NCBI GenBank assembly: GCA_027491155.1
Contig: JAIXWR010000046.1
Coordinates: 124,001 to 188,000, forward strand
Reading direction: 5' to 3'
Source: Verrucomicrobiaceae bacterium
GTDB taxonomy: Bacteria > Verrucomicrobiota > Verrucomicrobiia > Verrucomicrobiales > Akkermansiaceae
Length of the DNA stretch: 64,000 nt
Part shown: one piece after another, positions 1-64,000 of the stretch
Position numbering within the stretch: position 1 is the stretch's first letter
How the letters are laid out: each line of letters begins with the position of its first letter
Notes under the pieces: generated by a model
Told to the model about the DNA's origin: nothing
The model's input: only the letters and a program-made list of their open reading frames with translations
Databases searched by the model: none
Made by a program: the position numbers and the translations under genes

Positions 1-2838
1 CGCGCCGGGATTCTGCAGCACGAGCTGGCCGCTTGCGTTGAGCGAAAAGGCACCGGAACCGTTGCCGGAAAGGATGGACACCGAGGACAGCGTGCGGGTG
101 CTGTCGGCGGCGATCACCGGACCCAGCAGCGTGCCGGCGGACATGGCCGTGGTCGCGTTGAGCACGGCGGCGGAGACACTCCTCGGCGGCTCGACCACGT
201 TGCCCAGGTTGACCGTGACGCTGCGGGTGGCGGAGTAGCGCGGCACGCCGTTGTCGTCGGCGCGGACCGAAAGCGTGTAGCTGGCGGCGCGCTCGCGATC
301 GAGCCCCGCGGCGGAGACTTTCAACTGGCCGCTGCGCGGGTCGACGGCGAGGGCACCGTGGGTGTTGCCGGACTCGATCGTCCAGGTCCACTGCGTGCCG
401 GGCTCTTCCGGATCGTTGGCGGAAAGGGTCGCGAGCACCGTGCCCGGCGCCACGCTCTCGCTGGCGGCCAGCGGGCCGGGATCGGAGATCGAGTCCACCG
501 GCGAGTTGTCCGTCCAGACCGGGTAGCCTTTCGCGGCGATGTGGGATTTCGCGGTGGCGCTGATTTCATAACCGCGGCCGGTCACGCCCAGGCCGTAGCG
601 CTGGAAGTAGCTGTCGAGGTTCCGGCCGGTGGCGTCGCAGAAGATGATGAAGAAGCGGTCGCGCTTCGCCTGGTCGCCGGTGCCGCCGAAAGAACTCAGC
701 GTGGCATCGGCCCCACCCTGGTTCCACGCCATCAGGCGGGCCAGCGCGGTCTTGTAAACGTTCCAGCCGAAGGCCTCGGCCAGGTTGAAGTAGAAGTCGT
801 AGGCCGTGGCACCGTCGTTGCACGCGAAGAGCCAGGTCTGCTCCGTGGAAGGCATGGCGAGGAAGGCCGTGCGCTTCGAAAGGCGGTTGCCGCCGTTGAA
901 GGTCGAGTGGATGTCGCCGTCCCAGCAGGTCTTGTCGTGGACGATGTTGTTGAGCAGCGCGGGGACGAGGTTGACGTCCACCTCGCCGTGGGTGGCGATG
1001 CCGTAGGTGCCGTCGAAGCTGTCCTGGAAGGTGTGGCCGATCTCGTGGTAGAAGCCCCAGTCGCCGCTCTTCAGCACGCCGTTCACCAGCACGTCGCTGT
1101 CGCCGTAGGCCATCATCACCGGCCAGCCGGCATGACCGAAGCCGGCCACGATGTCGCGGTCGCTCAGCGCCGCCTCGCCGCGCTTGCGGAAGGCGGTGTA
1201 GCCCATGCGGTCGTCCGCGGTTTCGATCACGTTCTTCCAATGCTGCGCGACCGCCTCGGCGGAGGTCACCGACTGGAGCTTGGCCCGCGAGACATAGACC
1301 GTGAAGCCCGGCGTGTTGCCGTAGCCGGGGACGTTGTTGGTCATGATGCAGCCCCAGGCGCCGGGCAGGTGCTTGAGGGTGGAGTTCCACGTTTCATCCG
1401 TGTCCACGCCGAGCTGGAAGCAGGGTGCCTCCAGCGCGCCGTCGATGGTCACGTTGAAGTTCCCCAGGTTCGCGCCGGGCGGCACGGTGATCCAGACGAT
1501 CCCGCCGAAGACGCTGCCGGTCTGCGTCACCGTCTGGGTCAGCGGCACCTTGCGCGCGAGCTTGGGAAAGCGGTTCCACTGGGAGAGGTGGAAGTTCTCG
1601 TCGATGTGGCAGCCGATATCGAGCGTGATGCCGCCGGCCACCTTGTCGGCCGGGATGGTCACGGTGAGCGTGGCGCCGGGCGCGGCGTAGAGGCGGGTCT
1701 CGATCCGCCGCCCGCGGTCGCCCCAGTTCATGTAAGAGTCGGCGGGGACGGTGCCGTTGACCGGGATCACCTTCGACACCGGCGATCCCGCGGCGGGCGC
1801 ACCGGGCCAGTCCGATGCCGAGGGATGGGCGATGAGCTGCGCCGCGGTCATCGCGTCGAACTTGCCGGACTGGAAGCGCGCCAGCATGGCTTCGACCGGC
1901 TTGTTGTTCTTCACCAGCGGGGCGGCGGCGGTCACCGGGATGATCCCGTAGCCGCTGTTCTCGAGCGTCTGGAGCCCGGCGAGCAGGTCCGCCTGGGCCG
2001 GCCGCACGGCCAGCACGCGGTCCACCGATCCCGCGGCGATCCTTTCGTCCGCCAGGGAGAAAGCCGGGCCGCCGGTGGCCTCGGCGACCATCGCGTCCAG
2101 GCCGTTGAGCGCGCTGTGGTGCGCCGGATACGAAGCCGCGGCCACGGTGAAGGTGCCGCTGGCGGTCCCGCTGCCGCTGATCGAGAGACCGAAGGGTTCG
2201 AGCACCGACTGGGCGTTGTTGAAGTTCGTGGTCGAAAGCGCCCACGGGGTGCAGCAGACGACCACCCCGCCGCCGTTCGCGGCGAAAGTGTTGATCTTGG
2301 TGATCGCCGACGCCGTGAAGCCGTCGTGGAAATTCCCCACGAACACGTCGCAGCCGCTGAGATCGTTCGACGAGGTCGTCATCCCCGTGCTGATGGCCTT
2401 GGTCAGGTAGCCGCGGGTGCTGAAGAAGGTGCGGATGGTCGAATTGTTCGACCCGACCGTGATCGTCCCCGGGGTCGACTTGCGGCTGGCCCACAGCACC
2501 GAATTGAGGAAGAGCGTCGAAGTCGTGGTGGTGCCGCTGGTGTTGAAAAAGCCCGTGTGGGACGCAGCCACGGCCCTCGCGGCGGTGGGCGAGACGCCGT
2601 TGCCGTAGCGGCCGGCGGCGAGGGCGGGCACATTGTTGGCGTCGATCAGCACCGGAAACGAAGCGCGGCCGTGCACCGGGATCGATCCGGGCGATCCGTA
2701 GCCGTCCGACACGGTGCCGGCGGTGGCGCCGATGATCGAGAGATAGTCGGCCGGGATGTCGGCCTGCGCGGACAGCTTGCCGGTCAGGAAGTAGCCCAGC
2801 AAGGCGGCGACCGCGGCGGTCAGGAGCGTGGATTTCAT
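1..2838 (-). CDS. Secreted M60-family metallopeptidase with cadherin-like domain (partial, runs off left edge)
   Basis: The reading frame is open from the ATG at 2838 to the window edge (946 codons), so the C-terminus is missing. It begins with a signal peptide (MKSTLLTAAVAALLGYF..., cleavage near AQA). Residues 598-602 are HEIGH, the HExxH zinc site of gluzincins, within GFYHEIGHTFQDS, as in the M60/enhancin-like family whose known members cleave mucin-type glycoproteins. Residues of about 780-880 resemble a cadherin-like repeat (VLATLSANDPEEPG, YTLSVRADDNG). The start lies 16 bp after the stop of the small membrane protein upstream, so the two probably share a transcript. A second M60 protein lies at 43.4-49.6 kb. 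The family call is firm; the substrate is inferred. Confidence 0.87.
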   Translation of the reverse strand, partial: MKSTLLTAAVAALLGYFLTGKLSAQADIPADYLSIIGATAGTVSDGYGSPGSIPVHGRASFPVLIDANNVPALAAGRYGNGVSPTAARAVAASHTGFFNTSGTTTTSTLFLNSVLWASRKSTPGTITVGSNNSTIRTFFSTRGYLTKAISTGMTTSSNDLSGCDVFVGNFHDGFTASAITKINTFAANGGGVVVCCTPWALSTTNFNNAQSVLEPFGLSISGSGTASGTFTVAAASYPAHHSALNGLDAMVAEATGGPAFSLADERIAAGSVDRVLAVRPAQADLLAGLQTLENSGYGIIPVTAAAPLVKNNKPVEAMLARFQSGKFDAMTAAQLIAHPSASDWPGAPAAGSPVSKVIPVNGTVPADSYMNWGDRGRRIETRLYAAPGATLTVTIPADKVAGGITLDIGCHIDENFHLSQWNRFPKLARKVPLTQTVTQTGSVFGGIVWITVPPGANLGNFNVTIDGALEAPCFQLGVDTDETWNSTLKHLPGAWGCIMTNNVPGYGNTPGFTVYVSRAKLQSVTSAEAVAQHWKNVIETADDRMGYTAFRKRGEAALSDRDIVAGFGHAGWPVMMAYGDSDVLVNGVLKSGDWGFYHEIGHTFQDSFDGTYGIATHGEVDVNLVPALLNNIVHDKTCWDGDIHSTFNGGNRLSKRTAFLAMPSTEQTWLFACNDGATAYDFYFNLAEAFGWNVYKTALARLMAWNQGGADATLSSFGGTGDQAKRDRFFIIFCDATGRNLDSYFQRYGLGVTGRGYEISATAKSHIAAKGYPVWTDNSPVDSISDPGPLAASESVAPGTVLATLSANDPEEPGTQWTWTIESGNTHGALAVDPRSGQLKVSAAGLDRERAASYTLSVRADDNGVPRYSATRSVTVNLGNVVEPPRSVSAAVLNATTAMSAGTLLGPVIAADSTRTLSSVSILSGNGSGAFSLNASGQLVLQNPGA

Positions 2839-2854
2839 GTCGGGATGCGGGGAA

Positions 2855-3406
2855 TCAGGGAGTCTCTTCGGCGGGCGGCAGGCGGTCGATCAGCGGCTGC
2901 AGGATCTGATTGCGGAGTCGCTCGACGCTTTCGTCGTCCGCAAGAAGCGGCATGGACCTGCCAAACGACCACTCGCGGATCGCCGCTTTGGAAAATTTCC
3001 TGCAGGCTTCCAGCAGCTCCGCGCCCTGGTCGGCAGGCAGCGCCCGGTCGCGCAGCGCCTGCTCGAATTGCAGCTTCGCGTAGTCCTCCCGATACACCGC
3101 CAGCTTCCGCTCGGCCAGGCATTGGGCGCATTCGTCGCCATGGCCCTCGTGCCCCGGAGTAACCTCCACCGGTGGCGCTTCCGGAAGGGCGGCCAGCGCC
3201 GCGACCGGCTCGGCAACGCTTCTTTCCACCGGCCGTGCCGCGACGGGTGCCGGACGCTCCGTCCTTACCGGGGTCGCGACGGCGACCTCCGCCCCGCCCT
3301 CGCCCCCGCTCGCCAGCCACCAGCCAAGCCCGCCGGCCACGGCCAGCAGGATCCCCGCAAGCAGGAGCATGCGGCGTCGGACGGGGCGCTCGGGTTCGCG
3401 TTCCAT
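2855..3406 (-). CDS. Small single-pass membrane protein of unknown function
   Basis: This 183-residue protein has an Arg-rich N-terminus (MEREPERPVRRR) followed by one hydrophobic segment at about residues 13-34. A Pro/Ala/Val-rich linker follows, then a charged helical C-terminal domain. A His/Cys patch (HEGHGDECAQC) sits near the middle and could bind metal, but I recognise no family. The ATG at 3406 was preferred to an in-frame TTG at 3418. It lies directly upstream of the M60 peptidase in the same direction with a 16-bp gap, which suggests a two-gene operon. The layout (cytoplasmic basic tail, one membrane span, outer domain) is compatible with an accessory or regulatory role, which is only an inference. 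Confidence 0.7.
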   Translation of the reverse strand: MEREPERPVRRRMLLLAGILLAVAGGLGWWLASGGEGGAEVAVATPVRTERPAPVAARPVERSVAEPVAALAALPEAPPVEVTPGHEGHGDECAQCLAERKLAVYREDYAKLQFEQALRDRALPADQGAELLEACRKFSKAAIREWSFGRSMPLLADDESVERLRNQILQPLIDRLPPAEETP

Positions 3407-3601
3407 GGACAAGATCAAATCGGCAGCATCGGAAAAGCGGCACGGAACTAAAAACCACTCAAAAATCAGGAATCAAGACCAATCCTGACTCCAAGTGCAA
3501 ATCCCGGACCCGGTGTCCGACCGATCCCTTTCCTTCCCTCCCCCGAATGGGAGGCATTCCGGGATGGTAGAATCCCCTCCGATCCCGCGTAGTCGCCGCG
3601 C

Positions 3602-5596
3602 ATGATTTTCCCGCGACGCGTCCTGCTCCTCGCCTTGTCGGCCACCGCCCTCCTTCCGGCGGCAGCGCAAGTCCGCCTGCCCCATGTTTTCACGGACGGC
3701 GCCGTGCTCCAGCGCGACCGCGCGGTTCCGGTCTGGGGCACCGCCCCGGCCGGCAAGAAGGTGACGGTGAAGTTCGCCGGCCAGGAAAAGTCCGCCCAGG
3801 CCGCCGCCGACGGCAAATGGCGTGTCGATCTCGATGCGATGCACGCTTCCGCCGAGGGCCGCGTGCTCGAAGTCGCCGAGGAAGGCGGCCAAGCCGTCCA
3901 GGTGAAAGACCTGCTCGTCGGCGAGGTCTGGCTGGCCAGCGGCCAGTCGAACATGGAATGGACCATCGCCAACACCCGCCCCGAAGACCAGCAGGCGGCC
4001 AAGGCCGGTCCGGTTCCCCTGCTCCGCATCCTCACCGTGGCGAAGAAGCTCTCCCCCTACCGCCTCGAGGACTTCGAAGGCCGATGGCAGCCGGCCACGC
4101 CCGAGAGCGTCCCCGGCTTCTCGGCGGTCGCCTACTTCTTCGGCCGCCGCCTGACCGAGGAACTCGGCATTCCGGTCGGCATGATCGCCAGCTCCTGGGG
4201 CGGCTCGCGGATCGAGCCCTGGCTCGCCGACGAAGGCTTCGCGGACGTCCCCGACCTCCGCGAAATGCGCGAGTTCCGCCAGTCCCGCACCCCCGGCAGC
4301 CCGGAATACAACCAGCTCCTCCGCCGCCACCTCGACGCCACCCGCGCCTGGCTGGAGACCGCCGAACGCCAGCTTCACAACCGCCAGCCGGTCGCCGTGC
4401 AGCCTTCCGCCCCGCCGGTCCTTCCCGTCGGCCACACCCAGGCGATCGGCACCTACCAGGCGATGATCCACCCGCTCGTCCCCTACGGCCTGCGCGGCTT
4501 CCTCTGGTATCAGGGCGAGTCGAACGTGGGCGAGGGCATGCTCTACACCCTCAAGATGGAAGCCCTGATCAAAGGCTGGCGCCAGCAGTTCGGCCTGCCG
4601 CAAGCACCCTTCCTCTACGTCCAGCTCGCACCCTTCAACTACGGCGGCGACCGCGAGGGCGCCCTGCAGGCCTTCTGGGTGGCCCAGCAGCACGCGCTGA
4701 AAATCCCCCACACCGGGATGGCCGCCACGCTCGATATCGGCAATCCGGCCGACATCCACCCGCGCAACAAGTCCGAGGTCGGACGCCGCCTCGCGCTGTG
4801 GGCCCTGGCCGATACCTATGGCAAGCAGGGCATCGTGAAGTCCGGCCCCGTGTTCGAAAGCTTCGAGGTCGCCGGCGATGCCGTCCGCGTCCGCTTCGGC
4901 AGCTGCCCGACCGGCCTCCTCACCCGCGACGGCAAGCCGCCCACCCACTTCGAGGTCGCCGGCGCCGATTGGAACTTCAAGCCGGCCACCGCGGAGATCG
5001 CCGGCAACGAACCCGTCGTCGTCCTCCGCAGCGCCGAGATCCCCCAGCCGGTGATGGCCCGCTACGCCTGGCACCAGACCGCGGAGCCGAACCTCGCCAA
5101 CCGCGAAGGCCTGCCCGCCACCGCCTTCCACACCCATTGGCCCGACGACCCGGTGCTCGGCCGCAACGTCGCCTTCCAGCGCCCCTTCACCTCCAGCGAT
5201 CCGAACTCCGAAGGCTGGAACACCGGCCTCACCGACGGCAACTGGAGCGGCAATCGCGGCAACTGCTTCGCCACCGGCATCGCCCCGGGCTATCCCAAGC
5301 ATGTCACCATCGACCTCGGCCGCGCCCGCGAGGTGCAGGCCGTCCGCTTCGGCACCCCGGCCTTCGGCTCGACCAAAACCGTGGTCATTTCCCTCAGCGA
5401 GAACGGCCAGGAATTCCAGGAGGCCGGCAAGCACGAGTTCGCCGGCAAGACCGCCGCCTCCACCGAGATCCGCTTCGACAAGCGCCCGGTCCGCTTCGTC
5501 CGCGCCAGCTTCACCGACCATCACGAAAAGCAGGACCACTTCAGCGAGAAAAACGGCTTTCTCACCGAACTCGAGGTCTACGGCCCGGCGAGGTGA
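3602..5596 (+). CDS. Secreted sialate O-acetylesterase with C-terminal discoidin-like domain
   Basis: The 664-residue protein starts with a signal peptide (MIFPRRVLLLALSATALLPAAAQ). The SGNH block GQSNMEW carries the nucleophile Ser116. SWGGSRIEPW, GFLWYQGESNV and a distal HPRNKSEVGRRLALW segment complete the pattern of bacterial sialate 9-O-acetylesterase (SASA/DUF303) proteins, which remove O-acetyl groups from sialic acids or other acetylated glycans. Residues of about 520-664 (GRNVAFQRPFTSSDPNSEGW to the end) resemble an F5/8 type C (discoidin) carbohydrate-binding domain. It is transcribed divergently from the membrane protein/M60 pair. True sialate specificity is not certain, since this family also includes esterases for plant polysaccharides. 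Confidence 0.88.
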   Translation: MIFPRRVLLLALSATALLPAAAQVRLPHVFTDGAVLQRDRAVPVWGTAPAGKKVTVKFAGQEKSAQAAADGKWRVDLDAMHASAEGRVLEVAEEGGQAVQVKDLLVGEVWLASGQSNMEWTIANTRPEDQQAAKAGPVPLLRILTVAKKLSPYRLEDFEGRWQPATPESVPGFSAVAYFFGRRLTEELGIPVGMIASSWGGSRIEPWLADEGFADVPDLREMREFRQSRTPGSPEYNQLLRRHLDATRAWLETAERQLHNRQPVAVQPSAPPVLPVGHTQAIGTYQAMIHPLVPYGLRGFLWYQGESNVGEGMLYTLKMEALIKGWRQQFGLPQAPFLYVQLAPFNYGGDREGALQAFWVAQQHALKIPHTGMAATLDIGNPADIHPRNKSEVGRRLALWALADTYGKQGIVKSGPVFESFEVAGDAVRVRFGSCPTGLLTRDGKPPTHFEVAGADWNFKPATAEIAGNEPVVVLRSAEIPQPVMARYAWHQTAEPNLANREGLPATAFHTHWPDDPVLGRNVAFQRPFTSSDPNSEGWNTGLTDGNWSGNRGNCFATGIAPGYPKHVTIDLGRAREVQAVRFGTPAFGSTKTVVISLSENGQEFQEAGKHEFAGKTAASTEIRFDKRPVRFVRASFTDHHEKQDHFSEKNGFLTELEVYGPAR

Positions 5597-5638
5597 GCTT
5601 GCCGCGATCGATGCGGGAAAGGGAGAACCTCCCTGCAT

Positions 5639-7510
5639 TCAGTTTTCCCCGAGCAGCTTCTTCGCCTCCTCCTTGCGGCGCTTCCGGTCCTCCGCCTTGA
5701 GCGCTTCCACCAGTTCGCGGTTCTCGCCGCGATGGAGCACTCCCGGTGTGGCGGGCTCCTTGCCGGTGTAGATCCGGTACATGTCGGCGAGGGTGAAGGT
5801 GTCGTTGCGCTGGGTGGCGAAGGGCAGCCCGCCCAGGTCCGAGGACTTCAGGTTTTCCATCGGGTTCCTCGCCCAGGCATGGCGGAAATAGACCGGCTCG
5901 GGCACCAGCTCGCTGGAAAGCACCACCACCGAGCGGTCCCAGTTCGGCTGGCCTTGCCCCGCGTTCTTGTCGAGCCACTCCGCCTTCGCCGGTTGGAAGC
6001 GCCCGTCCTTGCCGGCGATGGAGAAGCCCTGGATCGGTCCGTCGTTGAAAGGGATCACCGGGGTATCGAGCTTCAAGACCAGCTTGCCCCCGCCGGCCTT
6101 GACCTCCTGGAGCTGCGGCGGCAGCCAGCGGATCTTGATGCCGTACTGCGTGGCCAGCGCCCACTTGGCGATGCGCTCGCCGACCGGGACCTTGATCTGC
6201 GGATGATACCAGGCGCGGTGCTGGTCGAAGGTGCTGGCATAGCCGATGTTCGCGTCGCCCGCCTTGCGGAAGTCGAGGAATGTCCGGTAGTGGACCTCGC
6301 GGACGTAGTTGCCCTCGTCCACCATCGGCGGCAGGAAGTTCTCGAGCGTCTGCGGCTGGTCCTGCGTTTCCTGGCTGATGATGCCGAAGGGCATGGCGGG
6401 ATCCCGGAAGGCCGTGCGCCAGGCCCGGATCATCTCCGGGAACACCGCGGCATAAAGCAGGTGGCCGTTCGGCTGGGTGGCCTCGTTGTAGCCCTGGTGC
6501 CAGATCGCTCCCTTGACGGGCAGTCCGGCAATGGTGGACAGCGTGCCGGCATACAGGCCGCCGGGACGGTTCATGTCCGCCGCCGGGCCGGGCAGCAGGT
6601 CCGATGGCGGCTGCATGTCGGCCGGGACCTCCCTGCCCTCGGCTTTCATCCGGGCCACCCGCTCGTGGAACTGCGCGATCCGCCGCTCGAGGTCCTTCTT
6701 CGGGTCGAACTCCGCGATCTTCTTGTCCCACTCGGCCAGGGTGCCCTTCACCTCCGGCGCATCGATCTTCTCCAGCACCGTGACCGGCGTCCAACTCACC
6801 AGCGAGGTGCCGCCGCGGGACACATCGACAACACCGATCGGAACGCGCGTGGCCATGTGGATCCGCCGGGCGAAGACGTAGCCGATGGCGGACATTTCCC
6901 CGACGGTCGCCGGCGAGCAGACATCCCAGTAGCCCTGCCGGAAGTGGCGGCTGAAGAAATCGATCCACTGGTACTGCCGGGGAAAGGAGTCCCGGACTTC
7001 CGGGCCGTTCTGCTGCGGAACGGTGAACAGGCGGATCTGTTCGAAGTTGGCGGAGACGATCTCGAGCGGGCCTTCCTCCACCTTCTCGAGCTCGAACTCC
7101 ATGTTGCTCTGCCCGCCGAGCAACCAAACGTCGCCGACCAGGATGTTGGTGAGTTCGATGGTCCTCTGCTTGCCCTTCACGCCGAGGGTGCGCGGTTCCG
7201 CGCTGGCGGGCATGGCGGGCAGTTCGACCTTCCACGAGCGGTCGGCGGCGGCAACCGCGGACCGGGACTCGCCGCCGAAGCTCACCGTGACTTCCTCCCC
7301 GGCATCGGCCCAGCCACGGATCTCGATCGGCCGGTCCCGCTGGACCACCATGTTCGACTGGAAGAGATTGTGGACGCAGAGGCCCGGCGACACCGCGGGG
7401 ATGTCGATCCGGTCCCTGCCGCGTTCCAGCTTCTCCTGGGCGGAAGCGGAAGCCGCGAGCAGGAAGGCGAAAGCAGCCACCAGGGATTTGCCGGTAAAGG
7501 AGGTCTTCAT
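5639..7510 (-). CDS. Secreted sialate O-acetylesterase-like SGNH hydrolase
   Basis: This 623-residue protein has a signal peptide ending near SASAQ. The esterase block GGQSNMEFE contains Ser135, and GAIWHQGYNEA and HPQIKVPVGERIAKWAL correspond to the later blocks of sialate O-acetylesterases. It is divergent from the neighbour at 3.6-5.6 kb: the block before the second motif reads WHQGYNE rather than WYQGESN. It has no discoidin domain. The two esterase genes converge with a 42-bp gap. The SGNH gene at 7.55-8.95 kb lies just upstream on the same strand (41-bp gap), suggesting co-transcription. Secreted deacetylation of glycans is the likely role; the exact substrate is unknown. Confidence 0.85.
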   Translation of the reverse strand: MKTSFTGKSLVAAFAFLLAASASAQEKLERGRDRIDIPAVSPGLCVHNLFQSNMVVQRDRPIEIRGWADAGEEVTVSFGGESRSAVAAADRSWKVELPAMPASAEPRTLGVKGKQRTIELTNILVGDVWLLGGQSNMEFELEKVEEGPLEIVSANFEQIRLFTVPQQNGPEVRDSFPRQYQWIDFFSRHFRQGYWDVCSPATVGEMSAIGYVFARRIHMATRVPIGVVDVSRGGTSLVSWTPVTVLEKIDAPEVKGTLAEWDKKIAEFDPKKDLERRIAQFHERVARMKAEGREVPADMQPPSDLLPGPAADMNRPGGLYAGTLSTIAGLPVKGAIWHQGYNEATQPNGHLLYAAVFPEMIRAWRTAFRDPAMPFGIISQETQDQPQTLENFLPPMVDEGNYVREVHYRTFLDFRKAGDANIGYASTFDQHRAWYHPQIKVPVGERIAKWALATQYGIKIRWLPPQLQEVKAGGGKLVLKLDTPVIPFNDGPIQGFSIAGKDGRFQPAKAEWLDKNAGQGQPNWDRSVVVLSSELVPEPVYFRHAWARNPMENLKSSDLGGLPFATQRNDTFTLADMYRIYTGKEPATPGVLHRGENRELVEALKAEDRKRRKEEAKKLLGEN

Positions 7511-7551
7511 GAAGCGGTCGGTGAGGATTCGGGGAAGAGGAATGAAGGACG

Positions 7552-8949
7552 TCAGCGGGCTTCGGGGCGATCCCCCGCCGGCATCAGCGGCGCGAGGGCC
7601 GCGGCGAGCTCCGCGGCCATCCCGGCCGCTTGCTCCGGACCGGGGAAGCCGTCCTTGGAAGCGGCTTCCGCATCGATCTCCACCACCGTGAACGGGGAGG
7701 TGCCGGCCGAAGGGATGCCCTCCTTCAACAGGGTGGATGCCGCTTTCCGGCGTGCCGCGGGTCCTGCATTCACAAACAGGATCCGGACCTCCGGGTTGCG
7801 GGCGCGGAGCACTTCCACCACCCGCTGGAAATGCCGCAGGTTCTTTTCTTCAACCGGCTCATCCGGGTGGATCACCGCGATGTTGGGAACCCCGGGCAGG
7901 AGCAGACGCCCGATGTTCTCCGCATGCCATGCCGGGCTCTTTCCCGGATGCCCCTCGTGGTCCGGGTCGAACTCGTAGCTGTCGGCTTCGATCGTGTCGT
8001 CGAGGTGCTTGCGGCGGCTGCCGATGAAATCGATGGCGTGGCCTTTGCGGCGAAGCAGGCCGTCGAGATAGCGGCGGTAGCAGCGGCTCGAATCCGGCCC
8101 TTCGGTGACGGAGCCGCCGAACAGCAGGATCTTGACCGGATCGAGCGGCGGGGCCTTCGCGAACTTGCCGATGACCGGAGCGAGTCCTTCCGCCAGCTCC
8201 CGGTATCCCTCTGGGCTCAAATGCAGGCCGTCGGTGAAGAGGCTCCGGTCGATGCCGCCGTCGGGCTGGAGGAAGCGGTCCTCCAGATTGAGGAAGACCA
8301 CTTCGCCGGCGTCCCGGCCGACCGCTTCCTGGATCGCGTTGACCCGCCGGACCTTCTCCCATTTCGCCCGGTCCGCCAGGGGCAGCAGCGCGAGCATGAC
8401 GACGCGGGTGCTCGGCAGCTTGCGGCGGAACACCTGGGCGATCGCCCGCTGGCCGTGGGCGATGTCCTCGGGCGGGCAGTCCTTGCCCAGCTCCCAGCGT
8501 TCCTTGCCACCGGCGCTGCTGTTGACGCCGAAGTTGTTGATGCCGCACAGCAGCACCGCGACCTCGGGATGCACGCCGGCGGGGAAATCGAGATTCCCGC
8601 GGGTGACGCGGTGAAGCATCACCGGGGTGATGTCCCCGGAGTTGCCCATGTTGATCGGCCGGTAAGGCGCGAAATGCTTTTCCCACATCGCCTTGCCGGT
8701 GGCGGGGCCGAGCGACCACGACCAGGTGAGCGAGTCCCCGAAGAACAGGACCTGCGGATCCTTCGCGGCGGCGATCTCGCGGTTCACCCGTTGGAACTCG
8801 CTGTTCCAGTAGTCGTCGAGCACCACCGCCGGCCGCGTGGTGCTCGGGGAAGGCGGGATCCCGTCCCAAAATCCCGTCGCCGCCCGCAGGGGCACGAGCA
8901 GCGGCAGCAGGGCTGGAAGAAGCAGGATCCGTGTGCGGCTAGCGTTCAT
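7552..8949 (-). CDS. Tandem SGNH/GDSL-like hydrolase, second domain apparently inactive
   Basis: The 465-residue secreted protein (signal peptide at residues 1-24) contains two SGNH-type domains. The first, residues of about 65-265, has FFGDSLTWSW (Ser73), GNSGD, LLCGINNFG and DGLHLSPEGY, giving the Asp240-His243 pair of a GDSL hydrolase that resembles platelet-activating-factor acetylhydrolase beta/gamma-like enzymes. The second, from about residue 272, keeps the nucleophile motif LLFGGSVTEG (Ser280). Where the Asp-x-x-His block should fall it reads KDGFPGPEQAAGMA, with no histidine. The gene probably forms an operon with the esterase gene downstream. A binding or structural role for the second domain is inferred. 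Confidence 0.82.
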   Translation of the reverse strand: MNASRTRILLLPALLPLLVPLRAATGFWDGIPPSPSTTRPAVVLDDYWNSEFQRVNREIAAAKDPQVLFFGDSLTWSWSLGPATGKAMWEKHFAPYRPINMGNSGDITPVMLHRVTRGNLDFPAGVHPEVAVLLCGINNFGVNSSAGGKERWELGKDCPPEDIAHGQRAIAQVFRRKLPSTRVVMLALLPLADRAKWEKVRRVNAIQEAVGRDAGEVVFLNLEDRFLQPDGGIDRSLFTDGLHLSPEGYRELAEGLAPVIGKFAKAPPLDPVKILLFGGSVTEGPDSSRCYRRYLDGLLRRKGHAIDFIGSRRKHLDDTIEADSYEFDPDHEGHPGKSPAWHAENIGRLLLPGVPNIAVIHPDEPVEEKNLRHFQRVVEVLRARNPEVRILFVNAGPAARRKAASTLLKEGIPSAGTSPFTVVEIDAEAASKDGFPGPEQAAGMAAELAAALAPLMPAGDRPEAR

Positions 8950-9099
8950 GGCAGTGCGGTCGCGAAGCTACGGCTCCGGCCGCCCATGATACCGGCCTTC
9001 TGCGCGCGTCCTGTCCATCCCTTCGAAGCGGCGGTCAAAGGGCCATCCGCGTCACTTTTGGCCTGACAGATTGATCCCGGTGCATTCGTTTCCGGTCCG

Positions 9100-12000
9100 A
9101 TGCGCCGCTTCCTCTCCTCCGCCCTCGCCGGGGCCTGCCTTCCCGCCACCGCGGCACCGCTGCAATACAACCGCGACATCCGGCCGATCCTTTCCGAGAA
9201 GTGCTTCGCCTGCCACGGCTTCGACGAGAAGACCCGCGAAGCCGACCTGCGGCTCGACGAACCCGAGGCCGCCTTCAAGGCCGACAAGCACGGCAACGCG
9301 GCCATCGTCCCGGGCAAGCCCGACGACAGCCTGATCTGGTATCACATCACCAGCACCGACGAGGACGAGGTGATGCCTCCGCCGGAGTCGAAGAAAACCC
9401 TCACCGATGCCGAGAAGGCCACCCTCCGCCGCTGGATCGAGGAAGGCGCGAGCTACCAGAAGCACTGGGCCTTCGAAGCCCCGGTGAAACCCGCCGTCCC
9501 CGATGGCGGCGGCACGGAGATCGACCGCTTCATCGCCGCCGCCCTGCAAAAGGACGGCCTCGCGCTCTCCCCCGAGGCCGACCGACCGACACTGGTCCGC
9601 CGCGTGAGCATGGCCCTACGCGGGCTGCCGCCGACCATCGAGGAGATCGACGCCTTCCTCGCCGATACCGCGCCGGATGCCTACGAGAAGATGGTCGACC
9701 GCTTCCTGGCCTCGCCCCACTACGGCGAGGAGATGGCGCGGCACTGGCTCGATGTCGCGCGCTATGCCGACACCCACGGCCTCCACCTCGACAACGAGCG
9801 CCAGATGTGGGCCTACCGCGACTGGGTCGTGTCCGCCTTCAACCGCAACCTGCCTTACGACCGCTTCACCATCGAACAGCTCGCCGGCGACCTCATCCCG
9901 AACGCCACCCAGGACCAGCTCATCGCCACCGGCTTCAACCGCTGCAACGTCACCACCAGCGAAGGCGGCAGCATCGATGCCGAGTTCGTCTTCCGCTACG
10001 CCGTCGACCGCGCCAGCACCACCGCCCAGGCATTCCTCGGCCTGACCGCCGGCTGCGCGGTCTGCCACGACCACAAATACGACCCGATTTCCGCCAAGGA
10101 CTTCTATTCGCTCTACGCCTTCTTCCACTCGAATGCCGATCCCGCCATGGACGGCAACGCCCTGCTCACCCAGCCGGTGATGAAGGTGAAGCCCGACGGC
10201 TACGACGCGAAGATGGCGGAGTTCGCCGCACGCGAGGCCGCGGTCGGAAAGTCGATGGACGAGCGGCTCGCCGCCGTGGTCTATCAGGATCCCGCCGAAG
10301 CGAATCCGCGGCCGCAGGTCGCGACCATCGAGCAGGTCTGGTTCGAGGACGCCTTCCCGCAGGGCGCGCAGCTCGGCAGCGTCGGACACCCCCTGACCTA
10401 CGCCGACACCCCGGTCCACAGCGGCGCGAAATCGCTGAAGCGCGGCGGCCCGGAGGTGGCGCAGGATTACTACAACGCCGGTGCCTCGCCCTTCGAGGTG
10501 CCGCAGGAGCCGGTCTTCTTCCTCCACGTCTACCTCGACCCCGCCGACCCGCCGGAGGAAGTGATGATCCAGTTCCACAGCGACGGCTGGAAGCATCGCG
10601 CCCTGTGGGGCCAGGACATCATCGAGTTCGGCACGAAAGGCACCACCGAGCGCCACGTCGCCGGTCCCCTGCCCGCTCCCGGCCAATGGGTGAAGCTGGA
10701 GGTCCCCGGCGCCGCGATGGGCCTGAGCGCCGGCACCAAGATCGCCGGCTACGCCTTCACCGTCCACGGCGGCACCGCCTACTTCGACAAGATGGGCGTC
10801 ACCGGCCGCACCGATCCCGCCGCCGATCCCCTGCTCTCCTTCACCGCATGGCGCGCCGCCCAGGCCGGCAAGGACACGCCCGGAGCGCCCGGCGACATCA
10901 ACGGCTGGCTCAAGGCCGGCCCCGCCCAGCCTCGCACGCCGGAAGAACTTGCGAGGATCCGCGGCCACTATCTCCAGCACGTCTGCAACACCACGCGCCC
11001 GCAGTTCGCCGATTTGTTAGGCCAGCTCGCCGCGGTGGCGAAGGAACGCACGGACTATGATGGAAGCGTGCCCTCGACCTTCGTCTTCAAGGACCTGCCC
11101 CAGCCGCGCGAGAGCCACGTGATGATCCGCGGCCAATACGACAAGCCGGGAGAGAAGGTGGAACCCGACACCCCGGCCGTGCTCCCGCCGCTCAAGAAGG
11201 CCGGGCCGCGCGCCAACCGCCTCGACCTCGCGAACTGGCTCGTCGCCCGCGAGAACCCTCTAACAGCACGGGTCGCGGTGAACCGCTTCTGGCAGCAGCT
11301 CCACGGCACCGGCCTGGTGAAGAGCAGCCACGACTTCGGCACCCAGGGCGACCTGCCCAGCCATCCGGAGCTGCTCGATTGGCTCGCGCTCTGGTTCCAG
11401 GACAACGGCTGGGACGTGAAGAAGCTGATGCGCCTGATGCTCACCAGTTCGACCTTCCGCCAGCAGAGCATCGCCCCGCCCGCCGCGTGGGCGGCCGACC
11501 CCGCCAACCGCCGCCTCGCCCGCGGGCCGCGCTTCCGGCTCGATGCCGAACAACTCCGCGACCAGGCGCTCTTCGCCGGCGGCCTGATCCGCCTGCAGAT
11601 GGGCGGCAAGGGCGTGAACCCCTACCAGCCGCCCAACATCTGGGAACCGGTCGGCTTCGGCGGCTCGAACACCCGCTTCTACCCGCAGGGCAAGGGCGAC
11701 GACCTCTACCGGCGCTCCATCTACACCTTCTTCAAGCGCACCGCGCCGCACCCGCTGATGTCGAACTTCGACGCGCCGAACCGCGAGCAATCCTGCATCG
11801 CCCGCGAACGCAGCAACACCCCGCTGCAGGCGCTGCAACTGATGAACGACGTCCAGCACTTCGAAGCCGCCCGCGCCTTCGCCCAGCGCATCATGAAATC
11901 CGCCGCCACCCCCGCGGACCGCATCGTCTTCGCCTGGCGCAGCGTGCTTGCCCGCCCGCCCTCGCCGGAGGAAAGCGCGATGGTGCTGGAGTTCTTCCAG

Positions 12001-12162
12001 CAGCGTCTTGCGAGATACCAGGCCGCGCCCGATGCGGCGAAGAAAGCCGTCACCTTCGGCGAGTCGCCGCCGCCCGCCGACCTGCCCGAACCCGAACTCG
12101 CCGCCTGGGCGCTCGTCGCCAACCTCATCCTCAACCTCGACGAAGCCGTCGTCCGCAACTGA
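9100..12162 (+). CDS. PSD1 domain protein (cytochrome c-like, DUF1549, DUF1553)
   Basis: This 1020-residue secreted protein has a short signal peptide ([18 protein letters not shown]). The planctomycete-type cytochrome c domain follows, with CFACH at residues 35-39 as a heme c attachment site and a later VMPPPESKK segment. The middle is a DUF1549 region ([13 protein letters not shown] and [13 protein letters not shown], which is a second CxxCH). After an inserted beta-rich, possibly carbohydrate-binding segment comes a DUF1553 region ([40 protein letters not shown]). Such proteins are very numerous in Planctomycetes and Verrucomicrobia and are nearly always paired with DUF1501 genes. Their function is unknown; envelope redox-linked polysaccharide degradation has been suggested. 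The DUF1501 gene follows after 8 bp. Confidence 0.93.
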
Positions 12163-12170
12163 GCGCCGCC

Positions 12171-13631
<1,461 letters not shown>

Positions 13632-14022
13632 GCGATCGGTGGATCGGTGGATTCGGTGGATTCGGTGAATGGCTGAAGCCCTTCAAACGGAGCGCCGGCT
13701 TCAGCCGGCTTGGACAGTCGGGCAAGCATCGGCACCGCCCAAGATCGAACAATGCGGCAGTCACCGGGAGCCTGGACTCCGTGGCTCTCCTAACCTTCGT
13801 AGCTCTCCTAACCTTCGTAGCTTTCCTAACCTTCGTAGCTTTCCTAACCTTCGTAGCTTTCCTAACCTTCGTAGCTTTCCTGGCCTTCGTAGCTTTCCTA
13901 ACCTTCGTAGCTTTCCTGGCCTTCGTAGCTTTAGCGAAGAAGGCAGCGAAGAAGGATCCATGACCGATGGCCTTGCCAACCGGGTCTTCTCACCTGGCAC
14001 CCCATCTCACCTTGACGGGCCC
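13632..14022. repeat. Gene-free stretch with dispersed repeat A (copy 1)
   Basis: No gene is supported here. From about 13690 there is a copy of a repeat that recurs, inverted, at about 32797-32965. Both share a REP-like palindrome (GCCGGCTTCAGCCGGC), a segment containing AAGCATCGGCACC, a GGCAG-CACCGGGA block, and an end reading CCTTCGTAGCTTTAGCGAAG or close to it. Shorter relatives occur at 19227-19312 and 31276-31437. In this copy the inner CTTCGTAGCT segment is amplified into a tandem array. ORFs crossing it are low-complexity artefacts. Confidence 0.75.
13784..13927. repeat. 18-bp tandem repeat, 8 copies
   Basis: Eight head-to-tail copies of the unit GCTTTCCTAACCTTCGTA lie here. They vary at two places: GCTCTCC in the first two copies, and CTGGCC instead of CTAACC in copies 6 and 8. 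Because 18 is a multiple of 3, all frames stay open and give hexapeptide repeats, which should not be taken as protein. The unit is the inner core of dispersed repeat A, so this is a local expansion of that element. Confidence 0.95.
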
Positions 14023-14371
14023 TCAGACCGCATTGAAGGGACCTCGCACCTCAACGACCTGCTGGCCTTCGCCGAGCGCTTCCAAGATTGCGGGCCAGGC
14101 ACCTTCGAAGGTCGCAAGCAGGGCTTGTTTCCGGCAGTTTCCCAGACGCAGCCAAAGCAGCCTCCCTTCGTCCCCGGGTCGCAGCGCCAGAGCGAGAAAA
14201 TCCTCATCCTTGCTCACAAGTATCCGGCCCTCGTCGTTTGCAAGCTTCCAAAGCTCCCCATCGCACTCCCGACCCAGCCCCGGTCCAGAACGTGGATCGC
14301 GTCGTAACCCTTGGCCGCGATCCAACGGGCGAGCGCCGCGGGGGGAGCTGGTTGTCGATCAGGAATTTCAC
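14023..14371 (-). pseudogene. DUF5615 (PIN-like) toxin, broken by two frameshifts
   Basis: The toxin is spread over three frames. It starts at a GTG at 14371 (MKFLIDNQLPP when read as Met). It continues in another frame as ALARWIAAKGYDAIHVLDRG, then in a third as DGELWKLANDEGRILVSKDE followed by DFLALALRPGD. Together these give the order and length of a DUF5615 PIN-like toxin. Each shift is repaired by adding one base to a homopolymer: the C6 run after AACCAGCT would be C7, and the GGG in GTCGGGAGTGCG would be GGGG. The GTG start overlaps the stop of the DUF433 gene by 4 bp, as in intact pairs. It is either a real pseudogene or two homopolymer sequencing errors. Confidence 0.8.
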
Positions 14372-14595
14372 GAAGCCACGGCGAGCACGGTGTGATCCGT
14401 CTGGCGCGCGGCATAGGTCAGGGCCGCAGTGATATCCTCATCTTCAAGGAAAGGATAATCCTCGAGGATCTCCTCGCGGGAGGCCCCGTTGGCAACCAGT
14501 TCCAGCAGATCGCTCACCCGAAGCCGATAACCGCGGATGCAGGGTCGCCCGCCGCATTTTCCGGGTTCAACGCTGATTCGATCCAGGAGGCTCAC
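14368..14595 (-). CDS. DUF433 family antitoxin
   Basis: This 75-residue protein starts at a GTG. The motifs GGRPCIRGYRLRVSDLLELV, GASREEILEDYPFLEDEDI and ALTYAA are typical of DUF433, a small helix-turn-helix family found as the antitoxin partner of DUF5615 PIN-like toxins. The toxin gene follows with a 4-bp GTGA overlap but is frameshifted, so this antitoxin may now be an orphan. Like other type II antitoxins it would be expected to bind its own promoter; no operator was identified. The upstream DNA (14600-14720) holds imperfect direct repeats of TGCTCGCGTCTCCCCGCTT. Confidence 0.85.
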   Translation of the reverse strand: MSLLDRISVEPGKCGGRPCIRGYRLRVSDLLELVANGASREEILEDYPFLEDEDITAALTYAARQTDHTVLAVAS

Positions 14596-14720
14596 GCCGC
14601 TACCCTAGCCGGCAACCGGGATCGAGGAAAGCGGTTTTCCCTGCTCGCGTCTCCCCGCTTCTTCTCCTCTCTTGCTCGCGTCTCGCGTCTCCCCGCTTTC
14701 TCTTCGCTCCCCGCTCCCCC

Positions 14721-15467
14721 TCACCGGAACGGCGGATACTCCGGCATCATGAAGGGATGCACCGATCCATCCGCGCGCGGGATGAGCAGCAGGTAGCGGC
14801 GGTAGTCGGTCTTGGCCGGCCAGCGGGTGTCGCAGAACGGCGTCCAGGTCTCCCCCGACTGAAACGCCAGGGTGATCTGCGACATCTCGCCGGGCTGGTC
14901 GATGCCGGGCTCGATGATCTCCGTCTTGCCCGGCTCGATCTTCGCCGCCTTGCCGCCGAACTTTCCGGCCACCACCTTCGGCGTGAAATTCTGCACCAGC
15001 GTCTTGCCGACGCCGAAACGGGTCGACGGGGTGTCCAGCGGGATCACCCGGTAGGGCTTGTCCTTGGCCGGACCGGCCACCAGCACCGCGGTGGCGGTGT
15101 CCGATGACGGTAGCTCGAACTCCGCGAAGGGCTTCGCCTCGACCGCCGTCTTGACCGGCACCGCGGGTCCGTTGAATGCCCCGGTGGCCGGCGGCGGCGA
15201 GGGATCGATCGCCAGCCCCAGCGCCCGCGTGCCGAAGCCCATCGGGTCGGTCAGGAAGCCGGCCGACACCGTCAGGCGCCAGCGCGCCACCCAGCCGTCG
15301 TCGGTCTTTTCCATCAGCAGCAGCCGGGAGGCATCGGGCGCGGCGTCCACGCACAGCAGGCGCAGGCTGTGCGGCGCGGATTCCTTGGGCTTGGCAGGCT
15401 CGGTCTGGCCCGGCGCGCAGGGCGCGACCAGCGCGGCCAGCAGGATCGAAAACAATCGGCGGTTCAT
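14721..15467 (-). CDS. Secreted protein of unknown function, downstream of Verru_Chthon cassette protein A
   Basis: The 248-residue protein has a signal peptide (MNRRLFSILLAALVAPCAPGQ). The mature part is a mostly beta protein without a motif I recognise; it includes WRLTVSAGFLTDPMGFGTRAL and ends HPFMMPEYPPFR. The ATG at 15467 was chosen over an upstream in-frame start because it places the signal peptide at the N-terminus. It lies 16 bp after the Verru_Chthon protein A gene on the same strand and is probably co-transcribed. A role in the same envelope or pseudopilin-like machinery is only a guess from position. Confidence 0.72.
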   Translation of the reverse strand: MNRRLFSILLAALVAPCAPGQTEPAKPKESAPHSLRLLCVDAAPDASRLLLMEKTDDGWVARWRLTVSAGFLTDPMGFGTRALGLAIDPSPPPATGAFNGPAVPVKTAVEAKPFAEFELPSSDTATAVLVAGPAKDKPYRVIPLDTPSTRFGVGKTLVQNFTPKVVAGKFGGKAAKIEPGKTEIIEPGIDQPGEMSQITLAFQSGETWTPFCDTRWPAKTDYRRYLLLIPRADGSVHPFMMPEYPPFR

Positions 15468-15483
15468 GCGGAGAAAGAAAAGA

Positions 15484-18400
15484 TCACACGGCCTGCCGCG
15501 GCAACCACTGGAACGAGATGATTTCAAAGCGCCGGCCGAATCTCTTGTTCGCCTCGCTGGTCAGGGCGACGGCCTCGGTCTCGGCGGCATCCGCGGCATC
15601 GAGGTAGTCGGGCATGCGCTGCACGATCGCCTCGCACCACGCCTCCGCCACCACCCGGCCCTCGCCGTCGGTCGCGGCACCGTAGCCGCGGATGCGGAAG
15701 CTGTCGCCGCGCGCGGTGAGTTCGTTCGCCACGGTGGCCAGCACGTCGGACTGCATCAGGTAGCCCGGAATGCCCGCCGACCGCGCCAGACCGCCGCCCG
15801 CACCGGCCGCTTCGGGCGCCGGCAGCTTGGCGAAGTCCGCCGCGGTGACGCCGCGTCCCCCGCCCTTGAGCGCGCTGTTCAAGCCCGCCGCCTCGATCGC
15901 CGCCTGCACCGTCCCCAGCAGCCGGGCTTCCCCGCTGTCGCCGGGCCGGCGGTTGATGAAGTCGGCCAGCGAAAGGAAGGGACCGCGGGACTTCACCTGC
16001 TTGACGATCTCTTCGGCCAGTTGCGCGATGCCCTGGTCGTCGAGGTCGCGGAAGCCGTTCCACTGCTCCAGCTCGGTCGGGCTCGACGCCGGCGCGGCCG
16101 CCGCCGCGGTCACCAGCCCGGAAGCTCCGAAGGGCGTCCTGCCGTCGCGGGAAACCGGATTGCCGTTCAGCAGCTTGGCCTGGTCGCGCGCCGTGCTCAG
16201 CAGCGCCTGCCACGCTTCCTTGCGGGTCGAGTTCACGTTGAAGGCCCCGTCGAGGAAGACATGCGCACCCAGCCGGGCGATCGCCTCCGGGTGCAGCGCC
16301 TGGCCCTTGAGCAGGCGCTCCTTCGCCACCGTGGCGGACGATGCCGGGATCACCCGCGGGTTGATCAGCCGCTTCGCGGGATCCGCCAGCGCGCCGTCGA
16401 AGAACTCACCGAGCACCGCCGGCGCGTTCCGGTTGTCCTTGTAAGGAGCCCCCGCCGGGAACTTGCCGCCGTCGTGCAGGCTCGAGCAGAACCACGAGTC
16501 GAACAAGGCGGCGTTCGCCAGGTAGGAGTGGTCGAAGAGCGGCTGGTTGCCGTTCGCCGCATGGTAGGGACCGGAGCCGGTCACCCGGTTGGCGCGGATG
16601 AAGGGCGACGCGAAGGAATTCCCGATCGCACGGTCCACCTGCGGCGCGGCGTAGGTCACGGTGGAGAAGGCGATGTCCCCGGGCTCGAACTTGAAGGCCC
16701 CGTTCTGACCGTCGGACTGAAGCCCGTCCAGGCCCTTCGCATAGCGCTCGGGCGCCTGGCCGAAGCGGTCGGCGAAGCCGTTGGCGATCGCGTGCGACAG
16801 CGACATCAGCGAGAGCGGCGGCGCGGCGTCGAGCTGGCGCGTCGCGCAGCGGGTCACACCGGTCAAGGCGCTGTGCCCCCCGCCGAAGCGGCCCTGGTCC
16901 TTCGCGCTGATGTCGATCAGCACCGAGTCGTAGGCCATCGGCAGCGGATCGCAGCGCCACACCTCCTGGAAGGTCGCCAGTTGGTCGGGTTCGAAACTGC
17001 GCAGGCGCCGGGTGGTGATCACCGGATTGGTCAGCAGCCGCGGGCTGCTCGCGAAGGCGTCGCGCGTGCCGGCCGAGCTCTGCTCCACGTTCATGTAGTG
17101 ACCGAAGATCATGAAGGGCTTCGGCGTCGCGTACTGCGAGACCTTCAGCCGCTGGCTCGAGCGCACCACCGGGAACCACGCGGGATCCGGCTGGTCGAAA
17201 TTGATCGACGTCGGCAGCGAGTTGCCGCCCAGCGCCAGGCCGCCGTTGCCGCCCGAGGCCTGCGAACCCGCGGCCCGGAGACCGATCCATTTGTTGCAGT
17301 AGGTCCGCACGCCCGACGACGGATTCGGATCCTTGTCCGGGCTGACGATGAACTCGACGCTGTCGTCCGGCCCCAGCCCGTTCGCGCCGAAGTCCGCCAC
17401 GATCAGCGCCTGCCGGCCCGGACCCCAGCCCGGGGAAAGGTTCACGTTCGGGTCGCCGTTCCAGTCCGAGGTGCGGGTGTCCTTGTCGTGGCCGAAGATC
17501 TTGCACTCGCCGGGCTCCAGCGTGTAGCCGGTCGAGACCCCCTTCTGCGCCAGCCCGCCCAGGTTGCCGCGCAGCCAGTTGAAGTTCCGCTGGCCGTACT
17601 TGTTCCCGGACGAGCCCCAGGGGCCGTAGGAGAAGGCATACGTGTTGTTGCCCACGCCCGACTGCGGCAGCTGCACCGGCGCGCCCTGCGGGTTGGTGAT
17701 CGACCACTGCACCTTGAAGGGCACCGCCAGGAGCTGCACCGCGAAGCTGGACCCGGCCGGGATTTCCACCCGCACGTTGTTCGGGTTCCACACCTTCACC
17801 AGCGCGTCCATCTGCAGCAGCATCCGGAATTTCCCCTGCGCCGCCGGATCCGGCTGCGAGACGAAGGAAAAGACGAACTGCACCGCCGCGAAGACCGGCT
17901 TCTTGTAGGAAAACCACGGGTCCCCCATCGCCTTGTGGCGGAAGTCGTTCGAGTTGCTCTCCGACCCGTTCATCAGCCGCAGGCTCGGCGTGCCGTTGGT
18001 CCAGGTCAGGTTGCGGTAGACGTTGGCGTGGGTCCACAGCTCCTCCAGGTGGATGCCGGGCTGCTGCGCCGGGTCGCCGGTCAGGTTCAGCATCGCCGCC
18101 GAACCGCTGTTGAAGGCGTTGAACTTCTTGTCGTTCGCGATCCCCGTCGTCGCGGCGCTCGCGAAGCGGTTCACCTCGCCGTCCGCCTTGTAGAGCGGCA
18201 GGTTCGTCACCTGCCGGCGCTCCAGCAGGGAAAAGCTCGAGAAGTCGAACTTGAAGCGCCCGCGCGTCACGTCCACCGGCAGCCCGCGGCTGTAGGAAGT
18301 CACGTCGTGGAACAGCGACGACGCCTCCGCGTTCCTCAGCTCGTACTGCGCGGTGCTGAGGAATTTCGAGCGCTCCGGATCATCGACCGCGATCTCGCCC

Positions 18401-19107
18401 AGCGCCGCCAGGCCCGCGCTGTTGGCGCTGATCCCGGCGTTCGCCGCGAACAAGGGCTCCGCCTTCCCGGCGCGGGCGAATTCCGGCCGCTCCGTGCCGG
18501 ACACCACGTGCGCCTTCATCGACTCGTCCGCCACCCACCACGCCAGCTTGCCGCCCTGCTGGCCGCTCTGCAGCGACAGCGCCGGGCTGGTCACCTCGCC
18601 CGCCGCCTTCGCGCCCAGCGTCCCGCCCGCGACCATCGGCACCTCGTTCTCGTCCCGGCCGTCCGCAAATCCCTTCTGCCGCGCCGCCGCCGGATCCCCG
18701 GCGCTCGTCAGCCAGCGCACGAACTCCGGCTGCGGCCGCGTCGTCAGACCCTCGTCCGCATTCCACGCCTCATACACCCCCGTCCACTGCGCGTGCGGAT
18801 TGCTCTCCCCGCTGCCCGCCGCCAGCGACTGCTCCGCCGTCACCGACACCCGGCCGTCCGGGCCCAGCGACCGCTGCAAATCGCCCAGCGCCAGCAGCAG
18901 CGAGACCCGCGCGTTCGCCCGCGCCTCCGCCATCGCCGCCCCGTGCCCCGTCGCGCGCAGCTGCACCGCCGACAGCGACAATAGCCCGACCGCCAGGATC
19001 GTCAGCAACACCATCAACGACAATGTAATGACAAGCGCGAACCCGCGACGTCCGGCAGCGCCTCCCCCATCCGGGTGAACGTAACGATTCTTAAAATTGG
19101 GTTTCAT
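15484..19107 (-). CDS. Verru_Chthon cassette protein A
   Basis: The 1207-residue protein begins with a type IV pilin-like N-terminus: a short basic leader, then GFALVITLSLMVLLTILAVG, a prepilin-type hydrophobic helix. The rest is a long mixed domain rich in Asn/Gly/Ser (DVTSYSRGLPVDVTRGRFKF, PLSLMSLSHAIANGFADRFG). Length, leader and the LLALGDLQRSLGPDGRVSVTA region match Verru_Chthon cassette protein A, a family confined to Verrucomicrobia. It is normally encoded with proteins B-D; those partners are not seen here, only a small secreted protein downstream. The ATG at 19107 was chosen because it gives the prepilin leader; the open frame extends upstream into repeat DNA. Function is unknown; secretion or surface assembly is inferred from the leader. 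Confidence 0.85.
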   Translation of the reverse strand: MKPNFKNRYVHPDGGGAAGRRGFALVITLSLMVLLTILAVGLLSLSAVQLRATGHGAAMAEARANARVSLLLALGDLQRSLGPDGRVSVTAEQSLAAGSGESNPHAQWTGVYEAWNADEGLTTRPQPEFVRWLTSAGDPAAARQKGFADGRDENEVPMVAGGTLGAKAAGEVTSPALSLQSGQQGGKLAWWVADESMKAHVVSGTERPEFARAGKAEPLFAANAGISANSAGLAALGEIAVDDPERSKFLSTAQYELRNAEASSLFHDVTSYSRGLPVDVTRGRFKFDFSSFSLLERRQVTNLPLYKADGEVNRFASAATTGIANDKKFNAFNSGSAAMLNLTGDPAQQPGIHLEELWTHANVYRNLTWTNGTPSLRLMNGSESNSNDFRHKAMGDPWFSYKKPVFAAVQFVFSFVSQPDPAAQGKFRMLLQMDALVKVWNPNNVRVEIPAGSSFAVQLLAVPFKVQWSITNPQGAPVQLPQSGVGNNTYAFSYGPWGSSGNKYGQRNFNWLRGNLGGLAQKGVSTGYTLEPGECKIFGHDKDTRTSDWNGDPNVNLSPGWGPGRQALIVADFGANGLGPDDSVEFIVSPDKDPNPSSGVRTYCNKWIGLRAAGSQASGGNGGLALGGNSLPTSINFDQPDPAWFPVVRSSQRLKVSQYATPKPFMIFGHYMNVEQSSAGTRDAFASSPRLLTNPVITTRRLRSFEPDQLATFQEVWRCDPLPMAYDSVLIDISAKDQGRFGGGHSALTGVTRCATRQLDAAPPLSLMSLSHAIANGFADRFGQAPERYAKGLDGLQSDGQNGAFKFEPGDIAFSTVTYAAPQVDRAIGNSFASPFIRANRVTGSGPYHAANGNQPLFDHSYLANAALFDSWFCSSLHDGGKFPAGAPYKDNRNAPAVLGEFFDGALADPAKRLINPRVIPASSATVAKERLLKGQALHPEAIARLGAHVFLDGAFNVNSTRKEAWQALLSTARDQAKLLNGNPVSRDGRTPFGASGLVTAAAAAPASSPTELEQWNGFRDLDDQGIAQLAEEIVKQVKSRGPFLSLADFINRRPGDSGEARLLGTVQAAIEAAGLNSALKGGGRGVTAADFAKLPAPEAAGAGGGLARSAGIPGYLMQSDVLATVANELTARGDSFRIRGYGAATDGEGRVVAEAWCEAIVQRMPDYLDAADAAETEAVALTSEANKRFGRRFEIISFQWLPRQAV

Positions 19108-19354
19108 ACCGAGGATTTGTCGGACAACTTGGCAGAGATCCCCCGGATCGTCATCCAAAAAAATTTCCGACCCGCCCCAAAGCGAGCCCGGCGGCCCGAT
19201 CGCAGCCGGCGGACCAGGAGCCCGTCCTCCGTAGCTTTCCCGACCTTCGTAGCTTAATTCAACGAAGAAGGTAGCGAAGGAGGACGCCGGCTTCAGCCGG
19301 CTTGGATAGCCGGGCCTCACGCCCCTTCCTCCCACCCTTGCACGCCCGCCCCAC

Positions 19355-19519
19355 CGGCCCCTTGGACTGCGTGCAGCCTGCTGCCGCTTTCCCGGAGCCA
19401 GCCTGCTGGCCCGGTGCCCATGGCCCGCCCAAGACCCGCGCTTCCCCGTCGTGAAGCTCTCCCCAGCTCCTTCCCCAATCCAAAACCTGTCCTTCGTAGC
19501 TTCCTAGCGAAGTAGGATC
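19355..19519 (+). repeat. Repeat B copy 1 (inverted partner at 31076-31248)
   Basis: This ~165-bp segment runs from CTTGGACTGCGTGCAGCCTG through CCGGAGCCAGCCTGCTGGCC and GCGCTTCCCC to TCCTTCGTAGCTTCCTAGCG. The reverse complement of 31076-31248 contains the same blocks in the same order with scattered differences. The two copies are inverted relative to each other and bracket the defence island. Confidence 0.85.
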
Positions 19520-19590
19520 GTCAACCTGTCCTTCGAAGCCCCAAGGCGAAGAAGGATCCCCCCCTGTCTTCCCCCCGGCCCCACCGCCTC

Positions 19591-19650
19591 CCCGCCCCGA
19601 CGGGGCGACCCCTACCCGCCCAGGGCAAGGCCCGGGGTTCCCGATCCGAA
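19591..19650 (+). repeat. Repeat C copy 1
   Basis: This ~60-bp repeat contains GACGGGGCGACCCCTACC, GCCCAGGGCAAGGCCCGGGG and TTCCCGATCCGAA. It is about 85% identical by eye to copy 2 at 19747-19806 in the same orientation. The CCCAGGGC/GCCC(T/G)GGG part can form a hairpin. Confidence 0.8.
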
Positions 19651-19746
19651 CCAGACCCGGGCATCACAGGCGCGAGCTCCCCATCAAGCTCTCCCGCGCC
19701 TGCCCGGCCACAGGCCCGCGGAACGAGGGATTGCCGCTTGCGGATC

Positions 19747-19806
19747 AAAGCCCCAACGGGGCGGTACCTACCAGCCCAGGGCAAAGCCCTGGGTTCCCGA
19801 TCCGAA
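19747..19806 (+). repeat. Repeat C copy 2
   Basis: This is a direct repeat of 19591-19650: AACGGGGCGGTACCTACC, AGCCCAGGGCAAAGCCCTGG, GTTCCCGATCCGAA. It lies just before the 3' end of hsdR (convergent orientation). The internal CCCAGGGCAAAGCCCTGGG is an imperfect hairpin without a T-run, so it is not a clear terminator. Confidence 0.8.
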
Positions 19807-19927
19807 AAGGAACCGCGCTTGCCCCGCGCACAGCTGCTCCGGGCAAGGTCCCCAGCCAGTCGCACTGGCGCCTCCGTAACCCTCCCGCCGCGAAACAGAC
19901 TCCGAAGCGCGGTCGTCCGTCTCCTCC

Positions 19928-22900
19928 TCACCCCACATCGGCATACACGCTCCGGCCGTCTTCCGGATACTTCTCCAGAACATGCTGGAACAAGGCCCCG
20001 CACTTGGACTCGAAGAGATCCGCCGTGTATTTCTCCGGCAACCCGGCATCCAGCATCTTCTCGATCTCGACCCGCACCGCCGCCCGCGTGGTCCGCTTGT
20101 TCCGCCACGCCAGCACCAGCAGCTCGGTCTTCAGCTTCGCCAGCAGGTCCTTGCAGACCTTCTTGATCGCCTCGACCTCCTTCGGATCGAGTTCCGGCCC
20201 CGGCCGGGTCAGGATGTCGAAGACCGCCAGCTCTTCCTCGCTGACGTTCTCGCGCAGGTGCCCTTGCTCCTCTTCGTTGAGGTCCTTGGAAAACTTCACC
20301 AGCTCCTCGAACAGCGCCTCGATGCTCATCGCGCCGCTGTTGTAGGCCTCGATCATTTTCTGGAAGCGGTCGAGGTAGTCGTAGCGGCTCGCGTTGAGGC
20401 GGATCATGTTGTCCAGCTTCCGCTCGATCAGCGCCCGGAGCTGCTGCGCTTCCAGGTTCTTCGTTTTCGAGCGGGCGAACTTCCGCTCCAGCACCTCGAA
20501 GTCCACCCGGCTCAGGTCGATCACCTTCGCCTGCGCTCCCGGCTCGACGTGCGGCTCCGCGAGGATCGATTCGTCCAGCTTCTTCCCGATCTCCGCCAGC
20601 ACCGCCGTGATGTCCACCGGGTCGGCCTGCGCGCGGATCGCCTTCTCCAGCTCGCGAATGACCTGCGCCTTCGGGGCCAACTTCGGGATGACCGGGTCCG
20701 GCATCACCGCCTTGTAGAGCCGCTGCACGTCCCGCGCATGGCCGAGAAAGCCGTCCTTCACCTCGTCCGTCCGCATCAGCCGGTCCACGGCCGTCAGGAA
20801 GTGCCCCACCGAATCCTTCGCCACGGATTCGACATCCACGTTCTGCTTCCGGCAAAAGTCCGCCGCCTGCTCCAGCGCGATCTTCAGCGCCTCGATCAGC
20901 TCGGTCTTGTCCTTCACCGGCAGCTCGCCGCCGCCGCGGCCACTGCCGTAGATCGCCAGCGCCTTCTCCAGCTCTTGGAAAACGTTCGCGTAGTCCACGA
21001 TCAGGCCGTTGACCTTGTCGCCATACACCCGGTTCGCCCGGGCGATGGTCTGCATCAGCGTGTGGCCGCGCATCGGCTTGTCCAGGTAGAGCGTCGAGCA
21101 GCTCGGCGCATCGAATCCCGTCAGCCACATGGCGCAGACGAAGACGAGGCGGAACGGGTCCTCCGGATTCTTGAACTTGCTCTCCAGGTCCTCCTTCACC
21201 ATCCGCTCGCGGTGCGGCAGGATGTCGAAGCCCTTCTTCGCCATCTCGGCGATCTCGTTCTGCCCCGGCGACACCACCACGGCCATGTCGGTTTCCGTGA
21301 GGTTGCGCAGCCTTTCAAGAAGCACCGGATAATCCCCATCCTGCGGGTTCAGCCGGTCCAGCGCCGACCGCACCCGCGCCGTCTCCGCCTCCCACTCGGC
21401 CCGCGCCTTCTCATACATCTTCAGCGTGGTCAGCTTGTCGATCGAGACCACCATCGCCTTCCCCTGATACCCGCGGTTCAGGAAATGGTGCACGATGTCC
21501 TTCGCCACCGCGTCCAGGCGCTCCTCGCGGGTGATCAGGTGATAGCGCTTGCCGAGCACCTGCTTGAGCTTCTCCTCCTGGTCGTCGTCCAGCCCGGCCT
21601 CGTCGATCACCTGGTAGATCTCGTCGTTCAGCTCCGGGTTGGTGATCTGCAGCTCCGGCGTCCGGTTCTCGTAGAACAGCGGCACCGTCGCGCCGTCCTC
21701 CACGCTCTGGCGGAAGTCGTAGATGCTCACGTAGTCGCCGAAGACCTCCCGCGTCCGTTCCTCGCCGGCGATGAGCGGCGTGCCGGTGAATGCCACGAAT
21801 TTCGCGTTCGGCAGCGCGGTGCGCATGTTCATCGCCAGCGTGTCGTACTGGCTGCGGTGCGCCTCGTCGGTCAGCACGATGATGTCGTCCCGCTCGCTCA
21901 ACACCGGATGCAGCGTCCACGGCTCGGTGCGAAACTTGTGGATCAGGGTGAACACGTAGCGGTGGTCCTCGCCCAGCAGCTTGCGCAACTCCCGCGTGCT
22001 GCCCGCCTGGCACAGCTCGGTGGCAGCCCCGCAGGCGAGGAAGGTCCGGTAAATCTGGGTGTCCAGCTCCTGCCGGTCGGTGATCACCACGAAGGTCCAG
22101 TTCCCCTTCAACTTGCGGAACACCTTCTCGGCGAAGAACACCATCGAGTAGCTCTTCCCGCTTCCCTGCGTGTGCCAAAATACACCCACGCGTCCGTCCT
22201 TCGTCGTCTTCAGCGCCTCGACCGCGCGATTGACGCCGAGGAACTGGTGATTGCGCGCCACCAGCTTGCCCACTGCGCCCTTGCTCTCCGAAAAACGGCA
22301 ATAGTTCTCCAACAGATCCAGCAGCCGACTCTTCTCGCAGGTCCCGCGCAGCAGCGTCTTCAACGACACGTCCGGCAGCTCCTCCTCCGCCGCCACCTTC
22401 TTCCAATCGGCGAAATGCTCCCACGCCGCCGTGAGGCTGCCGATCTTGCTCTGCACGCCGTTCGAGACCAGCAGGAAGCCGTTGTAGTGGAAAAGCTGCG
22501 GGATCGTCTCCCGGTAGTCGGCCAGGTTCTTGTCAAAGGCCTCCCGCACGTTCACCCCCGGCTTCTTCAACTCGATCAAGACCAGCGGCAGCCCGTTGAC
22601 AAAGCCGATCAAGTCCGTCCGCCGCGTGTAGAGCTCACCCGCGATCCAGAACTGCGAGACCAGCAGGAAATCGTTCGCCGCCGCATCGTCCCAGTCGACC
22701 ACCCGCACCACCTCCGTCCGCTGGCCGCCGCGCTCGCGGTCCGGAATCTTCACCTTCACGCCGCCGCGCAGCAGCTTGTCGATCTCGCGATTTCCCTCCA
22801 CCAGGCTCAGCGCCGAGCGATCCCGCGTCAGCTCCTCCACCGCCGCGTCCAGCGCCTCGGCGGGAAGCTCCGGGTTCAAGGATTGGAGCGCCGGCTTCAA

Positions 22901-23089
22901 CCGGCCCGTCAGCACCACCGCCCGCTTCGCCTCCCGGCCAAGTTGACTCACCAACCCGGCCTGCCCTTCGGAGCCTTGGCGATAAAGGGACCACTCGTCG
23001 TAGGCATTCACCGAGTCCCAACCCAGCTCATGCTCCATGAGCTGGATCGCCGGCTGCTCGATCAGCTGGTCTTCGGTGTAGTCGTTCAT
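19928..23089 (-). CDS. hsdR: Type I restriction-modification system, restriction/translocase subunit HsdR
   Basis: This 1053-residue protein is the motor and nuclease of a type I R-M enzyme. It cuts unmodified foreign DNA after ATP-driven translocation. The N-terminal nuclease has FVNGLPLVLIELKKP, a PD-(D/E)xK site with E173-K175. The helicase has Walker A TQGSGKS (307-313), DEAH (408-411) and FVAFTGTPLIAGE. The C-terminus (about 700-1053) is the helical region that docks on HsdM/HsdS. It is the last gene of the operon: its ATG overlaps the stop of the nitrilase-like gene by 4 bp (ATGA). Usually hsdR stands next to hsdS or hsdM; here RT and nitrilase genes intervene. Its base composition is GC-rich like the chromosome, unlike the two genes before it. 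Confidence 0.95.
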   Translation of the reverse strand: MNDYTEDQLIEQPAIQLMEHELGWDSVNAYDEWSLYRQGSEGQAGLVSQLGREAKRAVVLTGRLKPALQSLNPELPAEALDAAVEELTRDRSALSLVEGNREIDKLLRGGVKVKIPDRERGGQRTEVVRVVDWDDAAANDFLLVSQFWIAGELYTRRTDLIGFVNGLPLVLIELKKPGVNVREAFDKNLADYRETIPQLFHYNGFLLVSNGVQSKIGSLTAAWEHFADWKKVAAEEELPDVSLKTLLRGTCEKSRLLDLLENYCRFSESKGAVGKLVARNHQFLGVNRAVEALKTTKDGRVGVFWHTQGSGKSYSMVFFAEKVFRKLKGNWTFVVITDRQELDTQIYRTFLACGAATELCQAGSTRELRKLLGEDHRYVFTLIHKFRTEPWTLHPVLSERDDIIVLTDEAHRSQYDTLAMNMRTALPNAKFVAFTGTPLIAGEERTREVFGDYVSIYDFRQSVEDGATVPLFYENRTPELQITNPELNDEIYQVIDEAGLDDDQEEKLKQVLGKRYHLITREERLDAVAKDIVHHFLNRGYQGKAMVVSIDKLTTLKMYEKARAEWEAETARVRSALDRLNPQDGDYPVLLERLRNLTETDMAVVVSPGQNEIAEMAKKGFDILPHRERMVKEDLESKFKNPEDPFRLVFVCAMWLTGFDAPSCSTLYLDKPMRGHTLMQTIARANRVYGDKVNGLIVDYANVFQELEKALAIYGSGRGGGELPVKDKTELIEALKIALEQAADFCRKQNVDVESVAKDSVGHFLTAVDRLMRTDEVKDGFLGHARDVQRLYKAVMPDPVIPKLAPKAQVIRELEKAIRAQADPVDITAVLAEIGKKLDESILAEPHVEPGAQAKVIDLSRVDFEVLERKFARSKTKNLEAQQLRALIERKLDNMIRLNASRYDYLDRFQKMIEAYNSGAMSIEALFEELVKFSKDLNEEEQGHLRENVSEEELAVFDILTRPGPELDPKEVEAIKKVCKDLLAKLKTELLVLAWRNKRTTRAAVRVEIEKMLDAGLPEKYTADLFESKCGALFQHVLEKYPEDGRSVYADVG

Positions 23090-24033
23090 CGTCTGCGCTT
23101 GTTCTTCCCAAGTCGAATGCGCGTGATGGCGTCACTACCCTCGAATCCTGGTGGTGTCGGTTTGTAATCCTTAGATCCCCTCTGAAGTCCGTACAGCTTC
23201 TTCTGATGGTCGCGCAGCTTCGCTAGTGGCAGCTCCATCGTGAGAAAGGTCTGGTTGTCACCTCCCTTCAATCTCAGGGGGTTCATCTTCTCTGTGGGCG
23301 AAGGGCTCACGACTCGAGAATCACCGTACTGAGCGCAATTCACTTGAATAACGTAGCAATGCAAGTCACGGGCTGCGGATTCCACGATGTTTGAGAAATA
23401 GTTTACATCCTTGTTGAACTCAGAGCATACAATGAAATCAACTAGGCCCTTGAATACGCAGCGATCATCTAGGCTCGCTAGCTCGTAGCAGTTGTATACC
23501 GCGAAGCTGGCACCTCGCCACTGGAAGAGCTGGTAGCGGCTTCGTTGATCCAATTCTGGAACTTTCAGCGAACTTTGCTCGATTTGAAATCGCTCTTCCG
23601 GCGAATAGTGCCTCTTCAGCCGTCGGACTGGGGAGCACTCGTTTGAACCGTTCGCGGCTTTGAATGGAAGCGCTGCCAGAAGCTCGTTCCACGCCCGATC
23701 TCGATCATCGATTCTGTGCTCCAATCCACAAATTACACCTATCTGGTGCACCTTCGCCCAATCTGTAACGAAGGAAGCCCAACGGTGGGGCACCGAAACC
23801 TCTGGAAGTATAAGAAGGTCAATCCCTTTGTCAGGGTTCCGCGTTCCGAATTTCACTACATCGTTGAGAAGCTGGTGAAGCCCCTTCTTTCGTTGGCGAT
23901 CAATCTTTGGGTTGTTCTCGATACTTCTCGTAATGTTCGCTTCGCTGACCTCGAGGTGTCCAACTGCAATCCTAAGCTTCTCATGAAGATTGGGAGTTCT
24001 CGCGGCGATGGAAATCTTTCGGAAGCTGCTCAT
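23086..24033 (-). CDS. Nitrilase-superfamily protein coupled to the reverse transcriptase
   Basis: The 315-residue protein has the carbon-nitrogen hydrolase pattern: Glu78 in LLILPEVSVP, Lys140 in RRLKRHYSP, and Cys182 in FAVYNCYELAS. This gives a complete candidate E-K-C triad. The C-terminus is basic (KNKRRR). In UG1/DRT type 1 defence systems a nitrilase domain is fused to the C-terminus of the reverse transcriptase; here it is a separate gene immediately after the RT gene with an ATGA overlap, and it also overlaps hsdR by ATGA. The DNA is visibly AT-richer than hsdR. It likely acts with the RT in phage defence (inference). Whether it hydrolyses a substrate or serves as a structural or oligomerising domain is unknown. 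Confidence 0.85.
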   Translation of the reverse strand: MSSFRKISIAARTPNLHEKLRIAVGHLEVSEANITRSIENNPKIDRQRKKGLHQLLNDVVKFGTRNPDKGIDLLILPEVSVPHRWASFVTDWAKVHQIGVICGLEHRIDDRDRAWNELLAALPFKAANGSNECSPVRRLKRHYSPEERFQIEQSSLKVPELDQRSRYQLFQWRGASFAVYNCYELASLDDRCVFKGLVDFIVCSEFNKDVNYFSNIVESAARDLHCYVIQVNCAQYGDSRVVSPSPTEKMNPLRLKGGDNQTFLTMELPLAKLRDHQKKLYGLQRGSKDYKPTPPGFEGSDAITRIRLGKNKRRR

Positions 24034-26005
24034 GATTTCTTCTTCTTTGCGACTCGTCGGGCTGTGCTGCTTTCTACATCCGGGTGAGCATCTCCGTGGA
24101 ACTTCTCGTAGATCGTGTTGGCACCGCTAATAAGGTCCCCGAAATCTGGATCCGAGAAGTCGGACGAGACGTAGTTGAGACACTCATCAAAGTGCACGAA
24201 TCTAGGTGACCGCTCCGCCTTGGAAGAACTGATCGCCAAGCGCCCTAATTCGACCGGTTTGGAGAGATTCCCCTGAAAGTCTGTGTAATTTGCCAGGGGA
24301 TCAGAAACTAGGTGGTGCCGGATGAGATTTGATTTTCTCCACATTCTAGCGGCCCCGAAGTCATATTCATCCCCGAGGATGGCGAATGAGATCTCAAAGC
24401 ATGCCTCAAGGTGCCTGATGAGACTCTCCCGCAGAAAACCCGCCACGTTACCTTTGCTTCTGCCTTCCTCGTCGAATGCTTTTGTGGATTGCACCTTGAA
24501 AATCTCTTTCCGAATTTCCTCCTTGAATCGAGCGGCGGAATCAAGATCGCCAGCCACCACAAAAAGCCCCACCACCCGCTCCCAAAGATCCCAGAATGTG
24601 ATCGCATTGCTTCCCTTAAAGAACTTGAAGAGCTCACTCCAGGGGTCGGCCTCGAAATCACCATCGGTTGTCAAATAAAGCTGGGTTTGCTTGGAAATGT
24701 AGACTGCCAGCGCCCACCTATTGGCTGATATCGCCTTCACATTGCGAAATTTGTTCGCCGGCCCATCGTATAACAGGTCGTAGGCCACCTGCGCCAAGGG
24801 ACTATCGGATTCATCGACCGGCAAGAGACCAAAGTCACTCGCGTTCTCCTCAATTTGCTTTTGGAACTTTTCGAGGCCCGCAATCGAGTGTTCAGCATCG
24901 AAATACTGAATGGTACACTTCCGCTTTTGCAGAAAGAGACCCGGGCGAGAGCTAAGCTCGAAACGTTCTTCGCTGCCTTCGTTTCTGTCAGCGACTATCA
25001 CTCCGGGCGAAACGAGAATCTGTTCCATGAGATCCCTCACCGGATCAGCGCTCTCTGGAGGTCCTTGGAAGGGAATGACCATGAGAATATCATCAACGTA
25101 GCGCCCGTAGTACGATGGCCGCACCTTCTCCAGGATCACATCATCAAGAACCTTGAGATACCAGTTGGCGATAACGGGCGACGCAGACAGTCCGATTGGC
25201 AGACAAGTGGCCGCGCTTGGCAAATCCGGGTGGGTGATCTCCAACAATGGCGCTAAAGCACGCCGGTAGCCGCGGCATATTTCCTCAATGCAGCGGAAAA
25301 GTTTTCCACCAAACAGCGACTCTTCCATGAAGATCGCTTCTATCGGATTGGTTGGTTCTCTTCTTTTGATCTGCTGCCGCAGAAGATCCCAATCCAGTTC
25401 AATCCGGTAGTAGTACTCCTGTACATCCAACCCGATAAGACAGACGCTCGTGCCATCCTTCTCCAGAAGATCCCTAGCTCGCTGAATTCCAGTGTCCCTC
25501 CATTTGGCGTAGAGGTCGTGGTACTTTCTGAAGAGGTATCCTGAGTGATCTCGATCTTGCCCGACATACTCATGCAGACGAGATCCCATGCAGTGATCCG
25601 AGAGTTTGCTGTCGTAATACGGCCCTTCTGTCATCAGCCACAGCACGGACAGCAGATGGAGTTCAACTGGTCCATCGAAGAGGTAGTTTACGCGAGACAC
25701 CTGATGGAACGGCGCGCTCGTGTAATTACTGACAAATCCCCCGAGCCGATCGTCATGCCTCTCCCGGTCAACCGCCTTCGGGACCACTTCGTAGCGGATG
25801 CTATTGACCCAACCCAAGAACTCATTTGTCTCGTGAGGTGCATCGGATTGAACGACAGCCACAAAGGCGGCGAGACGCTCATGGAAATCGTCTCCTGAGT
25901 CGAATTCGGCAAGACGGCGACGCAGCGAGAGAGGGTGTTTCTCGTAATACACCATCTGCTTCAACTTCTTGTACGCGACCTGAATTCGCTCCTCGAGATC
26001 CAGAA

Positions 26006-26009
<4 letters not shown>
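24030..26009 (-). CDS. Defence-type (UG/DRT-like) reverse transcriptase
   Basis: This 659-residue protein carries RT palm motifs: LIGLDVQEYYYRI (Asp195, motif A), CLPIGLSASPVIANWYL (motif B-like), YGRYVDDILMVI with YVDD at 304-307 (motif C), and GLFLQKRKCTIQYF (motif D/E region). About 185 residues precede motif A, and some 280 mostly helical residues follow the RT core. There is no maturase or HNH domain as in group II introns, no retron VTG context, and no DGR repeats nearby. The adjoining nitrilase gene points to the unknown-group RTs of DRT systems, closest in logic to DRT1. It starts with an ATGA overlap on hsdS and ends with one on the nitrilase gene, so translation is coupled to the R-M operon. 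The class assignment is inferred. Confidence 0.9.
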
Positions 26010-27345
<1,336 letters not shown>

Positions 27346-27349
<4 letters not shown>

Positions 27350-28188
27350 TCGAGGGTGTCGGGGTTTTGGAGGGATTTCCGTTCCTCGGAGCTGAGGCGG
27401 CGTTCGACCTTTTTGACGTCCTCCTCGGGCGGCAGGGATTCCGGGCGGATGCCGCGTTCGAGCAGGGTGTTGCGGACGGCCTGGTTGTTGGCGATGTGTT
27501 CGCTGGAGATCCGCTCCTCCGTGAGCATCTGGTGCTGGCGGGCGTTGTGGATGGTGATCTCGGTGGCGAAGTCCTTGGCCTTGAGGATGATGGTGGGCGC
27601 GAAGTCGGCGAGCGGGCGGCCGGCGGGGACTTTCCACTGGGCCTTCATGGCCTGGGTGGATTTGCCGAAGAGCGCCTGATCGCCCTTGCTGCGGATCAGG
27701 GCGAAGTCTTCGTTGCCGCCGGTCTGCTCGAAGATCACGGACGAGAGTTCCTTTTCCGTGGCCGTGAGCTTCTGCCGGGCCTGGACGCGCTCGGTTTCCA
27801 GCAGGCGCTGCTCGATCAACTCCGCCCGGCGCGTCTGGACGGCGAAGTAGGTCTGGGCGAAGGCGATGGGCTCCTTCCGCGGGTCGCCATTCTGGGCGAT
27901 GAGGTAACAGGCGTAGCGGGTGAGCATGAGATCGTCGATCTCGCGCTCGGATCCGGAGCCGATTTGGACCATTTTGTTGACGTCAACAAAATGGTCGGAG
28001 ATGGCGTGGCCGGAGATCTCGCAGGCGGTTTTCGCCTTGGAGATGGCGGTCTGGTGGAAGTTCCGCCACTCGCTGTAGCCGAGCAGGTGCTGGAGATCGC
28101 GGGCGAGCCAGTATTCGACGCCGCTCTCCGTCTGCTGGGCGTGGCCCTCGAAGGTTTCGGTGAGGCTGTGGATGAGTTCCGGCTTCAT
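27346..28188 (-). CDS. dinD: DinD-family (DNA damage-inducible protein D) protein
   Basis: The 280-residue protein matches Din[69 protein letters not shown]. Escherichia coli DinD is SOS-induced and destabilises RecA filaments; DinD relatives often sit between hsdM and hsdS in type I loci. The start at 28188 overlaps hsdM by ATGA and the stop overlaps hsdS by ATGA. The much longer open frame upstream is within hsdM and is not used. A perfect 30-bp palindrome lies in the [10 protein letters not shown] codons (27967-27996). Its role in the R-M system is not known; coupling restriction or RT activity to DNA damage is an inference. Confidence 0.9.
27967..27996. promoter_or_regulatory. Perfect 30-bp palindrome inside dinD
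   Basis: The left half GACCATTTTGTTGAC is followed at once by its exact reverse complement GTCAACAAAATGGTC. It lies inside the dinD coding sequence and is AT-rich for this GC-rich gene. It could be the binding site of a dimeric regulator, a recombination site or a hairpin. No function is known. Confidence 0.6.
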
Positions 28189-29756
28189 GCGCTCAGGAGT
28201 TCCGCCACGTTGGCGGCGATGGTTTCCTCCAGCTCCCGGGCCTCGGCGTTGAGGACTTCGAGTTCCTCGTTGAGGGCTTCGAGCTTCTCCTTGAAATCCT
28301 CGTCGCTGAGGTCCTCTCCCTTGGCGACGCCGACGTAGCGGCCGGGATTGAGCGACCAGCCCTGGGCCTCGATTTCCCGGAGCGTGGCGGCTTTGCAGAG
28401 GCCAGGCACATCGACGTAGCCGGTGGCGTCGCCGAAGACTTCCTCCCATTTCGCCTCCGAGCCGTGTTCAAACTCCAAGTCCTCGCCGCGGTAGAAGCGG
28501 ACGACATTCGACAGGAACTCGATCTGAGCCGGGGTGAAATCGCGGTGGGCGCGGTCGAGCTGGCGGAAGATATGCCGCGCGTCGAGGAAGAGGACGGTGT
28601 CTTTGCGATCGGTGCCGGCCTTGGCCTTGTCGAAGAACCAGAGGGTGCAGGGCAGCGCGACGGTGAAGAAGAAATTCGAGCCGATGGAGATCATCACGTC
28701 CACGTCGCCGCTGCGGATCAGCTTTTCGCGGATCTCCTGCTCGGAGGCGCGGGCGTCGGCGGCGGAGTTCGCCATGACGAAGCCGGCGCGGCCGGTGGCG
28801 TTGAGGGCGGCGTGGAAGTGCTGGATCCAGAGGTAGTTGCCATTGTCCGTGCGCGGCAGGCCGAAGGCGTAGCGCGGGTCGTCGGCGAGGCGGTCCTTGT
28901 CGATCTTGCTGACGTTGAAGGGCGGATTGGCGAGGACGAAGTCGAAGCGGCCGACGGAGTCGTGGAGATCCTCGTAATAGGTATTTCCCTGGCGGATGTC
29001 GCCTTGCAGCCCGTGGACGGCGAGGTTGAGCCGGGCGAGGCGGCCGGTTTCGGTGACCCGCTCCTGGCCGTGGCAGGAGATTTCCCGCGTGGGGTTCTTG
29101 TGGTGGTTTTCCACGAAGCGGGCGGACTGCACGAACATGCCGCCGGAGCCGCAGGCGGGATCGTAGATGCGGCCGTGGTAGGGCTCCAGGATCTCGACGA
29201 TGAGGCGGACGATGGAGGTGGGCGTGTAGAACTCGCCGCCCTTCTGGCCCTCGGACATGGCGAACTTTCCGAGGAAGAACTCGTAGATCAGGCCGAAGGT
29301 GTCGCCGTCGTGCATCGGGATCGAGGCGATCATCTTGAGCAGCTCGGCCAGCGTGCGGCTTTCGAGGATCTGATAGGTCTTCGGCAGCACGTCGGCGAGG
29401 TCCGGGTTGTCGCGCTCGATCAGGCGCATGGCCAGGTTCACGCACTCGCCGAGGTTCACGCCTTCCGGCAATTGCAGCAGGTGGCCGAAGCGGGATTCCT
29501 CCGGGAGGTAAATCGCGCCCTTCGCATGGTAGTCGGCCGGGCCGATCTTCCGCCGCCCGGTGGACGGGCCGATGTCCTTTTCCGCCTCCGCAAAGCGGGA
29601 TTCCGCGTGGCGCAGGAAGATCAAGCCGAGGACGATGGGCGAGAATTCGGAGGGTTTGAGGGCGGCGTCCGCCCAGAGCTTGTTCGCCGCGGCCCAGAGG
29701 CGGGTTTCAAGATCGGAGTGGGAGTCTCCGGCGGTGGCGGGTTCGGTCCAATGCAT
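28185..29756 (-). CDS. hsdM: Type I restriction-modification system, methyltransferase subunit HsdM
   Basis: The 523-residue protein is the adenine methyltransferase of the type I enzyme. It has an N-terminal helical HsdM domain, GEFYTP at about 174-179, the SAM-binding motif DPACGSGG (199-206) and the catalytic NPPF (277-280). The C-terminus has a coiled-coil-like Glu/Leu stretch ([20 protein letters not shown]). The ATG at 29756 ([10 protein letters not shown]) was chosen because it gives the usual family length; the open frame extends far upstream into the HNH gene in another frame. It is the first of six genes joined by ATGA overlaps (hsdM-dinD-hsdS-RT-nitrilase-hsdR). The 91-bp gap to the HNH gene is the only intergenic space near the operon head. 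Confidence 0.95.
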
Positions 29757-29847
29757 GGGAAAGTCGTGGGGCGTCGAAGCGGAAAAGTTTTGCGGAAGAT
29801 ATCGAAGATCGGTCGGCCGGGAAGAACCAAGTCCGCCCGCCCCGTGA

Positions 29848-30804
29848 TCAGGCGGATAGCCGGTGGATTCTCCAGCGGAGGCCCTCCGGGTCGGGATGGA
29901 AGGCCGGATCTTGCGGCAGTAGCAGCGCTTGGCCGGAGAGAGCACGGAGTTCCTTCTCCCCGTTCGACCGGCGCGGATCGACGAACCGGGAGACGTGCCA
30001 GTGATGGTCCGGTCCGGGAGCGATGATGTCGCGGTCCATCGCCCAGTGGTGGTTCTTGCAGAGGGCGAGGCCGTTGGTCGGGTGGTCGTTCCGGCTTTCC
30101 GCGAATGGAACGAGGTGGGCGGCGTCGATGAAGGAGACGTCACGGGCCGTGGGGAGCTTGATCCGCAGGCCGCAGGCAGCGCATTGGTGATCGTAGATTT
30201 CGAGGATCTTGCGGCGGAAGGCGGGGCTGCGGCCGTATTCGGGTTCGTCTTCGTGGAGGGAGGAGGATTGACGATTGTCGATTGTGGATTGCCGATTGCT
30301 GATTTGCCCGAGGAGAGCGGCGGCGTGCTGGGGGAAGTAGCGGGTGACGAGGGCTTCCCGCATCCGACGGCGGTTCTCGGGGATGGCGACGAGGAGGTCG
30401 AAGCCATCGATGAAGCGGGCGTGAACCTGACCGAAGTCGGAAACGCGGATTTCGCGACGAATCGGGGTGACGCCATCGGCCTCTAGCGCCTGCCAGAAGC
30501 CGTCCCCGGCGAGGTAGCGGAACGGGAGGTCGGGATTGCACTGATCGTTGTGCTTCCGGACGACGTCGAAGCGCGCCTTGAAGCGGTCGCGCAGCTCCTT
30601 GCACCAGGGGATGCGGTCGGGCGTGGCGAGGCCTTGGTCGATCAGATCGAACACCGCGAGCAGGAGCAGCGGTTTGTGCGGCTTCTCATGGGGCGGTCCA
30701 TCCGAAACCGGCGTGGTGCCGACGTTCAGGTCGTAGAGTCGTTCGATGGCCTGGGGGAGCGACGGCACGGTCGGGAAGTTAGAGATCGGGATAACGGGTG
30801 CCAA
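29848..30804 (-). CDS. HNH endonuclease upstream of the R-M operon
   Basis: This ~318-residue protein has an N-terminal helical region ([12 protein letters not shown]) and a C-terminal HNH nuclease: [47 protein letters not shown]. This Cys/His-rich layout resembles HNH restriction-associated proteins common next to R-M genes. The annotated start is a TTG at 30804; a GTG eleven codons further in is an alternative. Between the domains the sequence [13 protein letters not shown] is encoded by a GATTG-rich micro-repeat (about 30264-30306), similar to one at 31053-31078, and looks like an in-frame repeat insertion. It lies 91 bp upstream of hsdM on the same strand and may share its transcript. Confidence 0.85.
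30264..30306. repeat. GATTG-type micro-repeat inside the HNH gene
   Basis: GATTG followed by three or four variable bases recurs about every 8 bp (GATTGACGATTGTCGATTGT, then GGATTGCCGATTGCTGATTT). It encodes the low-complexity linker [16 protein letters not shown] closely similar run occurs outside genes at 31053-31078, so this appears to be a dispersed micro-repeat tolerated in frame. Confidence 0.6.
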
Positions 30805-30901
30805 GATTGGAGATGGGGAGAGTTGCAGATTCCAGCTCGAGAGTAGAGAGACGGCCCGGAACTTGATCCCCGGGGTGGGACAAGCGCGGGCCGAGGGAGG
30901 G

Positions 30902-31042
30902 CTAAATGCCGGGTGCCGGGGCTTCGGGTAACTGGTGGCCGGGCGAGACCGGGAACTGATCGAAAATCGTGAAGGCCAGGTCGTTCGAGCACAGCCAATC
31001 GCTCACCGGCATGGCGAGGAATGGGGACTCGAAGGAGGGCAT
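30902..31042 (-). pseudogene. Truncated HIT-family protein gene (N-terminus only)
   Basis: The 46-codon frame encodes MPSFESPFLAMPVSDWLCSN followed by DLAFTIFDQFPVSPGHQL, then EAPAPGI and a stop. The first ~38 residues match the N-terminus of HIT-domain hydrolases, where NDLAFA-RD-FPVSPGHTL is characteristic. The catalytic HxHxH region that should follow by about 60 residues is absent, so this is a remnant or a very short derivative. HIT-domain proteins of this type are often found beside restriction or helicase defence genes. It lies just upstream of the HNH gene on the same strand and just inside repeat B copy 2, consistent with truncation when the island edge was rearranged. Confidence 0.65.
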
Positions 31043-31075
31043 GGGGAGATTGATGATTTTCGATTGAGGATTGTC

Positions 31076-31248
31076 GATCCTACTTCGCCCTAGGAGCTAC
31101 GAAGGACGGGTTTTTGATTTGGGAAGAGCTTGGGAGAGCTTCGCGCCGGGCAAGCGCGGGTTCATGGGCGGGCCCTGGGCACCGGGCCAGCAGGCTGGCT
31201 CCGGGAAAGCGGCAGCAGGCTGCACGCAGTCCAAGGCCCCCCGGGGCC
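31076..31248 (-). repeat. Repeat B copy 2 (inverted relative to copy 1)
   Basis: Read on the minus strand it gives the same blocks as 19355-19519: CTTGGACTGCGTGCAGCCTG, CCGGAGCCAGCCTGCTGGCC, the GCCCATGAACCCGCGCTTG region, then TCCTTCGTAGCTCCTAGGGC. It closes the right side of the 11.6-kb defence island. The differences show that the copies are old. Confidence 0.85.
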
Positions 31249-31453
31249 GACCGTGCAGGGTGGCATCGGCTGGTGACCGGTCCTCGTAGCCGGCTGAAGC
31301 CGGCGCTCCCCCTGGGAGGGCTGCCGCCATCCACGATCTACCATCTGCCACCTGTCCTCCATAGCTTTCCCGACCTTCGTAGCTGTAATGAAAAAGGTAG
31401 CGAAGGAGGAAGCCCACCGGGGCGAAGGAGGATCCCACCATCTCCCCTCCCCT
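31249..31453. repeat. Dispersed repeat A (copy 3, inverted) and gene-free spacer
   Basis: It contains GCCGGCTGAAGCCGGC (the REP-like palindrome), CTCCATAGCTTTCCCGACC, TTCGTAGCTGTAATGAAAAA and GGTAGCGAAGGAGGA. The CCGTAGCTTTCCCGACCTTC and AAGGTAGCGAAGGAGGA blocks also occur at 19227-19312, in the same relative arrangement. No gene is seen. Confidence 0.7.
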
Positions 31454-32023
31454 TCACACCCGCTTTCCCATCCTCCCGGCCCAGCGGGCGGCTTCGGCGA
31501 GCAGGGCGGATTGCGCGGCGACGGTGGCGAGCACGGGCTTCAACTCGGCGAGATAGAGGTCGAGCAGCCTCAGGACATCCTCGCCCATGTCACGCCCCCC
31601 GAAGAGTTCGGCCGGGGCCGGCGAGAAGTCCAGGCCCGGCTGGACGCAGGCGCTTTGGAGATCGGTGCCGAGGTCGAAGCGGCTGAGAAAGAGCCGGCGG
31701 GAGTCGTTCCCCGCCATCGCGTGGCCGTCGATCATCCAGGTCGGCGAGCTGGTGGTGTCGGCGTGCAGCAGGTTCATGAGCTTGTGCTCGAGGGTCCACA
31801 GCTCGGCGATCTTTTCCTCCGGGATCTGCGCGAGCCGGAGAAAGACGACCTGGCGGAAGAAGGAGCGGTAGATCTCCGGGTAGCCCTTGCCGCGGGCGGG
31901 CGGCAGCTCGAAGCGCTTGATCCAGCCGAGGAGGTGGACCCGGTCGCGCCCGAGTCCGGCGGCGATCTCCGCGAGGGTGAAGGTCGCGGCGGGCGGAGCG
32001 GAGGGGCGGAGCGAGGGGGGCAT
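31454..32023 (-). CDS. MerR-like helix-turn-helix protein of unknown function
   Basis: The 189-residue protein begins MPPSLRPSAPPAATFTLAEI. The N-terminal ~75 residues (FTLAEIAAGLGRDRVHLLGW, FELPPARGKGYPEIYRSFFR) look like a MerR-type winged helix: a predicted HTH followed by a basic wing. The middle (LRLAQIPEEKIAELWTLEHK) is helical, as is the C-terminus (DVLRLLDLYLAELKPVLATV). I do not recognise a named family. The open frame continues upstream through the tRNA-Leu gene, which cannot be coding, so the ATG at 32023 is preferred. It lies downstream of tRNA-Leu but behind a strong terminator, so it needs its own promoter. Confidence 0.7.
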   Translation of the reverse strand: MPPSLRPSAPPAATFTLAEIAAGLGRDRVHLLGWIKRFELPPARGKGYPEIYRSFFRQVVFLRLAQIPEEKIAELWTLEHKLMNLLHADTTSSPTWMIDGHAMAGNDSRRLFLSRFDLGTDLQSACVQPGLDFSPAPAELFGGRDMGEDVLRLLDLYLAELKPVLATVAAQSALLAEAARWAGRMGKRV

Positions 32024-32132
32024 GGCAGCCAAGGCCCTTAGCACCGCGGTGGCCGGGCTGTCGAGACGCGGCTGCGAATCGAAGGACGCCGTTGCCCCGG
32101 GCCTTGGGCAGGCACGCCCTCCGCGACGATAC

Positions 32133-32163
32133 AAAAAATCCCGGGGCCTTTCAGCTCCGGGAC
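32133..32163 (-). terminator. Rho-independent terminator of tRNA-Leu
   Basis: On the minus strand TCCCGGAGC, a short TGAAAG loop, then GCCCCGGGA form a GC-rich hairpin (one mismatch), followed directly by TTTTTT. It begins about 20 bp after the 3' end of tRNA-Leu. Confidence 0.9.
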
Positions 32164-32182
32164 TCCTTGCTTGAAAAGAACA

Positions 32183-32267
32183 TACGCGCGAGAGGACTCG
32201 AACCTCCACGGGGTTGCCCCCACTAGAACCTGAATCTAGCGCGTCTACCAATTCCGCCACGCGCGCG
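32183..32267 (-). tRNA. tRNA-Leu (CAG)
   Basis: The 85-nt gene has a GCGCGCG/CGCGCGT acceptor stem, GGCGGAATTGGTAGAC in the D arm, the anticodon loop TTCAGGT in a CTAGA/TCTAG stem (anticodon CAG), a long variable arm typical of tRNA-Leu and a T arm with GGTTCGAGTCC. The discriminator is A. CCA is not encoded. A strong terminator follows at 32133-32163. Confidence 0.95.
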
Positions 32268-32463
32268 TTTGTCGTTCCGCCGGATCGGCGGGCCGCGAAA
32301 GCATCACGCCGGAGGCCGCTTGGCAACACCGATTCTTCGGAAAATTCGCAGGCATTCCCCGCCGGGAGACTGACCTCCATTCGTCGTCGAAACTCCCGGC
32401 CGGCTGAAGTCCAATGCCATTGAGGATTTGTTCCCGATGATCCGGGAACAGCCGCCTGTCGGG

Positions 32464-32561
32464 CTATCCCGGAGGGATTCGAGCCAATAGCCGGTGGTCG
32501 AGCGCAGCGAACACCACCGGACCCGCGGCACGCGGGATGACGAACCCCGGATGGGGTTCCA
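32464..32561 (+). repeat. Repeat D, left arm
   Basis: It contains CCCGGAGGGATTCGAGCCAA, TAGCCGGTGGTCGAGCGCAG, CGAACACCACCGG and GAACCCCGGATGGGGTTCC. The reverse complement of 32664-32760 has the same blocks in order. Internal mini-hairpins (ACCCGCGGCACGCGGG, AACCCCGGATGGGGTT) are present. Confidence 0.8.
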
Positions 32562-32663
32562 GCCATGCGGGATATCACGGGCGATTTCCTTCCCGTCGAG
32601 AGACCGGGAGCCCATTCGGGGATCACCGACCGGTGAATCCAGCCGGTTCCGAGACGGCGAGCC

Positions 32664-32760
32664 CGTCTGGAACCCCGTCCGGGGTTCATTTCCCGATCGA
32701 ATTCCCCGGGGGTGGTCGCTGCGCTCGACCCCCGGCTACTGGCTGCATCCCCTCCGGGGA
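32664..32760 (-). repeat. Repeat D, right arm (inverted)
   Basis: Read on the minus strand: CCCCGGAGGGGATGCAGCCA, GTAGCCGGGGGTCGAGCGCA, GCGACCACCCCCGG, GAACCCCGGACGGGGTTCC. It matches 32464-32561 with about 80% identity by eye. With the ~100-bp spacer the pair could form a very large cruciform. Confidence 0.8.
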
Positions 32761-32796
32761 TCAGGGCGGCATCTCAATCCTCCAAGGCATCGGATT

Positions 32797-32965
32797 GAAG
32801 CCGGCGACCTCCTTTGCCACCTTCTTCGCCAAAGCGACGAAGGTCAGGAAAGCAACGGAGGTCAGCTTCCCGGTGGCTGCCGTATTGCTCGTTCTTGGGT
32901 GGTGCCGATGCTTACACGGCTGTCCAAGCCGGCTGAAGCCGGCGCTCCCGGTGGCTGCCGCCAAG
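32797..32965 (-). repeat. Dispersed repeat A (copy 4, inverted)
   Basis: On the minus strand it reads AGCGCCGGCTTCAGCCGGCT, TGGACAGCCGTGTAAGCATC, GGCACCACCCAAGAACGAGC, CGGCAGCCACCGGGAAGC, then TTTCCTGACCTTCGTCGCTT and GGCGAAGAAGGTGGCAAAGG. The block order is that of 13690-13963, but with a single CCTTCGT unit instead of eight. Confidence 0.85.
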
Positions 32966-33045
32966 TCTCTTCCCCTTGGCACTTGGAACTTCCCTCCGCG
33001 CTTTCGCCGTTGCCAAAGCCGGGAGGGCCACGACAGCTTGAGGCC

Positions 33046-36015
33046 ATGCGAAATCCGGCTCCGCTCATCCTCAGCCTGCTGCTCGCCGCCGTGGCGGCCT
33101 TTTTCCTGATCCGCAGTCCCGACGCCCCGCCGCCGGAGCCGCCGGCCGCGCCCCCCGCCCCGCCCGCCGCGGCGGTGGAGGAGGAGAAGAAGGCCGAACC
33201 CGAAGCCCCGCCCGCCACCACGCCGCCGACGGTGAAGACCGACACCGAGGTCGCCGAGGCCCCGGCCAAGGACTGGCCGCACGAGGCCAGCGACATCCCG
33301 GCCGACCCGAAGGCGGTCTTTGGCAAGCTGCCGAACGGGATGCGCTACCTGATCTATCCGAACTCCGAGCCGCCCGGCCGCGTCTCGCTGCGCCTGCACA
33401 TCGCCGCGGGCTCGCTGATGGAAGCCGAAGACCAGCGCGGGCTGGCCCACTTCCTGGAGCACATGGTCTTCAACGGCTCGAAGAACTTCACGCCCGAGGA
33501 ACTGATCCCCCGGATGCAGCGGCTGGGCATCGCCTTCGGCGCCCACGTGAACGCCTACACGTCCTTCGACGAGACGGTTTACATGCTCGACCTGCCCGAC
33601 TTGTCCGAGGAGATGATGAAGCTCGGCTTCACCGTGATGCGCGACTTCGGCGACGGCGCGAAGCTGGAGACGGAGGAGATCGACAAGGAACGCGGCGTGA
33701 TCCTTGCCGAGAAGACCAGCCGCGACTCGGTGGGCTACCGGCTGATGCAGCAGCAGTTCGAGGAATTGCTGCCGGGCTCTCTGGTCACCAAGCGCTTCCC
33801 GATCGGCGTCGAGGAGGTGATCCAGAACGCGCCGCGCGAGCGCTTCGTCGATTTCTACACCCGCTACTACACGCCGGAGCGGATGACCTTCATCGTGGTC
33901 GGCGACGTCAAGCCGGACGAGATCGAGGCCCGCATCCGCGAGAGCTTCGGCACGCTGGCGAACCCGGCCGAGCCGGGCAAGAACCCGGAGCTGGGAACGA
34001 TCGCGCCGCCGGAAGGGATCAAGGCCGCGGTGTTCTCCGACAAGGAGGTGACTTCGACCGATCTTTCGCTGGTGTCGATCCGCCCCTTCAAGCCGGTGGC
34101 CGACACCCGCACGCGACGGCTTTCGATGCTGCCGCTGGGCCTGGCCCACGCCGCGATCAGCCGCCGCTTCGAGCGGATCGCCAAGAAGGAAGGTTCGCCG
34201 GTGGCGGGCGGCAGCGCGAGCCGGCAGGAGCTCTTCAACCACGCCGAGCTCGGGTCCTTCGACGTGACCGTGGCCGACGACCGCTGGCGGGAAGCGCTGC
34301 CGGTGCTGGAGCAGGAGTTCCGCCGGGCGATCGAGTTCGGCTTCACCGACGCGGAGATCGCCGAGGCCAAGGCGAACCTGCTCAACGCCTACCAGCAGGC
34401 GGTGAAGACCGCGCCGAGCCGCAAGTCGGACGGCATCGCCACGGCGGTGGCGCGCTCGGTCAACGAGGGCAGCGTCTTTTCCACGCCGGAGACCGACCTG
34501 GAAGTCGTGAGCAAGGGCCTGGACACCGCCACGCCGGAAACCTGCCACGCGGCCTTCCGCGAATTCTGGGCGGAACAGGGCCTGCACCTGATCCTGACCA
34601 CCAAGGAGGAGCCGGAGAACGCCACGGCCGCCCTGCTTTCGATCTACGAGGAATCTCGTAGCCAGGAAGTCGCGCCGCCCGCGCAGACCGCCGCCGCCAC
34701 CTTCGCCTACACCGACTTCGGCCCGGCCGGCACGGTGAAGGCGCGCAAGGAGGTCGAGGACATGAAACTGTCGCAACTGGTCCTCTCCAACGGCGTCCGC
34801 CTCAACCTCAAGCGGACCGACTTCGAGAAGGGATCGGTGCGCCTGCTCGCCCGCTTCGGCTCCGGCAAGCTGACCCAGCCGAAGGACAGCGCGGGCCTCG
34901 ATTTCTTCGCCGCGAGCGTGTTCGACGCCGGCGGGCTCGGGAAGCACTCGGTGGACGAGCTCCAGCAGATCCTGGCCGGGCGAAACGTCGGCACCGGGTT
35001 CTCGGTGGACGACGATACCTTCTCGCTGTCCGGCCGCACCACGCCGGAGGACCTGGAGCTCCAGCTGCAGCTGATGTGCGCGCAGCTGGTGGATCCCGGC
35101 TACCGCGAGGAAGCGCTGACGCAGTTCTCCAAGGCGATCCCGATGATCCTCCAGCAGCTCCGCCACTCGCCGGCCGGGGCGCAGGCGGCCATGGATGCGT
35201 GGCTGCACGGCGGCGACTCGCGCTGGGGCGTGCCGGACGAGAAGAAGCTGTCCGCCTTCACCCTCGACCAGGTCCGCGAATGGCTGGCCCCCGCGCTGAC
35301 GAAGGACTACCTGGAGCTGAGCATCGTGGGCGACTTCGACGAAAGCGTGCTGCTGCCGCTGGTGCTGAAGACCTTCGGTGCGCTCCCGGCCCGGGCCGGC
35401 GAGAAGCCCGCGCTGGCATCGGCGCGCAAGGTGAGCCTGCCGAAGTCGCCGGCCGAGGTGACCTTCACCTACGATTCGAAGATTGCCCAGGGCACCGCGA
35501 TGGTGGTCTGGAAGACCGACGGCCTGCGCGGCAACACCAAGCTCTTCCGCCGCCTCAACCTGCTTGGCGAGATCCTCAGCGACCGCCTGCGGAAGGAGAT
35601 CCGCGAGAAGCTGGGCGCCTCCTACAGCCCGAACGCCGCGGCTGGCGGCTCGGAAGGGCTGGAGGGCTTCGGCTACCTCGCCGCGGAGTGCAGCGGCAAG
35701 GCGGAGGACACCAAGCGCCTCGCCGACATCGCCGCCAAACTGGCCGACAGCCTGGCCGCCGAGGGCACCAACGAGGACGAACTGGAGCGGGCGCGCAAGC
35801 CGCTGCAGTCGCAGATCGAGAAGTCGAAGCGCGACAACAGCTACTGGCTGGGCACCGTGCTGGCGCAGTCGCAGGAAGACCCGGCGCGGCTCGACCTGAT
35901 CCGGGGCCGCGATGCCGACTACGCGGCGATCACGCCCAAGGAACTGAACGCCGTGGCGAAGAAGTTCCTGGACGACAAGAACGCGCTCAAGGTGCTGATC
36001 CGGCCGGAGAAGTGA
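33046..36015 (+). CDS. M16 family zinc metallopeptidase (two-domain, PqqL-like)
   Basis: The 989-residue protein has an N-terminal signal or anchor (MRNPAPLILSLLLAAVAAFF), a long Pro/Ala/Glu linker, then two M16 halves. The active half has the inverted zinc motif HFLEH (135-139) in GLAHFLEHMVFNGS, with a downstream Glu in the IDKERGVILAE helix. The second half (from about residue 560, LVLSNGVRLNLKRTDFEKGS) lacks HxxEH, as expected for the inactive C-terminal half. Length and layout fit PqqL-like zinc peptidases of the envelope, which degrade peptides. The ATG at 33046 was chosen over the longer open frame because it gives the signal sequence. No close partner genes; the Hsp20 gene converges downstream. 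Confidence 0.92.
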   Translation: MRNPAPLILSLLLAAVAAFFLIRSPDAPPPEPPAAPPAPPAAAVEEEKKAEPEAPPATTPPTVKTDTEVAEAPAKDWPHEASDIPADPKAVFGKLPNGMRYLIYPNSEPPGRVSLRLHIAAGSLMEAEDQRGLAHFLEHMVFNGSKNFTPEELIPRMQRLGIAFGAHVNAYTSFDETVYMLDLPDLSEEMMKLGFTVMRDFGDGAKLETEEIDKERGVILAEKTSRDSVGYRLMQQQFEELLPGSLVTKRFPIGVEEVIQNAPRERFVDFYTRYYTPERMTFIVVGDVKPDEIEARIRESFGTLANPAEPGKNPELGTIAPPEGIKAAVFSDKEVTSTDLSLVSIRPFKPVADTRTRRLSMLPLGLAHAAISRRFERIAKKEGSPVAGGSASRQELFNHAELGSFDVTVADDRWREALPVLEQEFRRAIEFGFTDAEIAEAKANLLNAYQQAVKTAPSRKSDGIATAVARSVNEGSVFSTPETDLEVVSKGLDTATPETCHAAFREFWAEQGLHLILTTKEEPENATAALLSIYEESRSQEVAPPAQTAAATFAYTDFGPAGTVKARKEVEDMKLSQLVLSNGVRLNLKRTDFEKGSVRLLARFGSGKLTQPKDSAGLDFFAASVFDAGGLGKHSVDELQQILAGRNVGTGFSVDDDTFSLSGRTTPEDLELQLQLMCAQLVDPGYREEALTQFSKAIPMILQQLRHSPAGAQAAMDAWLHGGDSRWGVPDEKKLSAFTLDQVREWLAPALTKDYLELSIVGDFDESVLLPLVLKTFGALPARAGEKPALASARKVSLPKSPAEVTFTYDSKIAQGTAMVVWKTDGLRGNTKLFRRLNLLGEILSDRLRKEIREKLGASYSPNAAAGGSEGLEGFGYLAAECSGKAEDTKRLADIAAKLADSLAAEGTNEDELERARKPLQSQIEKSKRDNSYWLGTVLAQSQEDPARLDLIRGRDADYAAITPKELNAVAKKFLDDKNALKVLIRPEK

Positions 36016-36192
36016 TTCCCGTCCTTCCCTCAAGAGGAAGAGGATGACAACGAAACGAGCGAAACTCCGCGAAAATCAAGGAGTGCAGGAAATGGATCCG
36101 GACTCCCGTCCGAAGAAGCCGGCCATTCATCAGAAGCTCTGAGATTTCGCCATTTTCGACTCTTTCGTTGTTCCCTCCGGTTCTCAGCCGCA

Positions 36193-36223
36193 CCGGTCAG
36201 GCGGCATGGCACCGCCTGACCGG
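36193..36223. terminator. 12-bp inverted repeat, possible bidirectional terminator
   Basis: CCGGTCAGGCGG, seven bases, then the exact complement CCGCCTGACCGG, followed on the plus strand by ATTTCCCTT. It lies between the convergent M16 and Hsp20 genes. The weak T-run makes classic termination uncertain. Confidence 0.5.
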
Positions 36224-36250
36224 ATTTCCCTTGCGCCAGAGTCCATTGCG

Positions 36251-36706
36251 TCAGCCGATCTTGACCTCGATCTGCCGCGGCAGCGCGGCTTCCTGTTTCG
36301 GCAGGCGGATCTGCAGCACGCCGTCCTTGAACTCGGCGGAGACCTTCGCGGCGTCCGCGTCCTCGGGCAGGTGGAAGCTGCGGAGGAAGCTGCCGTAGGC
36401 GCGCTCCACGCGGTGGAACTTGCGTCCGGTTTCCTCCTTCTCGAGCCGCCGCTCGCCTTTCAGGGTGAGCATGCCGTTCTCGACGGTCACCTTGACGTCG
36501 TCGCGGCCGACTTCCGGCAGCTCGGCCTTGATGCGGTATTCGGAGGCGTCCTCGGTGATGTCCACCGCCGGCGCCCATTCGGCCGACGGGGCGGATTCCT
36601 GCCGGCCCTTGGCGGCGGCCGCGGACTTGGCTTGGAGGGCATGGAGGACCCGGCTCTGAAGGTCCTGCATTTCGCGGAATGGATTCCAATGGGTCATCGT
36701 GTTCAT
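36251..36706 (-). CDS. Hsp20/alpha-crystallin small heat shock protein
   Basis: This 151-residue ATP-independent holdase binds unfolding proteins in the cytoplasm. The N-terminus starts [20 protein letters not shown]. The alpha-crystallin domain spans about residues 42-150, with [49 protein letters not shown], the A-x-x-x-n-GVL motif [14 protein letters not shown], and a short C-terminal tail. Length is normal for the family. The gene stands alone, convergent with the M16 gene. About 320 bp upstream are free of genes; no CIRCE or ROSE-type element was recognised. Confidence 0.95.
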
Positions 36707-37030
36707 GTTGCTGGATGGTAGTCGCGGCGGAGGGATCGGATGGATGGCGCGACCCCGACTCCGCCGGTTCCGGGGTGGCCGCCGCCCGGCTTCCCCCGCC
36801 CTCCTTGGTGGACGGGGAAACCGGTGCGTCTCCGGTCATCGCAAGCGCCGTGCCGGGTGCTTCACACCTGCACAAGCCGCTGGAAACCAGCAATTCCCCC
36901 AAACCACAGACTCCCCCGCCCTGCGACAAGACGACCGGACCCGGCGACGCGCTGACGCATCGGTCGCGTCAAGCTGACCGACCGCCCGCGCCCCGGCAAG
37001 CGGTCTCCTCCCCCCCGGGGGGACCGCCGC
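36707..37030. other. Gene-free stretch upstream of the Hsp20 gene
   Basis: I see no gene or clear repeat in these 324 bp. They must hold the Hsp20 promoter on the minus strand, but no convincing -35/-10 pair or heat-shock operator is visible. Confidence 0.4.
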
Positions 37031-37477
37031 TCAGTAGCCCGACTTGCGGACGAGCTCCGACAATTGCTTCTGGAACTCGATGATGTCTTCCTGGGACGGG
37101 CGGTAGCCCGGCGTGTCGGCATCGAGGCCCGGGCGACCGTATTGGTCCAGCATCCAGATTGCCGTCTCGCCGTCGGAAAAGGTGACCTTTCCGGAAACCA
37201 GCGCGCCGGGCAGCGCGAGGCTGTCCATGGTGACCGTGACCACCCCGGTCGGCACCGGTTTGGCGGCTGCCACGTCGTCGGGCTTGGCCTCTTCCTTCGG
37301 GCTGTCGTTGATCTCGATCCCGAGGTCGAGCACCAGGAAACGGGCGTCCATGTAGGTGATCGACAGGTTGAACTCGTCCTTGAGCCGCTTCTGGAGGTCC
37401 GCGATGGAGGCTCCTTCGGCCGCCCAGGCGTGGAGGGCGGACTTCTGCTCGTCGGAAAGCTTGCTGGCGCTGAACAT
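37031..37477 (-). CDS. Conserved hypothetical protein, about 148 residues
   Basis: The soluble protein begins MFSASKLSDEQKSALHAWAA, with an N-terminal helical region (DLQKRLKDEFNLSITYMDAR, FLVLDLGIEI) that resembles a small HTH-like or coiled segment. An Asp/Lys/Pro linker follows, then a beta region (VVTVTMDSLALPGALVSGKV, TFSDGETAIWMLDQYGRPGL). The C-terminal end reads EDIIEFQKQLSELVRKSGY. No catalytic motif is evident and I do not recognise the family. It lies about 50 bp downstream of the two tRNA-Gln genes on the same strand and could be read through from them, since no strong terminator separates them. Confidence 0.75.
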   Translation of the reverse strand: MFSASKLSDEQKSALHAWAAEGASIADLQKRLKDEFNLSITYMDARFLVLDLGIEINDSPKEEAKPDDVAAAKPVPTGVVTVTMDSLALPGALVSGKVTFSDGETAIWMLDQYGRPGLDADTPGYRPSQEDIIEFQKQLSELVRKSGY

Positions 37478-37528
37478 GCGGGGATTCAGCCCGCCGGCCG
37501 GTCATTTCCAAGCCTCAACTTTCGAAAG

Positions 37529-37602
37529 TGGCAGTCCCGTCTGGATTCGAACCAAAACAAACAGAGTCAGAATCTGTTGTGCTACCGTTACACCACGGGA
37601 CT
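37529..37602 (-). tRNA. tRNA-Gln (CTG)
   Basis: The 74-nt gene has the acceptor AGTCCCG/CGGGACT, TGGTGTAACGGTAGCAC in the D region, anticodon loop TTCTGAC in an ACAGA/TCTGT stem (anticodon CTG), and T arm GGTTCGAATCC. The discriminator is G and CCA is encoded. It is second in a tandem with tRNA-Gln (TTG). Confidence 0.95.
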
Positions 37603-37626
37603 GTGAGGGCCGAAGAAGCGGGGTGA

Positions 37627-37700
37627 TGGCAGCCCCCCCAGGACTCGAACCTGGAAAGACGGAATCAAAATCCGTAGTGTTACCATTACACCAAGGGGCT
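37627..37700 (-). tRNA. tRNA-Gln (TTG)
   Basis: The 74-nt gene has the acceptor AGCCCCT/GGGGGCT, TGGTGTAATGGTAACAC in the D region, anticodon loop TTTTGAT in an ACGGA/TCCGT stem (anticodon TTG), and T arm CAGGTTCGAGTCCTG. Discriminator G and CCA are encoded. It lies 24 bp upstream of tRNA-Gln (CTG), so the pair is probably one transcript. Confidence 0.95.
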
Positions 37701-37722
37701 TCTTGCCGTCGGCGGCGGGACG

Positions 37723-38838
37723 CTAGGGCTGTGAATCTGGTTTGGCAATGCGGAAATTGGCACTGCCGGAGGGGCCCGGGCGGACCGCTCCGATGGTCCC
37801 CCCCGCCACGAACAAGGCGGGTGTCAGGGACTGCCGCAGGTCCTGTTTCCCGCGGCTCACGTTCGCCGCCCAGAGGGTGACCCGGCGCACCAGCGGCACG
37901 CTGCTCCAGGTGATGTGGGCGATGCTCGGACGGCACCAGCGGAAGGCAGGATCCGGATCGGTGGCGACCAGCGACACGTCGTCCGGCACCCGCACGCCGC
38001 GGCGCGACAGGAACTGCTGGGCGGCGAAGAAGAGCGGTGTCTCGTCGATGATCAGCGCCGTCGGCGGGGTGACGAGGAAGAGCTTCTCGAGGCAGCGGTG
38101 GAAGTCGTCTGGCGTCTCGTCCCAGGCCGGCAGGTTGTATTCGCCCACCTCCAGTCCCTGGCGCGCGAGTTCCCTGAGGAAGGCGAGTTCGGTTTCCCCG
38201 GGCTGCGGCAACCGCCGCCGCGGCCGGACCATCAGGACGATGCGGCGGTGGCCGAGCCGGATCAGCTCGCGGGTCGCCGCGGCGGTGGCCGACGGCTTGT
38301 CCGGACCGGTCGCGGCGATCGGCAGGCCGCCGCGGCGGCCGAAGATGGCGAACGAAGGCCAGGGCTGCGCGGCAAACCATTCAAGCACCCGGCGCGATCC
38401 GCCGAGGATCACCCAGGCGTCCGCTTCCACCGACCGGACCATCCGGGTCAGGCGGTCCTGGTCGTCCTGGAGGTCGGCGATGGCCCTCGGCGCGAGGATC
38501 ACGGCATGGCCCGCCTTCCGGAGCCGGTGCCGGAGATCGACCATGTATTCGAGGGCGAAATCCGAGCTTTCGCCGGCGATGAAGGCGATGCGGAGCACCC
38601 GGTGCCGCGGCTCTTCGGGCTGGCGGATCGCACGGCGGCGACCCGCGCCTTGAGGGACCAGCAGGCCTTCCGCTTCGAGCTGCCGGAGCGCGGCTTCCAC
38701 CGTCTTGTTGTTCACGTCCAGCTCCGCGGCGAGTTCGTGCTTGCCGGGCATCCGCCCGACCCAGCGGCCGCGCTCCAGTTCGCTCCGCAGGTGAGCCGCG
38801 ACCTGCTCGGCAACGGTCAGAAACACCACTTCCGCCAT
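37723..38838 (-). CDS. GntR-type winged-helix regulator with LacI-like sugar-binding domain
   Basis: The 371-residue protein has an N-terminal GntR winged helix (LTVAEQVAAHLRSELERGRW, GKHELAAELDVNNKTVEAAL, RQLEAEGLLVPQG). The C-terminal periplasmic-binding-protein-like domain of the LacI family follows (RIAFIAGESSDFALEYMVDL, DAWVILGGSRRVLEWF, TRELIRLGHRRIVLM, PDDVSLVATDPDP). This AraR-like architecture controls carbohydrate genes by releasing DNA when a sugar binds. The ATG at 38838 (MAEVVFL) was chosen; 38856 is an alternative. A 7+7+7-bp inverted repeat lies just upstream, between it and the divergent giant esterase-adhesin gene, suggesting it controls both itself and that gene (inference). 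Confidence 0.88.
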   Translation of the reverse strand: MAEVVFLTVAEQVAAHLRSELERGRWVGRMPGKHELAAELDVNNKTVEAALRQLEAEGLLVPQGAGRRRAIRQPEEPRHRVLRIAFIAGESSDFALEYMVDLRHRLRKAGHAVILAPRAIADLQDDQDRLTRMVRSVEADAWVILGGSRRVLEWFAAQPWPSFAIFGRRGGLPIAATGPDKPSATAAATRELIRLGHRRIVLMVRPRRRLPQPGETELAFLRELARQGLEVGEYNLPAWDETPDDFHRCLEKLFLVTPPTALIIDETPLFFAAQQFLSRRGVRVPDDVSLVATDPDPAFRWCRPSIAHITWSSVPLVRRVTLWAANVSRGKQDLRQSLTPALFVAGGTIGAVRPGPSGSANFRIAKPDSQP

Positions 38839-38847
38839 GCCATAAAA

Positions 38848-38868
38848 CCTGGCCATTTCCCGGCCAGG
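38848..38868. promoter_or_regulatory. Candidate operator between the GntR/LacI-type regulator and the giant esterase gene
   Basis: CCTGGCC, seven bases, then the exact complement GGCCAGG. It sits 10 bp before the regulator start and about 40 bp before the divergent gene start, the usual place for an autoregulatory operator. Confidence 0.55.
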
Positions 38869-38906
38869 CGTCGAGCAGGAAAAATCTCGCCGCAGGAACG
38901 ATCGCG

Positions 38907-41900
38907 TTGATCGTGAGCAGCCTGATGAACCTTCAGCAATCCTCCGCCATTGCGATCTCCCTCTGCGCCTCGTTCGCCCAGGCATCGCCCCTGACCTGGG
39001 ACGCCAACGGCACCGGTGCCGGCCAGACCAACGGCGGCGGTGCCTGGCTGGGTGCCAACCAGTGGTGGAGCGGCGCCACCAACCAGAGCTGGGTGGCCGG
39101 ATCCGACGCGATCTTCGGCGGTGCCGACACCAACGGCGGTGCGGTGACCCTGGCCAGCCCGACCAGCGCGGGTTCGATCACTTTCAACGCCTTCACCGGC
39201 ACCTACACGCTCGGCACCCTGGCCACCCCGCTCACGGTCAACGGGGGCATCACCAACAACTCCGCCTCCGGCGCGGTCTCGCTCACCACCAGCCCGATCG
39301 TCCTCGGCGCCCCGCAGACCTGGACCAACCAGTCCAGCGGCACCACCCTCGCCCGCAGCGGCGTCGACAATGGCGGCCACACCCTGACGATCGACGGCAC
39401 CGGCGGCACTTCCTTCGACTCGACCACCGCCATCATCACCGGCACCGGCGGCCTGACCAAGAACGGCAGCGGCCGTCTGGTCCTCGGCGGCGGCGGCAGC
39501 ATCCCCGCCCACAATTACTCCGGCATCACGACCCTCAACGGCGGGGTCACCATGGTCTCCAACAACAACCTCGGCCCGGGCAACCTGGTGCTGAACGGCG
39601 GCATCATCGAAAGCTACTGGACCAGCAACTTCACCCGCGGCCTGGGCCCCGGCAACGGCCAGGTGCGGATCGCCGGCGGCGCGAGCGGCTTCAGCATGAA
39701 CGGGGCCAACGGCATGAGCGTCATCTTCGGCAACAACGCCACCAACGAGGCGCAATGGGGGACCGAGCACTTCAGCCCGGACGCCCTCGTGCTCCAGGCG
39801 GCCTCCGCCCAGGCCGGGGCCAGCCTCACCTTCGCCAACCGGATCGACCTCAGGGGAGCCACCCGCACGGTCCGCTCGAACGCCACCGCCCTCGCGGTTT
39901 CCGCCACGATTTCCGGCGCGATCCGCAACTCCGACACGGTGAACCCCGCCGGCCTCGTCAAGGCGGGCCCGGGCCTGCTCATCCTCAGCGGGGCCAACAC
40001 CTACAACGGCGGCACCACCATCAGCCAGGGGAACCTCCGCTTCGGGGTGCTCACCGCCATGCCCGCCACCGGCGAGGTGCTGGTGCAGGACGGCACCACC
40101 CTCACCGTCGAAGCCGGCGCGTCCGGCGACTGGACCGCCGGCACCAGCGGCCACGGCACCATCGGCGGCCTGCTCGCCGGACTCGGCGGCCAGAGCGGCA
40201 GCACGGTGGCCTTCGACGGCAACGTGACGCTCGGCCTCGAAATGACGGCCAATCTCGTCTATCCGGGCTCCATCGGCAACGTCGGCACCAGCCTCGCCCT
40301 CACCAAGTCCGGCGGCAGCTCGCTGACCCTTTCGGGATTGAGCAGCTACAGCGGCAGGACCTCCGTCCAAGCCGGCACGCTTTCCATCAACAGCCTCGGC
40401 AAAGTTGGCGGCGGCGACAGCGCCCTCGGCAACCCAGCCAGCGCCGCCAGCGGAAGGATCGACCTCGGCTACCGCACCACCGCCGCGACCCTCGCCTACA
40501 CCGGCAGCGGCCATGCGTCCGACCGCGTGATCAATCTGTCCGGCACCACCGGCGGAGCCACCCTCAACGCCTCGGGCACCGGCCCGCTGACCCTCACCTC
40601 CGGCCTCACCGCCACCACCGCGGGTGCGAAGACGCTGGTCCTCACCGGCACCAACACCGAAGCCAACTCCCTGGCGGCCAGCGCCAATCCGAACTTCGCG
40701 GGCGTGCTCACCATCCAGAAGACCGGCACCGGCACCTGGTGGGTCCTCGGTTTCACCTCACAGCAGAACGCCTGGTCGGTCACAGCGGGCACCTTGGTCG
40801 CCAACGGTACCATCACCACCGGCGACCAGCAGTTCACCGTCTCCGGCGGCACCCTCGCCGGCGTCGGGCCAATCCAGCTCCAGTCCGGCAAAACCCTCAC
40901 CGTCCAGGCAGCGGGCAGCCTCGCCCCCGGCAACCTCGGCGAAGGCACCCTCGCCCTCACCGGCAACCTCAACGTCGCCGCCATGGCCGCCGGCACCGGA
41001 AAGCTCAACTTCCAGATCGGCACCCCGGAGTCCAGCGACCGCATCAATGTCACCGGCATCGCCCAGATCGGCACCGGCGTCCTCGGCTTCAACGACTTCG
41101 TTTTCTCCGACATGGGCGGCATCGTGCCCGGCACCTACGTCCTCGTCTCCGCCAGCGGCGGCATCAGCGGCACCCTCGACCCCGCCAACCGCAGCGGCAT
41201 GATCGGCTCGGTCAACGGCACCCTCCGGATCAACGGCAACAACCTCGAATGGTCCACCGACCAGGACCTCGACGGCATCCCGGACGTTTACGAACTCGCC
41301 AACACCATCCCGTCCTCCGCCACCGCCTTCAACCCCACCGACGACCTCGATGCCGACGGTTCCTCCAACCTCCAGGAATACCTCGCGGGCACCGATCCCA
41401 ACCTCGACGACACCGACGGCGACGGCTTCAAGGACGGCGTGGAAAGCGGCACCGGCACCTGGATGGGCCTCTCCAGCACCGGCACCAACCCGCTCGTCTT
41501 CGACACCGACGGCGACACCCTCCGCGACGGCGATGAAACCAATACCGGAGTCTTTGTCAGCCTGGCCGATCCCGGCACCAATCCCAACAAGGCGGACTCC
41601 GACGGCGACGCCCTCAGGGACACTGTCGAAACCAACACCGGCACCTTCGTCAGCAAGACCGACACCGGCACCAATCCCAACCGCTCCGACACCGACAACG
41701 ACGGTGCGGGAGACTGGTACGAGATCACCGCCTCCTTCACCAGCCCCTTCCTCACTTCCGAGAAACCGGGGGTTCCCTATCCGCTGCCTGATCCCGACAA
41801 CTCGGCCGGCCTCACCGACAAGCCTGTCAAAGTTTACATCATGTCCGGCCAGTCCAACATGGTCGGAATGGGGTTGGTCAGCGGCACCAGCGATGCCACC

Positions 41901-43304
41901 CTCGAAACCATCGCCAAGCGCGAGAACAAGTTCCCCGACCTGGTCAACAGCTCCGGCGGATGGACGGCCCGGCAGGACGTCCGCTATCGCGGGGTGATCT
42001 CCGATACCGAGAACGCGCTGCTTTCCCCGGGCAGCCTGGGAACGAAGTTCGGACCCGAACTCGGATTCGGCTATGTGATGGGCTGGTTTCACGACGAACC
42101 CGTGCTCCTGCTCAAATCCAGCATCGGCAACCGGGCCCTCGGCTGGGACATCCTGCCGCCCGGCGGCGTGACCTATCAGGCCGACGGCTACCAGTTCCCC
42201 GCCTACGGTGAAACCCCGGAGAAGTGGACGATCGGCAGCCCCGTCACGCCCTGGGTTCCGGGAGCCTGGTATGCGGGCAAGGAATTCGACCGGTTCTTCA
42301 TGGATGAAAGCCAGTGGGCTCATCCGGATACCGCGGCCACCAACGTCGTTGACGTGCTGGACGGATTCGCAGCCCAATATCCCGGCTGGGCCAGCCAGGG
42401 CTTCGAGATCGCCGGCTTCGTCTGGTGGCAGGGTGACCGGGACCGCTACACCATGGGCCACGCCACCCGTTACGAACAAAATCTCGTCAGGCTCATCGAC
42501 ACGCTGCGCAGCTACTACGAAAACCGTTACAACACCGACCAGATCGCGCCGGGTCAGCCGAACAACCTCACGAGAACCGTGCCGAACGCACCCTTCGTGC
42601 TCGCCACCCTCGGACAGACCGTCCTGAACGACAATTCCCATCCCGCCGAGATGGCGATCCTCGATGCACAACTCGCGGTCGACGGCACGGCCGGCAACTA
42701 TCCGCGCTACAAGGGCAACGTGAAGACGGTCTATTTCCATCCCCTCAGCGAGGGCGGCGCTTCGAACGGGCATTACAACGAGCGCGCCGGAACCTACATG
42801 ATGGCCGGCGACTCGCTCGGTCGCGCGATGGTCGATCTGCTCCAAAACGCCGGTCCCGGCACGCCCTACGGCGACTGGGCCGCGGGCCCTTTCGCGGGCT
42901 CCCTCGGCGACAGCGACCCGACCCTCGACTTCGACAAGGGCGGCCTGCAGACCGGCGTCGAATGGGTCCTCGGCGGCGACCCCACCAGCGGCGCGGACGA
43001 CGCCTCGATCACGCCCGTCATCGACACCACCACCGACCCCGACGGCAAGCTGCTCTTCATCTTCCGCCGCGATGCCGATGCGAAGAACGACAGCAACACG
43101 TCGATTGCCGTCGAATACGGCAACAACCTCTCCGGCTGGACCACCGCGACCCATCAGGGCACGGGTCCCGGACAAATCACCGTCACCGAGCAGGCCAACG
43201 GCTTTGCCGCCGGCATCGACCGCGTCACCGTCGCATTGCCCCCTTCGCTTGCCGGCGGAGGCAGGATCTTCGCCCGCTTGAAAGTGGGCGTCACCGCACC
43301 TTGA
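38907..43304 (+). CDS. Giant secreted protein: beta-strand repeats, thrombospondin-3 repeats, SGNH acetylesterase
   Basis: The ~1465-residue protein has a signal peptide (ending ASFAQAS). Residues of about 30-780 are autotransporter-associated beta-strand repeats (GGLTKNGSGRLVLGGGG, LVKAGPGLLILSGANTYNGG). About 790-940 are Asp-rich calcium-binding thrombospondin type 3-like repeats (DDTDGDGFKDGVE, DTDGDTLRDGDE). About 970-1310 form a sialate O-acetylesterase-type SGNH domain: MSGQSNMVGMG with Ser983, GFVWWQGDRDR, and a late GHYNERAGTYM His. The last ~100 residues (GWTTATHQG, RIFARLKV) are shared with the M60 protein downstream. The TTG at 38907 follows an AGGAA site; the ATG at 38925 is the alternative start. 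The regulator gene is divergent. Likely a surface or secreted glycan esterase. Confidence 0.85.
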   Translation: MIVSSLMNLQQSSAIAISLCASFAQASPLTWDANGTGAGQTNGGGAWLGANQWWSGATNQSWVAGSDAIFGGADTNGGAVTLASPTSAGSITFNAFTGTYTLGTLATPLTVNGGITNNSASGAVSLTTSPIVLGAPQTWTNQSSGTTLARSGVDNGGHTLTIDGTGGTSFDSTTAIITGTGGLTKNGSGRLVLGGGGSIPAHNYSGITTLNGGVTMVSNNNLGPGNLVLNGGIIESYWTSNFTRGLGPGNGQVRIAGGASGFSMNGANGMSVIFGNNATNEAQWGTEHFSPDALVLQAASAQAGASLTFANRIDLRGATRTVRSNATALAVSATISGAIRNSDTVNPAGLVKAGPGLLILSGANTYNGGTTISQGNLRFGVLTAMPATGEVLVQDGTTLTVEAGASGDWTAGTSGHGTIGGLLAGLGGQSGSTVAFDGNVTLGLEMTANLVYPGSIGNVGTSLALTKSGGSSLTLSGLSSYSGRTSVQAGTLSINSLGKVGGGDSALGNPASAASGRIDLGYRTTAATLAYTGSGHASDRVINLSGTTGGATLNASGTGPLTLTSGLTATTAGAKTLVLTGTNTEANSLAASANPNFAGVLTIQKTGTGTWWVLGFTSQQNAWSVTAGTLVANGTITTGDQQFTVSGGTLAGVGPIQLQSGKTLTVQAAGSLAPGNLGEGTLALTGNLNVAAMAAGTGKLNFQIGTPESSDRINVTGIAQIGTGVLGFNDFVFSDMGGIVPGTYVLVSASGGISGTLDPANRSGMIGSVNGTLRINGNNLEWSTDQDLDGIPDVYELANTIPSSATAFNPTDDLDADGSSNLQEYLAGTDPNLDDTDGDGFKDGVESGTGTWMGLSSTGTNPLVFDTDGDTLRDGDETNTGVFVSLADPGTNPNKADSDGDALRDTVETNTGTFVSKTDTGTNPNRSDTDNDGAGDWYEITASFTSPFLTSEKPGVPYPLPDPDNSAGLTDKPVKVYIMSGQSNMVGMGLVSGTSDATLETIAKRENKFPDLVNSSGGWTARQDVRYRGVISDTENALLSPGSLGTKFGPELGFGYVMGWFHDEPVLLLKSSIGNRALGWDILPPGGVTYQADGYQFPAYGETPEKWTIGSPVTPWVPGAWYAGKEFDRFFMDESQWAHPDTAATNVVDVLDGFAAQYPGWASQGFEIAGFVWWQGDRDRYTMGHATRYEQNLVRLIDTLRSYYENRYNTDQIAPGQPNNLTRTVPNAPFVLATLGQTVLNDNSHPAEMAILDAQLAVDGTAGNYPRYKGNVKTVYFHPLSEGGASNGHYNERAGTYMMAGDSLGRAMVDLLQNAGPGTPYGDWAAGPFAGSLGDSDPTLDFDKGGLQTGVEWVLGGDPTSGADDASITPVIDTTTDPDGKLLFIFRRDADAKNDSNTSIAVEYGNNLSGWTTATHQGTGPGQITVTEQANGFAAGIDRVTVALPPSLAGGGRIFARLKVGVTAP

Positions 43305-43377
43305 AGGCACCCTTTCCATCCCTCGTCCATCGCGTCCCCGTCCACGGCGGGGTCGCATTTCCGTTCGCTTCAAACCC

Positions 43378-46300
43378 ATGAAAACCCGCTTCCGACTCGC
43401 ACTCCAGGCCCTCGCCGCCGGACTCGCCACGGCTTCCGCCGTCGCCACGGCCGCCACCATGTCCGCCAGTTCGAGCGCGCCCGCGGTCAATGACGCGGAC
43501 ATCGCGAACTTCGGCGACGTCACCGGCACCGACAAGTGGTTCACCGGCACCGACGGCGCCGCAAGAGGCCAGTCCATCACCACCGGCGGCGCGGCCGTCC
43601 GCCTCAAAGCCATCACCTACCAGGTCAGCGAAGGCAACGGCGCGACGCCCACCAAGACCTATGCCGTGCGCGTCGGCCGGATCTCGGGCACCACTTTCAC
43701 CCAGGTCCACTCGGAAACGGCGACCCAGAACTTCCCCTGGACCGGCGGGCAATACATGACCTGGACCTTCGACACGCCCGTCTTGCTCGAACCCTACACG
43801 ACCTATGGCATCGACGTGGGGATGACCAGTTCCACCACCGGATGGCAGACTGGCATCCCTTACATCAACCTCACCGCCGATGATTACGCGGGCGGCACCA
43901 GTTACACCAGTGGCACCAACGGCATCGGCACTGCTTCCATTTCCTCCGCCATCGCGTCCGACCGCACCTTCCACCTCGACATCGAACGCCCGCTCGGTCC
44001 CGCCTTCTCGCTCGTGGCGCCCTTTCCGGCCGACAACGCGACCGGCGTCTTCGCCTCGCGCGAGATGATCATGACCTTCAGCCAGAACGTCGCTCCCAGC
44101 AGCGGGAACCTCACCGTCCGGAATCTCACCGACAACATCGACATTACCGTCGCCGCCAACGACAGCCGCCTCACCTACGATCAGAACGTCGTCCGGATCC
44201 ATCCCGCCGGGCTGATCGACTGGAACAAGAGCTACGCCATCCGCATCGACGCCGGCACCTTCCTCGGCGACGGCTCCGCGCCGATTGCCGCGATCTCCGA
44301 CGACACCACCTGGAACTTCAGCACCATCGCGGCCGATCCGCTGCTCGCCGCCATCGCCGCGATCAAGGGCCACATCCTCAACACCGCCCCCCTCACCGGC
44401 CCGCAGATCGCCGCCCACAAGACCACCATCGACAACAGCCGCCAGCGCTTCGCGGAAAACACCGCGATCATCAGCGCGGTGTTCGACCTCGTCGCCACCT
44501 ACGACACCGCCAAGGGCCCCTTGTTCGTGGGCGGCTTCGCCAACAATGCCACCAGCTTCGACCGCAACGTCACCACCGGCACCGCCAAGAACTCGGTCAG
44601 CCCGGAGAACTACCACTGGGTCGTCTATACCGTCATGCAGCACGCGATGGACCTGATCTACACCTCGGGGAACCTCGCGAAGTACGAATCCACCCTCGCC
44701 AGCTACAAGTTCGGCAGCCACACGAGTTTCCCCGGTCCCTGCGCGCCGCCCGCCAACCCGGCCAACACCCACACTGTTCCCGTCAACGGAAGCTTCCCCG
44801 TCACCTTCGGCCGGGAAACCCAGATGTGGACCACCCCCGCCCGCAAGCCGACCGGCACCTACCTTGCACCCGGCACCATCGCCACCGTCACCGTGCCCCC
44901 CGCCCTCGTCAACGCGGGCTACAAGGTCCGCGTCGGCGCCCATTCGTGGGACCTCTCGTACCGCCGGCCGGTGAACCGCCTGGAACGCGCCACCCGGCTC
45001 TATCCGATCGACGCGGAGACCATCAAGGTCGCCAGCCCATATGGCGGCGGCATCTACATCGAGGTGCCCTACGGCGCCAGCGCCGGAGTGGTGAACGTGA
45101 CCGTCACCGGTGCTGTTAGATCACCCTATTTCTCCGCGAAGTCCTTCCACCAGACCACGGCGACCGAGTGGACCACCGAAAGAACCCATCCCGCGCCCTG
45201 GGTGGATTTCCAATCGGACAAGTTCATGTTCCAGGTGCCGCGCAAGTGGGTTTACAACATGACCGGCGCCCAGGCGGTCCAGCTGATGGTCGATTGGGAC
45301 AAGTCCATGGACGCCATCAACGACCTGATGGGCTTCCCCCGCAACCGCGGCAAGGAGACGATGTACTGCCAGACCGATGTCATCCTCCGCTCCTCCGTCC
45401 ACGCCCCCGGCTACCCGGCCGTCAATGTCACTTCCAACGTGAACTCGGAAGTCAGCCCCGCCGGCTATGCGGGCAACTACCTCGTCCGCGGACCGAATAC
45501 CACGCTCACCGCCTCGAACATCGAGTTCCACGAACAAGGCCACGCCTATTTCTTCCCGAAGTTCGGCGGCGAGTCCGAATCCAACGTCAACCTCCTCCAG
45601 CCCGCGATGCTGAGCCGCGCGTTCGGCAGGACCTTCGACGAAGCGCACAACGGCTCCTTCGGCAGCGGCAATTCTTTCGTCACCGTCGACAACACCGCCA
45701 TCGCCTGGATGTGCGTGTTCAGCTTCTCGCCCAACGAGATCCCGATGCAGCAGCTGGAAAAGCAGTACCAGCACAAGGGCCATGCCAAGTGGATGGACAT
45801 CGCCCGCATCTACGCCACCCCCGCCAACCCCAACGCGGGCTGGGAGAAGCTCGATGCCTACTGGCGCTCCTTCATGCTCGATGACGCCAACAACGTCCCC
45901 TACGGCACCGGCACCGACGATCTCCTCCTGCGCCTCTCCCGCGCCGTCGGCAAGGACATCCGCCCGCTCTTCCACTTCTGGGGCATCCACCCGCAGAACC
46001 CGTCCGCCCTCGCCGCCGCCCTTGCCGCGGAGAACCTCACGCCGGACCCCGCCATCAAGGCCAAGCTCCTCCATTACAAGTCCATCGTTCCCGCCAACAA
46101 CGCCGCCTTCCGCAGCTTCTGCCTGAGCTGGTGGGGCCGCAAACCCAGCGTCGCCGGCGCATGGGAGGAAACCGACCACGCCATGCAGTGGGACGAAACC
46201 CTCGACGCCGACGGGACCAACAACCCCAGCGTCCGCCCCGCCATCACCACCGGCTCCATGTATGTCGAAGGCTGCGCCGCCGAGATCCGCGCCCGCGTCG

Positions 46301-49300
46301 ATGAACTCGTCGAACTCTATTTCCCCACGGGCATGACGCCCGCCACCATGAGCTTCGCCGTCGCCCCCACGTCGGTGGATGCCACCACCGTCACCATGAC
46401 GGCCACCACGGTCACCGCCGCCAGCCCGCCGGTGCAGTATTATTTCGAGAACACCACCACCAATACCAACAGCGGATGGATCAGCACGCCCGTCTGGACC
46501 CAGACCGGGCTCACCACCGGCCAGAGCTATTCCTACAAGGTCAAGGCGCGCGACGCGTTCAACACGGAGAACAACGAATCGCCACTCGCAACGGTGAACC
46601 TCACCTCCGGGGGCGACATCACCGCGCCATCGCCCGATCCCATGACCTTCGCCGTCGCTCCCGCCGCGGTGGATGAGGAAAGCATCACCATGACTGCCAG
46701 CACCGCCACCGATGTGAACGGCGTGCAGTATTACTTCGAAAACATCACCAACTCCACGAACAGCGGTTGGCAGGACAGCCCGGTCTACACCGAGATCAAC
46801 CTCCAGCCCCTGACCGCCTACACCTACCGCGTCCGGGCCCGCGACAAGAGCCCCGGCCAGAACACGACCGCGTTCTCCGCCAACGCCACCGCGAGCACCG
46901 CCGACCTGCCGGATGAAACCTCGCCGGTACTCACCGGAGTGACGCCGGCCGATGGATCCCTGGTTTCCAATCTCGCCGCGAACCTCGTCGCCACCTTCGA
47001 CGAACCGGTCATCGCCGCCAGCGGCACCATCACCCTCAGGAACCTGACGGACGCCACGGAAACCGTCTTCAACATCAGCGACCCTGCCGTCACCTTTTCA
47101 GGAAACACCCTCACCCTGAACCCTCCTGCGAACCTGCTCCACGGCAAGGACTACGCGGTTCAGATCAGCACCAATGCCGTCAGCGATTTGTCGAACAATC
47201 CCTTCGCCGGCATCAATGACGACATCACCTGGAGCTTCACCGCCATCCTCGCCGATCCCATCGCCCATACCGGCGGCCCCTACGTCGTCCCGCTGCTTGG
47301 CTCGCTCGCCCTCAACGGCAGTGCCTCGGCTCCCTCCCATCTCCAGACCCTCGTTTCCTACGAATGGGATCTCAACAACGACGGCACCTTCGGCGATGTC
47401 ACCGGAGCCACCCCCGCCGCCGTCACCGAGGCGGATCTAACAGCCACCTGGGGCATGTCGGCCGGCTTCAACACCATCGGGCTCCGCGTCACCGATTCGT
47501 CCGCAAAGACCGCCACCGCCACCACCACCGTGAAGATCGGCGTCATCCTCGCATGGGATTCGAATGGAAGCGGGTCGAACCACGCCGACGGCGGGGGCGC
47601 GTGGCTCACCGCCAACCAATGGCGCGAGGACGGCCTCAACACCGGCTGGACCTCCGGAGCCGCGGCGATTTTCGGCAACGGCGGCACGGGCGGGGCGGTG
47701 TCCCTGGGCGGAGCCACCAGCGTCGCTTCGTTCACCTTCAACTCCTTCAGCGGCACCTACACGCTGGGCACCGCGGGCAATGCGATCACCCTCGGCAAGG
47801 GCGTCGCCAAGAACGCGGGATCGGGCGCGGTCACCTTCAACAGCCCCCTGATCCTTGCCGCCGCGCAAACGTGGACCAACAGTTCGACGTCCGCATTCTC
47901 GGCCGGAAGCACGGTGAACAACGGCGGATTCAACCTCACCGTGGATGGCAGCGGACCGACCAACTTGAACACGGGCATCGTCAGCGGCTCGGGCGGCCTG
48001 GTGAAGAACGGCTCCGGGACGCTCATCCTGGGCAGCGGTGGCACGCCTCCCGCCCACAGCTACGCGGGCCCCACCACCGTCAACGGCGGCGTGGTGATGT
48101 TCAACGCCAACAAGACCAGCGGCAACATGACGCTCAACAACGGCATGCTCACCGACTACTACCGCACCACCACCGCGTTCACGGGCGGCGTGGGCCCTGG
48201 CAGCAACCAGATCCAGATCTTCGGCGACAGCGGCTTCGGCGGCGGCAACGGAAACTCCACCTGGAGAATCGGCGGCGCCGGCTCCGTGCTGACCTGGGGA
48301 AGCACCCATTTCAATCCGACCACGCTGAAGTTCCTCACTCCCGCCGACAACATGGGCCCCACCAACTACGGCCAGGTGACCCTGGACAACGGGCTCAACC
48401 TCAACGGGGCCGCACGCACGATCTCGGTTCTCGCGGCTTCCGGAGCGAATGCCATCACGAGTTCCTGGGCCAGGATCAACGGAGTGATCTCGGGCAGCAC
48501 CGGCAGCCTCGTCAAGACCGGCGGTGGCAACCTCATCCTCGGCGGAACCAATACCTATGGCGGCGGAACCACCGTGCAGTCGGGCATGCTCCAGCTCGCC
48601 AACGCCGCCGGCCTCGGCGCCACCGGCGGACCGCTCACCGTCAACGGCGGGCTGCTCAACCTGAACGACCTGAACGTCGCCGTCGGAAATCTCACCGGCA
48701 CGGGGGGCACCATCGCCAACAACGCCAGCAACCTCCGCACGCTGACCATCGGCTCGGGGAACGGCGGCGGCGGAATCTATCAGGGCGTCATCGCCAACCG
48801 GACCAACACCGGCACCGGCACCCTGGCACTGACGAAGACCGGCAGCGGCACCATCACCCTCGCGGGATCGAACGCCTACACCGGCACCACCGCCATCAAC
48901 GGCGGCACCCTCGTCCTCACCGGAGCCACCCAGGCCACCGGCGCCGTCACCTTCGCCAATGACGGCACGCTCGGCCTGGTGATCGGCTCCCCCGTCACCG
49001 CCGCCAGCGCCGCGGTGAACTTCGCCAACGGCAAGGTCTCCGTCACCGGCACCCCGGCCGCCTCCAGCCAGGTCCTGCTCACCGCGCTCTCCTTCACCGG
49101 CACGCCGGTCCTCGCCACCGCCATCCCCGGCTACGAGCTCGCGGTCGCGGGCAACCAGCTCCTGCTCAATGCGGTCGTCACCGATCCCTTCGCGACCTGG
49201 TCCGGCAGCGCCGCCTTCGACGCCGATGCCAACGGCGACGGCATCGACAACGGACTCGCCTGGCTGCTCGGCGCCCCGGACAAGAATGCCGCGGCGAACC

Positions 49301-49590
49301 ACCTGCTGCCGGGCTTCGACAGCACGACCGATCCCGCCTGGTTCATCTTCACCTACCGCCGCGCCGATGCCGCCGACCTCGACCCCGCCACGACGATCGC
49401 CGTCGAGTATTCCAACGGCCTCACCGGCTGGACCACGGCGGTGGACAACGACGACATCGACATCATCGAGACCGACAACCACTACTCGGCATCGCCCGGG
49501 GTCGATCGCGTCCAGGTGAAGTTCAAACGCTCCACCCTCGGCAGCGGCAGCAGGATCTTCACCCGCCTCAAGGTGCTCAAGGCCCCCTGA
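43378..49590 (+). CDS. Giant secreted M60 metallopeptidase with Ig-like, PKD-like and beta-strand repeat modules
   Basis: This 2070-residue protein starts with a signal peptide (MKTRFRLALQALAAGLATAS). An N-terminal beta-sandwich and an SbsA-type Ig-like domain come first. The M60 catalytic region has IEFHEQGHAYFF, HEQGH at 718-722. Two fibronectin-like segments follow (PPVQYYFENTTTNTNSGW and NGVQYYFENITNSTNSGW), then an Ig-like domain (VTPADGSLVSNLAANLVATF), a PKD-like domain (YEWDLNNDGTFGDV) and autotransporter-associated beta-strand repeats (GGLVKNGSGTLILGSGG). The C-terminal ~100 residues match those of the upstream esterase. M60 enzymes act on glycoproteins such as mucins; the target here is unknown. 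It follows the esterase gene by 73 bp in the same direction, probably one operon. Confidence 0.9.
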   Translation: MKTRFRLALQALAAGLATASAVATAATMSASSSAPAVNDADIANFGDVTGTDKWFTGTDGAARGQSITTGGAAVRLKAITYQVSEGNGATPTKTYAVRVGRISGTTFTQVHSETATQNFPWTGGQYMTWTFDTPVLLEPYTTYGIDVGMTSSTTGWQTGIPYINLTADDYAGGTSYTSGTNGIGTASISSAIASDRTFHLDIERPLGPAFSLVAPFPADNATGVFASREMIMTFSQNVAPSSGNLTVRNLTDNIDITVAANDSRLTYDQNVVRIHPAGLIDWNKSYAIRIDAGTFLGDGSAPIAAISDDTTWNFSTIAADPLLAAIAAIKGHILNTAPLTGPQIAAHKTTIDNSRQRFAENTAIISAVFDLVATYDTAKGPLFVGGFANNATSFDRNVTTGTAKNSVSPENYHWVVYTVMQHAMDLIYTSGNLAKYESTLASYKFGSHTSFPGPCAPPANPANTHTVPVNGSFPVTFGRETQMWTTPARKPTGTYLAPGTIATVTVPPALVNAGYKVRVGAHSWDLSYRRPVNRLERATRLYPIDAETIKVASPYGGGIYIEVPYGASAGVVNVTVTGAVRSPYFSAKSFHQTTATEWTTERTHPAPWVDFQSDKFMFQVPRKWVYNMTGAQAVQLMVDWDKSMDAINDLMGFPRNRGKETMYCQTDVILRSSVHAPGYPAVNVTSNVNSEVSPAGYAGNYLVRGPNTTLTASNIEFHEQGHAYFFPKFGGESESNVNLLQPAMLSRAFGRTFDEAHNGSFGSGNSFVTVDNTAIAWMCVFSFSPNEIPMQQLEKQYQHKGHAKWMDIARIYATPANPNAGWEKLDAYWRSFMLDDANNVPYGTGTDDLLLRLSRAVGKDIRPLFHFWGIHPQNPSALAAALAAENLTPDPAIKAKLLHYKSIVPANNAAFRSFCLSWWGRKPSVAGAWEETDHAMQWDETLDADGTNNPSVRPAITTGSMYVEGCAAEIRARVDELVELYFPTGMTPATMSFAVAPTSVDATTVTMTATTVTAASPPVQYYFENTTTNTNSGWISTPVWTQTGLTTGQSYSYKVKARDAFNTENNESPLATVNLTSGGDITAPSPDPMTFAVAPAAVDEESITMTASTATDVNGVQYYFENITNSTNSGWQDSPVYTEINLQPLTAYTYRVRARDKSPGQNTTAFSANATASTADLPDETSPVLTGVTPADGSLVSNLAANLVATFDEPVIAASGTITLRNLTDATETVFNISDPAVTFSGNTLTLNPPANLLHGKDYAVQISTNAVSDLSNNPFAGINDDITWSFTAILADPIAHTGGPYVVPLLGSLALNGSASAPSHLQTLVSYEWDLNNDGTFGDVTGATPAAVTEADLTATWGMSAGFNTIGLRVTDSSAKTATATTTVKIGVILAWDSNGSGSNHADGGGAWLTANQWREDGLNTGWTSGAAAIFGNGGTGGAVSLGGATSVASFTFNSFSGTYTLGTAGNAITLGKGVAKNAGSGAVTFNSPLILAAAQTWTNSSTSAFSAGSTVNNGGFNLTVDGSGPTNLNTGIVSGSGGLVKNGSGTLILGSGGTPPAHSYAGPTTVNGGVVMFNANKTSGNMTLNNGMLTDYYRTTTAFTGGVGPGSNQIQIFGDSGFGGGNGNSTWRIGGAGSVLTWGSTHFNPTTLKFLTPADNMGPTNYGQVTLDNGLNLNGAARTISVLAASGANAITSSWARINGVISGSTGSLVKTGGGNLILGGTNTYGGGTTVQSGMLQLANAAGLGATGGPLTVNGGLLNLNDLNVAVGNLTGTGGTIANNASNLRTLTIGSGNGGGGIYQGVIANRTNTGTGTLALTKTGSGTITLAGSNAYTGTTAINGGTLVLTGATQATGAVTFANDGTLGLVIGSPVTAASAAVNFANGKVSVTGTPAASSQVLLTALSFTGTPVLATAIPGYELAVAGNQLLLNAVVTDPFATWSGSAAFDADANGDGIDNGLAWLLGAPDKNAAANHLLPGFDSTTDPAWFIFTYRRADAADLDPATTIAVEYSNGLTGWTTAVDNDDIDIIETDNHYSASPGVDRVQVKFKRSTLGSGSRIFTRLKVLKAP

Positions 49591-49649
49591 GCCCGGCTTT
49601 CCGGAAGCTCTTTTCCCGGCGCGTCCCACGGTCGCGGCGATCCTCCCGT

Positions 49650-49676
49650 GTTCCCGGCGTGACAATCGCCGGGAAC
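49650..49676. terminator. Inverted repeat after the M60 gene, possible terminator
   Basis: GTTCCCGGCG, seven bases, then the exact complement CGCCGGGAAC, 60 bp after the M60 stop and 42 bp before the next gene. It has no T-run, so it may instead be an operator for the transpeptidase gene. Confidence 0.45.
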
Positions 49677-49717
49677 GTGGAATACTCCCGGCGTCCCGAC
49701 CTTCAAACTTGCCGAAG

Positions 49718-50923
49718 ATGTTCCGGAAATTCCTCACCCTCGCCTTCACCGCCACGGTTCCGCTTTCCGCCCAGACCGAACCGCTCCGCGCCCTGCCGGT
49801 GGATCCGTCGGAAATCACGCCGGAAGCGGCCGTGAAGCCCGCCGCGGAGGAAGCCCCGCCCGCCCCGCTGGCCGCGATCACCCCGCTGGCACCCGGCACG
49901 GTGACCCTGCCGCCGCGCAAGGCCTCGGTGAAAACCGACGCCCCGGAAATCGCCAACCTGCCCGAAGGCGAGGACGCCGTGCGGCTCCAGATCTTCCTCG
50001 ACCAGTCGAACTTCGGCCCCGGCGTGATCGACGGCAAGCCCGGCCGCTTCACCGTGCTCGCGGTGGACGCCTGGAACGAAGTCCACGGCCACCCCGCCGG
50101 CGACCTCGGCCCGGTGATGGCTGCCACCCGCAAGGCCGTGCCGAACGCCTTCGCCACCGCCGTCGTTCCGGAAGTCGCCACCAAATGGGTCAACAGCGGC
50201 CTCTCCCACAACCGCGCCGCACAGGCCAAGGCGAAGCGCATGAGCTACCGCAGCATCGCCGAGTTCATGGCGGAGCGCTTCCACACCGACGTCGACTTCA
50301 TCCTCCAGATCAACGGCTCGAAGAACACCTGGGGCGTGAAGCCCGGCGGCACGCTGATCGTGCCGAACGTGAAACCCTTCGAGATCGAAACCGTGACCGG
50401 CGCCCGCTACGAGGCCGACCCCGCGATGTCGGAACGCCACGCGGTGGTCGACACCCGGATGAACCAGGTCCGCATTTTCGAAGCCGCCCCGGCCGCCCTG
50501 CTTGTTGAGGAAGAAACGGAGACCATCGCCGACCGCCCCCTGCTGGTGAAGCCGAACGTCGCCGTGAAGCCGAACCGCGCGCTGGTCGCCTCCTTCCCGA
50601 TCACCCCCGGCAAGCCGCAGTTCATCCACAAGGGCGTCTGGAAGCTCAACAACAGCGTCGAGCTGCCGGTCTGGCGCTACGACCAGTCGCTGCTCGACAC
50701 CGGCAAGCGCTCCAACAACGCGCTCAATATCCCGCCCGGCCCGAACAGCCCGGTCGGCATCATCTGGAACGGCCTCAGCCGCCCCGGCATCGGCCTGCAC
50801 GGCACCTCGGACCCCGAAACCATCGGCCGCGCGCGCAGCGCCGGCTGCATCCGCCTCGCCAACTGGGACGCCATCCGCATCCCCACCCTGATCCGCCCCG
50901 GCGCCACCGTGGAGATCCGCTGA
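49718..50923 (+). CDS. L,D-transpeptidase (YkuD) with LysM-like domain
   Basis: The 401-residue secreted protein has a signal peptide (MFRKFLTLAFTATVPLSAQ) and a Pro/Ala-rich linker. A peptidoglycan-binding-like segment (RLQIFLDQSNFGPGVIDGKP) and a LysM-like segment (FHTDVDFILQINGSKNTWGV) follow, then a C-terminal YkuD domain. The catalytic signature is HGTSDPETIGRARSAGCIRL, with His361 and Cys377. L,D-transpeptidases make 3-3 cross-links in peptidoglycan or attach proteins to it. The ATG at 49718 is preferred to a TTG at 49709 because it gives a cleaner signal peptide. It probably heads a group of envelope genes running to about 54.5 kb. Confidence 0.92.
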   Translation: MFRKFLTLAFTATVPLSAQTEPLRALPVDPSEITPEAAVKPAAEEAPPAPLAAITPLAPGTVTLPPRKASVKTDAPEIANLPEGEDAVRLQIFLDQSNFGPGVIDGKPGRFTVLAVDAWNEVHGHPAGDLGPVMAATRKAVPNAFATAVVPEVATKWVNSGLSHNRAAQAKAKRMSYRSIAEFMAERFHTDVDFILQINGSKNTWGVKPGGTLIVPNVKPFEIETVTGARYEADPAMSERHAVVDTRMNQVRIFEAAPAALLVEEETETIADRPLLVKPNVAVKPNRALVASFPITPGKPQFIHKGVWKLNNSVELPVWRYDQSLLDTGKRSNNALNIPPGPNSPVGIIWNGLSRPGIGLHGTSDPETIGRARSAGCIRLANWDAIRIPTLIRPGATVEIR

Positions 50924-50973
50924 GCGGGAAAATGCTTTGATTCCAGGGTCGGCCCGGCATTTTGGGAGTCACC

Positions 50974-51330
50974 ATGAACCCCGCTTTTCCCGAGCACCGG
51001 CTTTATTCGGTCCTGGCCGCGCTTCAGGTCGGGATGATCCTGATCGGGACTTTCGCGATCCGCTTTGCCACCATGGAGAGCCTTCGAGGGATCTACGTAC
51101 CCGCACCAGCTCTGGCCGTGTGGATCCGCGACTGGGGATACCTTTTCCTGCTGGTGCCATCCACGTGGGTCATCTTGAGCATCCGGGCCGCCCGCAAAGA
51201 GGATGCTGACCAGAGACTCATCCTGCGCATCGGCATCGGACTGGCGGTGACCGCGCTGGTCGGATTTCTTTTCTGGTGGCTCTGGCAGCAGTCGACGACG
51301 GTTTCGACCAAAGCGTATCTCTTCACGTAG
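50974..51330 (+). CDS. Small multi-pass membrane protein of unknown function
   Basis: The 118-residue protein has three predicted membrane helices: LYSVLAALQVGMILIGTFAI, WGYLFLLVPSTWVILSI and GIGLAVTALVGFLFWWLW. Charged loops (RAARKEDADQR) lie between them. No family motif is recognised. The ATG at 50974 was taken rather than the TTG at 50962. It lies 50 bp after the L,D-transpeptidase gene and 50 bp before the PpiC gene, all in the same direction. An envelope function is possible from context only. Confidence 0.65.
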   Translation: MNPAFPEHRLYSVLAALQVGMILIGTFAIRFATMESLRGIYVPAPALAVWIRDWGYLFLLVPSTWVILSIRAARKEDADQRLILRIGIGLAVTALVGFLFWWLWQQSTTVSTKAYLFT

Positions 51331-51380
51331 ATTGCCTTTCCTATCCTTGTAACTGCAGCCTGCCACCCACCCCATTTCCC

Positions 51381-52442
51381 GTGCGCCACACCAAAGGCTT
51401 CGTCATCCGCATCTTCCTGTTCTCGGGCCTCCTGATCTATCTCGGCGCGGACCTCTACGTCTTCAACGGCCCGCTGCGGAAGCGGATCCAGCGCGGCCTG
51501 CCGGATAGCCCGGAATCGATCGCCGCGGCGAAGTCCCAGGGCGTCGTCGCCCGCGTGCTCCACCTGCCGATCCTCGCTTCCCAGCTCGAACGCGCGACCA
51601 AGGAGCGCCTCTGGCTGCGCGGCAAGAAGCTCGATGACCTCACCCCGCAGCAGCGCCGCATCGAGCGGCTCGCCGCCCTCGACGACCTGATCGACCACCA
51701 GCTCCTGCGCATCAAGACCAAGCACAACGCCACCGAACTGCCGGTCGCCGAAGCCGAGGTGGAAGAGGCATTGAAGCGCCTCGCCTCCCGCTTCGAAAGC
51801 CGCGACGCGATGCAGAAGGAACTCGCCGCCGAAGGGATCGACTCCGAGAAGGAACTCCGCCTGCGGATCGGCGCGCGCTTGCAGCAGCAGAAGTATGTCG
51901 AAAGCCGCATCGCCCCGCAGATCGCGGTGACCGACGAGGAAGCCCGCGCCTGGTTCGACGCCCACGCCAAGGAGCTCGCCCGGCCGGAGCGGATCGAGGC
52001 GCGCCACGTGTTCATTTCCACCCTCGGCACCGACGCCGCCGAAGCCCGCGCGACCCTGCAGAAGGCGCTCGACGACCTGACCGCGAAGCGCGCCGATTTC
52101 GCCGCCCTCGCCGCCAAGCTCAGCGGCGATCCCCGCACCAAGGGCTCCGGCGGCGATCTCGGCTGGCTCACCAAGGACCGCCTCCCCGCCGACTTCGCCA
52201 CACCGCTCTTCGCCCAGCCCCTGAACCGTCCCGCGCTGATCCGCACCAAGCTCGGCTGGCACCTCGCCGAAGTCACCGCCCGCAAGCCGGCCGAGGCACG
52301 CAGCTTCGAAGAGGCCCGCACCGAAGTCATCGCCGCCTTGCAAGCTGTCAAACGGCGCGAGGCGACCCGCGAATACCGCAAGGCGCTGCGGGCGAAGGAA
52401 GGACGCTACATCCAGGTCTTCGCCGACATGATCCCGGAATGA
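51381..52442 (+). CDS. Membrane-anchored PpiC-type peptidyl-prolyl isomerase
   Basis: The 353-residue protein starts at a GTG (VRHTKGFVIRIFLFSGLLIY). One N-terminal membrane helix lies at about 8-27. A SurA-like helical chaperone region follows (RIERLAALDDLIDHQLLRIK, EVEEALKRLASRFESRDAMQ). The parvulin domain is at about 205-310: RIEARHVFISTLG, FAALAAKLSGDPRTKGSGGD, LGWLTKDRLP, LIRTKLGWHLAEV. Such proteins catalyse prolyl isomerisation and help fold outer-membrane proteins on the outer face of the inner membrane. The next gene overlaps its stop by 4 bp (ATGA). Confidence 0.88.
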   Translation: MRHTKGFVIRIFLFSGLLIYLGADLYVFNGPLRKRIQRGLPDSPESIAAAKSQGVVARVLHLPILASQLERATKERLWLRGKKLDDLTPQQRRIERLAALDDLIDHQLLRIKTKHNATELPVAEAEVEEALKRLASRFESRDAMQKELAAEGIDSEKELRLRIGARLQQQKYVESRIAPQIAVTDEEARAWFDAHAKELARPERIEARHVFISTLGTDAAEARATLQKALDDLTAKRADFAALAAKLSGDPRTKGSGGDLGWLTKDRLPADFATPLFAQPLNRPALIRTKLGWHLAEVTARKPAEARSFEEARTEVIAALQAVKRREATREYRKALRAKEGRYIQVFADMIPE

Positions 52443-53359
52443 AGCGGCTGCTTCCCTGCCTCCTGCTCGCCCTGCTGGCCGGCTGCCGCAAACCACCGCC
52501 GCCCAAGGCCGTGCCGGTCGCCGCCGGCCAGGCGCTGGAACTCAATCTGGCGACCTTCAACATCCGCTACGAAAACCCCGACGAGAAGGACTGGCGCGCC
52601 TGGCCGAACCGCATCGACCGCGTGCTGCGTTCGATCCGCGCGATGGATCCCGATGTCTTCGGCATCCAGGAATCCCTCCACGGCCAGGCCGCCGACCTCC
52701 GTGCCTCGCTGCCCGACTACGCCTTCCACGGCGTCGGCCGCGAGGATGGCAAGCGCGCCGGCGAATACTCCGCGCTGCTCTTCCGCCGCGACCGCTTCGA
52801 AAAGACCGGCGGCGGGACCTTCTGGCTGTCCGACCTGCCCGAGCAACCCGGCTCGACCACCTGGGGCAACGGCTACCCCCGCACCGCCACCTGGCTGCGC
52901 CTCGTCGACCGCGCCAGCGGCAAGGGCTTCTACGTCTTCAACACCCACTGGGACCACCGCAACCAGCACTCGCGGGAGAAGGCCGCGACCTTGATCGCGG
53001 AGCGGATCGACCGGCGCGAGCATCCCGCGGAACCGGTCGTCCTGTTAGGCGACTTCAACGCGACCGAAGGGAACCCGGCCGTCGATTACTTCACCGGCAA
53101 GGACGTGATGCTCGCCGGAAAGAAAGCCCCCCGCTGGGCCAACGCCCTGCTCGACACCTACCAGGCCCTCCACGCCCGCGAGCGGAACCGCCGCACCCTG
53201 CACTTCTGGGAAGGCCACCGCACCGGCTGGGCCAAGGTCGACCACATCCTCGTCAGCCGCGGCGCCCGCATCGAGGCCGCCGGCATCCGGGTCGAAAAAA
53301 CCCGCGAATCCCAGCCCTCCGACCACTTCCCCGTCTGGGCAAAAGTCCGCTGGCACTGA
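52439..53359 (+). CDS. Endonuclease/exonuclease/phosphatase family lipoprotein
   Basis: The 306-residue protein has a lipoprotein signal with lipobox LLAGC (Cys16). The body is an EEP-fold hydrolase: LATFNIRYENPDEKDW, DVFGIQESLHGQ (catalytic Glu), FNTHWDHRNQHSREKAA, VVLLGDFNATEGNP (Asp-x-Asn) and SQPSDHFPVWAKV (terminal Asp-His). This is the metal-dependent phosphodiesterase/phosphatase pattern shared by DNase I-like and inositol-phosphatase-like enzymes. As an extracytoplasmic lipoprotein it more likely cleaves extracellular nucleic acid, phosphate esters or lipids than genomic DNA. The start overlaps the PpiC stop (ATGA), so translation is coupled. Confidence 0.9.
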   Translation: MKRLLPCLLLALLAGCRKPPPPKAVPVAAGQALELNLATFNIRYENPDEKDWRAWPNRIDRVLRSIRAMDPDVFGIQESLHGQAADLRASLPDYAFHGVGREDGKRAGEYSALLFRRDRFEKTGGGTFWLSDLPEQPGSTTWGNGYPRTATWLRLVDRASGKGFYVFNTHWDHRNQHSREKAATLIAERIDRREHPAEPVVLLGDFNATEGNPAVDYFTGKDVMLAGKKAPRWANALLDTYQALHARERNRRTLHFWEGHRTGWAKVDHILVSRGARIEAAGIRVEKTRESQPSDHFPVWAKVRWH

Positions 53360-53372
53360 TCTCCCGGGAGCG

Positions 53373-53417
53373 CCGGTCTGCGACCGGCCCGCTGCTCCAA
53401 CCCCGGTCTGCGACCGG
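53373..53417. repeat. Pair of REP-like palindromes
   Basis: Two exact copies of the 15-mer CCGGTCTGCGACCGG (stem CCGGTC/GACCGG, loop TGC) at 53373-53387 and 53403-53417, spaced 15 bp apart. They lie between the phosphoesterase and ThuA genes and may fold as twin hairpins. Confidence 0.8.
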
Positions 53418-53481
53418 CCACACGCCATACTTCTTGCCGATCCGGCAAGATACCGCATCTTCCCGCAGTATCCCCAACCCC

Positions 53482-54462
53482 ATGAAATCCTTCCTCATCG
53501 GCCTCCTTCCCGTCGCCCTCACCGCCACCGCCCTCGCCGAAGACCCCTGGCTGGTCTTCGAAGGCAAGGACGGCCCCGGCAAGGGCAAGCACGTCGTCCT
53601 CGTCAGCGGTGACGAGGAATACCGCTCCGAAGAAGCCTTCCCGATGCTCGGCCGCCTGCTCGCGGAAAAGCACGGCTTCAAGTGCACCGTGCTCTTCCCG
53701 ATCGACCTCAAGACCGGCGAGATCAATCCCAACGAGCAGACCAACATCCCAGGCGTCGAGGCGATCGACTCCGCCGACTTCCTCATCCTCGGCCTGCGCT
53801 TCCGCGAGCTGCCGGACGACAAGATGAAGCACATCGTCGACTACGTCGAAGCCGGCAAGCCGCTGCTCGGCCTGCGCACCTCCACCCACGCCTTCAACTA
53901 CACCCGCAACAAGCAGAGCCCCTACGCCGGCTGGTCCTTCAACAAGGACGGCGGCTTCGGCCGCAAGGTGCTCGGCGAGACCTGGGTCAACCACCACGGC
54001 CACCACGGCAAGGAAAGCTGCCGCGGCATCATCGAGGAAGCCCGGAAGGACCACCCGCTGCTGCGCGGCGTCGAAGACATCTGGGGCCCCAGCGACGTCT
54101 ACGGCATCACCAAGCTGCCCGACGACGCCACAGTGCTCTTCCGCGGCCAGGTCCTCACCGGCATGAAGCCGGAGGACGGCCCCGTCGCCGGCAAGAAGAA
54201 CGATCCGATGATGCCCGCCGGCTGGATCCGCAAGCGCGACCTCGGCAACGGCAAGACCCAGAACGTCATCTGCTCGACCATGGGCGCCGCCACCGACTTC
54301 GTGGCACCCGGCCTCCGCCGCTTCGTCGTCAACTCCGCCTACTGGGCCTGCGGGATCGAAGTCCCCGCCAAACTCGATGCCGATCCGGTCGGTGAATACA
54401 AGCCGACCGACTTCGGCTTCAACACCTTCAAGAAGGGTGTGAAGGTCTCCGATCTCAAGTGA
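53482..54462 (+). CDS. Secreted ThuA-like domain protein
   Basis: The 326-residue protein has a signal peptide (MKSFLIGLLPVALTATALAE). The ThuA/GATase-like core has HVVLVSGDEEYRSEEAFPML, DFLILGLRFRELPDDKM, HIVDYVEAGKPLLGLRTSTH, the HHGHHG block and HPLLRGVEDIWGPSDVYGI. Planctomycetes and Verrucomicrobia carry many secreted ThuA-like proteins, often near PSD1/DUF1501 and sugar genes; the founder family is linked to trehalose use but the enzymatic role is not established. The ATG at 53482 was chosen for the signal peptide. Confidence 0.88.
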   Translation: MKSFLIGLLPVALTATALAEDPWLVFEGKDGPGKGKHVVLVSGDEEYRSEEAFPMLGRLLAEKHGFKCTVLFPIDLKTGEINPNEQTNIPGVEAIDSADFLILGLRFRELPDDKMKHIVDYVEAGKPLLGLRTSTHAFNYTRNKQSPYAGWSFNKDGGFGRKVLGETWVNHHGHHGKESCRGIIEEARKDHPLLRGVEDIWGPSDVYGITKLPDDATVLFRGQVLTGMKPEDGPVAGKKNDPMMPAGWIRKRDLGNGKTQNVICSTMGAATDFVAPGLRRFVVNSAYWACGIEVPAKLDADPVGEYKPTDFGFNTFKKGVKVSDLK

Positions 54463-54582
54463 CCGGCACCGCCGCGGCGGCTTCCCGGTGAAGCCTCCGC
54501 CAAGCCATCGTGAATTCCGCGTGAACGGCGGGCGCTTGATTGACGCCCGCCGTTTTGCCGTCCATGCGGTGCGGTGATTCCC

Positions 54583-54987
54583 ATGCCGCGCCTCCTGGTC
54601 CGCCTCGCCTTCCTCCTCTTCGCCGCCGGCTTCGTCTCGATCCTCGTGATCGCGAACCGCGGCCGGGCCGACCTCTTCTGGCAACTGGTCGGCACGGTGC
54701 CCTGCGGCGACAAGCTCGGCCACCTCGGCCTGGTCGGCACCCTCGCTTTTCTCCTCAACCTCGTCCTCGACCGCCGCCGCGCCTTCCGCAGCGGGAACGG
54801 CCTCATGCTCGGCAGCCTCCTCGTCCTCGTCTTCATGACCCTCGAGGAAGCCTCGCAGGCCTTCATCCCCTGCCGCAGTTTCGACCTCGTCGACGGCCTC
54901 GCGAACGTGGTGGGCGTCTTCTGTGCCGAAGGCCTGCTGCGGATGCTGCCGTCCCGCTCCTCCCCTCCTTCGCCAGCCGTCGATTGA
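54583..54987 (+). CDS. VanZ-like integral membrane protein
   Basis: This 134-residue protein has four predicted helices and the VanZ-like pattern: an N-terminal helix, then DKLGHLGLVGTLAFLLNLVL, LVLVFMTLEEASQAFIPCRS and FDLVDGLANVVGVFCAEGLL. The conserved D-K-x-x-H and E-x-x-Q-x-F-x-x-x-R-x-x-D-x-x-D residues are present. VanZ-like proteins are small envelope proteins of unclear function. The ATG at 54583 is used; a GTG at 54574 is possible. About 120 bp separate it from the ThuA gene. Confidence 0.85.
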   Translation: MPRLLVRLAFLLFAAGFVSILVIANRGRADLFWQLVGTVPCGDKLGHLGLVGTLAFLLNLVLDRRRAFRSGNGLMLGSLLVLVFMTLEEASQAFIPCRSFDLVDGLANVVGVFCAEGLLRMLPSRSSPPSPAVD

Positions 54988-55334
54988 AATGGCAAGCGCC
55001 CCGGTAGGCCGGGACCGCCGGGCCCGCCCACTTCACTGCCGGGGATGCACCGCAAGATACTGAACCTCCCCCCCGAACGTCGTCCCACCGGACCGCCGAA
55101 GCCCGGAATCCTCCATTGCCCCAAGCTCCCAGGCACCCGTTCCTCCATTCATCCCTCCTGATATCAGCCTCCCGCACTAACCCCGGAAATCGTCCCCCGA
55201 AGGCCCCCGATAGACGCACTCCAATCTCCAGAAAACCCTTGCAGCTCAGGGCTTTCCGACCAAGACTCCAACCATCCGAAAGTCAGTGATATCGCTCCCT
55301 GACATCCTACGAATTCTACTGTTAGGACGAAAAA
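54988..55334. other. Gene-free stretch before the cassette-like genes
   Basis: No gene is seen in these ~350 bp. The last bases hold GTTAG at 55321-55325, ten bases before the next start codon, matching the GTTAG that ends the attC-like site at 56028-56032. A CTAAC at 55177-55181 exists, but no complementary arms lie between, so no attC is called here. Confidence 0.4.
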
Positions 55335-55910
55335 ATGCCTGAGAAGAACAACGAAGCCGCGAAGCCAAAAAAAGCGCTCTTGGAATCAGGGCGATGGCTG
55401 CCGCAAGCCGCGACGGCAATAGGAGCAGCCATAGTAGGAGCAGCCGTTGCAGTGCTTGCGGGCTGGTGGGGTGGATTGTCACGAGCGATGTTAAGAGAGA
55501 TAGAACCCCAGCTTCTGCTAAATACCGTCGGCATTTTGGCACTTCTTTGCGTCGTTCTTGGATACTCATTGGCAGTTGCGGCACGTGGGTTAGAACAATT
55601 GAAGCGCAAGCCCGTCATCACACGTGGAGAATTGGAGTCGGCGAAGACCAGTAGGCTTGTTCCTCTTCAGGAGGCGCTGTTGATCGCGGCAGCGGATTCC
55701 AACGTCACGCAGTTCACCCTCTCGACCATAAAGCATATTCACGAGCAGGAATCCAAGTATCACTACGACGCTCTGTTTGGTATGAGCTACATCGAGTCTG
55801 ACGGAGGCAGCGCGAGGCGACTCACACACAAAGGAAGAGACTATTTGCTGCAGCACAATTTGATGCCGCCTCCAAAGGAGAAGAACCGGCCGGCCGGGCC
55901 GATACCTTGA
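55335..55910 (+). CDS. Small membrane protein, probable integron-type cassette gene 1
   Basis: The 191-residue protein has two membrane helices (WLPQAATAIGAAIVGAAVAV and LLLNTVGILALLCVVLGYSL) and a cytoplasmic C-terminal part. The last ~60 residues (VTQFTLSTIKHIHEQESKYH, SARRLTHKGRDYLLQHNL) look like a small winged-helix or helical domain. No family is recognised. Codon use is visibly AT-richer than the flanking genes. A GTTAG lies 10 bp before the ATG, and an attC-like site follows the stop by 30 bp, as in a mobile gene cassette. Cassette genes are commonly of unknown function. Confidence 0.75.
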   Translation: MPEKNNEAAKPKKALLESGRWLPQAATAIGAAIVGAAVAVLAGWWGGLSRAMLREIEPQLLLNTVGILALLCVVLGYSLAVAARGLEQLKRKPVITRGELESAKTSRLVPLQEALLIAAADSNVTQFTLSTIKHIHEQESKYHYDALFGMSYIESDGGSARRLTHKGRDYLLQHNLMPPPKEKNRPAGPIP

Positions 55911-55940
55911 TGCCGGCCCGACTCACAAAACTCCCAATTC

Positions 55941-56032
55941 CTAACAAGCCGTGGCGCACCAACCGGCGCTTGCGATCCTCTTTCATGCTTAACTCCTTTC
56001 ACTTGCGCCGGTGGGCGCACTTTTGACGTTAG
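55941..56032 (+). repeat. attC-like integron recombination site
   Basis: The site opens with CTAAC (55941-55945) and ends with GTTAG (56028-56032), which pair as R boxes. Inside, GTGGCGCACC then AACCGGCGC pair with GCGCCGGT then GGGCGCAC. This leaves three unpaired bases (G55954, A55958, A55961), all on one strand, like the extrahelical bases of attC. Unpaired spacers (AAGCC and TTTTGAC side) separate R and L boxes, and a 35-nt variable loop lies at the centre. Size (92 bp), order and its place between two same-strand genes all fit attC. Confidence 0.78.
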
Positions 56033-56039
56033 CGCAAGA

Positions 56040-56666
56040 ATGAGAAGTATCGTCCATAGTATCCTAGCATTCACATTCCTACTTGTCTCGGGGTGTGACG
56101 ACACACCAAAGCAGGCCGAGCAGAAGAAAGGTCCACCGGAGTTTCCTCAAGGGAAGCAAGCAACCCGAACAGAGAAGCCCGAAGACGACCAGATAAAGGT
56201 AATCCTCGAAGCTCTTGCGAAGGATGATCTCGACAAAGTCAGGGAGAGCTTTGGTGAGACGATTGATCCTGATTTTACGTTTGCGGACGGCAAGACTGTC
56301 CTCTCAGCAGCGGCATCGCTCGGGAATGAGCGTGCGACCAAACTAATGCTTGAGATGGGGGCTGATCCGACGAAGGGCGACAAGCGCGGCATGACACCGC
56401 TTCATTATGCCGCTCTCTATGGACGCGGAGACGCCGTCATTCCATTGCTGATCGACGCCGGAGCGTCCGTGAATGCCCGGGAAGCCACTGGGCTTACCCC
56501 TTTGCATTGCGCCGCGACAGGCGACAGCGAGAACACGGTCAAGGTGCTATTGGACTTGGGCGCGGATGCGACGCTAAAGGACGGTTTTGGATCTACGCCC
56601 GCGAAGACAGCTGAACTCAATGACAAAGGTAATCTTGCCACGCTGATCCAAGCTCACAAAAAATGA
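56040..56666 (+). CDS. Ankyrin-repeat lipoprotein, probable cassette gene 2
   Basis: The 208-residue protein has a lipoprotein signal with lipobox VSGC (Cys19), a charged linker and about four ankyrin repeats: DGKTVLSAAASLGNERATKL, RGMTPLHYAALYGRGDAVIP, TGLTPLHCAATGDSENTVKV, FGSTPAKTAELNDKGNL. Ankyrin repeats mediate protein-protein contacts; a periplasmic or surface role is expected. It starts 8 bp after the GTTAG end of the attC-like site and is less GC-rich than its neighbours. No second attC is visible after its stop, so its own site may have been lost. Confidence 0.85.
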   Translation: MRSIVHSILAFTFLLVSGCDDTPKQAEQKKGPPEFPQGKQATRTEKPEDDQIKVILEALAKDDLDKVRESFGETIDPDFTFADGKTVLSAAASLGNERATKLMLEMGADPTKGDKRGMTPLHYAALYGRGDAVIPLLIDAGASVNAREATGLTPLHCAATGDSENTVKVLLDLGADATLKDGFGSTPAKTAELNDKGNLATLIQAHKK

Positions 56667-56866
56667 GGCTCTAATCGGACGCCTGGGACTGACTCCGTGC
56701 GCAGCATTGCCTGCCCCTCTGCACATTCTGTCCCGCAGCTCCGGCGGGAATCCGGCTTTGAGGCTGCCGTCCCGCCGCGCGCCTTCGGCGGTCGCCGATT
56801 GAAAATCACCAATCCCGATCCGTCATTTCCCTTTCATTTTCCGGGAAATCCCCTTTGTTCCGCCCC

Positions 56867-58807
56867 ATGGTTCCGCCCGCCACCGCCAAGGCCGAGAAGC
56901 CGAAGAAAGAAAACGCCTGGTCCCCCGACAAATCCGCCGAGCTCTACGGCGTGGACAACTGGGGCCACGGCTTCTTCGGCGTGAACAAGCACGGCCACGT
57001 CACGGTGAAGCTCACCGACGAGGACAGCACCGCCGAGGTCTCGCTGTTCGAGGTCATCGAAGGCCTCCGCGACCGCGGCACCGACCTGCCCGTGCTGCTG
57101 CGCTTCCGCGACCTGCTCCACTCCCGCATCCGCGAGCTCAACGAGTCCTTCCGCCAGGCGATCAAGGACACCGGCTACAAGGGCGAATACCGCGGCGTCT
57201 ATCCGATCAAGGTCAACCAGCAGCGCCAGGTCATCGAGGAGATCGCGGAGTTCGGGAAGAAATACCACTACGGCCTCGAAGCCGGCTCCAAGCCCGAGCT
57301 GATCGCCGCGCTGGCCCACATGCACGACACCGAGGCCTACATCGTCTGCAACGGCTACAAGGACGAGGAGTTCATCGACCTCGCCCTGCACGCCCAGAAG
57401 ATGGGTCTCAAGGTGATGCTGGTCCTCGAAATGCCCAGCGAACTCGACCTCGTGCTCGAACGCTCGCGCAAGCTCGGCGTCCTGCCCAACCTCGGCGTCC
57501 GCGTCCGCCTCTCGACCCGCGGCTCCGGCCATTGGGCGGAAAGCGCCGGCGACAAGTCGGTCTTCGGCCTCAGTGCCACCCAGGTCATCGACGTGGTCGA
57601 CCGCCTCAAGGAGCAAGGCTACCTCGGCTGCCTGCGCATGCTCCACTACCACCAGGGCAGCCAGATCCCGAACATCGCCGCGATCCGCGAAGGCGCCACC
57701 GAGGTCGCCCGGATGTACTGCGACCTCGTCAAGGAAGGCGCGCCGATGGGCGTGCTCGACATCGGCGGCGGCATGGCGGTGGACTACGACGGCTCCCACA
57801 CCAACTTCCAGGCCTCCTGCAACTACTCGATCCTCGAGTACTGCACCGACGTCATCGAGACCATCATGCAGGTCTGCGACAAGGTCGGCGTCGCCCACCC
57901 GAACCTGATCTCGGAATCCGGCCGCGCGATCGTCGCCTACTACTCGGTGCTCGTCTTCAACATCCTCGACGTCTCCACCGTCCAGACCACCGACACCCCG
58001 CCGCCGGTGCCGGACAACGCGCCGCAGAACCTCATCAACCTGATCGCGGTCAACAAGGACCTCAGCAAGCGCAACCTCCAGGAGTGCTTCAACGACGCCG
58101 TCTATTACCGCGACCAGGTCCGCGCCCAGTTCTTCTACGGCGCCGCCACGCTGCGCGAGCGCGGCTCGGCCGAAGCCTGGTTCTGGCACATCCTCACCCG
58201 CATCTCGAAGCTCCTGCAGGAACTGGAGATCGTGCCCGAAGACCTGCGCGAACTGTCCGACACGCTGGTCGATTTCTACTACGGCAACTTCAGCCTGTTC
58301 CAGAGCCTGCCGGACTCGTGGGCGATCAAGCAGCTCTTCCCCGTGATGCCGATCCACCGCCTCGGCGAGCGGCCGCGGCAGCGAGCGGTGATCGCCGACA
58401 TCACCTGCGATTGCGACGGCAAGATCGACCGCTTCATCGACCGCGAGGACGTCGCGAAGGTGCTGCCGCTGCACGACATCAAGCCGGGCCAGCCCTACTA
58501 CATCGCGACCTTCCTGGTCGGTGCCTATCAGGAAACCCTGGGCGACCTCCACAACCTGCTGGGCGACACCAACGTCGTCGGCGTCCACCTCGAAGGCGGC
58601 AAGCCGGTTTACACCCACGAGGTCGAAGGCGACACCGTGGCCGACGTGCTCAGCTACGTGGAATACGATCCGAAGGAGCTGGTCGGCCGCTTCCGCGCCT
58701 TCGCCGAAAAGGCCGTGGCGCAGGGCCGCATCAGCCCGAAGGAGCGGCGCGAAGTCCTCGACCTTTACCGCACCGGTCTTGCCGGCTACACCTACTTCGA
58801 AGGTTGA
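56867..58807 (+). CDS. speA: Biosynthetic arginine decarboxylase SpeA
   Basis: This 646-residue PLP enzyme converts arginine to agmatine, the first step of a polyamine pathway. The PLP lysine is Lys115 in GVYPIKVNQQRQV. Other blocks of fold-III decarboxylases are present: YGLEAGSKPELIAALA, RVRLSTRGSGHWAES, LHYHQGSQIPNI, LDIGGGMAVDYDG and the late DITCDCDGKIDRF, which carries the Cys-Asp pair of the second-subunit active site. Length is typical of SpeA (about 630-660). The ATG at 56867 is preferred to a TTG at 56855. About 200 bp of leader precede it; no regulatory element was recognised. Confidence 0.96.
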   Translation: MVPPATAKAEKPKKENAWSPDKSAELYGVDNWGHGFFGVNKHGHVTVKLTDEDSTAEVSLFEVIEGLRDRGTDLPVLLRFRDLLHSRIRELNESFRQAIKDTGYKGEYRGVYPIKVNQQRQVIEEIAEFGKKYHYGLEAGSKPELIAALAHMHDTEAYIVCNGYKDEEFIDLALHAQKMGLKVMLVLEMPSELDLVLERSRKLGVLPNLGVRVRLSTRGSGHWAESAGDKSVFGLSATQVIDVVDRLKEQGYLGCLRMLHYHQGSQIPNIAAIREGATEVARMYCDLVKEGAPMGVLDIGGGMAVDYDGSHTNFQASCNYSILEYCTDVIETIMQVCDKVGVAHPNLISESGRAIVAYYSVLVFNILDVSTVQTTDTPPPVPDNAPQNLINLIAVNKDLSKRNLQECFNDAVYYRDQVRAQFFYGAATLRERGSAEAWFWHILTRISKLLQELEIVPEDLRELSDTLVDFYYGNFSLFQSLPDSWAIKQLFPVMPIHRLGERPRQRAVIADITCDCDGKIDRFIDREDVAKVLPLHDIKPGQPYYIATFLVGAYQETLGDLHNLLGDTNVVGVHLEGGKPVYTHEVEGDTVADVLSYVEYDPKELVGRFRAFAEKAVAQGRISPKERREVLDLYRTGLAGYTYFEG

Positions 58808-58836
58808 TCTTCCCCGAAACCCGAATCCCCGCCCCG

Positions 58837-59130
58837 ATGAAATCCAGCGCCCTCCTCGCGTCTCTCGCAGCATCCCTTGCCTTCACCTCCTGCGTGGCGG
58901 TGGTGGCACCCGGACCCTCCTATCCGCCGGTCGGACCGCCCGCCCCGGGCTACAACACCGCCGATGCCCAGCGGAAGGCCTACGAGGACGGCTTCATGTT
59001 CGGCCGCCGCGATGCCCGCAACGGCAAGCAGGCGAACTACATGCTCTACAACACGCAGTACACCGCCGCGACCAAGAAGGACTTCGGCGCGGGCTACATG
59101 AACGGCTACCGCAGCTACCGCCCGCGCTGA
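58837..59130 (+). CDS. Small lipoprotein
   Basis: The 97-residue protein has a lipoprotein signal (lipobox FTSC, Cys19). A Pro/Gly-rich stretch (VAPGPSYPPVGPPAPGYN) follows, then a conserved-looking region DAQRKAYEDGFMFGRRDARN and ATKKDFGAGYMNGYRSYRP, reminiscent of small outer-membrane or periplasmic lipoproteins with a G-x-x-D-G-x-x-x-G repeat. It follows speA by 29 bp and may be read through from it. Function unknown. Confidence 0.8.
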   Translation: MKSSALLASLAASLAFTSCVAVVAPGPSYPPVGPPAPGYNTADAQRKAYEDGFMFGRRDARNGKQANYMLYNTQYTAATKKDFGAGYMNGYRSYRPR

Positions 59131-59146
59131 GCCGGCGGCCGGCAGT

Positions 59147-61459
59147 TCATTCGAAGCGGAGCACCACCGTGCTCCGCGGACCCACCTCGCGGCGCTCGCC
59201 GGCACGCAGGGTCTTCGTCCCCGGAAGCTCGCGGATCTCCCCGGCGTGCTCCGGCACCCCGAGGGTGAAGGTCTTGTCCGCGCTCATGTTCATCGCGATG
59301 AGATAGGGGCCGTAGCGCAAGCGGTAGAAATCGCCCCTCCCGGCATGGATGTTCTCCTGGCCGGGCTTGAACGCGATGCCTTCCGGAATCCGGGCGATCG
59401 GCAGTTTCTCGCCGGCATGGGCCGACACGAACTCCGCCGGATAGCGGTGGCCGCCATTCGCGAACCCGAAGTTGGTCCAGTCCGGCCGGGTATATTCCAT
59501 GCCCGACGGCGTGAACTCGGTCTCGAGCTTCACCGTCGCCACCCGGTCGATCTCCGGCGTGAGGTAGTGGACGCGGCCGAGGAAATTCAGGGCATGGCGG
59601 GCACGCCAGTAAAGGGACGCATACACGATCTCGCGGCCCTTCTTGATCGCGACCACGCCGTTCTCCTCATCGGCAAAGACGAAGTCCGGCTGGTCCCACG
59701 ACATCGGCAGCCGGTGCCCGGTGGGCGGCTGCGCCCGGATCGCTTCGTAGCGCTCCGGCACCGCCATCAGGCCGAAGGTCACGCGAAATCCCGGGCTTGC
59801 GATCTGCCCCGCGATGCTGGCGAAGAACTGCTTGTCCTCCAGCATTTGCTGCGAGTAGCCGACCAGATGCGGGTCCAGCGTCGCCGCCGAAACCTCGAAC
59901 GGCGAACCGTCCCACGACGGACGCTGGTCGTAGGTCACGTCGCCGGGAAAGTGCGTGTCGCGCCAGCCGACGGCCGTTTCCATGATCATCGCGCGGCAGC
60001 CGTCCGCATCGACCATCGGATAGCGGAACGGCGCCCTCGCCCGCGCGATCTTCACCAGTTGCGCCTTGATCTCAGGATCGCCCGGCCGCCCCGGTGCCGG
60101 CCGGGTGGCCTCGTAAATCTGGGCCACCCAGTCGAGCACCTCGCCGTAGTTGCCGACGTAGCCGAGTTCCTTGGTCAAGCCGCGGGCCGTGAGCTGATAG
60201 AAGGAATCCCCGAGCGGCTTCACGGGCTTGCCGTCCTTCTCGCTGCCCAGCCAGGGATCGAGGCCCACCGACTCGCGCAGGTAGCGCAGGGCCTGGCGCT
60301 CCGGCATTGCCCGCTCCGGCGCCACCACCGCCAGCCCGCGGTTGGCGAGGTAGATGCCGTAGAGGTCGTTGATCATCGACTGGTTGGTGTACTGCCTCCG
60401 GTGCTCGCGGTGCCAGTCGCGGCAGGCGAGCAGCATGTCGGCATAGCCTTCCCGGCGCTTCACCTGCCGGCCGCTGCCGTCGTCGATCGCCTGGTCGAAC
60501 GAAGGCGCGAGTTCTTTTTCCAACAGCACGATCACTTGCCCTGCCGGACCCAGGCCGAACCAGTCCGGATTGTAGGTCGAAGGCTCGGCCTGCGCGAGCC
60601 TGGGGTCGGCCACGTAGGCGCGATAGAGGGCATCGAGGCTGACCCCGATCTTGCGGATCGCCTTGGGATTGCCCGCAGCCCGGGTCCACGGCGTGTGCCA
60701 GGCCTTCGCGAGGAACAAGGCCTGCATCTGGCTACACGGCCGGTCGGGCTCGCGCAGCAGCCTTTCGATGTCGGCATTCACCCGCTTCTTCAGATCGTCG
60801 AGCACCTCCGGGCCCGGCGCGGTCCGCAGCGGCGGGTTCTCCGGGAAGCGTCCCTGCTTTTCGCCGTCCGGCGGAGTGAAGCAGGGATCCGTGTGGGTGT
60901 AGGCCGCATACAGTCCCCGCGTCGGCTCCGTCATCGGCTTCTGGTATTCGTCGAAATTCCTGCCGTAACCCCAGATCGGTCCGCTCGCCCGGATCTCGCA
61001 CTCGATGCGCTCCTTGCCCTTCGTCAGGGACAGCGGCAGCGGGCAGGTGCGGTAGTGGAATCGCCCCGGATAGGCGGGCGCATCGGTGCCGATTTCCAGC
61101 GCCTCGATGTCCCCCAGATGCCGGTAGCCGATCTGCTTGCCCGCGACGTGCAGGGTCATCGGGTTGCGGTTCACGTCCCCGCCCCACAGGCGGATCGTGA
61201 AATAGTTCTGCCGCTCCGGGTCCACGCGCATTGCGAACTTCAGCATCCCTCCCTGCCACGGAAGCGGCCCGCCGGGCAGCAGGCGGCGCGAGGGCTCGCC
61301 GAGTCCCCCGGTCTCCACTGCTGAAAGCGTTGCCGCCAGTCCGTGGGCGTTCTCCGAATCGGTATTGCCGAAGACCAGCGTGTCGCTCACCGCCGCCGGT
61401 GAAAACGCGGGAATCGAAAGAAGGAGGCAGATCAGGCAGGTCAGGCGGAAGCGGGGCAT
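59147..61459 (-). CDS. Large secreted protein of unknown function
   Basis: The 770-residue protein has a signal peptide (MPRFRLTCLICLLLSIPAFS). The N-terminal ~150 residues are beta-rich (MLKFAMRVDPERQNYFTIRL, PLSLTKGKERIECEIRASGP). The middle (about 190-520) is strongly helical with WHTPWTRAAGNPKAIRKIGV, YTNQSMINDLYGIYLANRGL and YVGNYGEVLDWVAQIYEATR, which could be an alpha/alpha toroid as in polysaccharide lyases. The C-terminus (about 560-770) is beta again. I recognise no named family, so carbohydrate-active function is only a suggestion from this layout. The ATG at 61459 was chosen for the signal peptide. It converges with the lipoprotein gene. Confidence 0.75.
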   Translation of the reverse strand: MPRFRLTCLICLLLSIPAFSPAAVSDTLVFGNTDSENAHGLAATLSAVETGGLGEPSRRLLPGGPLPWQGGMLKFAMRVDPERQNYFTIRLWGGDVNRNPMTLHVAGKQIGYRHLGDIEALEIGTDAPAYPGRFHYRTCPLPLSLTKGKERIECEIRASGPIWGYGRNFDEYQKPMTEPTRGLYAAYTHTDPCFTPPDGEKQGRFPENPPLRTAPGPEVLDDLKKRVNADIERLLREPDRPCSQMQALFLAKAWHTPWTRAAGNPKAIRKIGVSLDALYRAYVADPRLAQAEPSTYNPDWFGLGPAGQVIVLLEKELAPSFDQAIDDGSGRQVKRREGYADMLLACRDWHREHRRQYTNQSMINDLYGIYLANRGLAVVAPERAMPERQALRYLRESVGLDPWLGSEKDGKPVKPLGDSFYQLTARGLTKELGYVGNYGEVLDWVAQIYEATRPAPGRPGDPEIKAQLVKIARARAPFRYPMVDADGCRAMIMETAVGWRDTHFPGDVTYDQRPSWDGSPFEVSAATLDPHLVGYSQQMLEDKQFFASIAGQIASPGFRVTFGLMAVPERYEAIRAQPPTGHRLPMSWDQPDFVFADEENGVVAIKKGREIVYASLYWRARHALNFLGRVHYLTPEIDRVATVKLETEFTPSGMEYTRPDWTNFGFANGGHRYPAEFVSAHAGEKLPIARIPEGIAFKPGQENIHAGRGDFYRLRYGPYLIAMNMSADKTFTLGVPEHAGEIRELPGTKTLRAGERREVGPRSTVVLRFE

Positions 61460-61591
61460 CGTTCGTATCGGGCAGGCGGGCTGTCGGCCCGGAGTGACAG
61501 AACGATCCCAAGCGGCGAATCTGACGAAAGATCCCGCGGATGACGCGATCCGGGAATCCCGGACGACTCGGGCAACCACCCCGCCACCCCT

Positions 61592-61632
61592 GAAAAGGCG
61601 AAGGCCCTGATCCGTTGGGGATCAAGACCTTC
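61592..61632 (-). terminator. Rho-independent terminator of tRNA-Asn
   Basis: On the minus strand GAAGGTCTTGATCC, CCAAC, then GGATCAGGGCCTTC form a 14-bp stem with two G-U pairs, followed by GCCTTTTC. It starts 7 bp after tRNA-Asn. Confidence 0.8.
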
Positions 61633-61638
61633 AAGAAG

Positions 61639-61710
61639 CTCCGGCGCTAGGGATCGAACCTAGGACCTAGTGGTTAACAGCCACCCGCTCTACCGCTGAG
61701 CTACGCCGGA
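61639..61710 (-). tRNA. tRNA-Asn (GTT)
   Basis: The 72-nt gene has the acceptor TCCGGCG/CGCCGGA, D arm GCTCAGCGGTAGAGC, anticodon loop CTGTTAA in a GGTGG/CCACT stem (anticodon GTT), and T arm CTAGGTTCGATCCCTAG. Discriminator G; CCA is not encoded. A terminator hairpin follows. Confidence 0.95.
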
Positions 61711-61801
61711 TTGGATTCGCCGCCGCCGTGCGGGGCGGGCGGAAGATGCGTTCCGGGCCGCGCGGCTGGCAAGGCAAAAATGGAACACTTTCCCCGGAAC
61801 C

Positions 61802-63250
61802 TCACTCGCGTCCGTAGCGCTCCCGGAACTGGCGCAAGAGATCGTCGATGCGGTCGCCGCTGCCCGCACCGGCGGGATCGGCGGCGGCCGGCGGGACGAC
61901 CGGATGCTCTTCTTCCACGGCCGCAGCGGGCGAAGGCTGCGGCGCCTGTTCCGACGGAATCACGATCTCCGGCTCGGTGACCACGGGAGCTTCGGGGGGG
62001 AGTTCCTTCGCTTCCATCACTTCCGGAACCGGCGGAGGAACCGTTCGCTCGACCGCCTCCACCGGTGGCGGAGCGGGCGCGGGCACCTCCGCTTCGGGAA
62101 CCGGAGCTGGCGGTGACGGTGGGACCACGGGAACGACAGCTGCGGCCACCGCGACGGCGGCAGGCAGGGATTCCTCCGAGATCTCCGCCGCCTTCCGCAG
62201 CACCAGGCGTGCATAGAATTCGCCGGGCTGCAGCGAGAGCCGTCCGCGCAGTGCGGCACCGCGGCCCGGATTGCGGGTCTCCAGCAGCGAGGCCATGGCC
62301 GCTTCATCCAGCGGCTCCAGGCGGATTTCCAGCTCGCCCAGACGATCCAGCAGGCCGCCGCTCAGGGCCGGCTTGAAGGCGCTTTCCCAGATGTCGTCGT
62401 TGACCGAGACCACCAGATCGACCCGCGGTGCTTCCTGGCGCACCGAAGAAATGAAGCTGGCCAGCCTCAGCGCGGCACCGGGATCGGCATGCAGGCCCTC
62501 GAGGTCGTCGGCCACCACCACCACCCGGCTGATCAGGGAAAGCAGGGCCAGCAAGGCGGCATAGCGGTCCGGCCCGGCTTCGGAAACGGCCGACTGGATG
62601 ATCATCCCGGTGCGGCCCGGATGCTCCGGGGTCGCGATCGCGAAGCGGAACAGGGAAGCGAGCCAGAACGAGGAATCGTTGAGCGAACTGCCGGTGCGGC
62701 GGCTGAGTTCCAGCGCGAGCCGCGGGCCCAGCACCTCGAAGTTCTCCTTGGTCCAGTGCGCGGTGACCGCCTGGGAGTGATGGAAATCGAAGGTCTCCAC
62801 CGGCCGCTGCCGCAGCGCCGCCAGCGCGACCTCCCGATCCTGGCAGGGCACCTCGCCCGAGCTCACCAGCGGCTGCAGCGCCACCGAGAACAGGCGCCGG
62901 GAAAGCAGATCCAGACCGGTCAGCCCCCCGCCCGCCGGCAAGGGGCGGGTCAGGCGGCGCAGGGCGGCCTCGATCGCCCCGCCGGCATCGATCCGGGACC
63001 CGTCGAGCGGGTTCAGGGGCAGGAACTCATGGGAAGTCCCGAGCCGCTGCTGGAGATGGGAAAGCAGGTGCGATTTGCCGAAGCCGGCCCGCGGCGCCCG
63101 CAGCAGGATCCCGCGGCCCGGGGCATCGACCGGGGAAATCAGGGCCCGCTCGAGGCGGCCCGCGGCGGCGGCATTCACCCCGGGGGCATGGGGCGCGCAG
63201 GCCTGGCCCAGGGACTCGAAAAACGGCTGGATGGTGAGTTGTTCTACCAT
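61802..63250 (-). CDS. P-loop ATPase with proline-rich tail
   Basis: The 482-residue cytoplasmic protein has an AAA-like ATPase domain: Walker A at RAPRAGFGKSHLL (56-63) and Walker B at VVVVADDLE (243-251). VRQEAPRVDLVVSVNDDIWE may hold sensor 1. Residues of about 365-460 are a low-complexity Pro/Ala/Val/Glu linker, and the C-terminus (DRIDDLLRQFRERYGRE) is a short basic helix, perhaps a partner-binding tail. I do not recognise the family; the layout resembles STAND/ORC-like helper ATPases. The ATG at 63250 is used; an in-frame ATG eight codons upstream is possible. It is divergent from rplM. Confidence 0.75.
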   Translation of the reverse strand: MVEQLTIQPFFESLGQACAPHAPGVNAAAAGRLERALISPVDAPGRGILLRAPRAGFGKSHLLSHLQQRLGTSHEFLPLNPLDGSRIDAGGAIEAALRRLTRPLPAGGGLTGLDLLSRRLFSVALQPLVSSGEVPCQDREVALAALRQRPVETFDFHHSQAVTAHWTKENFEVLGPRLALELSRRTGSSLNDSSFWLASLFRFAIATPEHPGRTGMIIQSAVSEAGPDRYAALLALLSLISRVVVVADDLEGLHADPGAALRLASFISSVRQEAPRVDLVVSVNDDIWESAFKPALSGGLLDRLGELEIRLEPLDEAAMASLLETRNPGRGAALRGRLSLQPGEFYARLVLRKAAEISEESLPAAVAVAAAVVPVVPPSPPAPVPEAEVPAPAPPPVEAVERTVPPPVPEVMEAKELPPEAPVVTEPEIVIPSEQAPQPSPAAAVEEEHPVVPPAAADPAGAGSGDRIDDLLRQFRERYGRE

Positions 63251-63413
63251 GGGGAATCCGGATGCGGGGACCATGACCGGCGGCGCGAATCGTCACAAGG
63301 AAAGAAAGGCGGCCGGAGAACCGTCAGCACCCGGCGTGCCGGGGCCGGGTGCCGCCGCGGAAAGGAGGGCGGGCCGGGGCTTCCGGCACCGAAAATTCCC
63401 GGCGGATTTCCGA

Positions 63414-63442
63414 TTGACACCCCTTGGCCGGCTCCATAGCTT
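63414..63442 (+). promoter_or_regulatory. Probable sigma-70 promoter of rplM-rpsI
   Basis: TTGACA (63414-63419), a 17-bp spacer and TAGCTT (63437-63442). The -35 box is perfect, and the start codon of rplM lies about 63 bp downstream. Confidence 0.65.
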
Positions 63443-63505
63443 GCGCGCCCCTCGCCGCGAGCCGCTTCCACCGCGCACCGGCCCCGGGGACTTCCGTTCC
63501 ATCTC

Positions 63506-63937
63506 ATGAAAACGTTTTCTGCAAAGCCGAGCGACGTCGAGCGCAAGTGGCATGTGATCGATGCCAAGGACAAGATCCTCGGCCAAGTCGCCGTCGAAGC
63601 CGCACGCCTCCTGCGCGGCAAGCACAAGGTCATCTTCACCCCGCACATCGACACCGGTGACTTCGTGGTGGTGATCAACGCCGACCAGGTGGCCCTTTCC
63701 GGCACCAAGGAGCACGACAAGATCTACACCCGCTTCACCGGCTACGTCGGCGGCAAGAAGGTGGAAACCCCGCGCATGGTCCGCAAGCGCCGCCCGGTGC
63801 TCCTCGTCGAGAACGCCGTCTGGGGCATGCTTCCCAAGAACCGCCTCGGCCGCGCCCAGTTCGGCAAGCTCAAGGTGTATGCCGGTGCCGAGCACCCGCA
63901 CGAAGCCCAGCAGCCGGCCGCCTACGAAATCGCCTGA
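63506..63937 (+). CDS. rplM: 50S ribosomal protein L13
   Basis: The 143-residue protein matches bacterial L13: [20 protein letters not shown] at the start, then [63 protein letters not shown] and [15 protein letters not shown]13 is an early-assembly protein of the large subunit. rpsI follows after 26 bp, the conserved bacterial L13-S9 operon order. A TTGACA promoter lies upstream. Confidence 0.98.
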
Positions 63938-63963
63938 TCCGGCATCCCGAAATCCCTTTTCCC

Positions 63964-64000
63964 ATGAGCGAAGCCAAGAATCTCAGCGCCACCGGCCGCC
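63964..64000 (+). CDS. rpsI: 30S ribosomal protein S9 (partial, 5' end)
   Basis: Only the first 12 codons are in the window (MSEAKNLSATGR). Position 26 bp after rplM, the same strand and the ATGR start typical of S9 (which continues RKxAVAR) support the call. The rest lies beyond the right edge. Confidence 0.88.
   Translation, partial: MSEAKNLSATGR

What the first reader, a model, noticed from the sequence alone, without database searches (positions are those of the whole stretch)
19928..29756. Reverse transcriptase and nitrilase built into a type I restriction-modification operon
Seen: hsdM, dinD, hsdS, RT, nitrilase-like and hsdR are consecutive minus-strand genes, and all five junctions are 4-bp ATGA overlaps. 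Known: UG1/DRT type 1 anti-phage systems combine an RT with a nitrilase domain, usually as one fused protein and as stand-alone operons. Here the two are separate and sit between hsdS and hsdR, so the R-M enzyme and the RT pair must be made from one coupled message. Inference: a composite defence system in which restriction products or DNA damage might feed or trigger the RT arm.
Basis: partly seen in the sequence, partly recalled or inferred. Interest (0 to 1): 0.92.

Follow-up and report, generated by a model that had tools for sequence, protein, structure and literature searches.

The report
Reverse transcriptase embedded in restriction operon
A bacterial DNA-cutting defence operon carries, between two of its core genes, what looks like a complete second defence made of a reverse transcriptase and a partner enzyme; related bacteria keep other genes, often defence genes, in the same place, so it is a new occupant of a known kind of cargo site rather than a new machine.

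Summary
In detail: hsdM, dinD-like, hsdS, RT, nitrilase and hsdR are consecutive minus-strand genes with ATGA at all five junctions. The hsdS start is probably 99 nt further in, so that overlap is doubtful. The RT is UG5-small, not UG1 (PADLOC E=1.9e-264 against 1.7e-8 for Drt1a): a class 3 DRT with its nitrilase as a separate gene.

The pair is a transferable cassette (51-52% GC; hsdM/hsdR 64-65%). Of five pairs with full-length RT, three lie between hsdS and hsdR (window, G277, G315), in two distant type I families; two (G783, G051) have no hsd gene in the upstream DNA fetched. In 16 of 16 informative relatives of the window's R-M operon this interval holds other ORFs, among them Septu, GmrSD, AbiE and caspase genes. 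Homology to hsdR starts within 16 bp of its start codon in 10 of 12 loci.

Best reading: layered defence, restriction first, then a protein-primed RT with nitrilase effector as an independent abortive backstop. PrrC-like guarding is possible but unshown; nothing supports restriction products feeding the RT. Modules embedded in type I operons are known (PrrC, RloF, TgvAB, DarTG2): a new member of a known kind.

The parts
28185..29756 (-). hsdM, type I methyltransferase, 523 aa, DPACGSGG and NPPF motifs
   Evidence: Pfam HsdM_N and N6_Mtase, PADLOC MTase_I E=4.9e-214, motifs; DNA homology to relatives
27346..28188 (-). dinD-like BRO-N protein, 280 aa; PADLOC family PDC-S13
   Evidence: E=1.2e-116; Bro-N; also between hsdM and hsdS in G877, and beside hsdS in G840 where the contig starts inside it
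26006..27349 (-). hsdS, specificity subunit; native start probably M34 (about 27250)
   Evidence: start correction
24030..26009 (-). reverse transcriptase, UG5-small (class 3 DRT), 659 aa, YVDD at 304-307
   Evidence: PADLOC RT_UG5_small E=1.9e-264; PDB profile hit to DRT1 9yfd over the RT core; Pfam RVT_1 only below its cut-off
23086..24033 (-). nitrilase-superfamily partner, 315 aa, E78/K140/C182
   Evidence: matches nitrilase part (632-892) of RT_UG5-nitrilase profile, E=5.2e-95; C182 aligned to DRT1 C1116; weak model matches nitrilase folds; no Pfam hit
19928..23089 (-). hsdR, type I restriction-translocase subunit, 1053 aa
   Evidence: Pfam HSDR_N, SWI2_SNF2, T1RH-like_C; motifs; 90% DNA identity to G013 from the start codon on
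23086..26009 (-). cargo cassette (RT + nitrilase) in the hsdS-hsdR interval, GC 51-52% against 64-65% in hsdM/hsdR
   Evidence: DNA similarity to G277 starts at the RT start codon 26009

Best explanation
It is a type I R-M operon that carries, in its hsdS-hsdR cargo interval, a complete two-gene UG5-small (class 3) DRT cassette. How it works: (1) one message gives HsdM, DinD-like, HsdS, RT, nitrilase and HsdR, with reading frames coupled by 4-nt overlaps (overlaps shown; one message inferred). (2) The R-M enzyme cuts unmodified DNA (inferred from intact motifs). (3) The RT makes protein-attached DNA without template (shown in print for DRT5S, inferred here). (4) The RT-DNA particle holds the separate nitrilase in a poised state, as the fused DRT1 does (inferred). 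(5) A phage that escapes restriction releases the nitrilase, which poisons the cell or its metabolism and aborts the infection (inferred; trigger and substrate unknown). The two arms are layered and biochemically separate; what joins them is common expression and common transfer.
For: UG5-small profile match, and the same for G277, G315, G051, G783 and partial G361. RT and nitrilase profiles each have DRT1 (9yfd) as best hit in the PDB; the nitrilase Cys aligns with C1116 and YVDD with the DRT1 RT site. Fused UG5 proteins have the same order, RT then nitrilase, and the gene border matches the domain linker. Both genes are under constraint between G277 and G783: RT dN 0.100, dS 0.972; nitrilase dN 0.062, dS 0.923 (other pairs saturated in dS). 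No intergenic space beside the RT and no Rfam match apart from 4 tRNAs, which fits an RT that needs no RNA. Cassette and R-M have separate histories: G277/G315 HsdR are 69% identical but 24-25% to the window's, while the window RT is closest to G277 (59%). The in-slot G277 RT and out-of-slot G783 RT are 81% identical and equally long, so no slot-specific domain is seen. In print: purified DRT5S makes covalent DNA without template (PMC13275509, section 5).
Against: No activity is shown for this locus. Only 5 pairs with full-length RT were found, all in one phylum because no other could be searched, so the 3-of-5 share is imprecise. In G051 the contig ends 325 nt after the nitrilase and in G783 inside the nitrilase, so what follows is unknown there. 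DRT1's priming residue S402 is reported not to be conserved in other class 3 DRTs, so the DRT1 switch may not carry over to a separate nitrilase. The RT model was too poor to use (mean pLDDT 40.8).
Confidence: 0.68

Rival explanations
1. Guard model: as PrrC in EcoprrI, the RT-nitrilase particle is held silent by the type I enzyme and is released when a phage anti-restriction protein inactivates that enzyme.
For: PrrC is likewise embedded in a type I operon and freed when T4 Stp inhibits EcoprrI (PMC2610378 passages; PMC3874165 passages). Recurrence in the same interval of two R-M families.
Against: Two of five pairs have no hsd gene in the upstream DNA fetched, and no HsdR like that of G315 was found in those two genomes at 1e-20 (the window's HsdR type was not sought in them by name). 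The 81% identical in-slot and out-of-slot RTs have the same length. The fused DRT1 protects E. coli MG1655 from its own plasmid-borne gene, though that host has its own type I system (recalled). TgvAB, another embedded module, kept its protection when HsdR was nuclease-dead, although tgvAB alone protected less than the whole cluster (PMC11411939 passages).
Confidence: 0.15
2. Hitch-hiking: the interval is merely a tolerated recombination site, and the cassette has no functional relation to R-M beyond being inserted without breaking the operon.
For: 16 of 16 informative relatives carry other ORFs there; hsdR 5'-end-like fragments lie among them in G013, G024, G886 and G002, as expected from repeated recombination. 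12 of 33 scanned cargo ORFs have no Pfam family and some with one are of no known defence kind.
Against: Many of the cargo ORFs that could be named are defence types, and reading frames overlap by 4 nt at both cassette edges in the window and G315, which suggests selection for joint expression.
Confidence: 0.12
3. Feeding model of the first reader: ends or fragments made by restriction, or DNA damage, are substrates or triggers of the RT.
For: Adjacency; a DinD-like protein lies in the operon.
Against: Class 3 DRTs, DRT5S included, need no template and prime on protein. The known DRT1 trigger network involves a phage ssDNA helicase, Dda. The dinD gene goes with the hsdM-hsdS part and occurs there in G877, whose interval holds GmrSD and other ORFs but no RT.
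Confidence: 0.03

Closest known systems
UG5-small DRT (PADLOC RT_UG5_small; DRT5S of Neville et al. 2026, PMC13275509)
   Same: RT family, and a separate nitrilase-superfamily partner that matches the nitrilase part of fused UG5 proteins
   Different: Here the pair is framed by hsdS and hsdR with 4-nt overlaps; the parts of the paper that I saw (outline, sections 5, 7, 9, 18, search passages) do not describe an R-M setting
DRT1 (UG1)
   Same: RT plus nitrilase with aligned catalytic residues
   Different: DRT1 is one fused 1229-aa protein; the profile match to Drt1a is weak (1.7e-8)
PrrC in EcoprrI
   Same: Effector gene embedded in a type I hsd operon (prrABD with prrC)
   Different: PrrC is a tRNA anticodon nuclease silenced by the R-M enzyme; no such silencing is known here
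DarTG2 in the EPEC type I locus (PMC12255303); TgvAB of V. cholerae VPI-2 (PMC11411939); RloF of C. jejuni (as cited in PMC11411939)
   Same: Separate defence genes embedded in the type I operon; DarTG2 and RloF stand between hsdS and hsdR, and TgvAB is described as similarly placed; [quoted passage not shown]
   Different: Their cargo is a toxin-antitoxin or a type IV enzyme, not an RT
AbiK-type RT near R-M genes (PMC8934634, one passage)
   Same: The authors remark that one AbiK RT seems, from its neighbourhood, to be part of an R-M system, so an RT beside R-M genes is not new in print
   Different: Another RT class; the passage gives no position between hsdS and hsdR

Membership tests
UG5-small class 3 DRT | RT best matched by the UG5-small profile over its length | tested here: met
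   E=1.9e-264, residues 4-649 to profile 3-627 of 631
UG5-small class 3 DRT | RT catalytic motif intact | tested here: met
   YVDD at 304-307, conserved in the 4-row alignment (YIDD in G277)
UG5-small class 3 DRT | nitrilase partner with Glu-Lys-Cys | tested here: met
   E78, K140 and C182 invariant in 4 of 4 aligned; C182 aligns with DRT1 C1116
[quoted passage not shown]
   needs purified protein; shown for another DRT5S in PMC13275509
UG5-small class 3 DRT | anti-phage activity | not testable with these tools
   needs a bench test
UG1 / DRT1 | best match to UG1 profile and RT-nitrilase fusion | tested here: not met
   Drt1a E=1.7e-8 against UG5_small 1.9e-264; separate genes
retron / class 2 DRT | dedicated noncoding RNA | tested here: inconclusive
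   no intergenic space beside the RT and only 4 tRNAs in the window at Rfam gathering scores, but an RNA hidden within the ORFs or of an undescribed family is not excluded; class membership is decided by the profile
Type I R-M system | HsdM, HsdS, HsdR with catalytic motifs | tested here: met
defence module embedded between hsdS and hsdR | gene(s) of a separate defence family in that interval of an intact hsd operon | tested here: met
   recurrence in G277 and G315
PrrC-type R-M guard | effector silenced by the R-M enzyme and released by anti-restriction protein | not testable with these tools
   needs a bench test; sequence evidence is neutral to negative

The most novel reading that the evidence does not exclude
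The DRT is a guard of the type I enzyme: the R-M complex, or its HsdR motor, keeps the RT-DNA-nitrilase particle dormant, and phage anti-restriction proteins release the nitrilase. This would be a reverse-transcriptase counterpart of PrrC, with the RecD-like helicase of the G277 operon as a further regulator.
Probability: 0.13. Interest if true: 0.85.

Novelty: new member of a known kind. Interest (0 to 1): 0.45.

Why it matters
It adds a DRT to the list of defences known to sit inside type I R-M operons. It also shows, with precise boundaries, that this interval behaves as an exchange site for genes, many of them defence genes, in Verrucomicrobiota. If the two arms act together, it gives a clear test of how a first-line and an abortive defence are paired in one operon. 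The separate nitrilase also lets the RT and effector roles of class 3 DRTs be studied apart.

Tried and rejected
UG1/DRT1 assignment: rejected on profile scores. Retron or class 2 DRT: set aside on the profile; an RNA inside the ORFs is not excluded. Pseudogene or chance insertion: rejected, since frames are open, motifs intact, the order recurs, and both genes are under constraint in the one pair of relatives close enough to measure. Viral carriage: three scans of IMG/VR and one tblastn of phage records gave no relative; the scans rest on two short peptide patterns each, and the same method found only 2 loci in genome contigs, so they may miss relatives. Plasmid records gave only distant hits: 5 records with the RT query, of which one E. 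coli and one Sinorhizobium record were opened and hold fused UG5-nitrilase proteins, and 8 records with the G277 nitrilase, including 3 Leptospira records (annotated as RT-domain proteins in the table) that I did not look into. Structure prediction of the RT failed in quality (mean pLDDT 40.8) and was not used; the nitrilase model is weak (54.6) and serves only as fold support. Promoter and terminator scan: 2 promoter-like and 4 terminator-like sites against 1.8 and 12.6 in shuffles, so no evidence either way. Literature: Mestre et al. 2022 (10.1093/nar/gkac467), the UG/Abi class paper, and Payne et al. 2024 (10.1101/2024.01.29.577857) are not held, so whether either already reports UG5-small inside type I operons is unknown to me. 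My searches listed no paper that I recognised as describing an RT between hsdS and hsdR; I saw capped listings (for example 20 of 254 papers) and opened nine papers: PMC8934634, PMC4244168, PMC2610378, PMC3874165, PMC11411939, PMC12255303, PMC12707154 and PMC13092281 for passages only, and PMC13275509 for sections.
Full report
Observation. Six open minus-strand ORFs stand in the stated order. ATGA forms a 4-nt overlap at each of the five junctions. PADLOC and Pfam identify hsdM, a dinD-like BRO-N protein (PADLOC family PDC-S13), hsdS, an RT, a nitrilase-type protein and hsdR; in Pfam the RT is below the RVT_1 cut-off and the nitrilase has no hit. One correction: in two relatives (L063, L076) HsdS residue 1 aligns with residue 34 of the window HsdS, and one PADLOC profile begins there. 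The native start is therefore probably M34, and the dinD/hsdS overlap may be accidental. The window lies on contig C20 of a 5.73-Mb genome, G000.

What the RT is. The best family is RT_UG5_small, E=1.9e-264, against 1.7e-8 for Drt1a (UG1). The nitrilase matches positions 632-892 of the fused RT_UG5-nitrilase profile, while the RT matches 24-597 of it, so the gene border falls at the domain linker. Fused UG5 proteins from one E. coli and one Sinorhizobium plasmid record and from G042 show the same order. Against the PDB, profiles of RT and nitrilase both have DRT1 (9yfd) as best hit: the RT core (E=4.1e-7) and the nitrilase, with C182 at DRT1 C1116 (E=4.5e-4). Foldseek with the nitrilase model (mean pLDDT only 54.6) lists nitrilase-superfamily structures in the 50 rows shown, at TM-scores of about 0.4-0.5.

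How such systems work, from print. Neville et al. 2026 (PMC13275509; outline, sections 5, 7, 9 and 18 and search passages seen) report that DRT1, DRT5S and DRT5L make DNA without template, primed on protein. In DRT1 both the RT and nitrilase sites are needed for defence, the DNA adducts promote dormant filaments, and T4 Dda helicase is necessary but not sufficient for triggering. DRT5S is taken here as UG5-small and DRT5L as the fused form, from the naming; I did not see the accessions.

Relatives of the pair. The RT was sought in 57, 387, 197, 273, 336 and 221 genomes (overlapping draws, all in this phylum; E cut-off 0.001, 1e-60, 1e-40 in the others). Pairs with a full-length RT were found in five genomes: G000, G051, G277, G315 and G783; in G783 the nitrilase is cut by the contig end. 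A partial, more distant UG5 RT is at a contig end in G361, beside an Eco57I-type methylase, Abi_2 and a PLD/SNF2 helicase; no nitrilase can be seen there. None of the 17 same-genus genomes has a strong match; a short one in G017 (1.1e-6, frame of 348 aa) was not examined and is taken to be another RT.

Where the pairs lie. G315: hsdM-hsdS-RT-nitrilase-hsdR, each junction a 4-nt overlap. G277: hsdM, RecD-like helicase, hsdS, RT, nitrilase, Schlafen-type gene, hsdR; 4-nt overlaps at hsdS/RT and RT/nitrilase, gaps of 402 and 123 nt before the last two genes. G051: NUDIX gene upstream, 325 nt downstream and then contig end; in those 325 nt the longest open run seen is about 70 codons, running off the end and not identified. 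G783: ATPase-like gene upstream (HATPase_c below its cut-off), contig end inside the nitrilase. Neither has an ORF of 80 aa or more in the fetched upstream DNA that matches the hsd proteins of the window, G315 or G277 by blastp, and neither genome has an HsdR like that of G315 at 1e-20. So 3 of 5 are in the hsdS-hsdR interval, and 2 of 5 have no hsd gene upstream.

Separate histories. HsdR of G277 and G315 are 69% identical to each other but 24-25% to the window's; HsdM shows the same split. The window RT is closest to G277 (59%) and G783 (58%), and G277 to G783 (81%). Cassette and R-M genes have thus been exchanged, and I infer that the cassette entered this interval at least twice. RT and nitrilase of the window have 52% and 51% GC, hsdM and hsdR 65% and 64%. 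The one pair of relatives close enough to measure, G277/G783, shows constraint on both genes (dN/dS about 0.10 for RT, 0.07 for nitrilase; dS saturated in the other 9 pairs of each gene).

The interval as a cargo site. Relatives of the window HsdR were sought in 317 genomes; 42, the window's own included, matched at 1e-100. I fetched 20 loci of those matches. In 16 of the 20, hsdS (whole or 3' part) and an hsdR gene lie on one contig; the other 4 (L064, L065, L069, L071) are cut. All 16 have ORFs of at least 90 aa between them, and none of these matches the RT or nitrilase. In several loci hsdR itself is broken or split (for example G718, G877, G886). Of 58 non-hsd ORFs listed (a few lie before hsdS or in cut loci), I scanned 33; 21 of 33 have a Pfam family at E<=0.001. 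These include caspase, DUF4268 and PDDEXK_4 (G013), AAA_15 and DUF6932 (G024), DUF3800 (G907, G856), PtuA-like AAA plus HNH (G286; PADLOC), AbiEi/AbiEii and a deaminase-like protein (G886), AbiEii (G841, a cut locus), GmrSD (G877, G765), PHP below its cut-off (G754), Schlafen (G840), DUF488 (G713), TauD (G013) and DUF2971 (G002). So many, but not all, of the nameable ORFs are of defence type; ORFs without hits may not all be real genes. At DNA level, similarity to the window hsdR ends within 16 bp of its start codon in 10 of 12 loci compared (not in L066 and L068). Similarity to hsdM ends within 21 bp of its stop in 6 of the 7 loci that show it; in the seventh (L073, G877) it runs on through dinD. 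Fragments like hsdR 5' ends lie among the cargo of G013, G024, G886 and G002 (42-85% identity), as if cassettes had been stacked by recombination.

A second R-M family. For HsdR of G315, 27 of 188 genomes, G315 included, matched at 1e-150. Of 12 loci fetched (HsdR identity 38-85% to G315 or G277), 2 have hsdS and hsdR adjacent with no cargo (L097, L102), 2 are unclear (L096, L103), and 8 have cargo ORFs; none holds the RT pair. Of 10 cargo ORFs scanned, 8 have a Pfam family, for example DUF4268 with PLDc_2, AAA_21 with DUF4276, PIN, and DUF3800 in an unclear locus.

Mechanism. The most economical account is layered defence: restriction first, then a protein-primed RT with a nitrilase effector as abortive backstop, produced from the same message. 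Shown here: anatomy, family, conserved catalytic residues, constraint, recurrence and exchange. Inferred: transcription as one unit, protein-primed DNA, nitrilase poisoning and complementarity. A PrrC-like guard is the most interesting rival. It is weakened by the two pairs without upstream hsd genes and by the equal length of an in-slot and an out-of-slot RT, but it is not excluded; DRT1 was tested in a host that has its own type I system (recalled), so that experiment does not decide it.

Known background. PrrC is embedded in the EcoprrI type I operon and silenced by it (PMC2610378, PMC3874165, passages). TgvAB (PMC11411939, passages) and DarTG2 (PMC12255303, passages) are embedded in type I loci; [quoted passage not shown] One paper remarks that an AbiK RT seems to be part of an R-M system (PMC8934634, passage). 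The kind of arrangement is therefore known; a DRT between hsdS and hsdR is what I did not find in the held library.

Limits. The sample is one phylum; the key UG/Abi paper could not be read; assembly breaks hide the downstream side of two pairs; no experiment is available.

Noticed in passing
L060-L079 (hsdS-hsdR intervals), window 23089-26009: The hsdS-hsdR interval of this type I family holds different ORFs, many of defence type, in 16 of 16 informative relatives of 20 loci fetched.
   Followed up: yes
L060:7848-8213, L061:2663-2956, L079:11026-11607, L070 (several): Stand-alone fragments like hsdR 5' ends lie among cargo ORFs, possible footprints of repeated recombination at the hsdR start.
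   Followed up: partly
L012:4886-8593: In G277 a 1235-aa RecD-like helicase (PADLOC PDC-S68) sits between hsdM and hsdS of the RT-bearing operon; T4 Dda, needed for DRT1 triggering in print, is a 5'-3' helicase too, and kinship between them was not tested.
   Followed up: partly
L073, L078: The dinD-like gene also lies between hsdM and hsdS in G877, and beside hsdS in G840 where the contig starts inside it.
   Followed up: no
L019:33-9771: A more distant UG5 RT in G361 lies next to an Eco57I-type methylase, Abi_2 and PLD/SNF2 helicase genes, cut by the contig end.
   Followed up: partly
window 29848-30804: HNH-type gene just upstream of hsdM (91-nt gap) with a run of degenerate CAATC repeats near 30300-30265.
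   Followed up: no
L021:103-3312: A fused UG5-nitrilase protein lies on an E. coli plasmid record that also carries tail-fibre genes.
   Followed up: no
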